From positions 1 to 64,000 of the forward strand of contig NZ_JAFBCW010000010.1 in the NCBI RefSeq assembly GCF_016907915.1: DNA of 64,000 bases. The letters run 5' to 3'. Below are positions 1 through 64,000 of this stretch, one piece after another. The position numbers and the translations under genes are program-made. Source of the DNA: Desulforadius tongensis (GTDB lineage: Bacteria; Bacillota; Desulfotomaculia; Desulfotomaculales; Desulfohalotomaculaceae). The notes under the pieces are model-generated. The model did not search any database. It was not told the DNA's origin and saw nothing but the letters and a program-made list of their open reading frames with translations. Position 1 is the first letter of the stretch, and the number at the start of each line of letters is the position of its first letter.

Positions 1-95
1 CGATGAACTTCGTTCCACAACATGAACCGCCGTATACCGAACGGTACGTACGGTGGTGTGAGAGGACGGGAGTTAATCACTCCCTCCTACTCGAT
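1..95 (+). mobile_element. Group II intron, 3' end (domains V-VI)
   Basis: The first 95 bases look like the 3' end of a bacterial group II intron. A domain V-like hairpin sits at about 25-60: the arm CCGCCGTA pairs with TACGGTGG around an ACCG/CGGT inner stem. It is followed by a domain VI-like hairpin (GGGAGT...ACTCCC, about 68-85) and a terminal CCTACTCGAT. The exact 3' boundary, taken as T95, is inferred. The intron-encoded reverse transcriptase would lie left of the window. The intron ends 10 bp from the stop codon of the convergent PgpA-like gene, an intergenic position next to a gene end. Confidence 0.72.
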
Positions 96-105
96 CACCG
101 GTTAA

Positions 106-597
106 CTAATTAGTTTCTTTTTCCTTAACATCCCGGTTGTGATGGGCCATTCTGCTGGCCGCTGCCGCCACAATGCCGCAGACCAGGTCGTCCAAAAAGG
201 TGTTCACCCTTCCCGGTGTGGTGTCAAGGTTTTTAATAATTCCCGGCTTAACCTTATCCAAGTAACCGAAATTGGTTGAACCAATGGTGCCGTACAGCGT
301 TCCCATACCCAGGGCTAAAATTTCGTCAATACCGTATAAGCCGTCATCCTTACGCAGTATAGAAAGTAAAGGTTCCTCCAGCATTCCTTTTTCTGCCAGC
401 TCATCCAGCGCAATACCGGTTAAAATGGTATGCTGAATTTCTCTTTTATCCAGCACCGCTAAAATACTTTCTTCGCACTCCTTCATGGTCAGGTCGGGAA
501 TATAGGGCTTCTGCAAATCGTACAGTATCGGCACCATGTCTTTTATTTCCACGCCCCGGTCTTTCAATTTTTTGATCACCTGCTGTTTCATTTCCAT
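106..597 (-). CDS. Phosphatidylglycerophosphatase A family protein (PgpA/YutG-like)
   Basis: 163 aa, close to the length of the B. subtilis YutG-type members of the PgpA family. The family signature is in the middle and C-terminal part: a GTLYGTIGSTNFGYLDK stretch, then a TPGRVNTFLDD segment and an alanine-rich helix (GIVAAAAS). Enterobacterial PgpA removes the phosphate from phosphatidylglycerophosphate, but these soluble Firmicute members lack the long membrane segments of PgpA and their substrate is not settled. The ATG start follows a purine-rich stretch (GGGGATGGAA on the coding strand). It stands alone, converging on the group II intron end; its promoter must lie within 598-700, which is very AT-rich. 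Confidence 0.8.
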   Translation of the reverse strand: MEMKQQVIKKLKDRGVEIKDMVPILYDLQKPYIPDLTMKECEESILAVLDKREIQHTILTGIALDELAEKGMLEEPLLSILRKDDGLYGIDEILALGMGTLYGTIGSTNFGYLDKVKPGIIKNLDTTPGRVNTFLDDLVCGIVAAAASRMAHHNRDVKEKETN

Positions 598-904
598 CCC
601 CCGCTTGTCCGTATTAGTTGTACTGCATAATTATATTATACTGCATATTGTTACAATTTTCTTTGGAATATTTTTTTTCCGTCTTCATATAATCGCCATA
701 AATGTCTGAAAATTGAACAGGTATAGGATGTTTTAATTATGCATTTTTTCAAAAAAATATTCTTCTTAAGCAGGAATTTAGAAAAAGGTGCAGAAGTATA
801 TAATGTCAACGTCAAATTATTAAACACCTGGTTGTCAAGTGTTAATGAAAAATTTTCATCGACACGAACTTCGATGTTCATTAAAAAATTAGAGGTGGTG
901 CAGT
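598..904. other. AT-rich divergent intergenic region with a dyad
   Basis: No gene is supported here. The stretch separates the leftward PgpA-like gene from the rightward activator. A TATAAT box lies at 799-804 without a good -35. A 21-bp imperfect dyad (AACAC at 823-827, GTGTT at 839-843, with inner TG/CA) lies just downstream and is a plausible operator for the activator gene. Function is inferred only. Confidence 0.35.
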
Positions 905-2224
905 TTGGAAGCGCAGCATGACTTTAACCTGCGCGTGAGAGATATAACCATTATTCCGGTAAAAAAAGCTGTCAATGATAAAAGGTTGAGGATATTAAAA
1001 AACAGTGCTTTGGGAGTAAATGAAAATGACCCGCTGCTGGATGTGCTGTCCAACGAGCAGTATAACGGGCAGCCGCTGCTGGTGGTGGCGGCAAACGGGG
1101 AAGCCAAGGGTTTGATTACCCCGGAAATATTAATTAAAGACTTATGTAAATTCTACAGCCGGTTGTTAAAATACTTGGAATCTAAGCTGCTGGAAGGCGG
1201 GCGGGGAAAAGCATCCGGGCCTTGTTCTGCTTTAAACAAACTGGTGGGCCGTTCACCAAAGATAAAGGAAGTAATTAAAGTGGGGAAAAAGGCAGCCCGT
1301 ACCGATGCTCCCATTTTAGTGAGGGGGGAAAGCGGCACCGGGAAAGAGTCTTTTGCCCGGGCCATTCACCTGGACAGTCCCCGGAAAAATGCCCCTTTTA
1401 TTACCATTAACTGCGGCGCCATACCCGCTAACTTGTTTGAAAGTGAATTATTTGGTTACGCTGCCGAGGCTTTTATCGGTGCGGGGTCTAAAAGCAAGCC
1501 GGGGATGTTTGAACTGGCTGACGGCGGCACCATTTTTTTGGATGAAGTGGGAGAGCTGCCTTTGGAAATACAGGTTAAACTGCTGCAGCTGCTGGAACAT
1601 AAAACCTTTGTTAGAGTTGGATCCACCAAGCCCACAGAAGTGGATGTAAGGGTGATAGCGGCCACCCACCGGGATTTGGAAAACATGATTAAAAATGAAC
1701 AATTCCGGGAGGATTTATATTACCGCCTGAGCGTGATAACGGTGGATATGCCCCCGCTTAGAGAGCGAAAGGAAGACATTCCCGAGCTGGTACACCTGTT
1801 TTTGCAGGAGTTCAGCCAAACCTACGGTAAGGTTATCAGCAGGGTAGAACCGGAGGTGACCGGTGCGTTTTTGGATTACTCCTGGCCGGGTAACGTGCGG
1901 GAGTTGAAAAACGTGGTGGAAAGACTGGTGGTTTTGGCGGAAAATGATGTAATTAATGCAGATTGCCTGCCGGAAAACCTGCGCCGTCATACGTACATAT
2001 CAGTTTCCACACCGGATGGAGGCAGCTTAATGAACGTGGCGGTGGAAGCAGAACGGCAGTTGATTTCTAAAACCCTGGAAAAGGCTAAGGGTAACAGGTC
2101 GGAAGCGGCGAGAATGCTGGGAATACCCCGCAGCACACTGTATTATAAACTGCGGCAGCTGGGTATACCGGCTAAAAGTCAGAGGGGTAAACATTCTAAA
2201 ACAGGGGGTGAAAAAAAGAAATAG
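905..2224 (+). CDS. Sigma-54-type AAA+ activator with degenerate GAFTGA loop
   Basis: 439 aa. Residues 1-75 resemble a CBS-like half domain with no obvious PAS. Residues 115-350 are the AAA+ domain of bacterial enhancer-binding proteins, with Walker A GESGTGKE, Walker B GGTIFLDE and the R-finger region FREDLYYRL. The C-terminus carries a Fis-type helix-turn-helix (GNRSEAARMLGIPRSTLYY). The loop that normally reads GAFTGA and contacts sigma-54 reads EAFIGA (residues 188-193), so the invariant Thr and the first Gly are lost. The start is TTG, preceded by AGAGGTGG with 7-base spacing. It lies directly upstream of the liv operon and probably controls it, perhaps not as a standard sigma-54 activator. 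Confidence 0.88.
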   Translation: MEAQHDFNLRVRDITIIPVKKAVNDKRLRILKNSALGVNENDPLLDVLSNEQYNGQPLLVVAANGEAKGLITPEILIKDLCKFYSRLLKYLESKLLEGGRGKASGPCSALNKLVGRSPKIKEVIKVGKKAARTDAPILVRGESGTGKESFARAIHLDSPRKNAPFITINCGAIPANLFESELFGYAAEAFIGAGSKSKPGMFELADGGTIFLDEVGELPLEIQVKLLQLLEHKTFVRVGSTKPTEVDVRVIAATHRDLENMIKNEQFREDLYYRLSVITVDMPPLRERKEDIPELVHLFLQEFSQTYGKVISRVEPEVTGAFLDYSWPGNVRELKNVVERLVVLAENDVINADCLPENLRRHTYISVSTPDGGSLMNVAVEAERQLISKTLEKAKGNRSEAARMLGIPRSTLYYKLRQLGIPAKSQRGKHSKTGGEKKK

Positions 2225-2292
2225 AGCCAAAAATAAAAATATTATTTAGTTATTTAACTGCTGTTATATTGAAATAATGGGGAGGCAAAGAT

Positions 2293-3513
2293 ATGAAAAA
2301 AAAGGGTTTGCTGTTAACGATAATGGTTCTTTTGACGCTGGCGCTGTTAGCTGCCGGCTGCGGTGGTGAAAAAGACAGCAAGGATACCGCTGCTTCCGGT
2401 TCCGGCGGCGGGGATACTATCAAAATAGGTTTTTTGGGTGCCACAACCGGTGACCAGGCGGATTTCGGTAGTAAAACCCTGGCCGGTATGAAGATGGCTG
2501 CCGAAGACCTGAACAAAGAAGGCGGCGTGCTGGGCAAGAAAATTGAAATTGTGGAAGAGGATCACGGCAGTAAACTTAGTGAAGGCGTTAACGTTGTTCA
2601 AAAGCTGATCAACCGTGACAAGGTGGTAGCCATTGTTGGTGACCCCACCACCGGTATTACAAAAGCGGTGGCGCCTATTGCTGAAAGCAGCCATGTGGTA
2701 CTGCTTTCTGCCGGTGCTGTGGGTGCCAATGTTGTTAACACCGAAGACGGTAAGCTGCGGGAATATGTGTACCGCAACACATTGCTGGATGCCGTTGCCG
2801 CTCCGGCGGTAGTAAAGTATTTAGCTGAAGAACTGGGCTGGAAAAAGGTGGCGATTGTTACTACCAAAGACCTGGATTACAGCGTTGGTTTGACTAAAAT
2901 CTTTAAAAAAGCATTGGCAGACAACGGTATTGAAGTTGTAACCGAAGAAACCATCATGGATAAAGACCGCAACTTTGCCGCCACAGTAACGGCTATTAAG
3001 CCCCACCAGCCTGACGGTATCGTGTTTACCGGTTATTATACTGCCGGTGGACTGTTTATGAAAGAAGTTAAAAAACAGGGTCTGGATATTAATATGGTTG
3101 GCGGCGACGGGCTGTTGGGCTCTACCCTGTGGGAAATGGGTGGCGAAGCTGTTAACGGCAGCATGGTATACTGCGGATTTGAAGCTGACCCCTCTATGGC
3201 CCAGGGGAAAACCAAAGACTTTATTGAGCGCTACAGTGAAGCTAACAACGGTGAAATGCCGAACATGTTTGTAGCCCAGGGTTACGATGCTGTAATGATG
3301 CTGGCCGATGCCATTAAAGCGGCCAACAGTGATGATCCGGTTAAATTTAAGGAAGAAATTAAAAAGCTGAAAAATTGGCAGGGTGTTTCCGGCACCATTA
3401 CCATCAGAGAAAACCACGAGCCGCTGAAGAGTCCCGTTTACCTGCTGGAAGTTGTAGAGGGTGAAAACGGGCAGCAGTTTAAGGTTAAAGCTGCTATTCC
3501 GGTGGAAGGATAA
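2293..3513 (+). CDS. livJ: Branched-chain amino acid ABC transporter, substrate-binding lipoprotein
   Basis: 406 aa. A short positively charged N-terminus, a hydrophobic stretch and the lipobox LAAGC (Cys at about 23) mark it as a lipoprotein; a Gly/Ser-rich linker follows. The mature part is a type I periplasmic-binding fold of the LivJ/Leu-Ile-Val family, recognisable from KIGFLGATTGDQADFG near the start and KLINRDKVVAIVGDPTT. It captures amino acids outside the membrane and hands them to LivHM. The RBS GGGGAGG lies 7 bases before the ATG. It is the first gene of livJHMGF. The 98-bp gap to livH holds a strong hairpin that may keep livJ transcript more abundant. The exact ligand (Leu/Ile/Val or another amino acid) cannot be read from sequence. 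Confidence 0.92.
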   Translation: MKKKGLLLTIMVLLTLALLAAGCGGEKDSKDTAASGSGGGDTIKIGFLGATTGDQADFGSKTLAGMKMAAEDLNKEGGVLGKKIEIVEEDHGSKLSEGVNVVQKLINRDKVVAIVGDPTTGITKAVAPIAESSHVVLLSAGAVGANVVNTEDGKLREYVYRNTLLDAVAAPAVVKYLAEELGWKKVAIVTTKDLDYSVGLTKIFKKALADNGIEVVTEETIMDKDRNFAATVTAIKPHQPDGIVFTGYYTAGGLFMKEVKKQGLDINMVGGDGLLGSTLWEMGGEAVNGSMVYCGFEADPSMAQGKTKDFIERYSEANNGEMPNMFVAQGYDAVMMLADAIKAANSDDPVKFKEEIKKLKNWQGVSGTITIRENHEPLKSPVYLLEVVEGENGQQFKVKAAIPVEG

Positions 3514-3540
3514 ACTTTCTTAAACCTAATGTGTAAATAT

Positions 3541-3584
3541 GGGCCAATGGCCATTGTGTTTTCGCAATGGCCGTTGCCCTGTTT
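3541..3584 (+). promoter_or_regulatory. Stem-loop between livJ and livH
   Basis: GGGCCAATGGCCATTG pairs with CAATGGCCGTTGCCC across a short TGTTTTCG loop, with one or two mismatches. There is no run of T after it, so it is more likely an RNA-stabilising or processing hairpin than a full terminator. Position between binding protein and permease genes is typical for differential expression within ABC operons. Confidence 0.55.
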
Positions 3585-3611
3585 ATACTACCTGAATGGA
3601 GGAAACGTTGC

Positions 3612-4484
3612 ATGTTTGAACAGCAAATAATAAACGGTTTAACCCTGGGGGCGGTTTATGCATTAATTGCTTTGGGATACACCATGGTATATGGAATTAT
3701 TCAACTTATCAACTTTGCCCACGGAGAAATATACATGATTGGGGCTTTTGTGGGAGTTATGATGGTTACTATTTTGGGCCAGGGTTTTTTTGTGTCCATT
3801 ATAGCGGCCATGATGGTTTGTATGATTTTAGGTGTGCTGCTGGAGCGGGTGGCATACCGGCCGCTGCGAAAGTCAACCCGCTTGGCGGCATTAATTTCGG
3901 CCATCGGTGCTTCTATTTTTTTACAAAATGCCATGATGCTGTGGAAAGGTCCGCAACCCGTGGGGTTTCCCCAAGTAATTAATGATGCCATTTATCATAT
4001 TGGTTCCGTAGAAGTTACTAAGGTGCAGTTAATTATCCTGGCTACCTCGGCGGTATTGATGGCCATATTAAACTACATCGTTAAATATGTGAAAATTGGT
4101 AAAGCCATGCGTGCTGCCTCCCAGGATTACGATACGGCATCACTGATGGGTATTAACATTAACCGGGTGATTTCTTTTACCTTTGCCATCGGTTCTGCAC
4201 TGGCTGCTGCCGGCGGGGTGCTGGTGGGCATATATTTCAACACTGTAGAACCGTTAATGGGTGTTATGGCCGGGTTAAAGGCCTTTTGCGCCGCTGTGCT
4301 GGGCGGAATCGGCAGTATTCCCGGTGCGGTGCTGGGAGGCATCTTCCTTGGTGTGGCTGAAACGATAGGTATTGCCGCCGGTTTCAGTACTTATAAAGAT
4401 GCCATAGCTTTTTCACTGCTGATTATTGTACTTTTGTTTAAGCCTACCGGATTATTAGGCAAGCCAATTCAAAGGAAAGTGTAG
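3612..4484 (+). CDS. livH: Branched-chain amino acid ABC transporter permease LivH
   Basis: 290 aa hydrophobic protein with about eight membrane segments. Family signatures include GLTLGAVYALIALGYTMVYG at the N-terminus, INFAHGE (the conserved Asn-Phe-Ala-His-Gly-Glu) and the C-terminal FKAFCAAVLGGIGSIPGAV, the EAA-type coupling loop. It forms the translocation channel with LivM. I chose the ATG at 3612 because GGAGG lies 10 bases upstream and the homologous N-terminus (MFEQQIINGL) starts there; 15 extra codons upstream are open but unlike the family. Confidence 0.93.
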   Translation: MFEQQIINGLTLGAVYALIALGYTMVYGIIQLINFAHGEIYMIGAFVGVMMVTILGQGFFVSIIAAMMVCMILGVLLERVAYRPLRKSTRLAALISAIGASIFLQNAMMLWKGPQPVGFPQVINDAIYHIGSVEVTKVQLIILATSAVLMAILNYIVKYVKIGKAMRAASQDYDTASLMGININRVISFTFAIGSALAAAGGVLVGIYFNTVEPLMGVMAGLKAFCAAVLGGIGSIPGAVLGGIFLGVAETIGIAAGFSTYKDAIAFSLLIIVLLFKPTGLLGKPIQRKV

Positions 4485-4495
4485 GTGACACGGGC

Positions 4496-5395
4496 ATGAG
4501 TGCCTTTTTAGAATCAATATTGGATCCTTATTATATACAAGTTTTAACCCTGTTGGGTGTCTATATAATTGCGGCGCTGGGCCTTAACCTGATTACGGGG
4601 GTCACGGGAATGTTTTCATTTGGCCATGCGGCGTATTTTGCTGTGGGTGCTTATGGAGCAGCTATATTAACTGTAAAATACCAGTTTCCCTTTTACGGGG
4701 CCCTGTTGGCCGGGGGAATAATGGCGGCGCTGGCGGCAGTAATCATTGGTTTTCCCGCGCTGCGCCTTACCGGTGACTATCTTGGTATCGTTACCCTGGG
4801 GTTTGGTGAAATTATTAGGGTTGTTTTTTTAAACCTGGATATTACCGGGGGGGCACTGGGTTTGGCCGGTATAGCTAAGGAATCAAGTATTGTGCTGGTT
4901 TATACCCTGGTGCTGGTGACAATATATGTAATGTATGCGCTGCAAAACTCCCGTTTTGGCCGGGCGCTGGTGGCCATCCGGGAAGACGATATTGCAGCAG
5001 AGGCCATGGGTATTAACATATCTGCCTATAAAATTAAAGCCTTTGCCATCGGCTGTTTTTTTGCCGGTGTTGCGGGGGCCTTATATGCCCACCTGCTGCT
5101 GTTTTTAAATCCCACTGATTTTGGATTTGCTAAATCATTTGAGTTTTTATGTTTTGTGGTATTGGGCGGGCTGGGCAGTATTCCCGGTGTTATTTTGGGC
5201 ACCTCCGTGTTAACGCTGGCACCGGAATTTTTACGTTCACTGTCTGATTACCGGATGCTTATTTACGGTGCCTTGATGGTATTAATGATGATATTCCGCC
5301 CCAACGGTTTGCTGGGCGGCGTGGATCTGCAGCGGTTAGTTTTTAAGAACAAGTATAAAAGCCAAGCGGGCCGGAGCACTGCTGCCGGGGGCTAA
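4496..5395 (+). CDS. livM: Branched-chain amino acid ABC transporter permease LivM
   Basis: 299 aa, second permease of the transporter, with multiple membrane segments. It has the LivM signatures LGLNLITGVTGMFSFGHAAYFAVG near the N-terminus (split here as GLNLITG and SFGHAAYFAVG), FPALRLTGDYLGIVTLG, and a C-terminal coupling loop SFEFLCFVVLGGLGSIPG. It starts 11 bases after livH, with a weak TAGGTGAC RBS. Together with LivH it makes the membrane heterodimer driven by LivG and LivF. Confidence 0.93.
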   Translation: MSAFLESILDPYYIQVLTLLGVYIIAALGLNLITGVTGMFSFGHAAYFAVGAYGAAILTVKYQFPFYGALLAGGIMAALAAVIIGFPALRLTGDYLGIVTLGFGEIIRVVFLNLDITGGALGLAGIAKESSIVLVYTLVLVTIYVMYALQNSRFGRALVAIREDDIAAEAMGINISAYKIKAFAIGCFFAGVAGALYAHLLLFLNPTDFGFAKSFEFLCFVVLGGLGSIPGVILGTSVLTLAPEFLRSLSDYRMLIYGALMVLMMIFRPNGLLGGVDLQRLVFKNKYKSQAGRSTAAGG

Positions 5396-5416
5396 AGATT
5401 GTAAGCGGAGGGAGTG

Positions 5417-6196
5417 ATGGATATGTCGGCGTTGCTGGAATTGCAGAATGTAACTATCCGCTTCGGGGGCCTGACGGCAGTGGATGGAGTGGACATGAAA
5501 ATTGACCGGGGGACAATCAGAGCGTTAATCGGACCTAACGGAGCGGGCAAGAGTACCATATTTAATATTGTAACCGGGATTTATTCACCCACCGCCGGTA
5601 GGGTGCTGTTTAACGGGCAGGAAATTACCGGTTTGCCGCCCCATGTAATTACTAAAAAGGGTATTGCCCGTACCTTTCAAAATATAAGGCTTTTTGGCAA
5701 AATGACGGTATTGGATAACGTAAAAATCGGCCAGCACTGCCGCAGCAGTTGTGATTTTTTAAGTGCCGTAACAGGATTTTTCAACCCGAAAGTAAAAAAA
5801 GAAGAAAAGGAAATTGAAGAACGGTCGTTAGAAGCTTTAGAATTAATGGAATTGGCCGATAAAAGATATGAGTACGCGCAGAGCCTGTCATACGGTGAGC
5901 AGCGGCGTTTGGAAATTGCCCGGGCTTTAGCCACTAAGCCTTCACTGCTGCTGCTGGACGAGCCGGCAGCGGGCATGAACCCCCAGGAAAAACAAACATT
6001 AATGAAGATGATTAGAAAAATTCAAGACATGGGGTTAACCATATTTTTGGTGGAACACGATATGAAGTTTGTGATGAACCTGTCGGACCGCATTGCCGTT
6101 CTGGATTACGGGCGGAAAATTGCCGCCGGTTCGCCGGAAGAGGTGCAGAAGAACCCGGATGTTATTGCCGCCTACTTGGGAAAGGATGTGGATTAA
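5417..6196 (+). CDS. livG: Branched-chain amino acid ABC transporter ATP-binding protein LivG
   Basis: 259 aa ATPase. Walker A GPNGAGKST (about residues 37-45), ABC signature LSYGEQRRLEIARA, Walker B LLLLDEPAAGMNP and the switch His in LVEHDMKFV are all present. The LivG-type insertion between the Q-loop and signature (VTGFFNPKVKKEE) distinguishes it from LivF. GTG 5414, ATG 5417 and ATG 5423 are all possible starts; the GGAGG at 5407-5411 favours 5417 or 5423. Its stop codon abuts the start of livF, so translation is probably coupled. Confidence 0.93.
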   Translation: MDMSALLELQNVTIRFGGLTAVDGVDMKIDRGTIRALIGPNGAGKSTIFNIVTGIYSPTAGRVLFNGQEITGLPPHVITKKGIARTFQNIRLFGKMTVLDNVKIGQHCRSSCDFLSAVTGFFNPKVKKEEKEIEERSLEALELMELADKRYEYAQSLSYGEQRRLEIARALATKPSLLLLDEPAAGMNPQEKQTLMKMIRKIQDMGLTIFLVEHDMKFVMNLSDRIAVLDYGRKIAAGSPEEVQKNPDVIAAYLGKDVD

Positions 6197-6907
6197 ATGC
6201 TGTTAGAAGTAAATAACTTGCATGTTTCCTATGGTGCCATCCGGGCGTTGGCAGGAATTTCCTTTACCTTGAATAAGGGGGAAATAGTGGCTTTAATTGG
6301 TGCAAACGGTGCCGGCAAAAGCACCACGCTGTGCACCATATCCGGGTTAATAAAACCTGCCCAGGGTTCAATAATGTTTAAAAATATGGATTTGGTAAAA
6401 ATGCCCCCGCACAAAATTGTTAATTTGGGAATATCCCAGGTGCCGGAGGGCAGGCGGGTTTTTCCCGACATGACGGTGCTGGAAAACCTGGAGATGGGTG
6501 CCTATACCCGGAAGAATAGGTCGGAAATAAAGGAGAGCTTAAAAAATGTTTTTCAGCGCTTTCCCCGGTTGGAAGAGCGCAAGCACCAGCTGGCGGGCAC
6601 TCTTTCCGGCGGGGAACAGCAGATGCTGGCCATGGGCCGGGCGCTGATGTCCAAGCCCGAGGTTATGCTTTTGGATGAACCCTCCATGGGACTGGCGCCC
6701 ATGCTGGTTAAAGAAATATTTGAAATTATTAAAGATATTAACCGGTCAGGGACCACCATCCTGCTGGTGGAACAAAACGCCCACATGGCACTGTCCATTG
6801 CCCACCGGGCTTATGTTTTGGAAACGGGAGAGATTGCCCTTTCCGGCCGGGCGGAAGAACTGGCTAATAATGAACAGGTGCGCAAAGCATACCTGGGCGA
6901 AGATTAA
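6197..6907 (+). CDS. livF: Branched-chain amino acid ABC transporter ATP-binding protein LivF
   Basis: 236 aa ATPase and last gene of the liv operon. Walker A GANGAGKST, the LivF-type stretch ISQVPEGRRVFPDMTVLENLE, signature LSGGEQQMLAMGRAL, Walker B VMLLDEPSMGLAP and the switch His region LLVEQNAHMAL are complete. It pairs with LivG to power import. Its ATG follows the livG stop codon with no gap. A clear intrinsic terminator starts right after its stop codon. Confidence 0.94.
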   Translation: MLLEVNNLHVSYGAIRALAGISFTLNKGEIVALIGANGAGKSTTLCTISGLIKPAQGSIMFKNMDLVKMPPHKIVNLGISQVPEGRRVFPDMTVLENLEMGAYTRKNRSEIKESLKNVFQRFPRLEERKHQLAGTLSGGEQQMLAMGRALMSKPEVMLLDEPSMGLAPMLVKEIFEIIKDINRSGTTILLVEQNAHMALSIAHRAYVLETGEIALSGRAEELANNEQVRKAYLGED

Positions 6908-6933
6908 AAAAGTAGGAGCAATCCTACTTTTTA
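6906..6933 (+). terminator. Intrinsic terminator of the liv operon
   Basis: GTAGGA (6912-6917) pairs with TCCTAC (6922-6927) over a GCAA loop, flanked by A6 on the left and T5 on the right. Confidence 0.85.
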
Positions 6934-6999
6934 GTCTATATATAACATATAACCAAACATTTTCATTGCTGGTGGTAAATGGCACGAGGGAGGATTAAA

Positions 7000-8727
7000 A
7001 TGAATCAGTATGGCCTGTTGACCGTGGAAGAAATGCTGGATGGAAACTTTGTGGAAGTGGCCCCGAATATAACAGTAAGTGAAGGCCGTATTGCGGCTGC
7101 CAAGAACCAATCCGCTTTGATGGTGGTAAAAAATAACCAGCTGGTTGGTATTGTACTGTACAACAAGCTGTTTAAAACGGAGTTTGACCCCGATACAAGC
7201 ATCAGTGAAGTGATGCGCACCGATTTTACCATTTTAGAACACGATTCACTGGCAGACGACATTATGACCTATTTGCCGGAACTGAGGTATCACCCGCTGG
7301 TGGTAATGGGTGAAAATAATACAATTTTGGGTTTACTGGTGTTTGACGGGTTGTTTGCCCGGTTGGCCTGGCAGTTAAAAGTAACCCAGGCCAGGCTTGA
7401 GGCGGTATTAAACACCGTTGATGAAGCGGTGTGTATAATAGATGAAAATGACACGGTGGTGAACTGGAATCCCCGGGCAGAAACCCTGTATAACATCAAG
7501 GCGGGAAATATTTTAAATCACAATATAGAAGAATATTTTTCTAACTTGATGGTTACCAAAGTGATTAAAGAGCACCAGGGTGTACGTTCTGTTTATCACC
7601 AGCCCTGCAGGGATACCCATGTTTTAATCAGTGCCAGTCCGGTAAAAATTGGCGGTCAAGTGGTGGGCGGCGTTTCCGTAGAGCGGGATATTACCGAGGT
7701 AGTACAGTTAAATAAAGAATTAAACCATGCCAGCAGCCAGGTGAAGGAACTGCGCAGCGAGATCAACCGCATTACCGGCGGCCGCAATCCCTTTGCCCGC
7801 ATTAAAGGGCACCACCATAAGCTGTCTGAATTGATTAACATGGCCAAAAAGGTGGCCAGGACCAGCGCGGCGGTTTTAATCAGGGGCGAAAGCGGAACAG
7901 GTAAGGAGTTGTTTGCCCGGGCCATTCACGATGCCAGCGACCGGGCGGATAAACCCTTTGTAGTGGTAAACTGTGCTGCCATACCGCCAACGCTATTTGA
8001 GAGTGAAGTGTTTGGTTACGAAGGCGGAGCCTTTACCGGGGCAGACCGCCGGGGTAAAGCGGGATATTTTGAAAATGCCAACGGCGGCACGCTCTTTCTG
8101 GATGAAGTGGCAGAACTGCCGCCGGATTTGCAGGTAAAACTGCTGCGGGTGCTGCAGGACAAAAAATTCTACCGGGTGGGCGGTTCCACTCCCATAGAAG
8201 TGGATGTGCGCATTATTGCCGCCACCCACCGCAACCTGGAGGAAATGCTCAGCAAAGAACTGTTTAGAGAAGACCTCTACTACCGGTTAAATGTGGTTAC
8301 GCTGGAAGTGCCGCCGTTAAGAGAGAGAAGGGACGATATTCCCGAGCTGGTGTATCAGTTTACCCAGGAATACAGCCAGCTGTACGGCAAGCATATCTCC
8401 AGGTTGGAACCGGAAGTGATGGCGCTGTTACTGGCCTATCCATGGCCGGGCAACGTGCGGGAGATGAAAAACGTTATCGAGCGTATGGTAATACTGGCGG
8501 AAGATGATGTAATTACCGAAGAGTGTGTGCCGGCAGCACTGAAACAGCAGGGTAAACACCAACTGCCCTATCAATCGGGTTTGGTATCGGTGACAGAACA
8601 AACAGAGAGGGAACTGATCCTGCGTACGCTGGAGCAGACCAACGGCAATCGTTCCCAGGCGGCCAGAATGCTGGGCATTCCCCGCAGCACGCTGTATTAT
8701 AAAATGCATCAACTGGGCCTGATATAA
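7000..8727 (+). CDS. Sigma-54-dependent activator with CBS pair and PAS domain
   Basis: 575 aa. Residues 1-120 form a CBS-domain pair, 128-235 a PAS domain (AVLNTVDEAVCIIDENDTVVN..), then a short coiled coil, the AAA+ domain (about 265-500) with GESGTGKE, an intact GAFTGA and GGTLFLDE, and a Fis-type HTH at the C-terminus. It should activate sigma-54 promoters in response to a small ligand sensed by CBS and/or PAS. The ATG at 7000 has GGGAGGA 6-10 bases upstream, so it is preferred over the ATG 21 bases earlier. It follows the liv terminator and has its own. Its AAA+ and HTH parts are close to those of the activator at 905, suggesting duplication. Confidence 0.92.
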   Translation: MNQYGLLTVEEMLDGNFVEVAPNITVSEGRIAAAKNQSALMVVKNNQLVGIVLYNKLFKTEFDPDTSISEVMRTDFTILEHDSLADDIMTYLPELRYHPLVVMGENNTILGLLVFDGLFARLAWQLKVTQARLEAVLNTVDEAVCIIDENDTVVNWNPRAETLYNIKAGNILNHNIEEYFSNLMVTKVIKEHQGVRSVYHQPCRDTHVLISASPVKIGGQVVGGVSVERDITEVVQLNKELNHASSQVKELRSEINRITGGRNPFARIKGHHHKLSELINMAKKVARTSAAVLIRGESGTGKELFARAIHDASDRADKPFVVVNCAAIPPTLFESEVFGYEGGAFTGADRRGKAGYFENANGGTLFLDEVAELPPDLQVKLLRVLQDKKFYRVGGSTPIEVDVRIIAATHRNLEEMLSKELFREDLYYRLNVVTLEVPPLRERRDDIPELVYQFTQEYSQLYGKHISRLEPEVMALLLAYPWPGNVREMKNVIERMVILAEDDVITEECVPAALKQQGKHQLPYQSGLVSVTEQTERELILRTLEQTNGNRSQAARMLGIPRSTLYYKMHQLGLI

Positions 8728-8783
8728 AGCGGTGATGAATCACCGCTTCAGACTGTCGACAAAGTCGACAGTCTAATTTTTTT
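8728..8783 (+). terminator. Double hairpin terminator after the activator
   Basis: First hairpin AGCGGTGAT/ATCACCGCT begins at the stop codon; second hairpin GACTGTCGAC/GTCGACAGTC (8751-8772) is followed by A-A-T7. Confidence 0.85.
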
Positions 8784-8976
8784 CGCCCTACAGAACGCCA
8801 ATTTTTAGTAAAATAAATGTAGATTAAAATAAAAATTTTTTAGCTTTTAATTATTGCAGTATTAAACTGTATAATAATATTATAGAATATAAATACAATA
8901 ATTAACGTTTGTATAATTTCTTGACATACCGGCCAGCTAACTGGAAAATTTGTTGGATTGAAAAAGGAGATTATAA
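8784..8976 (+). promoter_or_regulatory. AT-rich leader with possible chrA promoter
   Basis: No gene. A TTGACA (8922-8927) with a 17-base spacer leads to GAAAAT, a plausible but weak sigma-A promoter for the transporter that starts at 8977 after AAAGGAG. Confidence 0.4.
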
Positions 8977-10212
8977 ATGACTGCCAAACCGGATACCAGG
9001 CTCGATAAAGTATCACTTTTAGAAATATTGGTCACCTTTTTGCGCATTGGTGCTGCCTCCTTCAGCCTGGCAGCACTGGGAGAGGCCAAAAAATTGCTGG
9101 TGCAGCAGAAAAAATGGTTTAGCGATGAAGACTACCTGCAGGGGGTGGCATTGTCACAGCTGATACCCGGTGCCCCTGCCTTTAGCTTAATGACCTACCT
9201 GGGTTACCGCCTGCGCGGTTTTTGGGGGGCCATGATTTCCGCCTGTTCCTATATGCTGCCGGCCTTTTTACTGATGGTGCTGCTTACACACTTGTACCAG
9301 ATTTATGGTGATTTAGACCTGCTGTCCAACCTGTTTACAGGCTTGGGTGCCCTGGTGGTGGGCCTGGTGGTCAACACCGTGCTGGGCCTTTGGCAGTCCG
9401 GGGTAAAAAGCAGGCAGAACCTGCTGCTGGCTGTTATGGGTTTTGCGTTAATTTACTTTGCTAAACTGAACATATACTGGATACTGCTTTCGGCCACGCT
9501 GTTAAGTATAACCTTTATCATTTTAGCCCGGTACAGCAGCTGGTGGAAGAACTGCATGGCGGCAGAAAGGGGGATAAAGCAACAGCAGCGGTTTACACCT
9601 CAGCCAATCAACTGGCAGAAGCAGTTCATTACAGTGGGCTGGGTGACGGCATTAACAGCCGGTGCCCTGGTGCTGTTTTGTCAAAATGAAGTATATATGA
9701 ATTTAGGTAAATCCTTCAGCAGCATAGGCGGTCTGGTCTTCGGCAGCGGCTATGCCATGCTGCCGTTTTTCCAGGAAGCCTCGGTGGACCGGTTTGCCTG
9801 GATTACCAGCCGGGAATTCACGGTTGCTTTAGCACTGGCCCTGGTAACGCCGGGCCCTATTACCAAAATAGTTACCTTTGTAGGGTACAAAGCCGCCGGC
9901 CTGCCGGGAGCCCTGGTGGCCACCACAGCCATGTACCTGCCGTCGTTCTGTGTGCTGAACTTAACCACAGACCTGTACAGAAGGGCTGGCCAGGTTACAG
10001 CGGTAAGAATGCTTATTAAAGGGGTGGTGGCTGCTTTTATAGGCACACTGTGGGCGGTGGTAATCAGATTAACCACTGACATTCTGGTGGATATACCAAC
10101 AGTGATATTTGCATTGGCCGCTTTTGCAGTGCAGCGTTATACCAGGATAGATACATTATGGATAATAATAGCTGGGGCAGTGCTTTCGTTAATAGTGTTC
10201 AATGTTTTATAA
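8977..10212 (+). CDS. chrA: Chromate transporter family protein (ChrA, two-domain)
   Basis: 411 aa with around ten hydrophobic segments in two homologous halves, the long-chain form of the CHR superfamily. The N-terminal half carries FLRIGAASFSLAALGEAKK and the LSQLIPGAPAFSLMTYLGYR region; the second half repeats it as FGSGYAMLPFFQEAS and LVTPGPITKIVTFVGYKAAG. CHR proteins export chromate, though many anaerobe members have not been shown to do so and may move other oxyanions. It stands alone between a double terminator and an accessory region. Start ATG with AAAGGAG 8 bases upstream. Confidence 0.88.
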   Translation: MTAKPDTRLDKVSLLEILVTFLRIGAASFSLAALGEAKKLLVQQKKWFSDEDYLQGVALSQLIPGAPAFSLMTYLGYRLRGFWGAMISACSYMLPAFLLMVLLTHLYQIYGDLDLLSNLFTGLGALVVGLVVNTVLGLWQSGVKSRQNLLLAVMGFALIYFAKLNIYWILLSATLLSITFIILARYSSWWKNCMAAERGIKQQQRFTPQPINWQKQFITVGWVTALTAGALVLFCQNEVYMNLGKSFSSIGGLVFGSGYAMLPFFQEASVDRFAWITSREFTVALALALVTPGPITKIVTFVGYKAAGLPGALVATTAMYLPSFCVLNLTTDLYRRAGQVTAVRMLIKGVVAAFIGTLWAVVIRLTTDILVDIPTVIFALAAFAVQRYTRIDTLWIIIAGAVLSLIVFNVL

Positions 10213-10298
10213 GGTTTAGAATCAGTAATGGTGAACCGTACCCATTAAGTAACGGCGGTTTTAACTGAATGCTAGGTATATCGATTAGTGTATAGGAT

Positions 10299-10314
10299 TG
10301 GCATGTGATATGCT
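10299..10314 (+). promoter_or_regulatory. Sigma-54-like -24/-12 element
   Basis: TGGCAT, four bases later ATGCT: GG at 10300-10301, exactly ten bases, then GC at 10312-10313. Two positions differ from the consensus TGGCAC...TTGC. It is the only intergenic match I found, and two sigma-54-type activators are encoded in the window, but a chance match is possible. Confidence 0.35.
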
Positions 10315-10370
10315 TATAGCCATAAATAAAATAATTTTATTTTAAAAAATATATAGTCAGCGGCCGTAAA

Positions 10371-10562
10371 ATGCGGGTTAAAAAGCTGGCTAAAAAGATC
10401 AATACCCTTCCTGGGGAAGGAAAAGGGATGACCCGAAAGGCGAAGCGGCTCTTTAACCGGCTGGATGAGAAACTTATCCTGTACAACGGGTTAACCAGGT
10501 ATAAATTAGGAAGTTTTTTATTCTATCTGGCACGACTTAAAGCAGCTGGCTTTGCTGAGTAA
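10371..10562 (+). CDS. Small basic hypothetical protein
   Basis: 63 aa, strongly basic in the first half (repeated Lys/Arg, e.g. VKKLAKKINTLPGEGKGMTRK), then a leucine-rich segment. No family recognised. There is no clear ribosome-binding site before the ATG, and it ends 3 bases before a densely folded region, so it may be part of an RNA element rather than a protein. It lies downstream of the sigma-54-like element. Confidence 0.3.
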   Translation: MRVKKLAKKINTLPGEGKGMTRKAKRLFNRLDEKLILYNGLTRYKLGSFLFYLARLKAAGFAE

Positions 10563-10565
10563 GTG

Positions 10566-10822
10566 ACCCCGTTTAACTGGAGTGCGGACAAACCGGTAGG
10601 GCGGTTCTAACAGAGCGCGGGAAGTGAAGGTCAACCTTCCGCGCAGCGGTAAACCCATGCCCGCTGCGTCCAGTTCTCCCGTCCGGGTGGGACTCCCGGA
10701 CCCAAGGTCTCCCTGTTGCAATACCTGCTTATGAGAGCAGGTAAATCCAAACAGAAAGGAGCGAAAGCCTGGTCATGGGGAAGCCGCTTGACTGTTTTAA
10801 AAACAGTTAAGTTTTTTGAACC
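10566..10822 (+). ncRNA. Densely structured RNA-like region, class unknown
   Basis: Successive strong hairpins fill this stretch: GCGCGGGAAG/CTTCCGCGC (about 10614-10642), GCAGCGG/CCGCTGC (10643-10667), GTCCGGG/CCCGGAC (10681-10701), ACCTGCT/AGAGCAGGT (10723-10742), and GACTGTTTT/AAAACAGT (10790-10807), with a possible outer pair of CTGGT and ACCAG. It is more G+C-rich than its flanks and has no convincing reading frame. It begins just after a GTGA. The density of nested stems suggests a folded RNA; an IS200/605-associated omega (HEARO-like) RNA is one possibility, but no IscB or TnpB gene is next to it and I could not match a class with confidence. Confidence 0.4.
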
Positions 10823-10834
10823 AGGTAAACTACC

Positions 10835-11197
10835 GTGACAGCATTACGTAGAAAGAAGACAGTTATCATAGTTTTAATGGTGCTTGCATTAGCTGCTGCC
10901 GTATTTAACGTAAAAATTCTTTACCTTTTTCAAGAAGGTAATCCCTTACCCGTACTATGGGGAATCATAAAACTGGAATTTACCGATGCTGATATAGTTC
11001 CATTTGCAGAAGATAAACTTATTCAGGAAGTTGGCCCTGAAACTCCACTCACTAACTATCTAGCTGAACGCGGCTGGACTTTTAAAGATAGGCTGGGGGC
11101 AGGAATTTTCTACAAAAAAGATAATGCTGACCTTTCCGTAGAAGCCCGTATGTTTACTCGTTATTATGTAGTATACGAGCTTGAACATCCTTTGTAG
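10835..11197 (+). CDS. Hypothetical membrane-anchored protein
   Basis: 120 aa. Residues 5-32 form one hydrophobic segment after a basic start (TALRRKKTV), so the protein is probably anchored with an extracytoplasmic domain (residues 35-120) ending in a beta-rich stretch with RYYVVYELE. I do not recognise a family. Start GTG with a weak AGG upstream. After its stop codon another frame stays open for about 50 codons with four Cys residues (11203-11346), so a frameshifted longer protein is possible. It follows the structured RNA-like region directly. Confidence 0.5.
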   Translation: MTALRRKKTVIIVLMVLALAAAVFNVKILYLFQEGNPLPVLWGIIKLEFTDADIVPFAEDKLIQEVGPETPLTNYLAERGWTFKDRLGAGIFYKKDNADLSVEARMFTRYYVVYELEHPL

Positions 11198-11203
11198 AAG
11201 AAG

Positions 11204-11345
11204 GTGATGCTGTAAAAGATGCCTGCTTTTCCGGGCAATGTAATTGTAGACCGGGAACACATGGACGGATTCCATGTGGAGGGGATACCCTTTCGGGTAT
11301 ACTTGATGCTGAGTTAGAGAACATTTCGACAGTAGGAAACACAGC
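11204..11345 (+). other. Hairpin-rich stretch or frameshifted 3' extension
   Basis: Contains CACATGG/CCATGTG, ATACCC/GGGTAT with a TTTC loop, CCGG/CCGG and ATGCTG/CAGCAT stems. In one frame it is also open from about 11191 to a TAA at 11344-11346, giving a Cys-rich tail (ACFSGQCNCRPG). Sequence alone does not decide between RNA structure and coding sequence. Confidence 0.3.
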
Positions 11346-11474
11346 ATAAAGGGTAGTGACGATTTATATTTATGGGAGGTACTTTTTGTATCTCCCTTTA
11401 TTCTTTATAGTTTTTATTACCTCATTTGCCTACTAAAATTTTACTCTAAGCAGCGGAGTTTATTTTAAATTTTT

Positions 11475-11501
11475 TTCAAACAAAATAAAACTTAGTCCGT
11501 A
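11475..11501 (+). promoter_or_regulatory. ECF-type promoter before the ECF sigma gene
   Basis: TCAAAC, 16 bases, CGTA: this matches the AAC-N16-CGTA pattern of ECF sigma promoters and sits 28 bases before the start of an ECF sigma gene, as expected for autoregulation. Confidence 0.5.
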
Positions 11502-11528
11502 TATATATTACGAAAGGGTGAATGGGGT

Positions 11529-11846
11529 TTGGATATAGAAAATATGATTGATATTTATAAAGATGATCTTTATAAACTATGTCTTAAGTTAACCAATAAC
11601 AAAATAGATGCTGATGACCTTTTTCAAGATACTTGGTTAAAGATATATAATAATTTTTATAAACTAGACGAACAAAAATCTATAAAAAATTGGATATACA
11701 CTGTTTGTATCAATACTTATAAAGATGTTTATTCAAAAAAGAAAAGATGGTTAAATATAATAACTGATTTTTTTAATTTTAAAAGTAAAGACGAAATTAT
11801 GGAACAGCAAAGCGTAGACATAGATGAAACTCAAACAATAATATGA
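11529..11846 (+). pseudogene. Truncated ECF-family RNA polymerase sigma factor
   Basis: 105 aa. Residues 1-75 match sigma region 2 of ECF factors (YKDDLYKLCLKLTNNKIDADDLFQDTWLKIY..., then SIKNWIYTVCINTYKD). Normal ECF factors are 160-190 aa with a region 4 DNA-binding domain; here the frame stops after an acidic linker and no region 4 is visible in any frame downstream. It is much richer in A+T than its neighbours, a sign of transfer. The start is TTG after AAAGGGTG. No anti-sigma gene follows. It is probably a remnant, although a region-2-only product could still be made. Confidence 0.7.
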
Positions 11847-11890
11847 ACCGTAACGCAGGCAGCGGTTTAGTGAATTTATTTTATAAGATA

Positions 11891-11950
11891 TATTGACATT
11901 GACCTTAGGGCAGGCTTTAAACTAAAAATACACCGGTGTAAAGGAGAAAA
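11891..11950 (+). promoter_or_regulatory. MerR-type promoter/operator of the first MerR gene
   Basis: TTGACA, a 19-base spacer and TAAACT, the over-long spacing typical of MerR-regulated promoters, followed by the palindrome CACCGGTG and AAAGGAG. The same arrangement, nearly identical from CTTTAAACTAAAA onward, precedes the paralog that starts at 24984. Confidence 0.7.
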
Positions 11951-11952
11951 AC

Positions 11953-12750
11953 ATGTATACCATCGGCCAGTTTTCAAAAATATGCAAAGTGACAGTAAAG
12001 GCGCTGCGCCATTATGAAAAAATCGGGTTAATTACCCCGGATAAAGTGGAAGAGAGTAACAAATATCGCTATTACAGTAAGGAACAGGTATCCTTAATCA
12101 AAAAAATCTCTTTTTTAAAGGAATTAGGTGTTCCTCTAAAATTAGTTAAACAAATAATTGATAAAGAAACTATTCCGGATGAGATAAAAGTTCTTTTAGA
12201 GGAGCATCGAAAGATTCTGCTGGAACAACTGGATCTTTGTAACAGTAGGTTGGTTAAACTGGCCTGGTGGGAAAAAACACTGGAGGGAAAAGAACTGACC
12301 GAAGCTAAAAATTACGATATTCGTATTAGAGGAGTAGCGGAAACCCCTGTTCGTTCATTAAGGAAACATATAAAGGCAAAAGAGATAGCACCCATGATAA
12401 GATCGCTCCTGGAGGAAATAAATTCTCTAGGTGGAGTGCATGCCGGGCCTCCGATAATGCTTTTCTTTGATGAAGATTTCAACCCCGAAAATATGGACAT
12501 GGAAGCAGCTTTGCCGGTATTGGATGTAAACTTGTCTAACAAAACCCTGCCTGCCGTTTTAGCAGCAACCTGCATATACGTAGGGCCTTATGATGGCCTT
12601 GAAGACGCATACGAGGCTGTGTTTGCATGGATTAACCAAAACGGATACCGGGCTGAATATCCTACCAGAGAAATATCTTATAATGATCCCCAAACCACAC
12701 CACCTGAACAGCTGGTTACTGAAATAATTGTACCGGTGACCAAGGTTTAA
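11953..12750 (+). CDS. MerR family regulator with GyrI-like effector domain
   Basis: 265 aa. Residues 1-70 are a MerR winged helix (MYTIGQFSKICKVTVKALRHYE), 75-120 a coiled-coil dimerisation helix, and 125-265 a GyrI/BmrR-like effector-binding domain (DIRIRGVAETPVRSLR ... ATCIYVGPYDGLEDAYEAVFAWI). Such proteins bind hydrophobic or cationic small molecules and untwist promoters with 19-20 bp spacers. It is a close paralog of the gene at 24187-24984. It has its own MerR-type promoter, and no target gene is next to it. Confidence 0.9.
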   Translation: MYTIGQFSKICKVTVKALRHYEKIGLITPDKVEESNKYRYYSKEQVSLIKKISFLKELGVPLKLVKQIIDKETIPDEIKVLLEEHRKILLEQLDLCNSRLVKLAWWEKTLEGKELTEAKNYDIRIRGVAETPVRSLRKHIKAKEIAPMIRSLLEEINSLGGVHAGPPIMLFFDEDFNPENMDMEAALPVLDVNLSNKTLPAVLAATCIYVGPYDGLEDAYEAVFAWINQNGYRAEYPTREISYNDPQTTPPEQLVTEIIVPVTKV

Positions 12751-12775
12751 AGCGGCAACATAATACTTCTTTATA

Positions 12776-12811
12776 AAAGGTCAATCACAGAAAAAATGTG
12801 ATTGACCTTTG
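12776..12811 (+). terminator. Intrinsic terminator after the first MerR gene
   Basis: AAAGGTCAATCACA pairs with TGTGATTGACCTTT across a short A-rich loop. Confidence 0.75.
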
Positions 12812-12833
12812 TCAATTATATAACTGGTTAATC

Positions 12834-12895
12834 TTTACTTTTACAAGTGAATTTTATATAATCATCGTTAACCAGTAATGTAAATATGGTTAACG
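12834..12895 (+). promoter_or_regulatory. bio operon promoter with BirA operator
   Basis: TTTACT (12834-12839), 17 bases, TATAAT (12857-12862) forms a sigma-A promoter. Overlapping its start region is CGTTAACC (12866-12873), 14 bases, GGTTAACG (12888-12895), which matches the Firmicute BirA operator (GTTAACC-N14/15-GGTTAAC). Biotin-loaded BirA should repress the operon. Confidence 0.88.
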
Positions 12896-12910
12896 AAAGA
12901 GGTGTGAAGC

Positions 12911-13618
12911 TTGCCGGGCTATTTTATTACCGGTACGGATACCGGTGTGGGGAAGACCTTTGTAACGGCATTAATGGCTAACTTGCTGCAAAGGCAGGGA
13001 CGGAAAGCAGCTGTATACAAGCCAATTGAAACCGGGGGGAAATTTGAAAGACAGCGATATGTATCCAACGATATGGAATTTGTCAAAAATTTAGCCAAAC
13101 TGCCGCAGCCGGTGACAGAAATGAATACTTACTGTTTACGTGAAGCTGTTTCTCCCAGTTTGGCGGCGGAACTGGAAAACAAAACTATAAATTTAGATTT
13201 GATACTAACTCACTTTAATAAACTGCAGGCCAATTATGACTGGGTTTTAGTTGAAGGGGCAGGGGGTATTTGCGTCCCCGTTTCCGGTACTGAAATTTTA
13301 ATATCTGATCTAATAAAATTATTAAATTTACCGGTAATTGTGGTTGCCAGGCCAAATTTGGGGACCATTAACCATACAGTGCTGACCGTTAAATATGCCC
13401 AGAGTATGGGGCTGGTGGTTAAAGGTGTTATTATAAACTATACGCAGAGAAAAGCAGCAACTGTTGTTGAAAAAACAAACCCGCGATATATTGCAGATAT
13501 TACCGGCGTACCCGTTTTAGGTATCATTCCCTATATGGATGCTGATGAACGGGTTGGTAAATTCTCTGCTCCGGAACAATATTTGAACTGTGAAAAAATC
13601 TTTAAGGTGTCAAAATGA
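12911..13618 (+). CDS. bioD: Dethiobiotin synthetase
   Basis: 235 aa, standard length. The N-terminal P-loop GTDTGVGKT, the YKPIETGG motif that binds diaminopelargonate/ATP, VEGAGGICVP and the NHTVLTV region define BioD, which closes the ureido ring from 7,8-diaminopelargonate, CO2 and ATP. The start is TTG with AGAGGTGTG upstream. It is the first gene of a five-gene biotin operon behind a BirA operator and overlaps bioF by 4 bases. Confidence 0.94.
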   Translation: MPGYFITGTDTGVGKTFVTALMANLLQRQGRKAAVYKPIETGGKFERQRYVSNDMEFVKNLAKLPQPVTEMNTYCLREAVSPSLAAELENKTINLDLILTHFNKLQANYDWVLVEGAGGICVPVSGTEILISDLIKLLNLPVIVVARPNLGTINHTVLTVKYAQSMGLVVKGVIINYTQRKAATVVEKTNPRYIADITGVPVLGIIPYMDADERVGKFSAPEQYLNCEKIFKVSK

Positions 13619-14796
13619 CTGATTTCTACGGTGAGATGCAAAAAGAATTAGATATTTTAAAAGCCAGCTCTTTGTTTCGCCAAACCATAACCGTTGAAAC
13701 ACCTCCCGAACCGTGGATAGCAGTTGGCAGCCAAACCATGCTGAACCTTGCCGGAAATAACTATCTTGGGCTGGCAAATCACCCGGTCTTAAAAGAGGCA
13801 GCGGTACATGCTTTGCAAAAATATGGAACGGGAACAGCCGGTTCCAGGCTGGTGGTGGGAACTTCAGCTTTGCATGAAGAAGTTGAAGAAGCGCTGGCCC
13901 GGTTTCAGGGCCGGGAAAGTGCTCTTTTGTTCAGTTCGGGCTATTGTGCCAATTTAGGAGTTATCCAAGCTTTGGTAGGTAGAAACGATTATGTTTTCAG
14001 TGACAAGTTGAACCATGCCAGTATTGTTGATGGCATTATACTCAGCAGGGCAAAGCTAAAAAGATACCGGCACAAGGATTTGGATCATTTAGAAAAACTG
14101 CTTAAAAATACAACCGCACCCGGGCGAAAACTGATTATCACCGATAGTATTTTCAGTATGGACGGTGATCGGGCACCAATAAAGGAACTGGTGGAATTAA
14201 AGCAGCGATACGGTGCAATGCTGATGCTGGACGAAGCCCATGGAGAGGGGGTTTTTGGTCCAAAGGGCCGGGGGTTGGCTGCCCATGAAATGGCAGCTGA
14301 GCACATTGACATACATTTGGGAACGCTGAGCAAAGCATTTGGCTGTTTGGGAGCCTATGTGGCTGGCAGTAAAACACTTGTGGATTACTTGCGCAATAAA
14401 TGCCGTTCTTTTATATATACCACATCTTTACCCCCGGCGGTGTTGGGAAGTATTCTGGGTGCTCTTAAAGTAATTGCCGGTACAGCAGGGGATAGATTGA
14501 GAAGGGATTTACGTAATAAATCCAAATGGATGATTAATGAACTGAATAAATTGGGATTTTCTACTTTGGATAGCGACAGTCAAATTATTCCCATTTTGAT
14601 TCCGGGAAATGATAACGTAATTAATTTTAGTAAAAAGTTAAGGCAGAGGGGGATTTTAGCCCTGCCCATTAGGGTTCCCACTGTACCCAAAAATAGCGAG
14701 CGAATCAGGGTTTCTTTAATGGCAACCCACAGCATGCAGGACTTGACTTATGCTGTTGAGCAGTTTGCAAACATTAAAAGAGAGGAAAGGGTTTAA
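13615..14796 (+). CDS. bioF: 8-amino-7-oxononanoate synthase
   Basis: 393 aa PLP enzyme of the alpha-oxoamine synthase family. It condenses pimeloyl-ACP (or CoA) with alanine. Visible signatures: NNYLGLANHP, YGTGTAGSRLVVGT, LMLDEAHGEGVFG and the PLP-lysine motif GTLSKAFG. It overlaps bioD by 4 bases and the next gene by 1, implying tight translational coupling. Confidence 0.94.
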   Translation: MTDFYGEMQKELDILKASSLFRQTITVETPPEPWIAVGSQTMLNLAGNNYLGLANHPVLKEAAVHALQKYGTGTAGSRLVVGTSALHEEVEEALARFQGRESALLFSSGYCANLGVIQALVGRNDYVFSDKLNHASIVDGIILSRAKLKRYRHKDLDHLEKLLKNTTAPGRKLIITDSIFSMDGDRAPIKELVELKQRYGAMLMLDEAHGEGVFGPKGRGLAAHEMAAEHIDIHLGTLSKAFGCLGAYVAGSKTLVDYLRNKCRSFIYTTSLPPAVLGSILGALKVIAGTAGDRLRRDLRNKSKWMINELNKLGFSTLDSDSQIIPILIPGNDNVINFSKKLRQRGILALPIRVPTVPKNSERIRVSLMATHSMQDLTYAVEQFANIKREERV

Positions 14797-15575
14797 TGGT
14801 GACAGAGCTTGTTTTTTTACCGGGCTGGGCTCACAGGCCGTCTGTTTGGGTTAAGCAGCAGGTGTTTGCTGAAAGATACCGCTGTCACTTTATCGACCTG
14901 GAAGATTACTGGCATAAGCAAAAAATATATAACATTACTCCGGGCCGGTCATTACTTGCTGAAGCTCTAGCAGCGCTGTTAGATGATTTGCAAAATCCGG
15001 TTTTGATAGGATGGTCAATGGGGTCTTTGTTGGCCTTGGAAATATCCCTTAAAATGAGGCAGAAGCTTAAAGGATTGATTTTGGTGGGAGCTACTGCCCG
15101 CTTTACCACTGATGTTGATTATGCCGGAGGACTGCCGCCGGTTATTGTAAAAAGAATGCAAAGACAGCTGGAAGCGGATATGAATAAAACTTTAACTAAA
15201 TTTTACAGCCTGATCTTTACTGACGTTGAAAAAGAAGCTGGATTCAGCAGGCAGTTAGCAGATATTTACAATCGAAATAATGCCGATTTTAGCACTGATT
15301 TTTTACAGGCGGGGCTGGAATATTTGTTGAAGACGGATTTGCGGGAAGATTTGGCAAAAAGCAGCTGTGGTTGGCCTGCAATACTGCTTGTTCATGGTGG
15401 TGATGACAGTATTTGTCCTTTTAAGGGAGGGATAACTTTAGCCAAATTGTTAACTAAAGCAGCAGATGAGGTTAACCTGATTGAACTGCCCAAAGCAGGA
15501 CATGCCTGTTTTTTTACCAGTGCTGAAGTTTTTAATGAAACAGTTGAAAAATATCTTGTAAAACTGGGTGATTAG
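14796..15575 (+). CDS. bioH: Alpha/beta hydrolase, BioH-like pimeloyl-ACP methyl ester esterase
   Basis: 259 aa. Nucleophile elbow GWSMGS, an acid in HGGDDSICP and the His in AGHACFF make a complete catalytic triad. In this operon position, between bioF and bioC, it most likely removes the methyl ester from pimeloyl-ACP after chain elongation. Because several unrelated hydrolases (BioH, BioG, BioK) fill this role, the symbol rests on context. Overlaps bioF by one base. Confidence 0.8.
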   Translation: MVTELVFLPGWAHRPSVWVKQQVFAERYRCHFIDLEDYWHKQKIYNITPGRSLLAEALAALLDDLQNPVLIGWSMGSLLALEISLKMRQKLKGLILVGATARFTTDVDYAGGLPPVIVKRMQRQLEADMNKTLTKFYSLIFTDVEKEAGFSRQLADIYNRNNADFSTDFLQAGLEYLLKTDLREDLAKSSCGWPAILLVHGGDDSICPFKGGITLAKLLTKAADEVNLIELPKAGHACFFTSAEVFNETVEKYLVKLGD

Positions 15576-15578
15576 ATA

Positions 15579-16421
15579 ATGAGTGGTGTTATCAACAAAA
15601 AACTGGTTCAGAAGCGTTTTTCCCAGGCGGTTGGCAGCTATGATCAATATGCCTGTATACAAAAAATTATGGCCGGGGAATTACTGCGGCTGCTGGAAGC
15701 AGTGAATTTTGCCGGTAAGGTTGAAAAGATTCTGGAAATCGGCTGTGGTACGGGATACTTTACCCAGCTGATTATGCATTCCTTAATGGCAAACAAAAGA
15801 TTTTCTTCATCAGAAATATTAATTACAGATATTTCTTCAGACATGCTGGAAGTTTGCAAAAACAAAATTAGCAGGCAGTTTGGCTTAAACAATAACCTTT
15901 ATTTTGTACAAATGGACGGAGAGAAAATAAGTCTTGATAAGCCAGTGGACTTAATTGTTTCTAATGCCGCCTTTCAGTGGTTTCAAGATTTAAACAGTGC
16001 TTTGGGTTTGCTGGGGAAAAATTTAAATAAAAATGGCTGGCTGTTTTTTAGTACCTTTGGAGAAAGCACTTTTCAGGAATTGCGTCAAATTTTCAGCTCG
16101 GTATTAGGTGATAAGCGGCGGCCGGGGCAGCAGTTTATCTCTGCCCGGGCCTTGGATGAACTGATGGTAAATAACGATTTTAAAGAAGTTAAAGTAATTA
16201 AGGATTATTACCGCCAGTACTTTCCTCGAGCAAGGGATTTTTTTGCAGCGATAAAAAAAGTAGGGGCATCAAATGCCTGTACACCCCAAACCGGGTCAAA
16301 AGGTTATTTAGGCAAAAAACATTATCGAGATATACTGAATTACTATCAAAAAAATTACAGCACAGTTGAAGGTGTGTACTGCACCTATGAAATTTTGTAC
16401 TGTTATGGGAGGAAGGCATAA
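15579..16421 (+). CDS. bioC: Malonyl-ACP O-methyltransferase
   Basis: 280 aa SAM-dependent methyltransferase. The N-terminal VQKRFSQAVGSYDQYA is the typical BioC opening, motif I is ILEIGCGTGYFTQ and the post-motif VDLIVSNAAFQWFQD is characteristic. It methylates malonyl-ACP to start pimelate synthesis through fatty acid enzymes. It starts 3 bases after the esterase, its functional partner, and is followed closely by bioA. Confidence 0.92.
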   Translation: MSGVINKKLVQKRFSQAVGSYDQYACIQKIMAGELLRLLEAVNFAGKVEKILEIGCGTGYFTQLIMHSLMANKRFSSSEILITDISSDMLEVCKNKISRQFGLNNNLYFVQMDGEKISLDKPVDLIVSNAAFQWFQDLNSALGLLGKNLNKNGWLFFSTFGESTFQELRQIFSSVLGDKRRPGQQFISARALDELMVNNDFKEVKVIKDYYRQYFPRARDFFAAIKKVGASNACTPQTGSKGYLGKKHYRDILNYYQKNYSTVEGVYCTYEILYCYGRKA

Positions 16422-16422
16422 A

Positions 16423-17784
16423 TTGTACTCAAAGAAAACGCTGGAACATTGGGATAAAGAGTATGTTTGGCATCCATTTACTCAAATGCAGCAGTATAGG
16501 GAAGAAGAAATATTAATGATAGCCAGAGGGGAAGGCAGCTATTTATATGATTTGGAAGGGAATAAATATCTTGATGCTGTTTCTTCTATTTGGGTTACAG
16601 TTCATGGACATGCTCGACCGGAAATTAATAATGCCATTAAGAAACAGTTGGATTTGGTGGCGCACTCCACTCTTCTTGGCCAGGCAAACTTGCCTTCAAC
16701 TTTGCTGGCCCAAAAACTGGTAGATATAACACCGGAGGGTTTAAATAAAGTATTTTATTCAGATAACGGTGCCACTTCCACAGAAGTAGCCCTTAAACTG
16801 GCCTTTCAATACTGGCAGCAAAAAGGTGCGGAATATAAAAGAAAAACTAAATTTATTTCTTTGAAAAAAGGTTATCATGGCGATACCATCGGCTCTGTAT
16901 CTGTGGGAGGCGTAGATTTGTTTCATGCCATTTTCCGCCCCCTTCTTTTTCAGGGCTATAAGGCAGATGCTCCCTATTGTTATCGCTGTCCCCTTGGTTT
17001 GGAAAAAGAGAACTGCGGTTTAGCCTGTACCGGGCAGGTAGAAAAAATAATGAAGAATAATCATGATGAAATAGCGGCGATGATAATGGAACCTGAAATG
17101 ATTGCTGCCGGGGGCATGCTGGCTGTTCCCAGGGGCTATCTGGCAAAAATTCGTCAGCTGTGCAGTGATTATAATATTTTATTGATTTTAGACGAAGTAG
17201 CTGTGGGGTTTGGGCGAACGGGAAAAATGTTTGCTTGTGAACATGAAAATGTATCCCCGGATATTATCTGCCTATCCAAAGGCATTACCGGGGGATATTT
17301 GCCTTTGGCTGCCACATTAACCACCGATGAGATTTATAACGCTTTTTTAGGCCTGCCTGAGGAACATAAAAAGTTTACCCACGGCCATTCTTATACCGGT
17401 AATCAGCTGGGGTGTGCCGCCGCGCTGGCCAATTTAGATATTTTTGAAAGGGAAAAAACAATAGACAAGCTGCAGCCTAAAATAAGTTTCCTTAATGAAC
17501 AGTTGAAAAGATTTTGGGAATTGGACAATGTGGGGGATATTAGACAAAAGGGTTTTATGGTCGGCATTGAACTGGTTAAAGATTGTAGAACTAAAGAACC
17601 TTATCCCTGCAGCAGTCAGATCGGTCACCGGGTTATTATAGAAGCGCGCAAACGGGGGCTTTTATTACGACCGATAGTGGACGTGATAGAAATTGTACCC
17701 CCGTTAACCGTATCTGAAGAGCAGTTAGAATTCATTTGTGAAAATACACTTGCTGCCATTAAAGCAGTTATCGGAAAGGAATAG
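16423..17784 (+). CDS. bioA: Adenosylmethionine-8-amino-7-oxononanoate aminotransferase
   Basis: 453 aa class III aminotransferase. The opening YVWHPFTQMQQY, the substrate loop SSIWVTVHGHARPEIN, the cofactor Asp in ILDEVAVGFGRTG and the PLP-Lys in CLSKGITGGYLPLAAT mark BioA. I place the start at TTG 16423, one base after the bioC stop, because GGGAGGAAGG lies 6 bases upstream; an upstream in-frame ATG at 16366 would overlap bioC with no RBS. It is the last gene of the operon; bioB is not in the window. Confidence 0.93.
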   Translation: MYSKKTLEHWDKEYVWHPFTQMQQYREEEILMIARGEGSYLYDLEGNKYLDAVSSIWVTVHGHARPEINNAIKKQLDLVAHSTLLGQANLPSTLLAQKLVDITPEGLNKVFYSDNGATSTEVALKLAFQYWQQKGAEYKRKTKFISLKKGYHGDTIGSVSVGGVDLFHAIFRPLLFQGYKADAPYCYRCPLGLEKENCGLACTGQVEKIMKNNHDEIAAMIMEPEMIAAGGMLAVPRGYLAKIRQLCSDYNILLILDEVAVGFGRTGKMFACEHENVSPDIICLSKGITGGYLPLAATLTTDEIYNAFLGLPEEHKKFTHGHSYTGNQLGCAAALANLDIFEREKTIDKLQPKISFLNEQLKRFWELDNVGDIRQKGFMVGIELVKDCRTKEPYPCSSQIGHRVIIEARKRGLLLRPIVDVIEIVPPLTVSEEQLEFICENTLAAIKAVIGKE

Positions 17785-17805
17785 ATTGACCATCGGGAAC
17801 CCGGT

Positions 17806-17837
17806 GGAAAAAATAATACCCCGCCATTGTGGCGGGG
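17806..17837 (-). terminator. Intrinsic terminator of ribB
   Basis: CCCCGCCA/TGGCGGGG hairpin, followed on the minus strand by TATTATTTTTT. It may also serve the convergent bio operon. Confidence 0.8.
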
Positions 17838-17844
17838 ACTGTTT

Positions 17845-18498
17845 TCAGCTTGCGTTTTGTTCCAGCGCTTTACGGTATTTTACCAAATCTTCGATTGTGA
17901 GTACCGGTATGCTGTGCTTTTCGGCAAAGGCCACTATTTCCGGCAGGCGTGCCATTGTCCCATCGGGATTGGTAAGTTCACACAGCACACCATAGGGTTT
18001 CAGCCCCGCCAGGCGCATCAGATCAACGGTTGCTTCGGTATGCCCCTGACGTTCCAGCACACCACCGGGACGGGCTCTTAAGGGAAACACGTGACCGGGG
18101 CGGTGGAGATCCTGGGGTTTGGCGTCATCTGCAATAGCTGTTCTTACCGTTGTAACTCGATCGGCGGCAGACACGCCGGTGGTAACTCCCTTTGCTGCTT
18201 CGATGGATACGGTAAAGGCGGTTTTGAAGCGGCTGGAGTTGTTTTCCACCATCATCGGCAGCGCCAGCGAACGCACCTTTTCACTGGTCAGACAAAGACA
18301 GACAATGCCGCTGCATTCACGGATCAACATGGCCATTTGGGCCTCGGTAATGGATTCAGCGGCAAAAATCAGGTCACCTTCGTTTTCCCGCTGTTCATCA
18401 TCGGTGACCAGTACGCCCTGGCCGCTGCGCAGCGCATGCAGCGCGTTCTCTACCCGTTCAAACGAGTTACCAAATCGAGTTAGCAGATTCTGATTCAT
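17845..18498 (-). CDS. ribB: 3,4-dihydroxy-2-butanone 4-phosphate synthase
   Basis: 217 aa, a stand-alone RibB of enterobacterial type rather than the RibBA fusion usual in Firmicutes. [16 protein letters not shown] holds the acidic catalytic site; [24 protein letters not shown] and [14 protein letters not shown] are present. It makes the four-carbon precursor of riboflavin from ribulose 5-phosphate. An FMN riboswitch lies upstream and AAAGGAGG precedes its ATG. No other rib gene is adjacent. Confidence 0.95.
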
Positions 18499-18529
18499 GG
18501 TAATCCTCCTTTAATATTTTATAGACTTA

Positions 18530-18615
18530 CCAGAATCAGGGCGCAGAGACAGACAGCTGCCTAAACACACACGGGCAGTCTCGCGCCAGGCGGGATGCCT
18601 GTGACTGGTTGCTGC
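18530..18615 (-). promoter_or_regulatory. Expression platform between FMN riboswitch and ribB
   Basis: On the minus strand GGCGCGAGACTGCC can pair with the later GGCAG...GTCT...CTCTGCGCC to make a long imperfect hairpin. No T-run follows, so control may act on translation or by an alternative terminator I could not resolve. Confidence 0.4.
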
Positions 18616-18621
18616 TGGCTG

Positions 18622-18768
18622 CCTTATCCTCTTTCATCCGGACTTTTACCGTCGGCTCTGGCTTTTCACCAGATCTGCTGACCTCCCTCCGGAACGAAAG
18701 GAGCGCTCGCGGGCTCCCCAGCGTAAGCTGGGATACCGCCGGTGGGGACTTTCACCCCGCCCTGAGAA
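18622..18768 (-). promoter_or_regulatory. FMN riboswitch (RFN element)
   Basis: Read on the minus strand, the conserved blocks appear in order: GGGGTGAAAGTCCCC, ACCGGCGGT, GAGCCCGCGAGCGC, GATCTGGTGAAAAGCCAGA, GCCGACGGT and AGTCCGGATGAAAGAGGAT. These are diagnostic for the FMN aptamer. It should switch off ribB when FMN is plentiful. Confidence 0.95.
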
Positions 18769-18779
18769 TAAGTTATTTA

Positions 18780-18809
18780 ATAATATACAAGTTTTCGAAT
18801 TGTTGTCAA
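18780..18809 (-). promoter_or_regulatory. Sigma-A promoter of ribB
   Basis: On the minus strand TTGACA, 18 bases, TATTAT, immediately upstream of the FMN aptamer. Confidence 0.65.
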
Positions 18810-18994
18810 TGGCTGCGGGCTTTCTTTAGGTATTTTTTTCATAAAAAGCTTTAGAACTGTTTTAAATTTCTCATATTACATATTAAAATTCTTAAATAAT
18901 TGTTAAAAATCCTGCCAAAATCATTAAAATTTTCCGTCGACATCCAGGGGGGTGCTTATCTATGTAGTAAATTATACCGCTTACCACTATCCGG

Positions 18995-21664
18995 TTACGC
19001 ACCTCTATCACCTTTCAATATTTGGACGTAACCTTGTGTTCCGTCCATGCGAATATAGTCGCCGTCTTTAATAATCTCGGTTGCTTTATCGATGCCTACA
19101 ACTGCAGGAATCCCATATTCGCGCGCAACCACTGCCCCGTGAGTCATCATACCGCCGACCTCCATAATCAGACCTTTTGCTGAATTAAAGAGAGGAGTCC
19201 ATCCCGGATCGGTAAAGGGGGCAACCAATATTTCACCTGGGTTGAGTTTGGCTTCCTCCGGTCTCAGAACCACTCGTGCAACTCCTTCTACAACCCCCGC
19301 GGAAACCGGCGTACCGGTCAATGCGCCTTCTGGGGATTCAATATCACGTCGTCTTCCCGTAATCACTTCTCCTTCGCTTGTCATGACGCGAGGAGGAGTG
19401 AGTTTTTGGTATTGTTCGTATTTTATTTTTCGTGATTGAACAAGTTCGCGGATGCTGCCGGAAAAACGATTCTCTTCCAATGCTAGAAGTTCTTCCAGTG
19501 ATAGATAGAATACATCCTGCTCATGTTCCAAGATACCTTTACCAACAAGGGCCCGTCCTTCATCCAAAATGGCTTGCTTGTAAATATCAAAATGCTGAAC
19601 AATAATGTACTTTGGATGCTCTCGCATTGCCATTCCATTACGAAATACAGTAATAAGGCGGGACATTAGTTTCTTTTTGAGATATCCGCCGCGGATCTTT
19701 CCGATACGTGAGAGAATCTCCTTAGCCGCTTGTTCGGCTTCCCTCTCTCCCCGTCTGAACTTCTCCCGATGTTCACCGGGAGCAACACTTCGGATATGGC
19801 TCATAATGGACGGTACAAGCAGGGTCGGTGCTTCTCGCCATCGTGGATTGGTTACATCAATTTCACCGGGACAGCGCATCCCGTATTTATCCATAAATTG
19901 AACCAGCTTCCTCCCAAATGCATCTCCTCCCCGAATCCGACCAAGCCCTTCATAAAAGGTCTCATCCTTCGCTCTTTGCAGGTAGTCGATCACTTGAGGA
20001 TACGGCCTTGCTGCATCAGCCAAATCTCCAATCATCAATCCCAGTTCGGTTGTAACATTTCCGGGTAACGATTTCTTTAATTTATTTAACAGGTGAACGC
20101 TTTGCTGATCCCCCAACCACTTTTGACTCAGACGTTCGATCAGCTTCCATGCCACAACTCCCGAAAGCGGATAAGGCAGGGCATTCGAGGATAGCAGCAG
20201 ATTCCCGAGGCTCTCTTGGATTCGTTTGATTCTCTCTGCTCCAAAAACCCCATTCACAAAGCTGTCACATTCTTTAATTGATCGCAGCATGAAATCATTG
20301 ACGTATTTTATTCCCTGAGAAGGATCCCTGAAAAACAAGTTTTTGATGATGTTTTTGGCAATCGGAAGAACCGTTCGAACCACTTTTCTTTTTACCTGTT
20401 TGTTTGGCTTACATTGAATGTCACCGCGTTCGATCAATTCGGATATGGCACTGGCGATTAACTCATCAATACCGCTCAAAACGCGAGGCAAAATCTTTCG
20501 AACCGGCTTCAGGCAAAGAAGTTCAGTAATGTCAATAAATAACCTTCCGCCGGCTTCAAGAAATGCATGGCTCTCGGAACGGACCGAACCTTTTTTTCCG
20601 AAAGGCATCATGGTGCGCCAAAAGGAAATGGCCAGCGGTTTCATTGCCGCTGTCATCATCTGCTGGTGGCCAAACGAAAAAAACACGTGTAATTTGTCAT
20701 CCGTGATATGCGGCACTGGATAGAGAGAGGTGATAGGTCGGCTCTGTACGATGTAAAATTTCCCGTCCACCAAACACCATTCAATGTCTTGTTCCGATCT
20801 GTAATGTTCCTCAATCTTCTGACCTATTTTCGCCAATTGGAGGATTTTCCGGTCAGACAGCGCCTGGGCTTCTTGTTTTTCGGCAGGGATGTTCTTTGTA
20901 ATTGTTCCACCTTCCGGCACGGGATAGATCGCGATTTTCTTTCTGGCTATCTGTTTTTTGATGATTTCACCGGACCGAACTTGATATAAATCGGGTGATA
21001 CAAGCCCAGATACAAGCGCTTCGCCCAAACCAAAACTGGCATTAATGGAAATGATTTTTCGATTACCCGAAATGGGGTCCGCCGTAAACATGATCCCCGA
21101 CACTTCCGGAAAAACCATTTCTTGGACGACAACCGAAAGAAATACGGAACGATGGTCGAACCCGTTTTTCGCCCGGTATGAGATGGCACGGTCCGTAAAC
21201 AGAGAAGTCCAGCACCTTTGTATGGCATGGAGCAGTTGCTCCTGCCCTCGTACATTCAAATACGTTTCTTGCTGCCCCGCAAAAGAGGCAGTTGGCAAGT
21301 CTTCCGCCGTTGCACTGGAACGAACTGCATACGATTTTCCATCTCCGGTACGTTCCCATGCCTGCAGAATCGCAGATTGAATATCATCGGGCATGGAAAT
21401 GGATTGCAGGTGTTTCCGAATACGTTGTCCCAATTCACGAATTTCTTCTAAAGAGTCCGGACTTACCCTATCGAGCCGGTTGAAAAGTTCCTCCATCTCT
21501 TGACTTGTTTCGATAAATTTACGATAGGCCAAGGTCGTCACGCAAAAACCTTGAGGAACCGGAATTCCTGTTTTTGTCATTTCACCCAGATTTGCTCCCT
21601 TTCCGCCCACAAACGGCAAGTGTGTCTTGTCGATCTCTTTGAAATACAACACGTATTTCTCCAT
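18995..21664 (-). CDS. rph: PEP-synthase-like enzyme, probable rifampicin phosphotransferase
   Basis: 889 aa, the three-domain layout of rifampin phosphotransferase: N-terminal ATP-grasp domain (VGGKGANLGEM; SYAVRSSATAEDLPTASFAG; QDIEWCLVDGKFYIVQSRPI), a central substrate-binding domain with a FWRTMMPFG region, and a C-terminal swivelling His domain with the phosphorylated His842 in GGMMTHGAVVARE. It lacks the C-terminal PEP-binding barrel of true PEP synthase. Such enzymes transfer the beta phosphate of ATP to rifamycins. Substrate is inferred from family layout; some relatives have unknown targets. ATG preceded by AAAGGGATG. It is not in an operon. Confidence 0.8.
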   Translation of the reverse strand: MEKYVLYFKEIDKTHLPFVGGKGANLGEMTKTGIPVPQGFCVTTLAYRKFIETSQEMEELFNRLDRVSPDSLEEIRELGQRIRKHLQSISMPDDIQSAILQAWERTGDGKSYAVRSSATAEDLPTASFAGQQETYLNVRGQEQLLHAIQRCWTSLFTDRAISYRAKNGFDHRSVFLSVVVQEMVFPEVSGIMFTADPISGNRKIISINASFGLGEALVSGLVSPDLYQVRSGEIIKKQIARKKIAIYPVPEGGTITKNIPAEKQEAQALSDRKILQLAKIGQKIEEHYRSEQDIEWCLVDGKFYIVQSRPITSLYPVPHITDDKLHVFFSFGHQQMMTAAMKPLAISFWRTMMPFGKKGSVRSESHAFLEAGGRLFIDITELLCLKPVRKILPRVLSGIDELIASAISELIERGDIQCKPNKQVKRKVVRTVLPIAKNIIKNLFFRDPSQGIKYVNDFMLRSIKECDSFVNGVFGAERIKRIQESLGNLLLSSNALPYPLSGVVAWKLIERLSQKWLGDQQSVHLLNKLKKSLPGNVTTELGLMIGDLADAARPYPQVIDYLQRAKDETFYEGLGRIRGGDAFGRKLVQFMDKYGMRCPGEIDVTNPRWREAPTLLVPSIMSHIRSVAPGEHREKFRRGEREAEQAAKEILSRIGKIRGGYLKKKLMSRLITVFRNGMAMREHPKYIIVQHFDIYKQAILDEGRALVGKGILEHEQDVFYLSLEELLALEENRFSGSIRELVQSRKIKYEQYQKLTPPRVMTSEGEVITGRRRDIESPEGALTGTPVSAGVVEGVARVVLRPEEAKLNPGEILVAPFTDPGWTPLFNSAKGLIMEVGGMMTHGAVVAREYGIPAVVGIDKATEIIKDGDYIRMDGTQGYVQILKGDRGA

Positions 21665-22147
21665 TTCATCATCCCTTTCTCTTCGTTTATCTCCTGCGTT
21701 TATTTGGCAACCAGAGAGGCTTTATCCGGTCATGTCTACACTTTAAAGAATTTATGGAACCAGGGGAACGTTTATATTATTTATGGTTACTGATCGGCGG
21801 GGCAGTCTGCCATTTGCATAAAACCACTCCAATCAGTTTTAAGAAAACCAAGGAAACCAAAAATGTATTTCTGTTTCTAATATAAATCACATTAATATGT
21901 TTATAAACAGATTTTTTTCGAGACGCATCGCTGCTTCTTAACATGTAGAAGCCATTTGCAAAATTAGTTTAAACTTAATGGCAGCATAATTGTTAATTTA
22001 CAATAAAAATTGCCCCCCCTCAATTTCCAGGGAGAAATTAATACGGGGCCGGTGTGGATAAAGAGCCATATGCAGGTGTACAGCCTTCTTGGCCGGGCCG
22101 GGTACCCTTATGTCAGGTGCCCGATAAAATCAGGGAGAGATCTAGAG
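21665..22147. other. Intergenic stretch without recognisable gene
   Basis: Holds the upstream region of the leftward phosphotransferase gene and leads into the recA remnant. The left half is AT-rich. I see no convincing promoter box and no conserved reading frame; the open frame from 22010 becomes RecA-like only from about 22148. Confidence 0.4.
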
Positions 22148-22467
22148 AGTAAAGCAAGAACGCTTGTTATTTTTATAAATCAGCTGAGGGAAAAATCGGT
22201 GACCAGTTCGGAAACCCGGAAGTTACAACCGGTGGACGCGCGTTGAAATTCTACAGTACATTAAGGCTGGATGTTAAAAAGGGGCAGAAAATTAAGGGTA
22301 AGAATGCAGAAATCATCGGAAGCCGGGTAAAAATCAAAGTTACAAAAAATAAGGTTGCTCCACCGTTTAGGCAAACTGAGGTTGATTTGTATTACGGTGA
22401 AGGAATATCACGCGAAACCTGTTTGCTGGACTTGGGAGAGAAGTACAAGGTTATCGAAGGAAATTGA
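22148..22467 (+). pseudogene. recA: recA remnant (frameshifted, truncated)
   Basis: The first part reads [12 protein letters not shown], matching the RecA segment before loop L2. The following frame reads [18 protein letters not shown], then [20 protein letters not shown] and LLDLG, in the exact RecA order. The two parts are joined by a one-base loss in an A run (22191-22195): six As would restore the frame. The 5' two thirds of RecA (Walker A and B) and the last ~50 residues are missing. It is therefore a dead fragment, and a functional recA should exist elsewhere. Confidence 0.88.
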
Positions 22468-22585
22468 AAAAATTAGTACCAGCCTTTGTTGAAGCAGGTT
22501 TTGGAAGAGGGTGGAGATTCAAGGACTGTCCCTGGTTTGTGGTTATTTTACCTAATAGCTGCCAGCGGAAACGAATGATTTTTAA

Positions 22586-22612
22586 GAAGGAATATATCGA
22601 TTTTTGACGAAT
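22586..22612 (+). promoter_or_regulatory. Sigma-H-like promoter
   Basis: GAAGGAATA, 11 bases, GACGAAT: a full match to the Bacillus sigma-H pattern RnAGGAwww-N11/12-RnnGAAT. It points toward the symporter gene at 22691. Confidence 0.55.
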
Positions 22613-22690
22613 ACTACAAGCTAAGTTTTTTAACAGCCGGATTATATACCAGGTTTTCTGCAAGCATAAATAGAAAGGGTTGTTCGTTTC

Positions 22691-24109
22691 ATGGTCAGCT
22701 TTTTGGAAAAGTTAGTTTCTGCAAGTAATGAAGTCCTGTCTTATGTACTAATTGTATTACTGATTGGTTTGGGAATTTATTTTACTTTTAAAACTAATTT
22801 TGTGCAGTTTAGGCTGATAGGTGAAATGCTTAGGTTATTGGGAAATGGTGTGGGAGCCTCTTCCCAAAAACTAAAAGGGGTTTCCTCTTTCCAGGCTTTT
22901 TGCATCAGTACCGCCTCAAGGGTTGGAACCGGTAACCTGGCGGGTGTAGCCATTGCCATTACAGTGGGTGGCCCCGGGGCGATATTTTGGATGTGGCTGA
23001 TTGCCGTCATTGGTGCAGCCTCCGGTTTTGTTGAAAGTACGCTGGCCCAGATTTATAAAGTGAAGGGTGACAAGGGGTACAGGGGCGGCCCTGCCTACTA
23101 CATGGAAAGGGCTCTTAACCAGAGATGGATGGGTGTTCTTTTTGCCATTTTAATTACTTTGTGTTTTGGACTGGTGTTTAACTCTGTACAGGCCAATACC
23201 ATTGCACTGGCCTTTGAAACAGCGTACGGGGTAGATAGGTTTAACATGGGATTGGTTTTGGCGGTTATTACGGCCTTCATTATCTTCGGAGGAATAAAAA
23301 GAATTGCCAAAGTTTCCCAGTGGATGGTGCCGATTATGGCGGGCGGGTATATATTAATTGCTGTATTTGTTATTTTAAAGAATTTTTCTGCCGTTCCGAC
23401 GGTACTTATGACTATTGTCAGCAGTGCCTTCGGATTTAAAGAAGCTGTTGGCGGCGGAATCGGTGCGGCTTTGATGATGGGAATGAAAAGAGGGCTTTTC
23501 TCCAACGAGGCCGGGATGGGAAGTGTACCCAATGCTGCTGCGGCGGCTGAAGTAAGCCACCCGGTAAAACAGGGCCTTATCCAATCACTGGGTGTATTTG
23601 CAGATACACTTTTGGTTTGCAGTGCCACTGCCTTTATAATTTTATTATCTGATGCTTATACCACAGAGGGACTGACGGGGATTGAACTTACCCAAGCGGC
23701 CCTTAGTTCTCATATTGGCTCCTGGGCCACCAATGCGGTTGCCGTTATGGTTTTCCTTTTTGCACTTAGTTCGGTGATTGGAAACTATTATTACGGGGAA
23801 ACCAATATTGAATTTATAAAATCAAGTAAGGTTTGGCTGTTTGTTTACCGGCTGGCGGTAGTGGGAATGGTTCTTTTTGGAGCGATGGCAGAGATTAAAA
23901 TTGTATGGGATATGGCGGACTTATTTATGAGTTTAATGGCGCTGACCAATTTGGTTGCCATTGCTCTGCTGGGTAAAATTGCCCATGCTGCTTTAAAAGA
24001 TTACATTGGACAAAAAAAGGCAGGAAAAGACCCTGTATTCCATGTGAGTAATATTGAGGGATTAAAAAATGTTGAATGCTGGGGAAAAGAGAGCACAAAA
24101 ACACTATAG
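22691..24109 (+). CDS. Sodium:alanine symporter family protein (AGCS)
   Basis: 472 aa with 10-11 membrane segments. Family signatures: FCISTASRVGTGNLAGVAIA, GGPGAIFWMWLIA, the PAYYMERAL motif after a Gly-rich loop, GLFSNEAGMGSVPNAAAAAE and IGNYYYGE. AGCS proteins import alanine or glycine (some other amino acids) with Na+. It fits the amino-acid-using theme of the window. The ATG has AAAGGG about 14 bases upstream. A clear terminator follows. Confidence 0.92.
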   Translation: MVSFLEKLVSASNEVLSYVLIVLLIGLGIYFTFKTNFVQFRLIGEMLRLLGNGVGASSQKLKGVSSFQAFCISTASRVGTGNLAGVAIAITVGGPGAIFWMWLIAVIGAASGFVESTLAQIYKVKGDKGYRGGPAYYMERALNQRWMGVLFAILITLCFGLVFNSVQANTIALAFETAYGVDRFNMGLVLAVITAFIIFGGIKRIAKVSQWMVPIMAGGYILIAVFVILKNFSAVPTVLMTIVSSAFGFKEAVGGGIGAALMMGMKRGLFSNEAGMGSVPNAAAAAEVSHPVKQGLIQSLGVFADTLLVCSATAFIILLSDAYTTEGLTGIELTQAALSSHIGSWATNAVAVMVFLFALSSVIGNYYYGETNIEFIKSSKVWLFVYRLAVVGMVLFGAMAEIKIVWDMADLFMSLMALTNLVAIALLGKIAHAALKDYIGQKKAGKDPVFHVSNIEGLKNVECWGKESTKTL

Positions 24110-24125
24110 AAGTGTGCTAAGTGTC

Positions 24126-24160
24126 AAATCCCTTGCCCAATACTGGGGCAAGGGATTTTT
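24126..24160 (+). terminator. Intrinsic terminator of the symporter gene
   Basis: AAATCCCTTGCCC pairs with GGGGCAAGGGATTTTT. The flanking A and T runs let it work on both strands. Confidence 0.85.
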
Positions 24161-24186
24161 GGCTGCTGGGCTGCTGCAGCATGCTG

Positions 24187-24984
24187 TTACTGCTTCTCCA
24201 CCGGTATAATTATTTCCGAAACCAGCTTCTCTGCCGGTGTGGTCCGGGGGTCGTTGAGGCTTATTTGCCTGGTGGGGTATTTTTCCCGGTACCCGTTCCG
24301 GTTAATCCATGAGAATATGGCCTCGTATGCTTCGTCAAGCCGGTCATAGGGTCCCACGTGTATGCAGGTTGCTGCTAGCACTGCGGGAAGGGTTTTGCCG
24401 GCCAGGCTGCTGTTTCCCACCGGCCATGCTATTTCCAAATCCGTTTTGTCGGGGTTGAACTCTTCATCGTAAAAAAGCAGTATCGGTGGGCCGGCGGGTA
24501 CCCCGCCCAAAGAATGTATTTCCTCCTGTACGGATCTAATTACCGGTCCGGTCTTTTGGATGGCAATTTTCTTTCTCAAAGAGCGGACGAAGATTTCCGG
24601 TATATCTCTTATACGGATGTCGTAATGTTTAGTTTCGGTCATTTTTTTTACCTCCAGTGATTTTTGCCACCGGGCCAATTTAACCAGCCTGCTGTTGTAA
24701 AGATCTAACTGCTGGATGAGATACTGGCGGTGTTCTTCTAAAATAACCCGAATTTCTTCCGGCTGTGTTATTTTGTCATTAATTTCAGCAATGATTTTTA
24801 ATGGAATTCCCAGTTCCTTAAGAAAACAGATGTTTTTAACTACCGGTATTTGATCACTGGTGTAGTAGCGGTACTGGTTATTTTCATCCACCTTGGCCGG
24901 GACAAGCAGGCCGATATTTTCATAGTGGCGCAAAGCTCTTGTGGTAACTTTGCAGATTTTTGAAAATTGGCCGATGGTATACAT
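24187..24984 (-). CDS. MerR family regulator with GyrI-like effector domain (paralog)
   Basis: 265 aa, same length and layout as the gene at 11953: MerR winged helix (MYTIGQFSKICKVTTRALRHYE), coiled coil, and GyrI-like effector domain (ATCIHVGPYDRLDEAYEAIFSWI). Long identical stretches show recent duplication. Differences cluster in the wing and the ligand domain, so ligands may differ. The promoter is nearly the same as that of its paralog, so the two may cross-regulate. It is divergent from the amino-acid dehydrogenase operon at 25337. Confidence 0.9.
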   Translation of the reverse strand: MYTIGQFSKICKVTTRALRHYENIGLLVPAKVDENNQYRYYTSDQIPVVKNICFLKELGIPLKIIAEINDKITQPEEIRVILEEHRQYLIQQLDLYNSRLVKLARWQKSLEVKKMTETKHYDIRIRDIPEIFVRSLRKKIAIQKTGPVIRSVQEEIHSLGGVPAGPPILLFYDEEFNPDKTDLEIAWPVGNSSLAGKTLPAVLAATCIHVGPYDRLDEAYEAIFSWINRNGYREKYPTRQISLNDPRTTPAEKLVSEIIIPVEKQ

Positions 24985-24986
24985 AT

Positions 24987-25057
24987 TTATTCTCTCCTTT
25001 GCACCGGTGCAGTTTTAGTTTAAAGGTTAACGCTGTGTTAAAGTCAATATCTTTTTT
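24987..25057 (-). promoter_or_regulatory. MerR-type promoter/operator of the second MerR gene
   Basis: On the minus strand TTGACT, 19 bases, TAAACT, then the palindrome GCACCGGTGC and AAAGGAG. The spacer holds its own dyad TTAAC/GTTAA. It matches the promoter of the paralog at 11953 base for base over CTTTAAACTAAAA. Confidence 0.72.
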
Positions 25058-25092
25058 AAAAAATTTTTAAACTGCCGTGATTTTTCAGAATA

Positions 25093-25118
25093 GTGTCAAA
25101 AGTGTCAGTGTTGTGTCA
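25093..25118 (+). promoter_or_regulatory. Three GTGTCA direct repeats
   Basis: GTGTCA at 25093, 25102 and 25113, spaced about one helical turn apart, upstream of the dehydrogenase operon and of a TATACT box near 25143-25148. They are a plausible binding site for a regulator; none is identified. Confidence 0.4.
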
Positions 25119-25258
25119 GTGTGTACAGAAAGCAGACGTTTGTATACTGTATAAGAACAAAAGCGTGCTTATATATAAGTTATTTGCAGGTTATATCATA
25201 TCTTTTTGCGTATATTTTCTTTGTTTTTTACTGGATTTTAAGTTTATACAAATATTTA

Positions 25259-25290
25259 AGCGGTGCCGGCGCCGGCACCGCTGTTTTTTG
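25259..25290 (+). terminator. Leader attenuator/terminator before the dehydrogenase operon
   Basis: A perfect 24-base palindrome, AGCGGTGCCGGC and its complement, followed by GTTTTTT. It lies 47 bases before the first start codon, after the likely promoter, so it would terminate transcription in the leader unless bypassed. Confidence 0.65.
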
Positions 25291-25336
25291 GTACGGTTAT
25301 TGCATAAAACATGTGCTGAGGGGAGGTATCAGGTAG

Positions 25337-25642
25337 ATGCGGGTAAATGAACATCCCATTCTCAATTTCACAAAGGGTAAAAAAGTGAAGTTTTATTACA
25401 ATGGTCAGCAGTTAGAAGGTTATGAAGGGGAGACCATTGCTGCTGCGCTGCACGCCAATGGCGTGCGGGTGATGAGAGAAAGCATCCGTTTACACCGTCC
25501 CAGGGGACTTTTTTGCAACATCGGCAACTGTTCATCCTGCTTGATGATTGTAAACGGCAAACCCAACGTAAGGGTATGCGTAGAAAAATTACAGGAAGGT
25601 ATGGTTGTAGAAACCCAGAGAGGGAAGGGTGAATTAAAGTGA
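25337..25642 (+). CDS. 2Fe-2S subunit of a split sarcosine-oxidase/proline-dehydrogenase-like complex
   Basis: 101 aa. It matches the N-terminal 2Fe-2S ferredoxin-like domain of sarcosine oxidase alpha (HcnA-like). The cluster cysteines are in the CNIGNCSSC motif and a later VRVCVEK. VNEHPILNFTKGKKVKFYYNG forms the opening beta strands. It passes electrons within a multi-subunit flavoprotein. The start ATG follows GGGGAGG. It overlaps the next gene by 4 bases (GTGA), so the subunits are translationally coupled. Confidence 0.82.
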   Translation: MRVNEHPILNFTKGKKVKFYYNGQQLEGYEGETIAAALHANGVRVMRESIRLHRPRGLFCNIGNCSSCLMIVNGKPNVRVCVEKLQEGMVVETQRGKGELK

Positions 25643-26715
25643 GACATACCGAAATTTGTATTGTCGGCGGCGGGCCGGCGGGATTAACAGCGGCACTCAG
25701 GGCGGCTGCGCTGGGAGCGGCGGTGCTCCTGATAGACCGCAATGATTATCTCGGCGGCCAGTTAATTAAGCAGACTCACCGCTTTTTTGGTTCCAAGCAG
25801 CAAAGGGCATCGGAACGGGGGATCAACATTGCCCGGGAGCTGGCATATGCGGTGCAGGAGGAAGAAAAAATTACGGTGCTCACCGAAGCCACCGCGCTGG
25901 GATATTACAAAGACGGTGTTGTACTGGTGGAGCAAAATGAAAAAATCATTAAGATCAAGCCTAAAAAACTAATAGTGGCCACAGGCGGGGCGGAAAAGAC
26001 CCTGCTTTTCCCCAACAATGACCTGCCCGGGGTTTACGGGGCCGGGGCAGTACAAACCCTGGTCAATGTGTATGGTGTTAAACCGGGCAAAAGGGTATTA
26101 ATGGTTGGTGCCGGCAACATCGGTGTGATTGTAAGTTACCAGCTGCTGCAGGCCGGGGTGGAAGTGGCCGGTATTGTGGAAGCGGCTCCAAGGATTGGTG
26201 CTTACTGGGTGCATGCTTCCAAGGTGGTGAGGGCCGGGGTGCCCATTTACACCAGCCACACCATTAAGCGGGCCTGGGGTGAAAGTGAAGTTGAAGGGGC
26301 CACCATTGTCCAGCTGGACGAAAATTGGCAGCCCATTGAAGGAACAGAAAAGGATTTTGACGTGGACGTTATTTGTCTTTCGGTGGGTTTAAGCCCCCTG
26401 ACCGAACTGTTATGGCAGGCCGGGTGTAAAATGGAGTTTGTTCCCGAATTGGGCGGCCGCGTGCCGGTTAGAAACGAAAACCTGGAGACGTCGGTACCGG
26501 GTATTTATGTGGCCGGGGACGTCAGCGGTATTGAAGAGGCATCGGCAGCCATGATGGAGGGGGCGCTGGCCGGTTTAAACGCTGCCCGGGCTCTGGGTTA
26601 TAACGCCCCGGATCTGCTGCAGCGGAAAGCTGAAATATTAAAAGAACTGGAAGGCCTGCGATCCGGGCCGGTGGGAGAAAAGATAAGAACCGGTCTGGCA
26701 AAGGTTACCTGTTAG
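25639..26715 (+). CDS. FAD/NAD(P)-dependent oxidoreductase subunit (sarcosine oxidase alpha/HcnB-like)
   Basis: 358 aa flavoprotein. The FAD Rossmann motif GGGPAGLTAALRAA lies at the N-terminus, a second dinucleotide fold VLMVGAGNIGVIVS near residue 155, and the FAD-binding YVAGDVSGIEEAS near the C-terminus. It corresponds to the central part of sarcosine oxidase alpha or to the alpha subunit of archaeal-type dye-linked proline dehydrogenase. Start GTG, overlapping the 2Fe-2S gene. In this complex it probably links the substrate-oxidising subunit to another acceptor. Confidence 0.85.
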   Translation: MRHTEICIVGGGPAGLTAALRAAALGAAVLLIDRNDYLGGQLIKQTHRFFGSKQQRASERGINIARELAYAVQEEEKITVLTEATALGYYKDGVVLVEQNEKIIKIKPKKLIVATGGAEKTLLFPNNDLPGVYGAGAVQTLVNVYGVKPGKRVLMVGAGNIGVIVSYQLLQAGVEVAGIVEAAPRIGAYWVHASKVVRAGVPIYTSHTIKRAWGESEVEGATIVQLDENWQPIEGTEKDFDVDVICLSVGLSPLTELLWQAGCKMEFVPELGGRVPVRNENLETSVPGIYVAGDVSGIEEASAAMMEGALAGLNAARALGYNAPDLLQRKAEILKELEGLRSGPVGEKIRTGLAKVTC

Positions 26716-26740
26716 GTTCAAGGAAGGGAGGAGCTTTTAA

Positions 26741-27235
26741 ATGCTAGCGCAAAACGGTGTGCCCGCGCCGGAAGACCTGGCCGAAGTTATGCCCAGTGAA
26801 GAAAGGCTGGCCCGGGGGCCGGTGGCCATGGCCGAGTGCTTTCAAAATATACCCTGTGATCCCTGCTATCACAGCTGCAGGCGGCAGGCTATTAAACCCT
26901 TTAGCGATATCAACGACCGGCCGCAAATAGACCATGAGCTGTGCAATGGCTGCGGAATGTGCCTCAGCCGCTGCCCCGGTTTAGCTATATTTGTAATTGA
27001 CCAAACGTACGGTGAAAAAGAAGCCCTGGTGAAAATTCCTTATGAGTACCTGCCCCTGCCCGGTGAAGGCGATGTGGTGGAAGCGGTAAACCGGGCAGGT
27101 GAAACGGTGGGGGAAGCCAGGGTGGCCAAGGTACAGAGCGGGGCTAAACTGGATGGCACCGCCATTGTCTGGCTGGTGGTACCAAGGGAGCTGTCTATGG
27201 AAGTGCGTCACTTTAAGATAAAGGGGGGGCGGTAA
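26741..27235 (+). CDS. 4Fe-4S ferredoxin-type subunit of the dehydrogenase complex
   Basis: 164 aa. Cysteines occur as CDPCYHSC and CNGCGMCLSRCPG, enough for one or two 4Fe-4S clusters; the C-terminal 70 residues are a beta-rich domain without Cys. Position between the flavoprotein and the BFD-like gene marks it as an electron-transfer subunit. The RBS GGGAGGAG precedes the ATG. Its stop overlaps the next start region (TAAATGG). Confidence 0.8.
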   Translation: MLAQNGVPAPEDLAEVMPSEERLARGPVAMAECFQNIPCDPCYHSCRRQAIKPFSDINDRPQIDHELCNGCGMCLSRCPGLAIFVIDQTYGEKEALVKIPYEYLPLPGEGDVVEAVNRAGETVGEARVAKVQSGAKLDGTAIVWLVVPRELSMEVRHFKIKGGR

Positions 27236-27532
27236 ATGGCAGGCTGCAGCTGTAAAGATAAAGATGTAAATATTGTTTGCCGTTGTGAAGACATAACCAT
27301 TGAAGAAGTCCGTGCCTATATAGATAAAGGAATCACGGATTTAGAGCAGTTAAAACGGCTGCTGCGCGTGGGAATGGGTCCCTGTCAGGGGCGCACCTGT
27401 ACACCGGTGATAGTGCGGGAAATAGCGGCAGCCACCGGAAAACCGGTGGGGGAGGTTCCGCTAACCGCATTCCGGCCGCCAACCGCACCGGTTAAACTGG
27501 GAGTACTGGCAAGGGGTGAAGAAGATGATTAA
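27236..27532 (+). CDS. BFD-like 2Fe-2S subunit
   Basis: 98 aa. The core IVCRCEDITIEEVRAYI followed by GMGPCQGRTC is the bacterioferritin-associated-ferredoxin-like (Fer2_BFD) fold with four Cys for a 2Fe-2S cluster. In fused homologs this domain sits at the end of the flavoprotein alpha subunit. Here it is a separate gene, starting immediately after the ferredoxin stop. Confidence 0.85.
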   Translation: MAGCSCKDKDVNIVCRCEDITIEEVRAYIDKGITDLEQLKRLLRVGMGPCQGRTCTPVIVREIAAATGKPVGEVPLTAFRPPTAPVKLGVLARGEEDD

Positions 27533-28673
27533 AACCGCAGATGCAGTGGTAATTGGCGGCGGTATTGTGGGCTGTTCCACCGCTTATAACCTGGCCAAAA
27601 AGGGTTTGAAAAAGGTGGTGCTGGTGGAGGAAAAATACCTGGCCAGCGGGGCCACCGGGCGCTGCGGTGCCGGTGTGCGGATGCAGTGGGGTACGGAACC
27701 AAACTGCGTGCTTTCCCGGGACAGCATCAAAATGTTTGAAACACTGGAAGAGGATTTAGGTTATAAAGAGAGCATAGAATTTAAACAAAGCGGCTACCTG
27801 CTGCTGGCCTATAACGAAAAAATGGTGGAGCAGTTTCACAAAAACCTTGGTTTGCAGCACCGGTTGGGTATTCCCTCCCGCTGGGTAACCCCGGAGGAGT
27901 GCAAAGAGTTGATACCTCACTTAAGTTTGCAGGGGCTGCGTGGGGGAACCTTCTGTCCCAAAGACGGTCACTGCAATCCCTTTAAAGCCACCGATGCCTA
28001 TGCCCAGGCTGCCAAGCGCCTGGGGGTGGAAATAATGACCTATACCAAGGTAACCGGCCTGATTAAAGAGGGAGACAGGATTAAAGGGGTGGAAACCACC
28101 GCCGGTACCATTGAAACACCGCTGGTAATCAGCTGTGCCGGGGCATACACCAGGGAACTGGGACGCATGGTGGGGGTTGAGCTGCCCATTTACCCGGAGC
28201 GGCACCAGATACTGGTGACCGAGCCGGTTGCTCCCATGCAGGGTCCCATGGCCATGTCCTTTTACCACGGCATTTACTGCCAGCAGGTACCCCACGGCGG
28301 CTTTGTAATGGGATTGGGTGATCCCAATGAAATTAAAGATTACGATCAAGATTCCAGTTGGCAGTTCCTGCACGAAATGGCGGCAAAAGTTACATTTATA
28401 CTGCCGGTGTTGAAGGAACTGCGGGTAGTTCGCCAGTGGGCCGGCCTTTATGACCTGACTCCGGATAAAACTCAAATTTTAGGTGCCATACCGGAAGTGC
28501 CGGGCTTCTTTGTGGCGGCAGGGTTTTCCGGCCACGGCTTTATGATCGCCCCTGTGGTAGGCAAACTGATGGCTGAAGTGATGCTGGGTGAAGAACCGGA
28601 GTATCCCATTGATATGTATGGGGTTAAGCGTTTTGAAAGCGGCAATCTTTACGAGGAACCGGCGGTTGTTTAA
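27525..28673 (+). CDS. FAD-dependent amino acid dehydrogenase, DAO family catalytic subunit
   Basis: 382 aa. The N-terminal FAD motif VVIGGGIVGCSTAYNLAKKG, GATGRCGAGVRMQW, and the C-terminal WAGLYDLTPDKTQILG and FSGHGFMIAPVVGK are those of the sarcosine oxidase beta / proline dehydrogenase beta group. It should oxidise a secondary or alpha amino acid (proline, sarcosine, glycine or an opine); the sequence does not settle which. I prefer ATG 27525 since AAGGGGTG lies just upstream; GTG 27516 is possible. It overlaps the BFD-like gene by 8 bases. Confidence 0.85.
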   Translation: MIKTADAVVIGGGIVGCSTAYNLAKKGLKKVVLVEEKYLASGATGRCGAGVRMQWGTEPNCVLSRDSIKMFETLEEDLGYKESIEFKQSGYLLLAYNEKMVEQFHKNLGLQHRLGIPSRWVTPEECKELIPHLSLQGLRGGTFCPKDGHCNPFKATDAYAQAAKRLGVEIMTYTKVTGLIKEGDRIKGVETTAGTIETPLVISCAGAYTRELGRMVGVELPIYPERHQILVTEPVAPMQGPMAMSFYHGIYCQQVPHGGFVMGLGDPNEIKDYDQDSSWQFLHEMAAKVTFILPVLKELRVVRQWAGLYDLTPDKTQILGAIPEVPGFFVAAGFSGHGFMIAPVVGKLMAEVMLGEEPEYPIDMYGVKRFESGNLYEEPAVV

Positions 28674-28698
28674 GTGAAGACAAATATTATTTTATTAA

Positions 28699-28733
28699 AA
28701 GTGACTTCCCTCCGGAAGGAGGCGAAGTCACTT
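28699..28733 (+). terminator. Hairpin after the dehydrogenase operon
   Basis: AAGTGACTTC pairs with GAAGTCACTT, with an inner CCTCC/GGAGG stem. There is no long T run, so termination may be partial. Confidence 0.55.
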
Positions 28734-28815
28734 ATAGCGTTGCCCTAAAACTTATAACATCAGTTTCTAAAAAACAACAAAATAATCTTTGTTTATTTTT
28801 GGAGGTGAGCAGAAA

Positions 28816-29196
28816 TTGAAAAAGTTGGTTAAAAATGAAAAGCTGTGCACGGCATGTGGAGCCTGCCAGCGGATTTGTTCCCAAACTTACTTTAAAGAAG
28901 ATAACAAAGAAAAATCTGCCATTGGAATCAAAGCAGAAGACAGCGGCACCACCATAATTGCCTGCAGCCAGTGCGGCGAATGTATAGACCTCTGCCCGGC
29001 AGAAGCCATTTACCGGGATCAAAAGGGGGTTGTGAGAATTAAGAACAGTATTTGCGTTGGCTGTTTTTCATGCGTTGGGTTTTGTCCCGAAGGGGCCATG
29101 TTTTACCATGGAGATTATACAGAACCATTTAAATGTACTGCCTGCGGGCTGTGTGTAAAAGAATGCCCCTCCGGTGCAATTACCATCCAAGGATAA
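28816..29196 (+). CDS. Polyferredoxin with four 4Fe-4S motifs (AOR partner)
   Basis: 126 aa carrying four CxxCxxCxxxC motifs: CTACGACQRIC, CSQCGECIDLCP, CVGCFSCVGFCP and CTACGLCVKECP, so up to four clusters. The TTG start at 28816 has GGAGGTGA 7 bases upstream; an in-frame ATG earlier has no RBS. It lies just before the AOR-family gene and probably carries its electrons. Confidence 0.85.
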   Translation: MKKLVKNEKLCTACGACQRICSQTYFKEDNKEKSAIGIKAEDSGTTIIACSQCGECIDLCPAEAIYRDQKGVVRIKNSICVGCFSCVGFCPEGAMFYHGDYTEPFKCTACGLCVKECPSGAITIQG

Positions 29197-29229
29197 CAGG
29201 ACAAAAAAATGATTGGGGAGGCGGAGCAA

Positions 29230-31383
29230 TTGACTGTAAGTAAATTAAAGGAAAGTCACAAACTGCTGGCCGAATACAAATATGTACCGGCAAAAGTTGA
29301 TAAGGGATATACCAATAAATCGTTATATGTAAACTTGTCCGGCAATAAAATTAAAGCAAAAGAAGTAACCGCGATGATGAAGGAAAAATTCATCGGCGGC
29401 AGGGGATTTGGCCTTTGGTACCTGTGGAATGCGGTGACACCGCAGACCAAATGGAACGATCCGGAAAATGAAATTATCATTTCCCCCGGTCCGGTGGCCG
29501 GTATTACCCAGTATCCCGGGGCGGGCAAGTCGCTGGTGGTAACTTTATCTCCCAACACCCAAACGGTGGTTGACAGCAATGTGGGCGGTTATTTCGGGCC
29601 GCTGTTGAAGTTTTCCGGTTGGGATGCCCTGGAGGTACAGGGTAAGGCGGAGAATGACGTTGTTATTTTCATTGATGGCAGCGAAGGGGTAGTAAGGGTG
29701 GAAGAAGCACCGGAAGAGGCTGTAGACAGTCACCTGTTGGCCGAACAGTTAACAGAGCTTTATGCAGATTGTGAAGAAGACAAAAGGAATATTTCCGTTG
29801 TATCTGCCGGCACAGCGGCCGACAATACCATGCTGGGCATGCTGAACTTTTCATTTTATGATCCGAGAAGAAAAACGGTGCGGTTGAAGCAGGCCGGCCG
29901 GGGCGGCATTGGAACGGTACTGAGAGATAAAAAGATAAAAGGTATTGTAGTTAAATTTAAAGGCCTGAAGGGTAATTTAAACAACCCGGCTGATTTTGCC
30001 AAGATAGTTAACACCGGGGTTAAACTGCATAAAGAAATCAACCGGCTGGACGACTACCAAAATAGAATGCGGCACAACGGTACCACCTTCCTGGCCGGGA
30101 TAATGAATGACTATGATTTGCTGCCCACCTGCAACTTTAAATTTGGTTCCCACCCGGAGGGTGAAAAAATTGCCGCTCCAAACTGGGTGAAAATGTTTGA
30201 TGCGGGTAAGGCTGACGGGTGCTGGTACGGATGTACACTGGCCTGTTCCAAGGTGGTATGCGGCTTTGAATTAAAGACCGGCCCTTACAAAGGTCAAAAA
30301 GTGGTTGTTGACGGGCCGGAGTATGAAACCATTGCCGGTGTTGGCTCCAACTGCGGCATATTCGACCGGGATTATATTTTGGAGTGCAATTTCTACTGTG
30401 ATACCTACGGTATAGATACCATATCCTTTGGTACTACCACCGCATTTATTATGGAATGCTACGAAAACGGCATCATCAACAAGGAGATAACCGGCGGCTT
30501 AGAACTGAACTTTGGCAGCAAAGAAGCAGCTATGGAACTGCTGCACCAGATGGCCAGGGGAGAAGGCTTTGGGAAAATTGCCGGTTTGGGTATTAAAAGA
30601 CTGAAAGAGATATTTGTAAGGGAATACGGTGCCGATGCCGGTTTCCTCAACGATATCGGCATGGAAGCCAAGGGATTGGAATATGCAGAGTATGTAAGTA
30701 AGGAATCGCTGGTGCAGCAGGCCGGCTTTGGCCTGGCGAACAAAGGACCCCAGCATGACGAAGCCTGGTTGATTTTTATGGATATGGTGAACAACCAGCT
30801 GCCCACCTTTGAAGATAAGGCTGAAGCTTTACACTACTTCCCCATGTTTAGAACCTGGCTGGGCTTGGTGGGCCTGTGTAAACTGCCCTGGAACGACATT
30901 GTACCGGAAAGTAATAAAGACACCGAAGAACCGGCCAAAATAATTGAACACGTGCAGAACTATGTGGACTTGTTTAATGCGGTAACCGGCCAAAATATTG
31001 ATATAGATGGTATGATCAGGCAGTCAGAGGGAGTTTATCAATTCCAGAGGGTATTTAACTTGAGAATGGGCTTTGGCACCAGGGAGTATGATAAAGTACC
31101 CTATCGATCCATGGGACCGGTTACGGTGGAGGAGTACCAATCCCGGCAGGAAAGATATGATGGCCAGTTAAAAGAGCTGCTGGGCATAGACCCCGAAGGA
31201 AAGAGCACTGAAGAAAAGATAAAATTATTAAGAAAGTACCGGGAAGAACAGTATGAAAAAATAACCGATGCCGTTTACGAGAGAAGGGGCTGGACCAAAA
31301 ACGGTGTTCCCAAACTGGAAACGCTGCAAAAATTTGGCATGGACTTCCCGGAACTGGTGGAGCTGGTAAAGCAGCATCAATAA
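29230..31383 (+). CDS. AOR-family tungsten/molybdenum oxidoreductase
   Basis: 717 aa, about 100 longer than classical aldehyde ferredoxin oxidoreductases. It has the AOR opening (KEKFIGGRGFGLWYLW), the pterin-binding PGAGKSLVVTLSPNT region and GMLNFSFYDPRRKTVRLKQAGRGG. Cluster cysteines are Cys331, Cys335, Cys339 and Cys550; the spacing Cx3Cx3C differs from the usual Cx2Cx3C. It probably oxidises an aldehyde (or reduces an acid) with ferredoxin. TTG 29230 is preferred because GGGGAGG lies 8 bases upstream; ATG 29209 has a weak site. The tail (residues 640-717) is charged and helical. Confidence 0.82.
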   Translation: MTVSKLKESHKLLAEYKYVPAKVDKGYTNKSLYVNLSGNKIKAKEVTAMMKEKFIGGRGFGLWYLWNAVTPQTKWNDPENEIIISPGPVAGITQYPGAGKSLVVTLSPNTQTVVDSNVGGYFGPLLKFSGWDALEVQGKAENDVVIFIDGSEGVVRVEEAPEEAVDSHLLAEQLTELYADCEEDKRNISVVSAGTAADNTMLGMLNFSFYDPRRKTVRLKQAGRGGIGTVLRDKKIKGIVVKFKGLKGNLNNPADFAKIVNTGVKLHKEINRLDDYQNRMRHNGTTFLAGIMNDYDLLPTCNFKFGSHPEGEKIAAPNWVKMFDAGKADGCWYGCTLACSKVVCGFELKTGPYKGQKVVVDGPEYETIAGVGSNCGIFDRDYILECNFYCDTYGIDTISFGTTTAFIMECYENGIINKEITGGLELNFGSKEAAMELLHQMARGEGFGKIAGLGIKRLKEIFVREYGADAGFLNDIGMEAKGLEYAEYVSKESLVQQAGFGLANKGPQHDEAWLIFMDMVNNQLPTFEDKAEALHYFPMFRTWLGLVGLCKLPWNDIVPESNKDTEEPAKIIEHVQNYVDLFNAVTGQNIDIDGMIRQSEGVYQFQRVFNLRMGFGTREYDKVPYRSMGPVTVEEYQSRQERYDGQLKELLGIDPEGKSTEEKIKLLRKYREEQYEKITDAVYERRGWTKNGVPKLETLQKFGMDFPELVELVKQHQ

Positions 31384-31404
31384 TCAGCACTTGGGAGTGG
31401 GCAG

Positions 31405-31602
31405 ATGATTAAAGTTAACGGCAGGGAATTTCCGTGGGAAGAAGGGCTAACGGTTAAGAAACTTTTACAGAAAAAAAATTATACCTTCCCGTCTATAGTG
31501 GTAAAAATTAATGACCGAACCATAGCGGAAGATGAATATGCAGATGCATTAATAGAAGACGGGGATGATGTCAAGGTCATTCACCTGATTACAGGTGGTT
31601 AA
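31405..31602 (+). CDS. MoaD/ThiS-like sulfur carrier protein
   Basis: 65 aa beta-grasp protein ending in the diagnostic Gly-Gly (HLITGG). MIKVNGREFPW and DGDDVKVIHLITGG are typical of ThiS/MoaD. The C-terminal glycine would be thiocarboxylated. Placed right after an AOR-family gene, it is more likely to supply sulfur to the tungsten/molybdenum pterin than to thiazole; that is inference from context. The RBS GGGAG precedes the ATG. Confidence 0.82.
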   Translation: MIKVNGREFPWEEGLTVKKLLQKKNYTFPSIVVKINDRTIAEDEYADALIEDGDDVKVIHLITGG

Positions 31603-31645
31603 AATATTACAGGCGCGCAGTGTTTATTAAAGAACGTTACCATAG

Positions 31646-31672
31646 CCGCTGGCTCAGCGGGATAACTTTTTT
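31646..31672 (+). terminator. Terminator after the AOR operon
   Basis: CCGCTG/CAGCGG hairpin followed by GATAAC and T6. Confidence 0.6.
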
Positions 31673-31794
31673 CAGGATAGTGACAATTTTAAGCAGGAGA
31701 ATTTTATTAATTGTAGAATAATCTATACAATTTTTATGGCCCAAGATAGCACGGTGTTCAGTTAATTGAATAGATTAGAATAATATTAAAATAT

Positions 31795-31825
31795 AAGCCC
31801 GGTTGAAATTTAGGCAACCGGGCTT
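31795..31825 (+). promoter_or_regulatory. Strong hairpin in the kor leader
   Basis: AAGCCCGGTTG pairs with CAACCGGGCTT over a nine-base loop. No T-run follows. It lies 57 bases before the first kor start codon; it may be a leader structure or the end of the preceding transcript. Confidence 0.5.
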
Positions 31826-31882
31826 CAAGCTAAAGGAAATTGTCAAAATTATGCCACTATTAAGAAAGGTGGGACAACAGCG

Positions 31883-32107
31883 GTGCAAACAGAGGTGGTA
31901 CCGAAGATTAAAGAAACGGTGGTGAAGGTTAACGAAGCCTGGTGCAAAAAGTGCGGCATTTGCGCTGCTTTCTGCCGGAAGGGGGTTTTAGTACAAAATA
32001 AAGATAAAAAAATTTACGTACAAAATCCAGAAAATTGTGTAGGTTGTGGATTTTGTGTCAATTTGTGTCCGGACTATGCCATTACCCTGGAGGTGGTGGA
32101 ACAATGA
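31883..32107 (+). CDS. korD: 2-oxoacid:ferredoxin oxidoreductase, delta (ferredoxin) subunit
   Basis: 74 aa with two 4Fe-4S motifs, CKKCGICAAFC and CVGCGFCVNLCP. Small ferredoxin subunits of this form belong to 2-oxoglutarate or 2-ketoisovalerate ferredoxin oxidoreductases. GTG start with AGGTGGG about 10 bases upstream. The stop codon overlaps the start of the alpha subunit gene (ATGA). First gene of korDABC. Confidence 0.88.
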   Translation: MQTEVVPKIKETVVKVNEAWCKKCGICAAFCRKGVLVQNKDKKIYVQNPENCVGCGFCVNLCPDYAITLEVVEQ

Positions 32108-33234
32108 TGCCGGCCAGGTTAATGCAGGGGAACGAAGCCTGTGCGGAAGGTGCGCTGGCAGCGGGTTTGAGTTTTTATGCCGGCTATCCCATTACGCCAT
32201 CCACAGAAATTACGGAAATATTGTCCCGTAAACTGCCGGCCCGCGGCGGCCGGTTTATACAAATGGAAGATGAAATAGCCAGTATGGCTGCGGTAATCGG
32301 CGCTTCACTAACCGGGGCCAAAGCGTTAACCGCCACCAGCGGGCCCGGTTTTTCCTTAAAGCAGGAAAACATTGGCTTTGCCGCCCTGGCAGAGGTGCCC
32401 TGTGTGATAATTAACGTGCAGAGGCTGGGCCCCAGCACCGGCGTGGCCACCGCCCCCGCCCAGGGGGATGTGATGCAGGCTAAGTGGGGTACCCATGGCG
32501 ATCACCCGGTTATTGTTTTGTCGCCGGCATCGGTGAAAGAGTGTTTTATGTTAACGGTGCGCTCCTTTAACCTGGCGGAACGATTCAGGGTACCGGTGAT
32601 AATGCTGCTGGATGAAGTGGTGGGGCACATGCGGGAACGGGTGGAACTGCCGGCGGTGGGGGAGTTAAATATTATCAACCGCAGAAAACCGGAGGTTGAA
32701 CCGCACCGGTATGTGCCGTACCGTGCCGGTGATGATAAGGTCCCCCCCATGGCCTGTTTCGGGGAAGGATACCGCTATCATGTTACCGGGTTAATTCACG
32801 ATGAAAACGGCTTTGCCACCGAGAAACCGGATGCAGTTCAATCACATTTAAAGCGGCTGCAGGATAAAATATTACTGCATCATTCAGAAATAGTAGACAG
32901 CGAGCAGGTAAATACCGGGGAAGCGGAAGTGGTATTAATAGCTTACGGAAGTACCGCCCGGTCGGCAGCCAGGGCCGTGCGCCTGGCCGGGGAAGAAGGA
33001 TTGAAGGTGGGGTTGTTCCGTCCCATCAGTATCTGGCCTTTCCCGGAACAGCAGCTTAAAGAACTGGCCCGGAAGAAGGTTAAGTTTATTGTTGCCGAGA
33101 TGAACTTCGGTCAACTGGCACTGGACATTGAACGGCTGGTTGGCGGGCTGTGCCCGGTGCACCGGCTTAACCAGGTAAACGGTGAACTGATAAAACCGGG
33201 TACCATTCTGGAAAAAATTAGGGAGGTGTACTGA
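32104..33234 (+). CDS. korA: 2-oxoacid:ferredoxin oxidoreductase, alpha subunit
   Basis: 376 aa. ARLMQGNEACAEGALAAGLSF opens the protein; GYPITPSTEI, FIQMEDEIASMAAVIGAS, the TSGPGFSLKQE motif and RLGPSTGVATAPAQGD are typical of KorA/VorA. With the beta subunit it oxidises a 2-oxoacid to acyl-CoA and CO2 with reduction of ferredoxin. Whether the substrate is 2-oxoglutarate or branched-chain 2-oxoacids cannot be decided; the liv transporter and the acyl-CoA ligase nearby fit either. Confidence 0.9.
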   Translation: MMPARLMQGNEACAEGALAAGLSFYAGYPITPSTEITEILSRKLPARGGRFIQMEDEIASMAAVIGASLTGAKALTATSGPGFSLKQENIGFAALAEVPCVIINVQRLGPSTGVATAPAQGDVMQAKWGTHGDHPVIVLSPASVKECFMLTVRSFNLAERFRVPVIMLLDEVVGHMRERVELPAVGELNIINRRKPEVEPHRYVPYRAGDDKVPPMACFGEGYRYHVTGLIHDENGFATEKPDAVQSHLKRLQDKILLHHSEIVDSEQVNTGEAEVVLIAYGSTARSAARAVRLAGEEGLKVGLFRPISIWPFPEQQLKELARKKVKFIVAEMNFGQLALDIERLVGGLCPVHRLNQVNGELIKPGTILEKIREVY

Positions 33235-33235
33235 T

Positions 33236-34060
33236 ATGCTGCCGGAGGTTGAGCAGTACTTTCGCATTGAGAAACTGCCCCACATGTGGTGTCCCGGCTG
33301 CGGCAACGGCATTGTACTGCATTCACTGGTCAATGCCATATCCGGCTTGGGTTTAAACCAGGATAAAACGGTAATAGTATCCGGTATTGGGTGTGCCTCC
33401 CGGGCGGCCGGCTACTTAGATTTCGATACGCTGCACACCACCCACGGCCGGGCACTGGCCTTTGCCACCGGTATAAAATTTTCCCGGCCGGAGCTGAACG
33501 TGTTCGTGTTAATGGGTGACGGGGACTGCACTGCCATCGGGGGAAACCATTTAATTCACGCTGCCCGTCGCAACATAAACCTCACGGCCATAGTATTTAA
33601 TAACCATATTTACGGCATGACCGGGGGACAGTATTCACCGATGACCCCAAGCAAAAAAAGAGCCACCACTGCCGTCTTTGGCAGCGTGGAAAGAGCCTTT
33701 AACCTGCCGGAGCTGGTTAAAGGAGCAGGGGCCACCTATGTGGCCAGGGCTACAACCTATCACACCGCTTTACTGACCAATTTAATAATGGAAGCACACA
33801 AAAATAAGGGATTTTCCCTAGTTGAAGTTATTACCGCCTGTCCCACCGCTTACGGCCGTTATAACAAACTTGGTTCACCGGCAGAGATGCTGAAAGCGCA
33901 GAGGGAAAATGCCGTTAATATAAAAGACCTTCGCGGCAGTAATGGTGAGGTGCCGGAGGGCAAAGTGGTGATTGGAGAGCTCTACCGGGCTGAGGCACCG
34001 GAATATATAGAAGAGTACCTTGCTGCAGTGAAAGCACTGCAGGAGAAAGGTGGGAAATAG
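33236..34060 (+). CDS. korB: 2-oxoacid:ferredoxin oxidoreductase, beta subunit
   Basis: 274 aa thiamine diphosphate-binding subunit. MWCPGCGNGIVLHSL near the N-terminus, SGIGCASRAAGYLDFDTLHTTHGRA (read in two parts) and the ThDP motif MGDGDCTAIGGNHLIHAARRN with the Mg-binding NNHIYGMTGGQ are complete. It follows korA by one base. Confidence 0.92.
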   Translation: MLPEVEQYFRIEKLPHMWCPGCGNGIVLHSLVNAISGLGLNQDKTVIVSGIGCASRAAGYLDFDTLHTTHGRALAFATGIKFSRPELNVFVLMGDGDCTAIGGNHLIHAARRNINLTAIVFNNHIYGMTGGQYSPMTPSKKRATTAVFGSVERAFNLPELVKGAGATYVARATTYHTALLTNLIMEAHKNKGFSLVEVITACPTAYGRYNKLGSPAEMLKAQRENAVNIKDLRGSNGEVPEGKVVIGELYRAEAPEYIEEYLAAVKALQEKGGK

Positions 34061-34061
34061 C

Positions 34062-34634
34062 ATGGCACAGAGCTGGGAAGTACGGTTAAGCGGTTCCGGC
34101 GGTCAGGGACTGATATTGGCAGGAATAATCCTGGCCGAAGCGGGAATTTTGGATGGGCAGAACGTGGTGCAGACCCAATCCTACGGGCCTGCCGCCCGCG
34201 GCGGTGCAAGCAAGGCGGAGGTTATTATCAGCCCGGGGGATATTGATTATCCCAAGGTGCTGGCCTGCGACGTGCTGCTGGCGCTAAACCAGGAATCTTG
34301 CATTAAATATTCCGGGGATTTAAAAAATAACAGTGTCACCATTGTTGATTCGTCACTGGTGAAACACATTCCGCCGGTGGCGGGAAAAATTTATCCCCTG
34401 CCCATTACCAAAACAGCCCGCGAAGAAGTGGGCCGCGAACTGGTAGCCAACGTGGTAGCCCTTGGAGCGCTGGTGGGATTAACCGGTGTAGTTTCCCGGG
34501 AAGCGATAACCAATGCGCTGATGGCCCGTGTGCCCAGGGGAACGGAAGAACTGAATGCCAAGGCGCTGGAAGTAGGATTTAAAATGGCCGCAGAAGCCCG
34601 AAACAGCCAAAAGAATGTTCAGCAGGTTAGTTAG
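34062..34634 (+). CDS. korC: 2-oxoacid:ferredoxin oxidoreductase, gamma subunit
   Basis: 190 aa. RLSGSGGQGLILAGIILAEAG and the QTQSYGPAARGGASKAEV motif are typical of the gamma subunit that completes the CoA site. I use ATG 34062, with AAAGGTGGG upstream, rather than GTG 34050 inside the korB end. It closes the korDABC operon, followed by a strong terminator. Confidence 0.9.
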   Translation: MAQSWEVRLSGSGGQGLILAGIILAEAGILDGQNVVQTQSYGPAARGGASKAEVIISPGDIDYPKVLACDVLLALNQESCIKYSGDLKNNSVTIVDSSLVKHIPPVAGKIYPLPITKTAREEVGRELVANVVALGALVGLTGVVSREAITNALMARVPRGTEELNAKALEVGFKMAAEARNSQKNVQQVS

Positions 34635-34649
34635 TAGAGCTTTGTTCAG

Positions 34650-34676
34650 GTGCGCGAAAAGCGCACATTTTTTTTG
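34650..34676 (+). terminator. Intrinsic terminator of korDABC
   Basis: GTGCGC/GCGCAC hairpin with a GAAAA loop and a T9 run. Confidence 0.88.
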
Positions 34677-34728
34677 TCGTAACGCAGCTGCTGGGCATGT
34701 TATTATAATGGTGATGGGGGGGAGAAAT

Positions 34729-36177
34729 GTGCTGGTAAAGAAAGATAACCAGCAGCAGAAAAAGTACCGGCTGCAGCAGGAACTGGAAAAATTATTCATT
34801 GAGGAATGGGGTGGGCCGCGCAGCGAACTGGCCCTGGTTTACCTGCGCCAAAATGTTATTCCCCGGCTGGTATCCTGTATAATCACCAATCACCATTATT
34901 TAGAGAATAATACCTTCTTGGATATATTAGCCAATAAGTTAAATACAGAATTTGCTTACCCACCGGCCTTTGCCGAAGGACTGTCCGCAGATGTGGTAAA
35001 TACAGCCATAAAGGTGCTGGGCAGGCATGAAACGCCCCAAAACCACCCCTGGCACCCCTGGGAAGTAATACTGCGCATGCTGACCATAGGCAAAAGCATC
35101 AATGACATTGTTGAAAAAACCTGTTTTTCAGAATCATACATTGAAGTTTTCCGCAAAAAATATCTGAATTTCTCCAAAGCAGCCCAGGGGGAGGGGGAAT
35201 GGTCTGATGATTTTGCCCGCCTGCCGGAACTGGGCGGTTACGGCAGCCAGCTGATAAGATTTATGGAAGACTTTAGAAGGCGATTTAAAGTATTTAAAAA
35301 CTATTACGCCCGGCTGCAGGCGGAGCAGGTTATATTTGACCTGGAACTGCCGGTTGATGCCGGCAGGCTGCTGCGTTTATTGGAAGGCATGTATCATTTG
35401 GAAGGGCGGTTTACCCGCGGTGAAATGATACGGCTGCTGACAGAGAAAACGGGCCGGGCGGTTAATCAATGCAGCGGCATGCTGGCTGACCGGGATAAAG
35501 GTGAAGTGACAGAACTAATAGATAAACTGATAGAAAATCACTGGTTGGTATCTTCCGGCGGCAGTGACACGAAGCTGTTTTTAGCACCCAAAGGGGCCCG
35601 GCTGGTGGTACCTGTTTTGGCTCCCCGGTTGGCCGGAGAAATAATGGAAATATTACGTTCAAATAAAAGCAGCCGCATCTCATGCGCCGCAGAACTGCTG
35701 ATGGGAAAAAATCCTGAAGTGGTGGTTCATGTCATTAAGCAGCTGGTGCAGCAGCAGGATCCGGTGGTTCCGGTTTTATTTAAAGCCCTGTTTCACAAGG
35801 TGAGCAAGCCGGTGCTGTTAGAAATCATCGCCGGGTGCGGTGAGCTGGGTGGAAACACTGCCGCTGAATTGTTAACCGGGGCATTACAGCACCGGGACAG
35901 CATGGTGCGGGTAAAAGCCTGCCAATCCATTGGTAAGCTGGGGGATAGATCCTTCTATTTTCATTTAATCGGTGCCCTGCAGGACAAGGTGCCGCTGGTG
36001 AGGGAAAACGCCGTTAAGGCCCTGGGTATGCTGGGAATGCAGCCGGCTGTTAGTCACCTGGAAAAGGTGATGAATAATCCCGAAGAGTCACCCTCTGTAC
36101 GGCACGGGGCCAGGGAAGCCATAAGCCAATTAAAAGCGGCGCCGGAAAAAAATAGGCAGGGTGATCCGCTGACCTAA
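34729..36177 (+). CDS. HEAT-repeat protein of unknown function
   Basis: 482 aa with no signal peptide. The last ~170 residues are alpha-helical HEAT/PBS-lyase repeats (DSMVRVKACQSIGKLGD, VPLVRENAVKALGMLG, SPSVRHGAREAISQL). The N-terminal 300 residues are helical and not recognised; a stretch about 195-300 (MYHLEGRFTRGEMIRLLTEK ... ENHWLVSSGG) looks like a winged-helix module. GTG 34729 is preferred: GGGGGGAG ends 6 bases upstream. A regulatory or scaffold role is possible. It lies after korDABC but behind that operon's terminator. Confidence 0.65.
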   Translation: MLVKKDNQQQKKYRLQQELEKLFIEEWGGPRSELALVYLRQNVIPRLVSCIITNHHYLENNTFLDILANKLNTEFAYPPAFAEGLSADVVNTAIKVLGRHETPQNHPWHPWEVILRMLTIGKSINDIVEKTCFSESYIEVFRKKYLNFSKAAQGEGEWSDDFARLPELGGYGSQLIRFMEDFRRRFKVFKNYYARLQAEQVIFDLELPVDAGRLLRLLEGMYHLEGRFTRGEMIRLLTEKTGRAVNQCSGMLADRDKGEVTELIDKLIENHWLVSSGGSDTKLFLAPKGARLVVPVLAPRLAGEIMEILRSNKSSRISCAAELLMGKNPEVVVHVIKQLVQQQDPVVPVLFKALFHKVSKPVLLEIIAGCGELGGNTAAELLTGALQHRDSMVRVKACQSIGKLGDRSFYFHLIGALQDKVPLVRENAVKALGMLGMQPAVSHLEKVMNNPEESPSVRHGAREAISQLKAAPEKNRQGDPLT

Positions 36178-36184
36178 CCCTGCC
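36144..36184 (-). terminator. Terminator of ktrB overlapping the HEAT gene end
   Basis: GGCAGGGT/ACCCTGCC hairpin (36155-36184) followed on the minus strand by TATTTTTTT. Its sequence lies inside the last codons of the convergent HEAT-repeat gene. Confidence 0.7.
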
Positions 36185-36199
36185 TGTAAAGGCTTCACC

Positions 36200-37564
36200 T
36201 TAACCAACAATAATCCGTTCTTTAACGTAATGGATTTTTGATTTTCTGCCCGGTCTGTGGGGTAAAAGCAGCAGTGATAATAAACCGATTCTCCCGATAA
36301 ACATTAGTAATATGAGAATGATTTTGCTGGCCGTGCTCAGCTGCGGAGTAATGCCCAGGGACAAACCGGTGGTTCCGAAGGCCGAGCATACTTCAAAAAG
36401 CACCTGGGTGGCAGAAAACGGCTCAATTTCCAGTATTGCCACCGTTGAGAAAAATACCAGTATAATGGCCAGCGTGAAAACTGCGTAAGAGCGGTGTATA
36501 TCTTCCGCATACAGCTCCCGCTTAAATACCTGCACGTTTTCTTTATCCCGCCAGAATGTAAAAATACTCATTAAAACTACTGCAAATGTGGTGGTACGGA
36601 TACCGCCCCCGCAGCTGCTGGGAGAGGCGCCGATAAACATCAGCAGGCAGAAGAACATTAACGTGGCATTGTGAAACTGGGTAATATCATAGGTTGAAAA
36701 TCCGCCGTTGCGGGTGGTTAAGGATTGGAAAAGGGCCACCGCTATTTTTTGATGCCACGGTAAACTGTTTAAGGAACTTCCCGCTTCGCCAATAAGAACT
36801 ACCAAAAAACCCACCACCAGTAAAGCAAAGAACGTCAGCGTGGTAACCTTGGTAAATAGAGAAAACCGGCGGCGGTATAATATTTTACACCGTATCTCCA
36901 GTAAGACCGGAAAACCGATGGCTCCCAGGATTAACAGTACAGCGATAACTGTGTGTAAAAAGTAATCCTGGGGAAAACCCTGCAGGCTGTCGCCGAACAG
37001 ATCAAAGCCGGCGTTGGTAAAAGCTGACAGAGCGTGAAATACCCCCAGTTTTAAAGCGGTTTTAAATTCATAGGCATAGTGAAAATAAAAATGGCCGGTA
37101 AGTATTACTGCGGCTATTAATTCCAAAAATACAGCCAGTTTAAGTATAAAGAGCATCAGCACCACCAAACCTTCCAGTGAGGTTTGGTTTTGATCTACTT
37201 TAATTAACATGCGTCCGCGCAGGTTTATCTGCCGGCCAAACACCACGTACATTAATGTACCCAGTGTCATAATACCGATACCGCCGAACTGCAGCCAGAT
37301 CATTAGAATGGCCAAACCAACATTGCTGAACGTTTCGTTGGTGGCGGTAACGGTTAACCCGGTAACACTGATGGCGCTGGTGGCGGTAAACAGCGCGTCG
37401 ATGAAAGATAATTCCACGCCGGGTTGAAGGGAAATGGGCAGGCTCAGTAACAGGGTGCCCAGCAGGGCAAAGGATAAATAACCGATAACAATTAATTGTA
37501 CAGGAGTGATTTTGCTCTTTTTGACATTAAATCCCTTGGGCCTGGTTTTGCTTTCTGCTATCAT
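36200..37564 (-). CDS. ktrB: Trk/Ktr-type potassium transporter membrane subunit
   Basis: 454 aa with the four pore loops of the KtrB/TrkH family, each with its selectivity-filter Gly: TSAISVTGLTV, SAFTNAGFDLF, TTRNGGFSTYD and SAFGTTGLSLG. The conserved Arg of the last membrane segment is in MFIGRIG. It imports K+ (with Na+ or H+) and needs a KtrA/TrkA regulatory subunit, which is not adjacent. The start ATG has AAGGAGAAG upstream. Confidence 0.93.
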   Translation of the reverse strand: MIAESKTRPKGFNVKKSKITPVQLIVIGYLSFALLGTLLLSLPISLQPGVELSFIDALFTATSAISVTGLTVTATNETFSNVGLAILMIWLQFGGIGIMTLGTLMYVVFGRQINLRGRMLIKVDQNQTSLEGLVVLMLFILKLAVFLELIAAVILTGHFYFHYAYEFKTALKLGVFHALSAFTNAGFDLFGDSLQGFPQDYFLHTVIAVLLILGAIGFPVLLEIRCKILYRRRFSLFTKVTTLTFFALLVVGFLVVLIGEAGSSLNSLPWHQKIAVALFQSLTTRNGGFSTYDITQFHNATLMFFCLLMFIGASPSSCGGGIRTTTFAVVLMSIFTFWRDKENVQVFKRELYAEDIHRSYAVFTLAIILVFFSTVAILEIEPFSATQVLFEVCSAFGTTGLSLGITPQLSTASKIILILLMFIGRIGLLSLLLLPHRPGRKSKIHYVKERIIVG

Positions 37565-37768
37565 AATGGTAATCTTCTCCTTGGAATATTATACAAAGAT
37601 TATTTTACCTTTACTTTTTCCGCTATACAAGTGCCTTATGAAATTAAAGCTTTGCAGCAGATTTTGCAGTGCAACCGGAGGCGAATTACTTGACGAATAT
37701 TTTGGAAAAATGCAATAATATAGTTAAAAAATAATATACTTAAAAATATGAATATGGGTGGTGCAAGA

Positions 37769-38689
37769 ATGGAAATCAGAGATTTAGCAATAATTGGCGG
37801 GGGGCCGGCAGGACTGACTGCAGGGCTGTATGCCGCCCGGGCAGCATTAAATACAGTGTTATTCGAAAGGGGCATGCCTGGCGGTCAGGCTGCTTCCACC
37901 GAGCGTATTGAAAACTATCCCGGCTTTCCAGAGGGTATAGATGGACCTGAATTAGCCATTAAAATGTCAGAACAAGCCCAGCGCTTTGGCTGTGAAATAA
38001 TTTACTCTGATGTAGACAAGTTGGAACGGCAGGAAAAGGGATTTAAAATTACATATGGGGAAAATGAGCTGCTGGCCAAAGCTGTAATTTTGGCCACCGG
38101 GGCAAAACCCAAATTCCTGGGGGTAAAGGGAGAAAAAGAATTTCACGGCCGGGGTGTATCCTACTGCGCCACATGTGACGGTGCATTTTTCCGGGACGGT
38201 ACACTGGCTGTAATAGGCGGTGGCGATGCCGCGGTTGAAGAAGCAATCTTTTTAACCAAGTTTGCCGCCAAAGTATATATTGTGCACCGGCGGGGTGAAC
38301 TGCGGGCCGCTAAAATACTGCAGCAGCGGGCCTTTGATAACCCTAAAATTGAACTGGTTTGGCATTCGGTGCTGGAAGAAGTTAAAGGCGGTCAAAAAGT
38401 AGAGAGCGTGCTGTTAAAAGATGTTCGTACCGGTGAAAAGAAAGAAATCGCCGTGGACGGGGTATTTATATACGTGGGCACCGAGGCCAACTCCAACCTG
38501 TTGAAAGATCTGGTGGAATTAGATGCAAACGGCTATGTTAAAGCCCAGGAAGACACCGCTACCGGTGTGCCGGGGTTATATGTAGCGGGTGATTTGCGTA
38601 AAAAACCACTGCGCCAGGTTGTTACCGCCGTGGCAGACGGTGCGGTGGCGGTGGCCCAGGTGGAAAAGTACCTCTCTTCCCTGGAATAA
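37769..38689 (+). CDS. trxB: Thioredoxin reductase
   Basis: 306 aa. FAD motif GGGPAGLTAGLYAARA, redox-active CATCDG (about residues 135-140), NAD(P)-binding GGGDAAVEEA and the C-terminal GLYVAGDLR...QVVTAVADGAVAV are all as in TrxB. It reduces thioredoxin; in Clostridia-type anaerobes some accept ferredoxin or NADH instead of NADPH. HRRGELRAAK keeps the Arg residues usually linked to NADPH use. ATG 37769 is preferred over 37748 by family N-terminus and spacing to GGTGGTG. Confidence 0.92.
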   Translation: MEIRDLAIIGGGPAGLTAGLYAARAALNTVLFERGMPGGQAASTERIENYPGFPEGIDGPELAIKMSEQAQRFGCEIIYSDVDKLERQEKGFKITYGENELLAKAVILATGAKPKFLGVKGEKEFHGRGVSYCATCDGAFFRDGTLAVIGGGDAAVEEAIFLTKFAAKVYIVHRRGELRAAKILQQRAFDNPKIELVWHSVLEEVKGGQKVESVLLKDVRTGEKKEIAVDGVFIYVGTEANSNLLKDLVELDANGYVKAQEDTATGVPGLYVAGDLRKKPLRQVVTAVADGAVAVAQVEKYLSSLE

Positions 38690-38789
38690 AAAATGCTGTA
38701 TCAGGAAAGATACAGCGATAAAGGGAGAGGAGATTAGAAACGGTAATTCCGGTGTTAGATTTAGTATAACCAATATAGGCAATGTTTAT

Positions 38790-38816
38790 AAAAAGGGCTG
38801 AGCAGCCCTTTTTTTT
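38790..38816 (+). terminator. Terminator downstream of trxB
   Basis: AAAAAGGGCT/AGCCCTTTTTTTT. A second small hairpin GCTGTATC/GATACAGC follows the trxB stop (about 38695-38716). Confidence 0.8.
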
Positions 38817-38829
38817 ACTTTTTACGGCC

Positions 38830-38880
38830 TTGTCAACGAACATTTGTTTTGTATAATATATACTACAAACAAATGTTCCG
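38830..38880 (+). promoter_or_regulatory. SOS promoter with two LexA boxes
   Basis: TTGTCA (38830-38835), 16 bases, TATAAT (38852-38857). CGAACATTTGTTTT (38837-38850) lies in the spacer and CAAACAAATGTTCC (38866-38879) just after the -10; each fits the Firmicute LexA box CGAAC-N4-GTTYG, in opposite orientation. LexA bound here would shut the promoter, so the genes should be induced by DNA damage. Confidence 0.82.
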
Positions 38881-38892
38881 GAGGTGTTTGGT

Positions 38893-40800
38893 ATGAGTGT
38901 TCACTGGCAGCGGATATTGAAAATATCAGTACACGGCGGTTTTATGGATGGACAGGAAATTGAATTCAGCCCCCATTTAAATTGTTTGATTGGCGGCCGG
39001 GGTTCCGGCAAAAGCACGGTGGTGGAATTACTGCGTTACGCCCTGGATTGTGTACCCGGTGACCAAGTTTTTAAAAAACGCAGCCAGCGGCATGTTCAGG
39101 CTGTGCTCGGCGGCGGTACTGTTACCGTTACGGTACAGTCTGCCGGGGGAAGCATTTATAAAATAAAGCGGCAGATGGGATACAGGCCCCAGGTGCTGGA
39201 TGAAAAGGGCCGGCCGCTGGGGCTGGAGCTGCACCACAGCCTGCAGTTTCCCTTAATGGTATTTGGTCAAAGCGAACTGGAACAGGTGGCAGATGATGCT
39301 GCGGCCAGGTTGGCGGTGCTGGACGGCATGATTCCGGAGCGGCAGAGGTATACCGGTGCCACCAATCAGCTGCGGCGGCAGCTGGAAACCATTCGGCCGG
39401 AGGTGGCGGCGCTGGAGGAAAAAATAAAGCAGCTGGAGCAAAAAACCAAGCTGATACCCGGCTTGAAAGAACGGCTTAAAGAGCTGGAAGAGTATGATTT
39501 AGACGGCCTAATGGCCAGGCGGCAGCAGCGGGAACAGGAACGGTTTTGGCTGAGGGAACTGTACCGGGAGACGCAGAGAAAACAGCGTTATTATAGACAA
39601 AAAGCTGCTGAATTAACCTTTACCATGCCGGAACGGTTTGAGAGTTGGGCCAATGCTCACCTGATAGAACAGGCCCTTTCGGCCTTTGCCGGGATGCTGG
39701 AAAGAGAGAAAAAGAAATTTTCCACCCTGGCGGTGGAGTGGGAAAAACTGCACTATCAACTGGAACCGCTGCAAAACGAACTTGCTGACCGGCACCGGGA
39801 AGCAGAGGAGCAGGACCGCCCGCTGGTGGGCAAATTGTATGGACAAAATTTGGCCAAAGCGATGGATGAGCGCAGTGAGTGCACCGGTATGCTGCTGGAA
39901 CTGGAACAGTTGGAAAGACAGTTAAAGGAAAAGCAGCAAAAATTAAACCACCTCAACGGGGAAAGAAAAAAATGGCTGGCAGAGCTGGAGGAACTGGAGA
40001 GGGAGCTTTTTGTACTGCGCAGTGAAGCAGCCCGGCAGGCCGGTGAGCAGATGGGTGAAAAGTTAAGAGTTACCGTGTCCCGCCAGGGGGACTGCCGGCA
40101 TTACCGCCGCTTTCTGGCGGATATACTGGCCGCTAGCGGCCTGCATTATAATCGGCTGGTGGAGCTCATCGTCACCCAAGTACCACCGGGCCTCTTGGCC
40201 CAAATAATTAGAAACAGGGAATCACACCTGCTGGTAACCCTTGCTGGGTTGGATGAAGACCGGGCCGACAAAGTAATGAATTCTTTAAGCAGCCGCTTAA
40301 CGCCGGAACTTTTATTAGAACTGGAGGAAATGCCGGTGGCCGATTGGGTGGAGGTGGAACTGCTGGACGGCCATACCTGGAAGCCCAGTGATATACTTTC
40401 CAAAGGACAGCGCTGCACCGCCATCCTGCCCCTTTTACTGCTGGACAGCTCGCAGCCCTTAATTATAGACCAGCCCGAGGACCATTTAGATAATGCCTAT
40501 ATATACAGTACGGTGGTGCCGGCGTTGAAAAAAATTAAAACCGGCCGGCAGATAATACTGGCCACCCACAACGCCAACATTCCGGTGCTGGGCCGGGCGG
40601 AAAAAAATATCGTATTGGATTCCAACGGCCGGAGGGGATGGGTGGCCTGCAGCGGCGGTTTGGAAAAACAGCAGGTACTGGAACTGTTGGAACTGCTTTT
40701 AGAAGGGGGAGCCGGTGCGCTGCAGAGCCGGTTAGAAACATACCGTCAAAGGGGTGAAGCCGGTGGGGGAAGAAAAACGAGCCCGGTATGTGATTTTTAA
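38893..40800 (+). CDS. SOS-controlled SMC-like AAA/ABC ATPase
   Basis: 635 aa. Walker A GGRGSGKST at residues 34-42, a long coiled-coil middle (about 150-390, Leu/Glu/Lys/Arg-rich), then ABC signature LSKGQR near 502, Walker B PLIIDQPEDHLDN near 520-533 and the His motif ATHNANIPV. This is the RecF/SbcC/SMC head layout and resembles TrlF-type ATPases, here without a PHP domain. It probably acts on DNA or DNA-bound complexes after damage. ATG 38893 with GGAGGTG upstream. The two LexA boxes place it in the SOS regulon. It overlaps the next gene. Confidence 0.8.
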   Translation: MSVHWQRILKISVHGGFMDGQEIEFSPHLNCLIGGRGSGKSTVVELLRYALDCVPGDQVFKKRSQRHVQAVLGGGTVTVTVQSAGGSIYKIKRQMGYRPQVLDEKGRPLGLELHHSLQFPLMVFGQSELEQVADDAAARLAVLDGMIPERQRYTGATNQLRRQLETIRPEVAALEEKIKQLEQKTKLIPGLKERLKELEEYDLDGLMARRQQREQERFWLRELYRETQRKQRYYRQKAAELTFTMPERFESWANAHLIEQALSAFAGMLEREKKKFSTLAVEWEKLHYQLEPLQNELADRHREAEEQDRPLVGKLYGQNLAKAMDERSECTGMLLELEQLERQLKEKQQKLNHLNGERKKWLAELEELERELFVLRSEAARQAGEQMGEKLRVTVSRQGDCRHYRRFLADILAASGLHYNRLVELIVTQVPPGLLAQIIRNRESHLLVTLAGLDEDRADKVMNSLSSRLTPELLLELEEMPVADWVEVELLDGHTWKPSDILSKGQRCTAILPLLLLDSSQPLIIDQPEDHLDNAYIYSTVVPALKKIKTGRQIILATHNANIPVLGRAEKNIVLDSNGRRGWVACSGGLEKQQVLELLELLLEGGAGALQSRLETYRQRGEAGGGRKTSPVCDF

Positions 40801-41416
40801 TGAGCAGTATATTAACAGACTGGCTGCTGCCGCCGGCAGTGCCCGGGCGGAAGAAAGATTAAAAGCGGTGCTGGCACTGCAAAAACTGCCGGGGGGCATA
40901 TCTATGCCGCTGTTAAATAAAATGATTAACGACAGCAGCCCCTGGGTGCGGCACCACGCCCGCCGGGCGCAGCGCCTGGTGCAAAAGAAAACAAACCCCG
41001 GGGTGGTTAAATATTCCCGGCAGCAAAATACCAGTGCGGTAATCAAAGAAGAGCCCGGCCGAATAAAAATACTGCTGGAAAAACAGCCTTTCATCTTCCC
41101 CCACCTGCTGATTGACAGCGGTAAAGGTATGGTACGGGTAAATGATAAACCGGTTCGGCTTACGGCAGCGGAGTTTAGGCTGCTGCTGACCTTGGCTGAA
41201 AATCAGGGCTGCTATGTGTCCAAAGACAGGCTTTACGCCCTGGCGGTGGACGACGGGGCGGCAGTGGGTAACGACACCGCGTTAAAGACCCATATTAAAA
41301 GAATACGCCAAAAACTGGGTGACGACGGGCGGAATCAAAAATATATACAGTGTTTTAAAAGATACGGTTACCGCCTGCGTGAAGATATAGATGTAAAGAT
41401 CAGCTCCCGGGACTGA
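40763..41416 (+). CDS. HEAT-like / OmpR-type winged-helix DNA-binding protein
   Basis: 217 aa. Residues 1-75 form two or three HEAT-like helices (ERLKAVLALQKLPGG; SSPWVRHHARRAQRL). Residues 115-210 are an OmpR/PhoB-type winged helix (VRVNDKPVRLTAAEFRLLLTLAENQG ... LKTHIKRIRQKLGDD ... GYRLRED, in three parts). No receiver domain with a phosphorylated Asp is present, so it is not a standard response regulator. It overlaps the ATPase gene by 38 bases and shares its LexA promoter. GTG 40763 with AAAGGGG nine bases upstream; GTG 40754 is also possible. Confidence 0.78.
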   Translation: MGEEKRARYVIFNEQYINRLAAAAGSARAEERLKAVLALQKLPGGISMPLLNKMINDSSPWVRHHARRAQRLVQKKTNPGVVKYSRQQNTSAVIKEEPGRIKILLEKQPFIFPHLLIDSGKGMVRVNDKPVRLTAAEFRLLLTLAENQGCYVSKDRLYALAVDDGAAVGNDTALKTHIKRIRQKLGDDGRNQKYIQCFKRYGYRLREDIDVKISSRD

Positions 41417-41440
41417 AATTTTCCCGGGAGCTGATTTTTA
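41399..41440 (+). terminator. Terminator of the SOS gene pair
   Basis: ATCAGCTCCCGGGA/TCCCGGGAGCTGAT hairpin followed by T5. It includes the last codons of the winged-helix gene. Confidence 0.85.
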
Positions 41441-41448
41441 GGTATACG

Positions 41449-41503
41449 ACCTAAAAGTTACCGTAAAGTCACCGCCGCGGCACCGTAACTTCACCCTCTG
41501 GTT
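41449..41503 (+). repeat. 11-bp periodic direct repeats (OmpR-type binding array)
   Basis: Five consecutive 11-bp units each start with ACC: ACCTAAAAGTT, ACCGTAAAGTC, ACCGCCGCGGC, ACCGTAACTTC, ACCCTCTGGTT (starts 41449, 41460, 41471, 41482, 41493). Units 1, 2 and 4 are close copies. An 11-bp direct-repeat period is how OmpR/PhoB winged helices bind in tandem. The array sits between the winged-helix gene and the next gene at 41545. Confidence 0.6.
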
Positions 41504-41544
41504 TTATAGTGAGCTAAATATATAAAGCCGAGGGAGGTTTTTTA

Positions 41545-42081
41545 ATGAGCAGTAAAAGCAAATTACCCCCATTGTTAATGTTCATTCCCAGGTATATCGA
41601 CGGCAGCGGTGATATTACCGAACTTGTTACCACGGAAGGAGCAGCACTGCGGGATTATCGCGGCATACGCAGCGTGCGTGCTGCCCTGTGCAGGCAGCAT
41701 GCCGTTGATTACACGGCGCTGCGCAGCATTTGCCGGGAAATGTGCGGGCCGGGGGTTACCCCGCTGCTGCTGGCCCCGGGTTACACTTTGGTGCCGGTAA
41801 AAACCAGGGAGGCAATGTTTTCCGGTGACCCCTGCTATGGCTATGTAAACTTGGCCCTTGTAACCGCTGTGCAGCCGTTAAACGAGGGAAAATATAGGGC
41901 AGAGATAAAAACCGCCGTTAAAAATATCGGCGTAAAAACATTGACATCGGCCGGTACGGTAAAACAAAACCTGCGCCGGGCAGAACTGCTGCAGAGGTGC
42001 CATTGGCCCGGCGATATATCTCACCGCCTGCAGCGGCAGGAACTGTTAAAGTTAATACTAAAAACAATAAACTTAAATTGA
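41545..42081 (+). CDS. Hypothetical protein, possibly ComK-like
   Basis: 178 aa, soluble. The central segment LLLAPGYTLVPVKTRE followed by GDPCYGYVNL and the C-terminal HRLQRQELLKLIL resemble the order of elements in the competence regulator ComK (a hydrophobic strand, a basic turn, a Gly-Trp/Tyr motif and a late His-Arg-Gln-Glu segment), but overall similarity is low. The N-terminus is different from ComK. The ATG follows GAGGGAGG. The 11-bp repeat array just upstream suggests control by an OmpR-type protein. Treat the function as unknown. Confidence 0.5.
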   Translation: MSSKSKLPPLLMFIPRYIDGSGDITELVTTEGAALRDYRGIRSVRAALCRQHAVDYTALRSICREMCGPGVTPLLLAPGYTLVPVKTREAMFSGDPCYGYVNLALVTAVQPLNEGKYRAEIKTAVKNIGVKTLTSAGTVKQNLRRAELLQRCHWPGDISHRLQRQELLKLILKTINLN

Positions 42082-42169
42082 GAAATATTAAAGCATATTA
42101 CTTAAATTAGTGATATATTTATTAGTAACATTAATAGTAAAATATGTTTATCCAGGGGAGGGGAGTAAA

Positions 42170-43357
42170 GTGAAAAAGCAGCTGCTTAAGTTGTTTTTAG
42201 AAAAGTTTACCGGTGGCGGATTTAAAGTGGTGTTTTGGGATGGGGAAGAAGTTCAATACGGGACGGGCCCCCCGCGGGTGAAGATAATTTTCAACCAGCC
42301 TCTGCCGTTAACCTTTAACCTGGAAGATCCAATACTGGCCTTTGGTGAAGCATACATGGATGGAATTATAGATTTTGAAGGGGACTTTGAAGAAATAATA
42401 CGGATTGTAGAAATGAACAAACAGAATATTACAGGAGATGGTTTTACCGGTAAAATAACCTCTGCTTTAAAAACCCTTAACAGCACGGCGGTGAAACTGA
42501 AGCAAAAGGAAAATATCCAGCATCATTATGACCTGGGGAATGACTTTTTTTCGCTGTGGCTGGATGAAACAATGAGTTATTCATGCGCTTACTTTAAAAG
42601 CCCGGAGGATTCTTTGTACCAGGCACAGCTGCAAAAGATAGATCATATTCTTAAAAAACTGCAGCTCAAACCCGGGGAGAGGCTTTTAGATATCGGCAGC
42701 GGCTGGGGATGGCTTATAATCAGGGCGGCCCAGCAGTACAATGTCAGGGCGTTAGGTATTACTTTAAGCGAGGAACAATTTAAAAGCACCCGGGAGCGCA
42801 TCAAAGAACTGGGCTTATCGGGTCAGGTTGAAGTAAAGATGCTGGATTACCTGGATTTAGATGAAAATGAGTACCGGTTTGACAAAATAGTAAGTGTAGG
42901 GATGTTTGAACATGTCGGTAAAGAAAATTTACCCCGGTATATGGAAAAGATAAATCAACTGCTGGTTCCCGGCGGCCTGTCAATACTGCATACCATAACA
43001 GGAGTGACGGAAAACCCCGTTAACTCATGGATAAAAAAATACATTTTCCCCGGCGGCTATATCCCTTCCCTAAGGGAAATTATATGGCTTTTACCGGATT
43101 ATAACTTTCACCTTTTGCACCTTGAAAGCCTGCGCCTGCATTACGCCATGACGCTGGACAGGTGGTACAAAAACTTCTGCCGGCACATTGATCGAATTGA
43201 AAAAATGTTTGACCGGCGGTTTGTGCGCATGTGGGGGCTGTACCTGCGGGGCTGTGCTGCTTCCTTTAGGGTTTCCGGTTTAAATATTTACCAGCTGCTG
43301 TTTTCAAAGGGACTTAACAACAACCTGCCGTTAACGCTGGAGTATGTATATAAATAA
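42170..43357 (+). CDS. cfa: Cyclopropane-fatty-acyl-phospholipid synthase family methyltransferase
   Basis: 395 aa. The N-terminal domain (residues 1-105) is the lipid-binding part of CFA synthases; the catalytic part has QHHYDLGNDFFSLWLD, MSYSCAYF, motif I LLDIGSGWGWL and SVGMFEHVGKEN. It uses SAM to add a methylene bridge to unsaturated fatty acyl chains of phospholipids. GTG 42170 is chosen since GGGGAGGGGAG ends 5 bases upstream; a 20-codon upstream extension is not family-like. Confidence 0.9.
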   Translation: MKKQLLKLFLEKFTGGGFKVVFWDGEEVQYGTGPPRVKIIFNQPLPLTFNLEDPILAFGEAYMDGIIDFEGDFEEIIRIVEMNKQNITGDGFTGKITSALKTLNSTAVKLKQKENIQHHYDLGNDFFSLWLDETMSYSCAYFKSPEDSLYQAQLQKIDHILKKLQLKPGERLLDIGSGWGWLIIRAAQQYNVRALGITLSEEQFKSTRERIKELGLSGQVEVKMLDYLDLDENEYRFDKIVSVGMFEHVGKENLPRYMEKINQLLVPGGLSILHTITGVTENPVNSWIKKYIFPGGYIPSLREIIWLLPDYNFHLLHLESLRLHYAMTLDRWYKNFCRHIDRIEKMFDRRFVRMWGLYLRGCAASFRVSGLNIYQLLFSKGLNNNLPLTLEYVYK

Positions 43358-43389
43358 TTTTGAGCTGGTGCGGTTATGACCGATTTGAA

Positions 43390-43433
43390 TAAAGCGGGAT
43401 AACTTTTCAAGTTAATTCCCGCTTTATTTTTTT
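43390..43433 (+). terminator. Terminator of the cfa gene
   Basis: AAAGCGGGA/TCCCGCTTT hairpin followed by A-T7. Confidence 0.85.
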
Positions 43434-43512
43434 AACGTACTTTTCTATCTAAAAAGAGGTATTTATTTAAAAATATAGAATAGTACAAAAAATCATACAA
43501 AGGGGTATTTGT

Positions 43513-44640
43513 ATGAAATTGTTTGAGTACATGGGTAAAAAATTGTTTAAAAAGTTCGACATTGCTGTGCCCAAGGGGGAGGTTTTTTTCAGCGGTGAAG
43601 GTATCGAGCAGTTTACCGCCCGGTTGGGTGATGTGGTGGTTAAATCCCAGGTGCTGTCCGGCGGCCGGGGCAAAGCCGGGGGGATTAAATTTGCTTCCAC
43701 CCCCGGGGAAGCCAGGGAAGCGGCAGAGGAACTGCTGCGGTCAGAGGTGAAAGGTTGCCCGGTGAAAGCGGTGCTGGTGGAAGAAAAATTACCAATTGAC
43801 CGGGAGCTTTATTTAGCTGTCACTGTGGACGGGGCGTTAAAGCGCCCGGTGGTGATAGCGTCAGCTGACGGTGGGGTGGACATTGAAGCGCTGCCGGAGG
43901 ATAAAATTGTAAAAATACCGGTGGATGTGCATATTGGGGTCCAGCCCCATTTGGGCCGGGAAACAGCCCGGCAGCTGTCATTAGCGGGTGATTACCTTAA
44001 ACAATTTACTGATGTATTAGTTAAATTATATCGGTTGTTCCGCAGTTATGATTGTGAACTGGTGGAAATTAACCCGCTGGCAATCAGTAATGGAAAATTT
44101 ATAGCTGTAGATGCCAAAGTAACGGTGGATGATGAGGCGGCATTCCGTTATCCCGCTGATTTACCCGCTGTTGATGAGCGCACCGAGCGGGAAAAAAGGG
44201 CCCATGAACTGGGTATTTCCTACGTGGAGCTGTGCGGGGATATAGCGGTGATGGCCAACGGTGCCGGGATTACCATGGCCACGCTGGATATTATCAATCA
44301 TTACGGCGGTACTCCCAGAAACTTTATGGATGCCGGCGGCGGTGCCGGTACCGAGGCCACCGCCCGGGCGCTGGAAATACTGCTGTCCACCCGGCCCAAG
44401 GTGATACTGGCCAATATTTTTGGCGGTATTACCCGCTGTGATGAAGTGGCCAATGCCTTTGTGCAGGTAAAAGAAAAGCTGGGCATTTCGGTGCCGCTGG
44501 TTATTCGCCTGATGGGCACCAATGAAAAAGAAGGGGTGCGGATACTGCAGCGGCAGAATATTGAGAGTTTTCGCACCGTACAGGAAGCGGTGGCCAAAGC
44601 GGTGGAATTGGCAGCCGGCAGGGAAGGGAGCGGTATTTAG
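43513..44640 (+). CDS. sucC: Succinate/acyl-CoA ligase (ADP-forming), beta subunit
   Basis: 375 aa. ATP-grasp domain: KLFEYMGKKLFKKFDIAVPKG, KSQVLSGGRGKAGGIKF, LVEINPLA; C-terminal domain NFMDAGGGAGTEATARAL and ANIFGGITRCDEVA. With SucD it interconverts acyl-CoA, ADP and Pi with the free acid, CoA and ATP. Next to ferredoxin-dependent 2-oxoacid oxidation it may be used for substrate-level phosphorylation. Start ATG after AAGGGG. Three bases separate it from sucD. Confidence 0.93.
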   Translation: MKLFEYMGKKLFKKFDIAVPKGEVFFSGEGIEQFTARLGDVVVKSQVLSGGRGKAGGIKFASTPGEAREAAEELLRSEVKGCPVKAVLVEEKLPIDRELYLAVTVDGALKRPVVIASADGGVDIEALPEDKIVKIPVDVHIGVQPHLGRETARQLSLAGDYLKQFTDVLVKLYRLFRSYDCELVEINPLAISNGKFIAVDAKVTVDDEAAFRYPADLPAVDERTEREKRAHELGISYVELCGDIAVMANGAGITMATLDIINHYGGTPRNFMDAGGGAGTEATARALEILLSTRPKVILANIFGGITRCDEVANAFVQVKEKLGISVPLVIRLMGTNEKEGVRILQRQNIESFRTVQEAVAKAVELAAGREGSGI

Positions 44641-44642
44641 TC

Positions 44643-45518
44643 GTGGCGGTAATTATAAACGAGAATACCAGGGTGCTGGTACAGGGGATTACCGGCCGTC
44701 AGGGGAGTTTTCACACTAAACAAATGCTGGATTACGGTACCAGAGTGGTGGCCGGGGTTACACCGGGCAGGGGTGGGCAGAGAGTGCACGGTGTACCGGT
44801 ATATGACACCGTGGCCGAAGCAGTGAGCAATCACGATATTAATGCTTCAATTATGTTTATCCCGGCAGCGGGGGTAAAAGATGCTGCCCTGGAGGCAATG
44901 GTGGCCGGCATTAAAACGGTGGTAATCATCACCGAGCATGTACCGCTGCACGATGAACTGGACATCATGGCCTATGCAGAAAAAACATCCACCACCATTA
45001 TCGGTCCCAATACCTTCGGTATTATATCCCCGGGGCGGAGCAAAATGGGAATTATGCCCAATGGAATATACAAACCGGGCCCGGTTGGCCTGGTGGCCCG
45101 CAGCGGGACCCTAAGTTATGAAATTGCCTTTAACTTAACCGGTGCCGGGTTGGGACAGTCTACAGTAATAGGATTGGGCGGCGACCGGGTGGTGGGGATG
45201 TCATTTACCGCTGTGCTGCCCATGTTTGAAGAGGACCCGGATACAAAGGCAGTGGTGCTGGTGGGAGAAATCGGCGGCAGTGCCGAGGAAGAGGCCGCCA
45301 AATTTATCGCCGGCATGACCAAACCGGTGGTGGCATTTATTGCCGGCAGCAGCGCTCCCCCGGGGAAGCGGATGGGCCATGCCGGGGCCATTATAGAGAG
45401 GGGCAGGGGAACCTTTGAAAGTAAGATAGAAGCCCTAACCTCTGCCGGGGCGAAAGTAGCTTCACTGCCCTGGGAAGTGCCGGATTTGGTGAAAGGTGTA
45501 CTGAGCAGGGGAAATTAA
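44643..45518 (+). CDS. sucD: Succinate/acyl-CoA ligase (ADP-forming), alpha subunit
   Basis: 291 aa. CoA-binding Rossmann domain with VQGITGRQGSFHTKQMLDYG and GVTPGRGGQ, and the phosphorylated His in GHAGAIIERGRGTFESK. GTG start 2 bases after the sucC stop. Partner of SucC. Confidence 0.94.
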   Translation: MAVIINENTRVLVQGITGRQGSFHTKQMLDYGTRVVAGVTPGRGGQRVHGVPVYDTVAEAVSNHDINASIMFIPAAGVKDAALEAMVAGIKTVVIITEHVPLHDELDIMAYAEKTSTTIIGPNTFGIISPGRSKMGIMPNGIYKPGPVGLVARSGTLSYEIAFNLTGAGLGQSTVIGLGGDRVVGMSFTAVLPMFEEDPDTKAVVLVGEIGGSAEEEAAKFIAGMTKPVVAFIAGSSAPPGKRMGHAGAIIERGRGTFESKIEALTSAGAKVASLPWEVPDLVKGVLSRGN

Positions 45519-45855
45519 AGGTGCAGATTGCTATATAAAATAAATGCGTATAAATGTGCAGCCCGAAACCGGGCTGTTATTTTTGTAAACACAAGTGTTT
45601 ACCGGCTTCAACAAAATTAAGTATTATTTATTAAAAAAATCATGTAAATATTACAAAAAAATTTTAACAAAAAAGAAGGAAAACTAAAAAATTTGTTGAA
45701 ACTAATATAAAGTAAAATATAACTTTCACAAAGCGATGCGGGTGCTTAAAAATTTTGTGTAAAACTTACTAAAAAATTTTAATAAAAAAGAAGGAAATTT
45801 ACAAACTTTGTTGAAGTATTAAAATAAAGTTTAAAGTTATAAAATTCAACAATGT
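45519..45855 (+). promoter_or_regulatory. pdxS upstream region with duplicated sigma-H-like promoters
   Basis: A very AT-rich stretch with a ~70-base imperfect direct repeat (about 45650-45720 and 45766-45835). Each copy holds AAGAAGGAAA followed by TTTGTTGAA, fitting sigma-H: AGGAAAA-N11-GTTGAAA and AGGAAAT-N11-GTTGAAG. Both would read toward pdxST. The start of the region (45559-45585) is the sucD terminator. Confidence 0.5.
45559..45585 (+). terminator. Terminator of sucCD
   Basis: CAGCCCG/CGGGCTG hairpin with T-rich tail (TTATTTTT). Confidence 0.8.
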
Positions 45856-45909
45856 TTGTTAAATCACTTAGCAAGTTATATTCCTGGTGAATTATGGAGG
45901 TTAATGTTA

Positions 45910-46791
45910 ATGGAAAAAGGGACATGGACGGTAAAAAAAGGCCTGGCTGAAATGCTTAAAGGCGGAGTAATCATGGATGTAACCACCCCTGAACAGGCTA
46001 AAATAGCTGAAGAGGCTGGAGCCTGTGCGGTTATGGCCCTGGAAAGGGTTCCTGCCGATATCAGGGCTGCCGGTGGTGTGGCCAGAATGGCTGATCCCAC
46101 CGTGATTGAAAGAATTATGGACGCAGTAACCATACCGGTAATGGCAAAGGCAAGAATTGGGCACTTTGTAGAAGCACAGGTTTTACAGGCTCTGGGTGTA
46201 GATTATATAGATGAAAGTGAAGTATTAACACCCGCCGATGAAGAATTTCATATTAACAAGCATGAGTTTAAAGTGCCCTTTGTATGCGGGGCCAGAAACC
46301 TGGGTGAGGCTCTGCGCAGAATTGGCGAAGGTGCAGCCATGATCCGTACCAAAGGTGAACCGGGTACCGGCAACGTGGTGGAAGCGGTTCGTCACATGCG
46401 CAAAGTAATGGGTGAAATTCGCTATATTCAAAACCTGCCGGAAGAAGAATTGATGACTGCAGCTAAAAAAATGGCCGCACCCTATGACCTGGTGGTTAAA
46501 GTGGCGGAACTGGGCCGTCTTCCGGTGGTTAATTTCGCTGCCGGCGGTATAGCCACCCCGGCTGATGCGGCATTAATGATGCAGCTGGGTTGTGACGGTA
46601 TATTTGTGGGTTCCGGTATCTTTAAATCAAAGGATCCGGTGGCCAGGGCCAAGGCGATAGTTGCTGCCACCACCCACTACAATGACCCCAAAATACTGGC
46701 TGAAATATCCAGGGACCTGGGTGAGGCTATGCCCGGTATAGAAATAAGCGCCATCGCACCGGAAGAACGCATGCAGGAGCGCGGCTGGTAG
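45910..46791 (+). CDS. pdxS: Pyridoxal 5'-phosphate synthase, PdxS subunit
   Basis: 293 aa, the standard length. [56 protein letters not shown] and [13 protein letters not shown] are invariant PdxS motifs (each read separately). It builds PLP from ribose 5-phosphate, glyceraldehyde 3-phosphate and ammonia delivered by PdxT. ATG 45910 sits 9 bases after GGAGG, so longer starts at 45856 or 45904 are rejected. It lies upstream of the PLP enzyme tryptophanase. Confidence 0.97.
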
Positions 46792-46824
46792 CAGGAAAGA
46801 TAATTTTTCAGGGTAGGGATGCAG

Positions 46825-47403
46825 ATGCTGGTAGGAGTTTTGGCATTACAAGGAGCATTTATAGAACATGAAAAATCGCTGCGCGCCTGTGGGGCAGAAA
46901 CCCGCCAGGTGCGCCTGCCGGGGCAGTTAAAGGATTTGGATGCCCTGGTGATACCGGGCGGTGAAAGCACCACCATGGGGAAGCTGCTGATTGATTACCA
47001 ACTGCTGGAGCCCATAAAAGAACTGGCTCAAAACGGCATGCCTATATTTGGCACCTGTGCCGGGTTAATAATGCTGTCCAAAGATGTTGTTGGCTCTAAA
47101 CAGCCAACGCTGGGGCTGATGGATACTTCGGTACAGCGCAATGCCTTTGGACGGCAGGTGGACAGCTTTGAAACCGCTGTAAGCATCCCGGTGCTGGGCG
47201 GTAAAAGTTACCCGGCGGTGTTTATCAGGGCGCCGTATATTCAATCAGTGGGTCCCGGGGTGGAAGTGCTGGCTGCCTATGATGAAAAAATAGTACTGGC
47301 CAGGCAGGGCAGCCTGCTGGCAGCGGCCTTTCATCCGGAATTAACCGATGACCTGCGCTTGCACCAGTATTTTTTAAGCCTAGTATCTACTAAAAAATTT
47401 TAG
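46825..47403 (+). CDS. pdxT: Pyridoxal 5'-phosphate synthase, glutaminase subunit PdxT
   Basis: 192 aa. VGVLALQGAFIEHE, IPGGESTTMGKL, the nucleophile GTCAGLI (Cys near 78) and the C-terminal AAFHPELTDD, with the catalytic His/Glu pair, are complete. It hydrolyses glutamine and feeds NH3 to PdxS. ATG 46825 follows GGGTAGGG by 6 bases and is preferred over ATG 46819. Confidence 0.96.
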   Translation: MLVGVLALQGAFIEHEKSLRACGAETRQVRLPGQLKDLDALVIPGGESTTMGKLLIDYQLLEPIKELAQNGMPIFGTCAGLIMLSKDVVGSKQPTLGLMDTSVQRNAFGRQVDSFETAVSIPVLGGKSYPAVFIRAPYIQSVGPGVEVLAAYDEKIVLARQGSLLAAAFHPELTDDLRLHQYFLSLVSTKKF

Positions 47404-47465
47404 TATTACTAAATAGATTTTAATAAGTAATGAAGGAACTTTGTATAAGGGGGAATGGGGGTCCA

Positions 47466-48116
47466 TTGGAAGTATTAAAAGATAACGATATTCCACCAAT
47501 TATTAAGTCGCTTATTCCGATGGTTGAGGGATTGGGCAAAACACTGGGCAGTCACTGTGAGGTAGTTTTGCATGATCTTTCTAAAGCAGAGTGTTCCATT
47601 GTTGCCATTGCCAATGGCCATGTTACGGGAAGAAATGTGGGTTCTCCGGTGACAGATTTTCTTATAGAAATGGTTAACTCCGAAAACTTGGGAGATAAAG
47701 AAATGGAGTTAAACTATATTACCCGCACCAAAGACGGGAGAAAACTTAAGTCGTCCACATTCCTGATCCGGGATGAAAACAAACAGGTGATAGGTGCCCT
47801 GTGCATCAATATGGATGTAACCTATATTGATATGGCCCGTAAGTTCATAGAGGAAATTACCATGGTGGAAAAGGAAGATACTCCGGAGAATTTTCCGGAA
47901 GATGTAAGGGACTTTTTAAGCATTATGATTGAAAAGGGCATGAAGTTAGTGGACAAACCTGTTTCCCTGATGACTAAAGATGATAAGCTAAAAATAGTTA
48001 AGTACCTGCATAAAAACAAGGTATTTAACATTAAAGGAGCCGTGGATGCCGTGGCCAAGGAGCTGAACGTATCCCGGTATACAATATACAACTATATTGA
48101 TGAAGTTAATGCCTAA
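47466..48116 (+). CDS. YheO-type PAS/HTH transcriptional regulator
   Basis: 216 aa. Residues 15-120 are a YheO-like PAS domain (LGSHCEVVLHDLSK ... GRNVGSPVTDF ... VIGALCINMDVTYID), and the C-terminal 60 residues a Fis-like HTH ending VAKELNVSRYTIYNYIDEV. Relatives such as DauR control amino-acid catabolism. It sits just upstream of tryptophanase and probably regulates it in response to tryptophan or a product. TTG 47466 with GGGGG sites upstream is preferred over ATG 47430, which has no RBS. Confidence 0.85.
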   Translation: MEVLKDNDIPPIIKSLIPMVEGLGKTLGSHCEVVLHDLSKAECSIVAIANGHVTGRNVGSPVTDFLIEMVNSENLGDKEMELNYITRTKDGRKLKSSTFLIRDENKQVIGALCINMDVTYIDMARKFIEEITMVEKEDTPENFPEDVRDFLSIMIEKGMKLVDKPVSLMTKDDKLKIVKYLHKNKVFNIKGAVDAVAKELNVSRYTIYNYIDEVNA

Positions 48117-48180
48117 AGTTTAAGTGTTTAATTTACACTTAAAAACAATAAATAATAATTAACATCATGGAGGGATGTAA

Positions 48181-49569
48181 ATGTCTAAAATTCGTCGTGT
48201 ACCAGAACCTTTCAAAATTAAAATGGTAGAGCCGCTGAAAGTGGTAAGCCGTGAAGAGCGGGAAGAGGCTTTGAAGCGTGCCGGCTACAACCTCTTTGCT
48301 CTGAGGGCAGATGAAGTATACATCGACCTGCTCACCGACAGCGGTACCGGTGCCATGAGTGACAACCAGTGGGCCGGTTTGATGCTGGGTGATGAAGCTT
48401 ATTCCGGCAGCAGAAACTTCTACAACCTGGCCAAAGCTGTAAAAGATATTTTTGGCTATGAATACACCATTCCCACCCACCAGGGTAGAGGTGCTGAACA
48501 AGTATTGTTCCCCATTTTAATTAAGAAACCCGGTCAATATGTAATAAGCAACATGCACTTTGATACCACCAAAGCTCACGTGGAAATTTCCGGCGGCCGG
48601 GCAGTAAACATGGTGCATGAAAAAGCCTTTGATACCACTACTTACGATCCCTTTAAAGGTGACTTTGACCTGGAAAAAACCGAAGCCTTCATTAAAGAAC
48701 AGGGTGCAGAAAACATTGCCTTTATTTTAATCACCATTACTTGCAACAGTGCCGGTGGACAGCCTGTATCCATGGCTAACATTAAGGCTGTAAGCGAACT
48801 GGGTAAAAAGTATGGTATTAGAGTATTCATCGACGCAGCAAGATATGCTGAGAACGCTTACTTCATTAAGACCAGGGAAGAAGGCTATGCCGACAAGTCC
48901 ATCAAGGAAATTATCAAAGAAATGTTCAGCTATGCTGAAGGTTTCACCATGAGCGCCAAGAAAGACGCCATTGTAAACATCGGTGGTATTCTCGGTATCA
49001 AGGAAGACAAAGATCTTTACACCCAGGCTTCATCCAGAACCGTACCGATGGAAGGTTTCGTGACCTATGGTGGTCTGGCCGGCAGAGATATGGAAGCTCT
49101 GGCCAGAGGTTTATATGAAGGTATTGACTTCAACTACCTGGATTACAGAATCAACCAGGTTGCTTACCTGGGCGAAAGATTGAGAGAAGCAGGCATTCCC
49201 ATTCAGTACCCCACCGGTGGTCACGCTGTATTTGTGGATGCCAAGAAAATCTGCCCGCACATTCCGTTCCATCAGTTCCCGGCTCAAGCATTGGGTAATG
49301 AGCTTTACCTGGAGTCCGGCGTACGGGGCGTTGAAGTTGGATCCTTCCTGCTGGGTAGAGATCCCGAAACCGGTGAACCGCTGGAATCTCCGCTGGAGCT
49401 GCTGCGTTTAACAATTCCTCGTCGTGTTTACACCTATGATCACATGGACGTTGTAGCAGAAGGATTAATTGCTGTTAAAGAAAGAGCTCATACCCTGAAA
49501 GGGCTGGAGTTCACCTACGAACCCAAGATCTTACGTCACTTCACTGCTAGACTGAAACCTGTTGAATAA
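48181..49569 (+). CDS. tnaA: Tryptophanase
   Basis: 462 aa beta-eliminating PLP lyase. It resembles E. coli TnaA in the opening ([18 protein letters not shown]), [20 protein letters not shown], the PLP-Lys in [25 protein letters not shown] and the end [13 protein letters not shown]. Tyrosine phenol-lyases read differently at these sites, so I favour tryptophanase: Trp to indole, pyruvate and ammonia. GGAGGGATG precedes the ATG. A small hairpin (48119-48143) lies in the leader; I see no TnaC leader peptide. Confidence 0.93.
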
Positions 49570-49596
49570 TTAGTTAATTAACCTTAATAGATTCCG

Positions 49597-49628
49597 GTGC
49601 AGCAGTTTGCTGCGGCAAACTGCTGCAC
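49597..49628 (+). terminator. Long perfect hairpin between tnaA and the transporter gene
   Basis: GTGCAGCAGTTTGC pairs perfectly with GCAAACTGCTGCAC over a TGCG loop. There is no T run right after it, so it may stabilise or partially terminate the tnaA transcript. Confidence 0.6.
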
Positions 49629-49690
49629 TAAAAATGTTAACGGTTACCCACCAAATTGATTACCCAAAAAAAGCATGAGGGGGAGAACAA

Positions 49691-51001
49691 GTGTCAAAAC
49701 GTGAAACTTGGTCAGGGAAGTACGGGTTTATTCTAGCCTGTATCGGTGCAGCTATGGGTTTGGGCAGTATTTGGATGTTTCCCTGGCGATTGGGTCAATA
49801 CGGCGGTGCGGCGTTTCTAGTACCATATTTTATATTTATCTTTGGTTTGGCCGTTATTGGTTTGATGGGTGAGTTTGCCTTTGGTCGCAGTCAGCAAAGT
49901 GGTGCCATTGGGGCTTTTGAAAAGGTGTTGAAGGAGAAAAACAAAAATTACGGTTCACTGTTGGGAACGATACCGGTATTGGGTGTTACAGGGGTGTTTA
50001 CATTTTACCTCATTGTGGTGGGGTGGATTATAAAATATTTTACCCTGTCATTAACCGGTTCCTTTAGTAAAATTAACATACCGGAGTATTTTGCCGGGTT
50101 TGCCGGTCAGCCGGAAAGTATTTTATGGCACTTTATAGCGCTGGTAGTAACGCTGGCCATTGTAAGAATGGGAATTAAAGATGGAATAGAAACAGCTAAC
50201 AAATATATGATGCCGGCCTTATTTGGTATTCTGGTTATTTTAATGGTCAGATCTGTAACTCTGCCCGGCGCTATGGAAGGAATTAAGTTCCTGCTGGTGC
50301 CGGACTGGTCTCACTTGCTTAAGCCCGAAACATGGGTAATGGCGTTGGGAATGGCTTTCTTCACTGTATGCCTGGGTGGTGCAGCCATGGTGGTTTACGG
50401 AAGTTACTTGAAGCCTGATGAAGATATTCCTTCATCGGCAATAAACACTGCCATTTTTACAACCATTGCTTCTCTCCTGGCTGCCTTTGTAACAATACCT
50501 GCGGCCTTTGCCTTTGGTTTAAGTCCCCAGGCAGGCCCGCCGCTGCTCTTTATTACAGTGCCCAATATTTTCACTCAAATGAACGGTGGTTATTTCTTCG
50601 GGGTTTTATTCTTCCTCAGCGTAATATTTGCTGCCATTTCTTCGGCCATTAACTTGATGGAAGTACCGGTTGAAGCGCTGATGGAGCGCTTCGGTATGAG
50701 CAGAACAAAGAGTGTGCTGACAGTGGCTATACTGGGCTTCCTGGTTGGTATACCGATGGATATAAACATGAATTTGTTCGGCATGTTTGCTGACTTTGTA
50801 ACGGTATACCTGGTGCCCGCCGGAGCGGTGCTGGCAGCGATAGTTTTCTTCTGGGTTTACGGTTCTTCCAGGGCCAGAGAAGAAATCAACAATGGTGCAG
50901 CAAAACCATTGGGTAACTGGTTTGAACCCTTTGCCAAGTATGTATTTACCGGTGTGGCCATCGGCGTACTGGTAATGGGGGTTATTTTGGGCGGATTTTA
51001 A
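49691..51001 (+). CDS. NSS-family sodium-dependent amino acid transporter
   Basis: 436 aa with about 11 membrane segments, the bacterial LeuT/Tyt1/TnaT type. The opening KRETWSGKYGFILACIGAAMGLGSIWMFPW (in parts) carries the unwound TM1 with the Na+ site; FTVCLGGAAMVVYGSYL is TM6. Placed right after tryptophanase, it most likely imports tryptophan with Na+, as TnaT does; that is inference. GTG start after GGGGGAG. Confidence 0.88.
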   Translation: MSKRETWSGKYGFILACIGAAMGLGSIWMFPWRLGQYGGAAFLVPYFIFIFGLAVIGLMGEFAFGRSQQSGAIGAFEKVLKEKNKNYGSLLGTIPVLGVTGVFTFYLIVVGWIIKYFTLSLTGSFSKINIPEYFAGFAGQPESILWHFIALVVTLAIVRMGIKDGIETANKYMMPALFGILVILMVRSVTLPGAMEGIKFLLVPDWSHLLKPETWVMALGMAFFTVCLGGAAMVVYGSYLKPDEDIPSSAINTAIFTTIASLLAAFVTIPAAFAFGLSPQAGPPLLFITVPNIFTQMNGGYFFGVLFFLSVIFAAISSAINLMEVPVEALMERFGMSRTKSVLTVAILGFLVGIPMDINMNLFGMFADFVTVYLVPAGAVLAAIVFFWVYGSSRAREEINNGAAKPLGNWFEPFAKYVFTGVAIGVLVMGVILGGF

Positions 51002-51049
51002 TGATAGTCAAGCCAATTTTGACATAAATACTTAGACAGAGGTGGTATT

Positions 51050-51433
51050 ATGACAGAAAAGACAGTAATAAAAACAGACAAAAGTCCTGCAGCTATCGGT
51101 CCTTATTCCCAAGCTATTAAGTTTGGCAACCTGGTAATGACCAGCGGTCAGATTCCTCTTACACCCCAGGGCGAACTGGTTAGTGATGATGTAAAGGAAC
51201 AAACACGTCAAAGCTTGGAAAATGTTAAAGCTATACTGGAAGAAGCAGGTACCAGTATGGATAATGTGGTTAAAACCACTGTTTTCATCAGCGACATGAA
51301 TGATTTTCCCAAAGTAAACGAGGTTTACAGCAGTTTCTTTAAGGAACCTTATCCGGCACGCAGTTGTGTGCAGGTAGCCAGACTGCCTAAGGATGTAAAG
51401 GTTGAGATTGAAGTTATTGCTTTGGTTAAGTAA
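51050..51433 (+). CDS. ridA: RidA family 2-iminobutanoate/2-iminopropanoate deaminase
   Basis: 127 aa. [53 protein letters not shown] and the active-site Arg in [12 protein letters not shown] are the RidA signatures. RidA hydrolyses reactive 2-aminoacrylate/2-iminopropanoate, exactly the by-product released by tryptophanase two genes upstream. ATG with AGAGGTGG upstream. Confidence 0.95.
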
Positions 51434-51483
51434 CTTTAACTGCATATTTAAACTGCATGTATGGGTTGGCGGTGACACTAATG

Positions 51484-51522
51484 TAAGGCTATCATCAGGT
51501 TTGAGATGATAGCCTTATTTTT
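51484..51522 (+). terminator. Terminator after ridA
   Basis: TAAGGCTATCATC/GATGATAGCCTTA hairpin followed by T5. Confidence 0.85.
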
Positions 51523-51570
51523 AGGCTGCACGGGAAAATGTTATCCTGCTGAAATATTTCTTTACATTTT

Positions 51571-52035
51571 CTATGGCCACTGATTGTACTGGCGGCGCAG
51601 GTGCAGCAGATCCACCCCCCACAGAACAGCGATAAACCCAAGAACATTCAACCCCAAACTGTGGAGTGGACTCCAGTTAAGGTATTGAAAGTAGCCTAAA
51701 TTGACAGCCAGCAGCTCCAGAGCTAAAAATACTGCTGCCAGTCCTACCGTAACAACCGGTTTCAATACGCCGTCGGTGGGAACAAAGCGGGCCAGTAACA
51801 GCCCGTTGGCAAAATTGCTAATGATATAAAATAACGGTACACCTCTAAAATCATATAATGTATTTTTAAAACGAAAGGCACCCAGCTCCACCAGGTTGAC
51901 ATCTAAAATTAACGTTACTGCCACTGCTGCCAATCCCGCTGGCCACAGCTTATTGATACTCGGACGGTGCACCAGCAGCAGTGCCAAGCCCCAGGATAGC
52001 AGCATTAATAGTACCCACAGCATGGGGTATAACAC
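51571..52035 (-). CDS. Small integral membrane protein
   Basis: 154 aa with five likely membrane segments and few charges (LWVLLMLLSWGLALLLVH; LAAVAVTLILDVNLVELG; etc.). It resembles CBO0543-type uncharacterised membrane proteins found in spore-forming Firmicutes. It starts 10 bases after the siroheme-protein stop on the same strand, with AGAGGTG upstream, so the two are probably co-transcribed. Function unknown. Confidence 0.7.
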   Translation of the reverse strand: MLYPMLWVLLMLLSWGLALLLVHRPSINKLWPAGLAAVAVTLILDVNLVELGAFRFKNTLYDFRGVPLFYIISNFANGLLLARFVPTDGVLKPVVTVGLAAVFLALELLAVNLGYFQYLNWSPLHSLGLNVLGFIAVLWGVDLLHLRRQYNQWP

Positions 52036-52045
52036 CTCTTAATTT

Positions 52046-52858
52046 TTAATGCCTCGGACCGGTAACTGCAGACTTAAATTTATCAAAGCCGATGCGCTCA
52101 ATGGTGCTGCCGATGCGCTCGTTGGTTTTGGCATTGGCTTTGTACCACTCAATGCTGCGGTCCAATAACTGTATTCCTTCTTCTTCTGTTACGTTTTCAG
52201 CCAGTATCTCGGCAAACCGCGGGTTAATACCTCCGCTGCCGCCCACATATACCGTCCAGCCCTTTGCTGTGCCCATAAAGCCGAAATCGTTAATTAAGGT
52301 ATCCATGCACTTTCTCGGGCAGCCGCTGACACTGATTTTGAATTTGTTCGGCAGACTCATACCGTGATATTTCTGGTCCAGCTTGCCGCCCAGCCCCACT
52401 GAGTCCTGTAATCCCCGTTTGCAGAAGGTGGTACCGGGGCAAAATTTAATTCTTCGTACACACAGCCCGATGGCTGCCCCCGGGTCCATGCCTAAATCCG
52501 CCCATGCCGAATCAATCTCATTTTCTTTCAATCCCACCAGCGCGATCCGCTGGGCAGAAGTTATCTTCACTGCCGGCAGATTGTATTTCTTGGCCACGGT
52601 GGCTATTTTAATCAGTAAATCCGGATCCGTGATTATACCGCCGGGAATGTGGGGAGCTATGGCGTAAGTGCCGTCCCGCTGCAGTATGGCGCCTTTTTCC
52701 AGCAGATCCCGGTTTCCCGGCGGTTTGTTTTGAAACCTGTGGTCCAATTTATTGGGTATATCCTTACCTCCCCCAGACTGAACCTGATCTAAAGATTCTG
52801 ATATTTCCATGTCAGACAGTTTTTTTAGCACGGGATGTTTAGATTTACTGCTTTTCAT
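52046..52858 (-). CDS. Siroheme / 4Fe-4S low-molecular-weight sulfite or nitrite reductase-like protein
   Basis: 270 aa. It contains one nitrite/sulfite reductase repeat with the four cluster-siroheme Cys in CPGTTFC and CPRKC (Cx5C...Cx3C), preceded by AVKITSAQRIALVGLK, the ferredoxin-like half. This size matches assimilatory-type small sulfite reductases of anaerobes, with a 50-residue polar N-terminal extension. It could reduce sulfite or nitrite, or act in detoxification; I cannot choose. GGAGG precedes the ATG. A membrane-protein gene follows it closely. Confidence 0.82.
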   Translation of the reverse strand: MKSSKSKHPVLKKLSDMEISESLDQVQSGGGKDIPNKLDHRFQNKPPGNRDLLEKGAILQRDGTYAIAPHIPGGIITDPDLLIKIATVAKKYNLPAVKITSAQRIALVGLKENEIDSAWADLGMDPGAAIGLCVRRIKFCPGTTFCKRGLQDSVGLGGKLDQKYHGMSLPNKFKISVSGCPRKCMDTLINDFGFMGTAKGWTVYVGGSGGINPRFAEILAENVTEEEGIQLLDRSIEWYKANAKTNERIGSTIERIGFDKFKSAVTGPRH

Positions 52859-53027
52859 GGTATACCTCCTGTGAATTAATCTATTTATCCTTTAATGTTC
52901 CACATAACTGATTTAAAATTACACTTTATTTATAAAAATTAAAAAAGTTTAGAGTATGTTTAAAGGGTTTAGAATAATAATGTCAAATGATATATTGTGA
53001 ACAAAAGCAGCAAAGGGGATGAAGAAC

Positions 53028-53720
53028 ATGAAAATAACTTTCTTGGGTCATGCCGGGTTTCTTTTAGAACACCAGGAGGTAAAGGTGGCCATAGACCCCT
53101 TTATTACCGGTAATCCGGCGGCCAAAGCTAAAGTTGAAGATATTCAGGCCCACTATATACTGGTTACCCACGGTCACAGCGATCACCTGGGCGATGCGGT
53201 GCAGATTGCCAGGCAGTCCAATGGCACGGTGGTAGGTGTTTTTGAAGTGGCCAACTATTGTACCCGCCACGGGGCTCAGGCTCATCCCATGCACATTGGC
53301 GGCAGTTATGACTTTGGTAAGCTGAAGGTTAAATTAACCCAGGCGCTGCACGGCAGTTCTGCCGGTGGAGAAGAAGGTCCGGCGGAATACCTGGGCAATC
53401 CCTGCGGCTTCATAATTGAGCTGGGGGGTATTAAAGTATATCATGCCGGTGATACCGGGTTATTCGGCGACATGGAGTTGATAGGCCGGCGTACATCCGT
53501 TGATGTGGCGATGCTGCCCATTGGAGATAACTTTACCATGGGTGTTGATGACGCGGTGGAAGCGGTAAACATGATTAAACCGAAAACGGTAATTCCCATG
53601 CATTACAACACCTGGCCCCTGATTAAACAGGATCCCCAGCTGTTCAAGAAGAAAGTGGAAGATATTTCCCCGGCGCGGGTGGTAATTTTAAATCCCGGCG
53701 ACAGTTATAACGCTGTATGA
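53028..53720 (+). CDS. Metallo-beta-lactamase fold hydrolase (UPF0173 type)
   Basis: 230 aa. KITFLGHAGFLLE opens the fold; the metal-binding THGHSDHLGD, the later His in ALHGSS, HAGDTGLFGD and IPMHYNTWP follow in the order typical of UPF0173/YtkL-like proteins. Substrate unknown. ATG 53028 preferred over 53019, since AAGGGGAT sits at the right distance. It stands alone. Confidence 0.88.
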   Translation: MKITFLGHAGFLLEHQEVKVAIDPFITGNPAAKAKVEDIQAHYILVTHGHSDHLGDAVQIARQSNGTVVGVFEVANYCTRHGAQAHPMHIGGSYDFGKLKVKLTQALHGSSAGGEEGPAEYLGNPCGFIIELGGIKVYHAGDTGLFGDMELIGRRTSVDVAMLPIGDNFTMGVDDAVEAVNMIKPKTVIPMHYNTWPLIKQDPQLFKKKVEDISPARVVILNPGDSYNAV

Positions 53721-53775
53721 TTTTTGTAAATATTTTGTAAATATATAGATGCATTTTTAAGTGGGGGGAGTAAAA

Positions 53776-54630
53776 ATGGCATTAGAAATAGACCAGAATT
53801 TTGCCCGTCAAATGGTAAGGATGATTGGAGAACAGTTAAGTGAGGATGTAACTATTTTTGGCCATGGCGGGGTTGTAATTGCCAGCACTGTACCGGGAAG
53901 AGAAGGTTCCGTTCACAGTATTGCTAAACGCATTTTAGACGGCGAAATGAATTATTACGGGGTAACCAAGGAAGAAGAAGAAAAATTAGCCAACGTAAGA
54001 GCGGGGTTTAATACGGTTATTAAGTATAAAAATGAAAGGATTGGCGTTATCGGCATAACCGGTGATCCGGAAGCAGTTAAACCGGTGGCTTCTTTCGCGG
54101 CCCAGGTTATTGAGCTGCGTTTGCAGCGGGATGAAAGTATAGCTGTGGCCAGAAGCGTAGTGCAGGAATTAAAAAAGGAATTGGACTCCCTAACGGGTTT
54201 AATACAAGAAATTACCGCTGCTTCTGAGGAACAAGCCGGCACCAGCAGCTTAATGGTTCAAACGGCAAAGGAATCGGAGAAAAAAGTGGCTAATACCGAG
54301 GAAATACTGGGTTTAATTCAAGAAATTGCCGATATGACAAAATTATTAGGGTTAAATGCTGCTATTGAGGCGGCCAGGGCCGGTGAACGGGGTAAGGGTT
54401 TTAATGTGGTGGCTAATGAAGTGAGAAAATTGGCAGAAAACAGCTCTCAATCAGCCAAGCAGATCGGCACTGTGATTAAAGAAATTCAGCAGGCCAACGA
54501 GGAAACAGTGGAGTATTCCCGCCGTTTTGCCGCAAGCAGCGAGCAGCTGTCCCAGGCCCTAAACAAAATGGTATCGGATGTAGAAAACTTAAATACAATA
54601 GCTGATCAGCTGACCGTTATATATAAATAA
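53776..54630 (+). CDS. Soluble methyl-accepting chemotaxis-like protein with CdaR-type sensor
   Basis: 284 aa without membrane segments. Residues 1-125 match the sugar-diacid recognition domain of CdaR ([20 protein letters not shown] ... [18 protein letters not shown]); residues 150-284 are an MCP signalling hairpin with the conserved tip region [19 protein letters not shown]. It should sense a cytoplasmic carboxylic acid and signal to CheA. ATG 53776 follows GGGGGGAG. No che genes are adjacent. Confidence 0.85.
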
Positions 54631-54743
54631 GCAGCAGTTTAAGGTGAGAGAAAACGGTAAAGAAAAATAATTACCTTTAATCGGACAGAGAAAAAAGGAA
54701 TATTTAAATATTTGTAGAATAGGCCTTTTATAACTTGATATAA

Positions 54744-54856
54744 AATCTCCGAGCCATAAAACCTAAAGCTGAAATGCCATGGGTTTATGGCCGATAGGGT
54801 TAACCGGGAAACGGGTTAGCCTCCCCCTTTGGAAAGGAGAGTATTTTACGGCTTAA
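54744..54856 (+). promoter_or_regulatory. Moco/Tuco-like riboswitch
   Basis: Blocks in order: TCTCCGAGCC at the 5' side, CTGAAATGCC, GGGTTAACCGGGAAACGGGTT, then GCCTCCC...GGAAAGGAGAG and TACGGCT, the latter pairing with AGCC to close P1. This resembles the molybdenum/tungsten-cofactor RNA motif. No cofactor or Mo/W-transport gene follows; two terminators and then an LCP gene do. Identification is from memory of the consensus, so moderately sure. Confidence 0.55.
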
Positions 54857-54866
54857 GCGGTATGCT

Positions 54867-54917
54867 GGGGCTGGTTAGTGCTGCCTTTCTTAGGGGCATT
54901 TGCCGGCCCTTTTTATT
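54867..54917 (+). terminator. Terminator after the Moco-like aptamer
   Basis: GGGGCTGG (54867-54874) pairs with CCGGCCC (54903-54909) with an inner hairpin; T5 follows. It is the likely expression platform. Confidence 0.65.
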
Positions 54918-54973
54918 TAAATAAATGTTCCATCCTCTTTAAGTTAAATCGCGCCTGTTAATATATTGGCCTG

Positions 54974-54998
54974 CCGGGGTTTTACCCCGGTTTTTTTC
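54974..54998 (+). terminator. Second intrinsic terminator
   Basis: CCGGGGT/ACCCCGG hairpin with TTT loop and T7 tail. Confidence 0.85.
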
Positions 54999-55139
54999 TG
55001 TCTAATGGTAAATACTTAGACAATTAAAAAATGAAAGGTTACAAAAGTTATAAAAGTTGCTTATAACTTCCGGTTGCACTCGCTAACTAACCTGCGATAG
55101 AATTGACCTGTTGATGTTAAATGAAAAGGGGGGACGGTT

Positions 55140-56108
55140 ATGGTCCAATACAGGAATACTGGGTTAAAACATAAATTACCGGTTATTGTTGTCTTGGTGA
55201 TGGTGGTACTATTTGCTGCCGGGTATGCGGTGGCCGGTGAAATGCTGTTCCCGCAGCCGGTTCAAAATGCCGGGCCGCCGGAAAAAAAGACTGAAGAATA
55301 TAAAAAGGATCTTGAACCGCAGGTTGTGGAGCTGCCAAAGGAGCAGGTTACCTTTTTGGTACTGGGTATGGATGCCCGGCCCGGTGAAATAAAAACCCGT
55401 ACCGACACAATGCTGTTTGTGAGTGTAAACAAAAAAACCAGCCGCATAGCCGTGATGTCTATACCCCGGGATACCAGGGTGCAAATTCCCGGAGCGGGCT
55501 ATGATAAGATAAACAATGCCCATGTATACGGTGGACCGGAGCTGGCTAGAAAAACAGTGTCCCAACTGCTCGGGGTGTCAATTGATCACTATGTAGTGGT
55601 AAACTTTGCAGGTTTTAAAGAGGTGGTGGATGCCGTTGGCGGTGTAGATATGTATGTGGAGCAAAATATGAATTATTACGATCAAGCCGATGGTACTCAC
55701 ATCAACCTGAAAAAAGGCCAGCAGCATTTAGATGGGGAAAAAGCGCTGCAGTATGTACGCTTTCGCAGCTATCCCAGGGGCGATATTGACCGTGTTGAGC
55801 ATCAGCAAAAATTTTTTAAAGCCCTGGTTGTTAAAACACTGCAGCCCGGTACGGTAACCAAACTGCCTGAACTGGTGAGCAGTATCAGAAAAGCGGTGAA
55901 TACCGATTTAAGCCTTAAAGACATGCTTACCTTGGCTTATGCAGCGCGGAACTTCAGCAGCGCTGAAATTATTAGTCAAACCTTACCCGGCCGGTTTATG
56001 AATTATTCCGGTATCAGCTACTGGTATGTACAGCAGGAAAAAGCTGCCGCAGCAGTGCTGGCGCTGCTGGACGGTAAAAAAACACCTGTGTTTCAGGGCA
56101 GCCCCTGA
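55140..56108 (+). CDS. LytR-CpsA-Psr (LCP) family protein
   Basis: 322 aa. One N-terminal membrane anchor (residues 13-33), a Pro/Glu/Lys-rich linker, then the LCP domain: VTFLVLGMDARPG, RTDTMLFVSVN, MSIPRDTRVQIPG, HYVVVNFAGFKEVVDAVGGV and ALQYVRFRSYPRGDIDRVEHQQ with the catalytic Arg/Asp pair. LCP enzymes attach teichoic acids or other polymers to peptidoglycan. GGGGGGA precedes the ATG. Confidence 0.92.
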   Translation: MVQYRNTGLKHKLPVIVVLVMVVLFAAGYAVAGEMLFPQPVQNAGPPEKKTEEYKKDLEPQVVELPKEQVTFLVLGMDARPGEIKTRTDTMLFVSVNKKTSRIAVMSIPRDTRVQIPGAGYDKINNAHVYGGPELARKTVSQLLGVSIDHYVVVNFAGFKEVVDAVGGVDMYVEQNMNYYDQADGTHINLKKGQQHLDGEKALQYVRFRSYPRGDIDRVEHQQKFFKALVVKTLQPGTVTKLPELVSSIRKAVNTDLSLKDMLTLAYAARNFSSAEIISQTLPGRFMNYSGISYWYVQQEKAAAAVLALLDGKKTPVFQGSP

Positions 56109-56269
56109 TGCCGTGTGCGGCACCACCAGAAAATGAGAAGCAGGCAAGTGAGCGTTTACGGATGAGCGGCAACCGGTAACAAAATAACATTTTGCTGATG
56201 TTTAACAAACTATGGACAAAATGGTTAATTACTGATATAACTAGTTATGAATTACAATTATAAACCAGT

Positions 56270-56445
56270 CCAGGTGCCTTTTATATGAGGTGAAAAGGGA
56301 ACGCGGGTGAGAATCCCGGACGGTCCGGCCACTGTATTCGGGAAGCGGCTCCCCAACGGCCACTGGGTAAAAACCCGGGAAGGCGGGAGTATGCTGTGAA
56401 CCGTAAGTCAGGAGACCTGCCTGGGCAAGTTTTAGCATGGCCTTC
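56270..56445 (+). promoter_or_regulatory. Cobalamin riboswitch
   Basis: GGTGCC, GAGGTGAAAAGGGAA, GTGAGAATCCCGGACGG, CCGGCCACTGTA and the B12 box AAGTCAGGAGACCTGCC occur in the diagnostic order. It should repress the downstream btu operon when adenosylcobalamin is high. Confidence 0.95.
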
Positions 56446-56480
56446 CGGGAGAGGTTGATGCTTAGGTGGACAGAAATTAT

Positions 56481-56515
56481 CAGGCATGTTGACCAGTGAC
56501 ATGCCTGGTTTTGTC
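56481..56515 (+). terminator. Riboswitch terminator
   Basis: CAGGCATGT/ACATGCCTG hairpin followed by GTTTTGT; the likely expression platform. Confidence 0.65.
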
Positions 56516-56540
56516 ATGCTTAAATTGTTCACTTGATCAT

Positions 56541-56570
56541 ACCCTGACCCTTTACAGGTCAGGGTTTTTA
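56541..56570 (+). terminator. Second terminator in the btu leader
   Basis: ACCCTGACC/GGTCAGGGT hairpin followed by T4. Confidence 0.75.
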
Positions 56571-56606
56571 AAATCTGCCAGAAAAAACAATAGGTAAGGG
56601 AAAACT

Positions 56607-57665
56607 ATGACCGGTAATTCATTAATTGTTTTAGTTAAAAATAAACATTTTAAAGCCAGAATAAGCGGCTTTATCATGGCTGGGATTCTGCTGCTGGCGG
56701 CACTGATTTCCGTAAATCTTGGCTGGGCAAATATTAGCACTGCAGATGTTTTTTCTGTTATTGCCGGCAGGCTTACCGGCAGCAGTGACCTGTACAGCCA
56801 TCTCGATGCCGCCAAAGCAGCAATTATCTGGGATATCAGGATACCCAGGATACTTTGTGCCGCCTTTGTGGGCTGCGGCCTGGCCGTTTCCGGGGCGGTT
56901 TTTCAAGCTATTTTAATGAATCCCCTGGCGGATTCCTATACCATGGGAGTGTCCACCGGTGCCGCCTTTGGGGCCAGCGCGGCCATATTTCTAAATGTTT
57001 TTTTTCTCACTAATCTGCCGGTGGTGCTGTTTGCCTTTGCCGGGGCACTGCTTACTTTGGCGGTGGTTATTTCCATTTCCCGCATGGGGGGATATGTTTC
57101 TTCTGCCAATTTGGTTATTTCGGGTATTATTGTCAGCTGTATTTTGTCCGCCGCCATCAGCCTGCTGAAAAGCATGTCCGGGGAACAGGTGTCGGCCATT
57201 GTTTCCTGGTTAATCGGCAGTTTGGCTGCCAGAAGCTGGCAGCACGTTATTTTCGGCTTTCCGGTGGTAATTATTTGTACCTTTTTCTGCTGCTATTATG
57301 CTGAAGATTTAAACATTCTTTCCCTGGGTGACCGGGAGGCCCGCAACCTGGGGATAGACGGCAGTAAACTGAGAATTATTTTTCTGTTTTGCGGTGCGCT
57401 GATTACCGCGGTTTGTGTTTCCACCAGCGGCATTATTGGTTTTGTGGGCTTGGTGGTGCCGCACCTGCTGCGGTCACTGGTGGGTTCGGACAACAGGTTG
57501 TTGATCCCCCTGTGTGCTTTAACCGGGGCGGTTCTTCTGCTGTTGGCAGATACCTTTGCCAGGTCATTTATGAATGTAGAAATACCGGTGGGTGTGCTGA
57601 CCACCCTGCTGGGCGGTCCCTTTTTCTTTTATATTTTTAGGAAGAGAAATAAAATCATTCAGTAG
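56607..57665 (+). CDS. btuC: Cobalamin/iron-type ABC transporter permease
   Basis: 352 aa with about ten membrane segments, FecCD/BtuC family. DIRIPRILCAAFVGCGLAVSG, NPLADSYTMGVSTGAAFGA, GDREARNLGI and FVGLVVPHLLR are signatures (read in parts). The cobalamin riboswitch upstream makes vitamin B12 or its precursors the likely cargo. It is followed by the ATPase at 57678. Confidence 0.9.
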   Translation: MTGNSLIVLVKNKHFKARISGFIMAGILLLAALISVNLGWANISTADVFSVIAGRLTGSSDLYSHLDAAKAAIIWDIRIPRILCAAFVGCGLAVSGAVFQAILMNPLADSYTMGVSTGAAFGASAAIFLNVFFLTNLPVVLFAFAGALLTLAVVISISRMGGYVSSANLVISGIIVSCILSAAISLLKSMSGEQVSAIVSWLIGSLAARSWQHVIFGFPVVIICTFFCCYYAEDLNILSLGDREARNLGIDGSKLRIIFLFCGALITAVCVSTSGIIGFVGLVVPHLLRSLVGSDNRLLIPLCALTGAVLLLLADTFARSFMNVEIPVGVLTTLLGGPFFFYIFRKRNKIIQ

Positions 57666-57677
57666 GTGCTGGTAAAC

Positions 57678-58439
57678 ATGATTTTATTAAAAAATGTCGG
57701 TTTTCAGTACGGAAACAGGAAAATATTAAAAAATATTAGTCTTTCGGTGCAGAAAGGGAGTTTTTATGGTGTTATTGGTCCCAATGGAGCGGGTAAAACC
57801 ACCCTGATGAACATCATAACCGGGCTGCGCAGTGATTTTACCGGGCGGGTATACATTAAAAATAAAAGCATAACCGAATATAAAATTAAAGAGCTGGCCA
57901 GGCAGATTTCCGTGGTTCCCCAGCAGATGGATATCCGCTTTCCTTATACCTGTTTGGAAATTGTAATGATGGGGAGAACACCTTACAAAAGCAGGTTAAG
58001 GGCGCTTTCCCGCCGGGATATGGGTATTGTGCGCCGCTGTATGGAAATGACGGATACCATTCGGTTTGCTGACTGCTTAATTACCGAATTAAGCGGTGGG
58101 GAGAAACAGAGGGTTATCCTGGCCAAGGCTTTGGCTCAACAGCCGGAGGTGCTGTTTTTAGACGAAGCTTTTTCCCATATGGATATTTATTACAGTGTTA
58201 AATGTTTAAATGTTTTAAAACAGTTAGTTGATGAGGATGGTTTAACGGTGGTATGTATTATGCATGATTTGAATTTAGTTAGTTCCTTTTGCTCGGAAGT
58301 GGTGATGCTGCAGAATGGCGAGGTGGTAAGACAGGGCCGTACTGAAACGGTGATGAAACCGGAGTTGATTCACGGTACTTTTAAGATAAAGGTGGCCAAA
58401 GCGGGAAACAGCGGGTTGGCAGTACTTCCGGAGCTGTAA
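57678..58439 (+). CDS. btuD: Cobalamin-type ABC transporter ATP-binding protein
   Basis: 253 aa. Walker A GPNGAGKTT, signature LSGGEKQRVILAKALAQ, Walker B VLFLDEAFSHMD and the switch His in IMHDLNLV. FepC/BtuD family, cytoplasmic partner of the permease. ATG 57678 is preferred over GTG 57666 with AGGTGCTGG upstream. Confidence 0.9.
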   Translation: MILLKNVGFQYGNRKILKNISLSVQKGSFYGVIGPNGAGKTTLMNIITGLRSDFTGRVYIKNKSITEYKIKELARQISVVPQQMDIRFPYTCLEIVMMGRTPYKSRLRALSRRDMGIVRRCMEMTDTIRFADCLITELSGGEKQRVILAKALAQQPEVLFLDEAFSHMDIYYSVKCLNVLKQLVDEDGLTVVCIMHDLNLVSSFCSEVVMLQNGEVVRQGRTETVMKPELIHGTFKIKVAKAGNSGLAVLPEL

Positions 58440-58455
58440 AAAAGAGGAGGAATTT

Positions 58456-59424
58456 ATGGTGAAGAAGAGGATTTTTTTACTGCTGGTAAACGTGTTTTTA
58501 ATGTTAGTTATACTGGTGGGCTGCGGTAAAACCGGTACGGTAAGTACGGAAAAAGAAAACGGTGCTATCAAAATAGTGGATGACCTGGGCAGGACAATAA
58601 TACTGAAAGAACCGGCCAAAAGGATTATTTCCTTGTACTCCGCCCATACAGAAAACCTCTTTGCCCTGGGGCTGGATGAAGAGATAATCGGGGTGAGCAC
58701 CAGGGAGTCATATCCCCCGGAGGCGTTAAACAAGCCTCAATTTGATTACCGCTCTGACCCGGAAAAAGTGCTGGCCCAGCAGCCGGATTTAGTTTTAATC
58801 AGACCCTTTATTAAAAGGAGCAGCCCGGATTTTGTACAGGCTTTGGAAAATGCCGGGGTAAAAGTGGTTTGTCTTTACCCGGAAAAATTTTACCAATTTG
58901 ATGACTACATAAAAAGACTGGCTGTATTAACCGGTAGAGAAAAGGAAGCGGCAGTTAAATTAGAACAATTTCATCAAAAGTTAAATGAAATAGAAAATTT
59001 AACCAGGGATATTGCCCCAAAGAAGAAAGTGTTCTTTGAATCAACGGCCAGGGAATATCGCACCATCACGCCGGACAGCATACCGGCGGTAATTCTGCAG
59101 TTGGCCGGGGGGATCAATGTGGCGGAAGATGCCCGGCCCATTAGGAAGGGCAGCAGCATAGCTCCTTACGGGGCGGAAAGACTGCTGGATAAAGCCGATG
59201 AAATTGATGTGTATATTGTCCAGCGGGGAGTTATGAACCACGCTACCCCGGAGAGTGTTAAACAGAGACCGGGATTTAAAAATATCAAAGCGGTAAGGGA
59301 AGGTCGGATTTTTACCATAGACGAAAAGCTGGTATCCAGCCCCACCTTTCGCTTGACAGAGGGCGCTGCCAAACTGGCGGCAGTGCTTTACCCTGAAAAA
59401 GAGGCCGGAAGGTTGACCCCTTAA
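58456..59424 (+). CDS. btuF: Cobalamin-type ABC transporter substrate-binding lipoprotein
   Basis: 322 aa. Signal peptide with lipobox VILVGC (Cys near 24) and an alpha-helical-backbone binding fold (KRIISLYSAHTENLFALGLDEEIIG, QPDLVLIRPFIK). It should deliver cobalamin or a cobinamide to BtuC. Last gene of the riboswitch-controlled btuCDF operon. The RBS AGAGGAGG precedes the ATG. Confidence 0.88.
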   Translation: MVKKRIFLLLVNVFLMLVILVGCGKTGTVSTEKENGAIKIVDDLGRTIILKEPAKRIISLYSAHTENLFALGLDEEIIGVSTRESYPPEALNKPQFDYRSDPEKVLAQQPDLVLIRPFIKRSSPDFVQALENAGVKVVCLYPEKFYQFDDYIKRLAVLTGREKEAAVKLEQFHQKLNEIENLTRDIAPKKKVFFESTAREYRTITPDSIPAVILQLAGGINVAEDARPIRKGSSIAPYGAERLLDKADEIDVYIVQRGVMNHATPESVKQRPGFKNIKAVREGRIFTIDEKLVSSPTFRLTEGAAKLAAVLYPEKEAGRLTP

Positions 59425-59440
59425 CCTTCCGGCCTCTTTG
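59395..59440 (+). terminator. Terminator of btuCDF
   Basis: GAGGCCGGAAGGTT/AACCTTCCGGCCTC hairpin, with A-rich left and CTTTGT right flanks. Confidence 0.8.
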
Positions 59441-59484
59441 TATAGAGGAAAACAATGTAGGATGCTGCGAATTCACCCTACAGC

Positions 59485-60720
59485 TTATTCCGCTGGTCTT
59501 TGATCTAAAATTAACGCTTCACTTACCAAATGGTGGATATGAATTACTTTAGCATCCAGCTCGTAGTACTTAATTATATCAGTTAACTGGTCAAAACAGT
59601 TGTGGCACGGGCAGGCCACCAATTTTGCCCCGGTGGCTTTAATTTGCTCTGCTTTCAGCTTACCCTTGGCCATCCGGTAGGGATAAATATCTTTGCCCAT
59701 GGCCAGCAGCCCACCACCGCCGCCGCAGCAGTAGTTGTACTTGCCGTGGGGGTTCATCTCGATGAAGTTTGTTACAGTATGCTTCAGTATAAACCTGGGC
59801 TCTTCAACCAGACCTTCCTTGCGCACAGAGTTACAGGGATCATGTAATGTAATCGGCTCTGTATGTACTGTCGGGTCAATTTTTAACTTGCCTTCTTTAA
59901 TCCACTGCACCATTTTTTCCAGTATGCTGTAAACAGGGTAGAAGGGATCCTTTGTCCATACCTTGGGTCCCCATTTTTGTGCCCTGGTAGCGTGGCCGCA
60001 CTCCGTTACTACAACTTCTTTTACTTTCAATCGTTTTACTTCTTCAGCAATTCTTTCAATTAGTATCCTGGATTCCTCATCGTTACCGTTAAACAACCCG
60101 TAGTGAGTTGCGTCCCACCATTTGCTGCTGCATGTCCAATTGGCCCCTACATACCACATAATTTTGGCAATGCTCTGTACGTCCTGGGGATAGTATTTAA
60201 TTTCCCTGGGGTCCCAAAGGAACAGGAAATCGGCACCTTCTTTATCTATAGGTATTTTGGCATTGGGATCGCCGACTTCTGCCTGCAGCTCCTCTTCCAT
60301 CCATTCCAACGTGTCCAGGTATTCTTCCTTGGTTACCTCCATTTGGTTGCCGGTGTTGATTTGGGCATCAACAACATCCTGTAAAAATCCCGGGGCTTTA
60401 AGCCCAAAGTTGCCTCTAATGGTGCGTACCGCTGTTGCCACATCTACACCCATGGGACACTCCATGGTACAGCGCCCGCACATGGTACAGGCCCAAATGA
60501 AGGTAGAGTTCAGCACTTGTTCTCTCATACCCAATGCAACTTGTCTTAAAAATTTGCGCGGGTCAGCATGGTCATGTACATCACTGAATGGACAACCGGC
60601 TGTACACATTCCGCAAGTTAAACAGTTGCTGAAATCTGCGGGATTCTTATCGGTGCACATTTTGGATATAACTTCATCTTTAAAACCCGGTTCTAACATT
60701 TTGGCTTCTAAAACGCTCAA
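59485..60720 (-). CDS. HdrD/DsrK-like iron-sulfur oxidoreductase
   Basis: 411 aa. Two N-terminal 4Fe-4S motifs, CLTCGMCTAGCPF and CTMCGRCTMECP, then a C-terminal domain with CCG-type Cys motifs (DPCNSVRKEG ... YCCGGGGGLLAMG ... CPCHNCFDQL). This is the layout of HdrD, DsrK, TmcB and related electron-transfer subunits. The first CCG motif is incomplete (no paired Cys in VTECGHATR), so only one noncubane cluster may form. Its redox partner is not adjacent. It stands alone and probably transfers electrons to a disulfide or membrane complex. Confidence 0.83.
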   Translation of the reverse strand: MSVLEAKMLEPGFKDEVISKMCTDKNPADFSNCLTCGMCTAGCPFSDVHDHADPRKFLRQVALGMREQVLNSTFIWACTMCGRCTMECPMGVDVATAVRTIRGNFGLKAPGFLQDVVDAQINTGNQMEVTKEEYLDTLEWMEEELQAEVGDPNAKIPIDKEGADFLFLWDPREIKYYPQDVQSIAKIMWYVGANWTCSSKWWDATHYGLFNGNDEESRILIERIAEEVKRLKVKEVVVTECGHATRAQKWGPKVWTKDPFYPVYSILEKMVQWIKEGKLKIDPTVHTEPITLHDPCNSVRKEGLVEEPRFILKHTVTNFIEMNPHGKYNYCCGGGGGLLAMGKDIYPYRMAKGKLKAEQIKATGAKLVACPCHNCFDQLTDIIKYYELDAKVIHIHHLVSEALILDQRPAE

Positions 60721-61106
60721 AGGACTCCCCCCTACAATGTGTTAGTACTTCCCACAACTACAAATGTGCATTGGGATAATATAAAAAAAGAACAAAGAAA
60801 TAAAATACGCCCACAATAAGTATAAAACCAGTAGTTAATTTTTGTCAAAAACACCAAAAACAAATATGAGGCTAAAATAAACTGTATAAACTGTTTTATG
60901 GCGATTACAAAGCATATGCGTATATATCTAATCTTAGATAAACAAAATTAATGCAAATGATTTATGGATATATATAAACAATATGGCTTTTACCTTATTA
61001 TTTACAAGGGATAGCGGAAACTTTTTCAGCTTATACTTTAAAAAAGGACTGCAAATTTAAAAATTTTAAAACATATACTGTAGAGAACAGAAAGGGGTGA
61101 GCGGTA
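60721..61106. other. AT-rich divergent intergenic region
   Basis: No gene. It separates the leftward HdrD-like gene from ytxC and holds both promoters. Several TATA-like boxes occur (for example TATACT near 61035 and 61077), but none has a clear -35. I see no riboswitch or terminator. Confidence 0.4.
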
Positions 61107-62000
61107 TTGAGCCCAAGCATTTCTATAGGCGCTTTAAAACATATAGATTTGATTAAATCTCATTTGAACCGCAATTTTCGCAGCTTGGAAAATAAAGGTT
61201 TGAAATTGGAAATAAAAGAGCTGCCCATGGGTAAATACACTTTTTTATCCTGTGATGTGGGAAACTGCAGTCAAAACGCCGGGAACCAGGGTTATCAAAT
61301 TTTTAAGAACTATGTGGCCAATGTGGTTTCTGATGTTATTTTAAACAAATGGGAAAATTATATTATTTATGATATTATTCGTGAAAATTATTATTACTTT
61401 AATGAAGATGAAAAAAATAAAATATTTCAGTATGCCCGGCAGCGGGTAAATGAAAAGGATATTAATGCCGGTTTCAACAGCCATCTGCTGTATAAACGCC
61501 GCAATCAAGTATATCAACAGCTGAAAGATTATTTATCCCAGAACAATGAACTGGTGATAGAAGGATTCATTCAATTCAGGTTAAAAGATTATATATCTTT
61601 TTTAAGAGAAGTAATAGATTCTGCTGTGGATGAATTTTTAATGGAAAGGGAATATGAGGAATTTATTCAAATACTGAGGTACTTTGTAGAGATACAGGAA
61701 CCGAAGGTAGATTTGGCCCATGTACTGGTAAAACCCGATGGTGCTTATAAACTTTATAATGAAAATAAAGAAAGAATTAACAATGATTATCTGGAGGATT
61801 TTATTTTCACAATAAATAAAGAAATTAATTACGAAGATTTACTGGTCAGTGCATTAATTTCTATTTCTCCACGGAAAATAGTATTTCACGGTGATGAAAA
61901 ATATACCCCTAAAAATACTTTAAAAACCATTAAAGATGTTTTTGTGGGCCGGGTTGAGGTATGCAAAGGCTGCCATTGGTGCCGCTCGCGTACAAAATAA
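61107..62000 (+). CDS. ytxC: YtxC-like sporulation protein
   Basis: 297 aa, helical and charged, without membrane segments. The stretch VANVVSDVILNKWENYIIYDIIRENYYYF and ALISISPRKIVFHGDE (read in parts) resemble YtxC, and as in B. subtilis it is next to thrS. The Cys-rich tail CKGCHWC could bind a metal. It is found in spore formers; its exact task is unknown. TTG start after AAAGGGGTGAG. Confidence 0.8.
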   Translation: MSPSISIGALKHIDLIKSHLNRNFRSLENKGLKLEIKELPMGKYTFLSCDVGNCSQNAGNQGYQIFKNYVANVVSDVILNKWENYIIYDIIRENYYYFNEDEKNKIFQYARQRVNEKDINAGFNSHLLYKRRNQVYQQLKDYLSQNNELVIEGFIQFRLKDYISFLREVIDSAVDEFLMEREYEEFIQILRYFVEIQEPKVDLAHVLVKPDGAYKLYNENKERINNDYLEDFIFTINKEINYEDLLVSALISISPRKIVFHGDEKYTPKNTLKTIKDVFVGRVEVCKGCHWCRSRTK

Positions 62001-62079
62001 AGTTTAAGCCGGCGATGCAAGTTGACAGGGGAACAGTGGTTCAATATAATATATTGGAAAAATAAAAATCTATTTAAAA

Positions 62080-62340
62080 ACTATGAAAAGGACGAGTAAA
62101 CTGCATCATCCTCCCAGAGAGAAGATGCCCTGGCTGAAAGCATCTTCGGTGCCGGTGCAGTTGAAAACCACCTTTGAGTTGCTGATTGAAAGCCTGGCAT
62201 GGTGAGTAGATTGAGCCGGGGGCAGCCGTTACCTGCCGTTAAAGTTGGGCAGAAGGATGTTTTTTCTTTTCTGTCAAACAGGGTGGAACCGCGGCAGCAA
62301 AACCGTCCCTGATTTTTCAGGGATGGTTTTTATTTTTAAA
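62080..62340 (+). promoter_or_regulatory. T-box riboswitch of thrS
   Basis: Starts with GAAAAGGACGAGTAA, has a stem I with a likely specifier ACC (Thr) in TTGAAAACCACC, the T-box GGGTGGAACCGCGG (62281-62294) and a terminator AACCGTCCCTG/CAGGGATGGTT with T run. Uncharged tRNA-Thr would stabilise the antiterminator and turn on thrS. Confidence 0.93.
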
Positions 62341-62380
62341 ATTTACGTTGCTGGTGGCAACTTAGAAAGGAGATCCATGA

Positions 62381-64000
62381 ATGATTACTGTAACTCTTAA
62401 AGACGGTTCCCAGCGTTCCTACCAGCGGGGAACCACTGTAGCCGGGGTGGCTAAAGATATCAGTGCCGGTTTGGCCCGGGCGGCACTGGCCGGTAAAGTA
62501 AATGGTAAACTGGTGGATTTAAGCTGCCCCATCAATGAAGACGTAAACTTGGAAATCCTTACTTTTAACGATGAAGAGGGCCGGGAGGTATACCGCCACA
62601 GTACTGCCCACGTACTGGCCCAGGCGGTACAAAGACTTTTCCCCGGCACCAAGCTGGCCATTGGCCCGGCCATTAAAGACGGTTTTTACTACGACTTTGA
62701 TTCGGAGCACAAATTTACGCCGGAGGATTTGGAAAAAATTGAGGCCGAAATGAACAAGATTATTAAAGAAGATTTACCCTTTACCAGGTTTGAACTGTCC
62801 AGGGAAGAGGCGATAAAAAAATTTAAAGAACAGGGTGAAAAATACAAAGTAGAACTGATTAAAGATTTGCCGGAAGATGCCGTAATTTCCTGCTACAGTC
62901 AGGGTGATTGGGTGGACCTTTGTGCCGGGCCTCATGTTCCTTCTACCGGCAGGCTGAAATCGGTAAAACTCACCGGGCTGGCCGGTGCCTACTGGCGGGG
63001 CGATGAAAAGAATAAAATGCTGCAGCGTATATACGGAACTTCATTTCCCAAGAAATCCATGCTGGATGAATACCTGCAGCGGCTGGAAGAGGCAAAACGC
63101 CGTGACCACCGCAAACTGGGGAAGGAATTGGACCTGTTCAGCATTCAGGAGGAAGGCCCCGGCTTCCCGTTCTTCCACCCCAAGGGAATGATTATTAGAA
63201 ACGAATTGGAAAACTTCTGGCGGGTGGAGCATAAAAAGCACGGCTATCAAGAAGTACGTACTCCCATTATTCTGAACCGGGCGCTGTGGGAACAATCCGG
63301 TCACTGGGAGCATTACCAGGAGAACATGTACTTTACCCGCATTGATGATGCCGATTACGCTATTAAACCGATGAACTGCCCGGGCAGTATGCTGGTATAC
63401 AAGACTAAAATACACAGTTACCGGGAACTGCCCATTCGGATGGGTGAACTGGGATTGGTGCACAGGCACGAGCTTTCCGGCGCGCTGCACGGGTTGATGA
63501 GGGTGCGCTGTTTTACCCAGGATGATGCGCATATTTTTATGCTGCCGTCCCAGGTAAAACAGGAAATTATGGGTGTAATTGATTTGTTTGACTATTTTTA
63601 TGGAGTATTTAATTTACCCTATCATGTGGAGCTTTCTACCAAGCCTGAAAAAGCCATGGGTTCCGATGAAATTTGGGAACTGGCAACCAATGCCCTGAAA
63701 GAAGCATTGGAGGAAAGGGGAATAGAGTATAAAATAAATGAAGGTGACGGTGCCTTTTACGGTCCCAAAATTGACTTTCACCTGGAGGACAGTATTGGCA
63801 GAACCTGGCAGTGCGGCACCATTCAACTGGATTTCCTAATGCCCGAAAAGTTTGATCTCACCTATGTGGGAGAAGATGGTCAAAAGCACCGGCCGGTAAT
63901 GATTCACCGGGTGGTATTCGGCAGTATAGAAAGATTTATCGCCATTTTGACGGAACATTATGCCGGGGCCTTTCCCACCTGGCTGGCACCGGTGCAGGTA
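62381..64000 (+). CDS. thrS: Threonyl-tRNA synthetase (partial, cut by window end)
   Basis: First 540 residues of about 635-645. TGS domain (MITVTLKDGSQRSYQRG), the editing domain with STAHVLAQAVQ and DLCAGPHVPSTG, and class II motifs: motif 2 RMGELGLVHRHE with GLMRVRCFTQDDAH, and zinc ligands in KPMNCPG and later His residues. ATG 62381 follows AAAGGAG. The frame is open to the end of the window; the anticodon-binding domain lies beyond it. Confidence 0.97.
   Translation, partial: MITVTLKDGSQRSYQRGTTVAGVAKDISAGLARAALAGKVNGKLVDLSCPINEDVNLEILTFNDEEGREVYRHSTAHVLAQAVQRLFPGTKLAIGPAIKDGFYYDFDSEHKFTPEDLEKIEAEMNKIIKEDLPFTRFELSREEAIKKFKEQGEKYKVELIKDLPEDAVISCYSQGDWVDLCAGPHVPSTGRLKSVKLTGLAGAYWRGDEKNKMLQRIYGTSFPKKSMLDEYLQRLEEAKRRDHRKLGKELDLFSIQEEGPGFPFFHPKGMIIRNELENFWRVEHKKHGYQEVRTPIILNRALWEQSGHWEHYQENMYFTRIDDADYAIKPMNCPGSMLVYKTKIHSYRELPIRMGELGLVHRHELSGALHGLMRVRCFTQDDAHIFMLPSQVKQEIMGVIDLFDYFYGVFNLPYHVELSTKPEKAMGSDEIWELATNALKEALEERGIEYKINEGDGAFYGPKIDFHLEDSIGRTWQCGTIQLDFLMPEKFDLTYVGEDGQKHRPVMIHRVVFGSIERFIAILTEHYAGAFPTWLAPVQV

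Follow-up and report, generated by a model that had tools for sequence, protein, structure and literature searches.

The window analysed here is the whole 64,000-nucleotide stretch of DNA, and at its positions 38830-41440 we found a self-contained two-gene unit on the forward strand, running from its own promoter to a terminator-like repeat. The first gene encodes an ATPase of the SMC/Rad50/RecF type and the second an overlapping partner in which HEAT-like helices precede a winged helix. The features are as follows.

38790..38813, + strand: intrinsic terminator of trxB, with a 10-bp stem and a T tail
38830..38857, + strand: near-consensus sigma-70-type promoter, TTGTCA-16-TATAAT (11/12 consensus matches)
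38837..38850, + strand: predicted LexA box 1, CGAACATTTGTTTT, filling the promoter spacer
38866..38879, - strand: predicted LexA box 2, CAAACAAATGTTCC (GGAACATTTGTTTG on the minus strand), covering the expected transcription start
38880..38886, + strand: ATPase ribosome binding site, GGAGGTG, read from the sequence
38893..40800, + strand: SMC/Rad50/RecF-type ATPase, 635 aa, ATG start, from profile matches and a structure model
38992..39018, + strand: Walker A, GGRGSGKST
40396..40410, + strand: ABC signature, LSKGQ
40459..40494, + strand: Walker B and D-loop, LIIDQPEDHLDN
40763..41416, + strand: HEAT-winged-helix protein, 217 aa, GTG start, overlapping the ATPase gene
40802..40993, + strand: HEAT-like module, partner residues 14-77, two helix pairs in the AlphaFold model and a match to the kinase HEAT profile
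41096..41386, + strand: OmpR/PhoB-type winged helix, partner residues 112-208, from Trans_reg_C (6.7e-18), the model and Foldseek
41399..41440, + strand: terminator-like inverted repeat with 14-bp arms, a loop of 9 and a T tail, overlapping the partner stop codon

The pair has trxB upstream and a gene for a 178-aa protein downstream. It is set apart from trxB because the intrinsic terminator at 38790..38813 lies between them. The loop limit of our terminator scan was below 9, and the repeat at 41399..41440 was read directly from the sequence. This terminator-like repeat lies between the pair and the 178-aa gene (41545-42081, + strand), whose product has no match in Pfam, NCBIfam or PADLOC; proteins resembling it are found downstream of the pair in G038, G053, G055 and G056. 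Upstream of trxB and the pair, a HEAT-repeat protein of about 500 aa (34687-36177, + strand) is conserved in relatives. Both overlapping frames, of 635 and 217 aa, are confirmed as originally predicted, and an alternative in-frame GTG at 40754 would lengthen the partner to 220 aa.

By profile comparison, the first protein corresponds to the ATPase portion of TrlF/Ppl superfamily members and has no PHP domain. It matches AAA_21, SMC_N and AAA_23 in Pfam and TrlF_fam_ATP in NCBIfam (3.2e-86), residues 10-618 aligning with profile positions 297-944 only. No PHP domain is matched in Pfam, and the TrlF alignment begins at position 297. TrlF itself (NF045780; trlF of the Photorhabdus TRL operon) aligns end to end with the window ATPase over its ATPase half, but it has an N-terminal, PHP-containing part (profile 1-296) that the window protein lacks. 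The window protein scores 290.9 bits, below the TrlF cut-off of 350 bits, and differs further in its separate HEAT-winged-helix partner and predicted LexA control. The C-terminal ATPase segment of the anti-phage protein Ppl is also shared (NF042955 and PADLOC Ppl, 5.3e-28 and 1.4e-39), but the N-terminal part of Ppl, a protein of about 880 aa, is missing, and 135.7 bits against an equivalog cut-off of 1000 bits does not amount to a full-length match. We file the pair as a variant of TrlF/Ppl-type ATPase systems, outside TrlF membership itself.

The structure model of the ATPase (pLDDT 88.5) shows an ABC-type head split by a short coiled coil, with no evident hinge or zinc hook. Its head fold matches those of SMC, Rad50, RecF and RecN (Z 18-22.6), the best structural row being a crystal structure of an SMC head together with the ScpA winged helix; a sequence search for a solved close relative returned none. 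The ABC-type head with coiled coil, Walker A, signature and D-loop place the protein in this fold class, but unlike the SMC, Rad50, RecF and RecN systems it is not accompanied by a gene for Mre11, a kleisin or RecOR. Its original description as RecF/SbcC-type thus holds for the head fold, whereas by sequence its nearest named relatives are TrlF and Ppl, not SbcC or RecN. Among 41 ATPases, G34, G37, G39 and K40 of Walker A, S503 and Q506 of the signature, and D526, P528, E529 and D533 of the Walker B and D-loop stretch are invariant; G505 and Q527 are nearly so. The H-loop motif THN.NIPV is conserved across the 41 homologs, as are Walker A, the signature and the D-loop. In the Walker B motif DQPED, DQPE (residues 526-529, 40468-40479) carries Q527 where a catalytic glutamate is usual, SMC and Rad50 having DEP. 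One copy (L119) has DEPE, with glutamate at the position of Q527. Because glutamine replaces the usual catalytic glutamate in nearly all members, ATP turnover may be slow or may differ.

The AlphaFold model of the partner shows HEAT-like helix pairs (pLDDT 81-91 across residues 21-70), a disordered linker and then the winged helix. Pfam places Trans_reg_C at residues 129-205, while HEAT_2 is weak in the window protein (0.028) and reaches 1.8e-5 in an ortholog. The top Foldseek matches of the winged helix are BaeR, YycF, KdpE and RstA, and this domain clearly belongs to the OmpR DNA-binding family. A receiver domain is absent from the Pfam matches, which comprise Trans_reg_C and the weak HEAT match, and the N-terminus is helical in the model. 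The partner thus shares its DNA-binding winged helix with OmpR/PhoB response regulators such as BaeR and YycF, but a HEAT-like module replaces their receiver, so that the proposed fusion of HEAT-like helices to a receiver-less OmpR-type winged helix is supported by both Pfam and the model.

ATPases of the SMC/Rad50/RecF type hold, tether or process DNA, and winged-helix kleisin parts act together with SMC proteins. The first protein could accordingly be a RecF/RecN/SbcC-like repair ATPase, with the partner as a structural subunit that tethers or loads it on DNA and not as a transcription factor. The structural closeness of the head to SMC, Rad50, RecF and RecN, the ScpA winged helix in the top structural row and the predicted SOS control, which is typical for repair genes, would all fit such an assembly. 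We nevertheless consider it rather unlikely, since the winged helix is so clearly of the OmpR family and since the corresponding partner in the sister clade described below is a signalling kinase, which suggests transfer of information. Our preferred reading is that the winged helix gives a transcriptional output.

A class-level search of 113 genomes found the stand-alone ATPase in seven: every one of the three genomes from the window's genus, and four from a second genus. The partner adjoins it downstream in 7/7 loci, and the order trxB-ATPase-partner is constant in both genera. The pairing of the ATPase with its HEAT-winged-helix partner is therefore well supported by gene adjacency, as originally expected for relatives. 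In one genome (G038), the ATPase lies in two frames and the partner is split over two contig ends; these broken frames may be an assembly error. Its patchy occurrence in the second genus means that the unit is not a core repair function. Among 398 genomes sampled from the phylum, most of the remaining good ATPase matches lie in longer frames of the PHP-fused type. Two candidates for orphan HEAT-winged-helix proteins (G050 and G058) were rejected as ordinary response regulators with receivers.

We also found a relic of the unit in genome G057 (L150 1280-1822). The LexA box is kept, but all that is left of the ATPase is an N-terminal stub whose Walker A is degenerate. The stub is joined in frame to the winged helix in a 180-aa protein, and transposase genes flank it. 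This retention of a winged helix behind a LexA box, despite the loss of most of the ATPase, is what one would expect if the partner did no more than regulate its own ATPase operon locally, on top of LexA, while the ATPase works alone. Such an arrangement leaves the HEAT module unexplained, even though the kinase of the sister system has a counterpart of it, and we regard it as very unlikely. An output beyond its own operon remains the role that we prefer for the partner.

LexA control of the unit is well supported by the position and conservation of its predicted boxes. Box 2 begins 9 bases past TATAAT, and the two boxes form the arms of a single inverted repeat around the promoter. Their 12-base core GAACATTTGTTT occurs 3 times in the 2.58-Mb window genome, twice at this promoter. 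TATAAT is conserved in the promoters of the orthologs, and a LexA-type box stands at the same promoter position in 7/7 orthologous loci and in one relic. In each of the seven loci, the stretch from TATAAT to the start codon contains [AG]AACNNNNGTTC or its mirror at -23 to -32. Per locus, a box of this kind would turn up by chance in 100 bases with a probability of 0.2-0.7%, values that cannot be multiplied as the loci are related. The second box, in the spacer, recurs in looser form in G038 and G052. Both boxes of the original prediction are present at their positions, and box 2 is conserved in the orthologs.

The box at the unit overlaps its promoter and is of the same type as that at lexA: in 8/8 genomes (the seven and the relic genome), CGAACAAATGTTTT or a near variant of it lies close to the start of lexA. 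In the window genome, recA has GAACATGCGTTT 82 bases upstream and ruvC-ruvA has the upstream box GAACAACTGTTC. This recA is complete and lies on contig C7; a second recA fragment in the window (22153-22458, + strand; TIGR02012 positions 181-281, E 3.2e-33) looks like a truncated duplicate. Box counting was rejected as evidence for LexA control: the loose LexA pattern with two mismatches is found 54 times in the window against 74 expected, fewer than by chance, and genome-wide the loose pattern gives 21 against 21, without enrichment. The evidence for LexA is thus position and conservation, because the counts show no enrichment.

For the wider family, we fetched 80 loci out of about 85,000 species genomes; the short peptide patterns used restrict this sample. 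In 48 of the 80, the protein directly 3' of the ATPase has about 300 aa, with a HEAT-like N-terminus, a conserved His-Glu box and a HATPase domain; in 51, there is a protein of about 470 aa that joins a receiver to a TCAD9/APH domain. These genes make up a three-gene operon of ATPase, HEAT-histidine kinase and phosphotransferase-like receiver-TCAD9/APH protein (L170 5843-9988, L171 5834-10060 and 48 loci among L035-L100), which resides on chromosomes and plasmids and is present in Actinomycetota, Pseudomonadota and Chloroflexota. Annotated examples are carried by a conjugative IncF plasmid of Klebsiella and a mobilizable plasmid of Rhodococcus. The operon is widespread and apparently unnamed. 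It resembles the pair in its sister ATPase clade, the related HEAT module in gene 2 and the tight packing of its genes, but gene 2 ends in a histidine kinase where the pair has a winged helix, there is a third gene, and we found no convincing LexA boxes at its promoters.

A tree of 63 ATPases (quick search, midpoint root for drawing only) unites the pair ATPases in a single clade (support 100), whose sister (97) is the clade of the three-gene ATPases (100), with the PHP-fused ATPases outside both. The window ATPase is sister to the three-gene clade and not nested in it (97/100), and neither a HEAT-kinase gene nor a receiver-TCAD9 gene is present beside it. In profile comparison, the HEAT module of the window-genus partner matches that of the kinase with an hhalign probability of 92 and a score of 36.5, whereas a generic HEAT protein scores 28.3 and none of 200 column shuffles exceeds 15.9; second-genus partners match the kinase HEAT module weakly (probability 15). 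The HEAT modules of the winged-helix partner and the kinase appear to be related, and inheritance of a HEAT adaptor from a common ancestor is plausible, both suggestions resting on short profiles.

Neither the pair nor the three-gene operon is named in the library models and literature that we searched, in keeping with the original expectation for the pair, and PADLOC 2023 contains no model for the HEAT-kinase partner. In the literature searched, TrlF appears in the Photorhabdus TRL paper (PMC7554251), and TCAD9 only in a figure legend of another (PMC10910872). The DefensePredictor paper of 2026 shows in a picture predicted systems that contain HATPase and REC domains (PMC13092281) and that may or may not include the three-gene operon.

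These pictured systems, the kinship to TrlF and to anti-phage Ppl as nearest named relatives, and the presence of the three-gene sister system on conjugative and mobilizable plasmids would suit a role in anti-phage or anti-plasmid defence. SOS would then serve as a proxy for infection, the ATPase would recognise foreign DNA ends or replication intermediates, and the partner would trigger a response. We consider this unlikely, though worth keeping in view. In both genera the unit occupies the same place after trxB, and an effector domain of the nuclease, NADase or membrane kind was not recognised in the pair. Plasmids and phages gave partial matches only, below 60% identity and none full-length; the scan of viral contigs found no relatives, and a search of E. 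coli genomes by DNA gave no match. Among the roles first proposed (repair, mobile element or defence), the mobile one is disfavoured by the fixed trxB site in two genera and by the absence of a similar pair from the plasmids, phages and viral contigs searched; a role in repair or in second-tier SOS regulation seems more probable here than mobile defence.

We tentatively favour, with a confidence somewhat short of even, a chromosomal SOS-regulon unit in which a damage-induced, DNA-sensing ATPase would act through a HEAT adaptor on a winged-helix output at promoters. The sequence comparisons give LexA-type operators predicted in both genera, an ATPase always accompanied by its partner, and a sister relationship to ATPases paired with HEAT-kinases. 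Upon DNA damage, RecA would inactivate LexA and the pair would be made. The ATPase would dimerise with ATP and clamp a DNA structure, such as an end, a gap or a stalled fork, with the HEAT module of the partner as a docking adaptor on it. The ATP/DNA state of the ATPase would then free or position the winged helix, which would bind promoters and switch a second tier of damage-response genes. In the three-gene systems, a similar HEAT adaptor would sit on the histidine kinase, and the signal would pass to the receiver and its phosphotransferase-like effector; in the pair, the output domain would be coupled directly, without a phosphorelay. The SOS induction step is well supported by the promoter sequences; we infer the DNA sensing, the HEAT docking and the winged-helix output. 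The winged helix could merely autoregulate or tether the ATPase.

In some Firmicutes related to Desulforamulus, an unnamed unit of two genes thus appears to be under LexA control. We know of no ATPase of this type that is established as signalling its binding of DNA straight to a domain that binds promoters. It is possible, though we hold it with some doubt, that the pair represents a new kind of signalling unit, in which an SMC-like ATPase senses DNA structure and an exchangeable HEAT adaptor passes the signal either to a phosphorelay, as in the three-gene operon, or directly to a winged-helix transcription factor, as in the pair. The pair is a small, testable case in which the predicted LexA control points to the trigger, and it leads to a widespread three-gene relative that combines this kind of ATPase with a histidine kinase and a phosphotransferase-like receiver protein and merits separate study. 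If true, this would add a second, LexA-triggered tier to the bacterial response to DNA damage or invaders.
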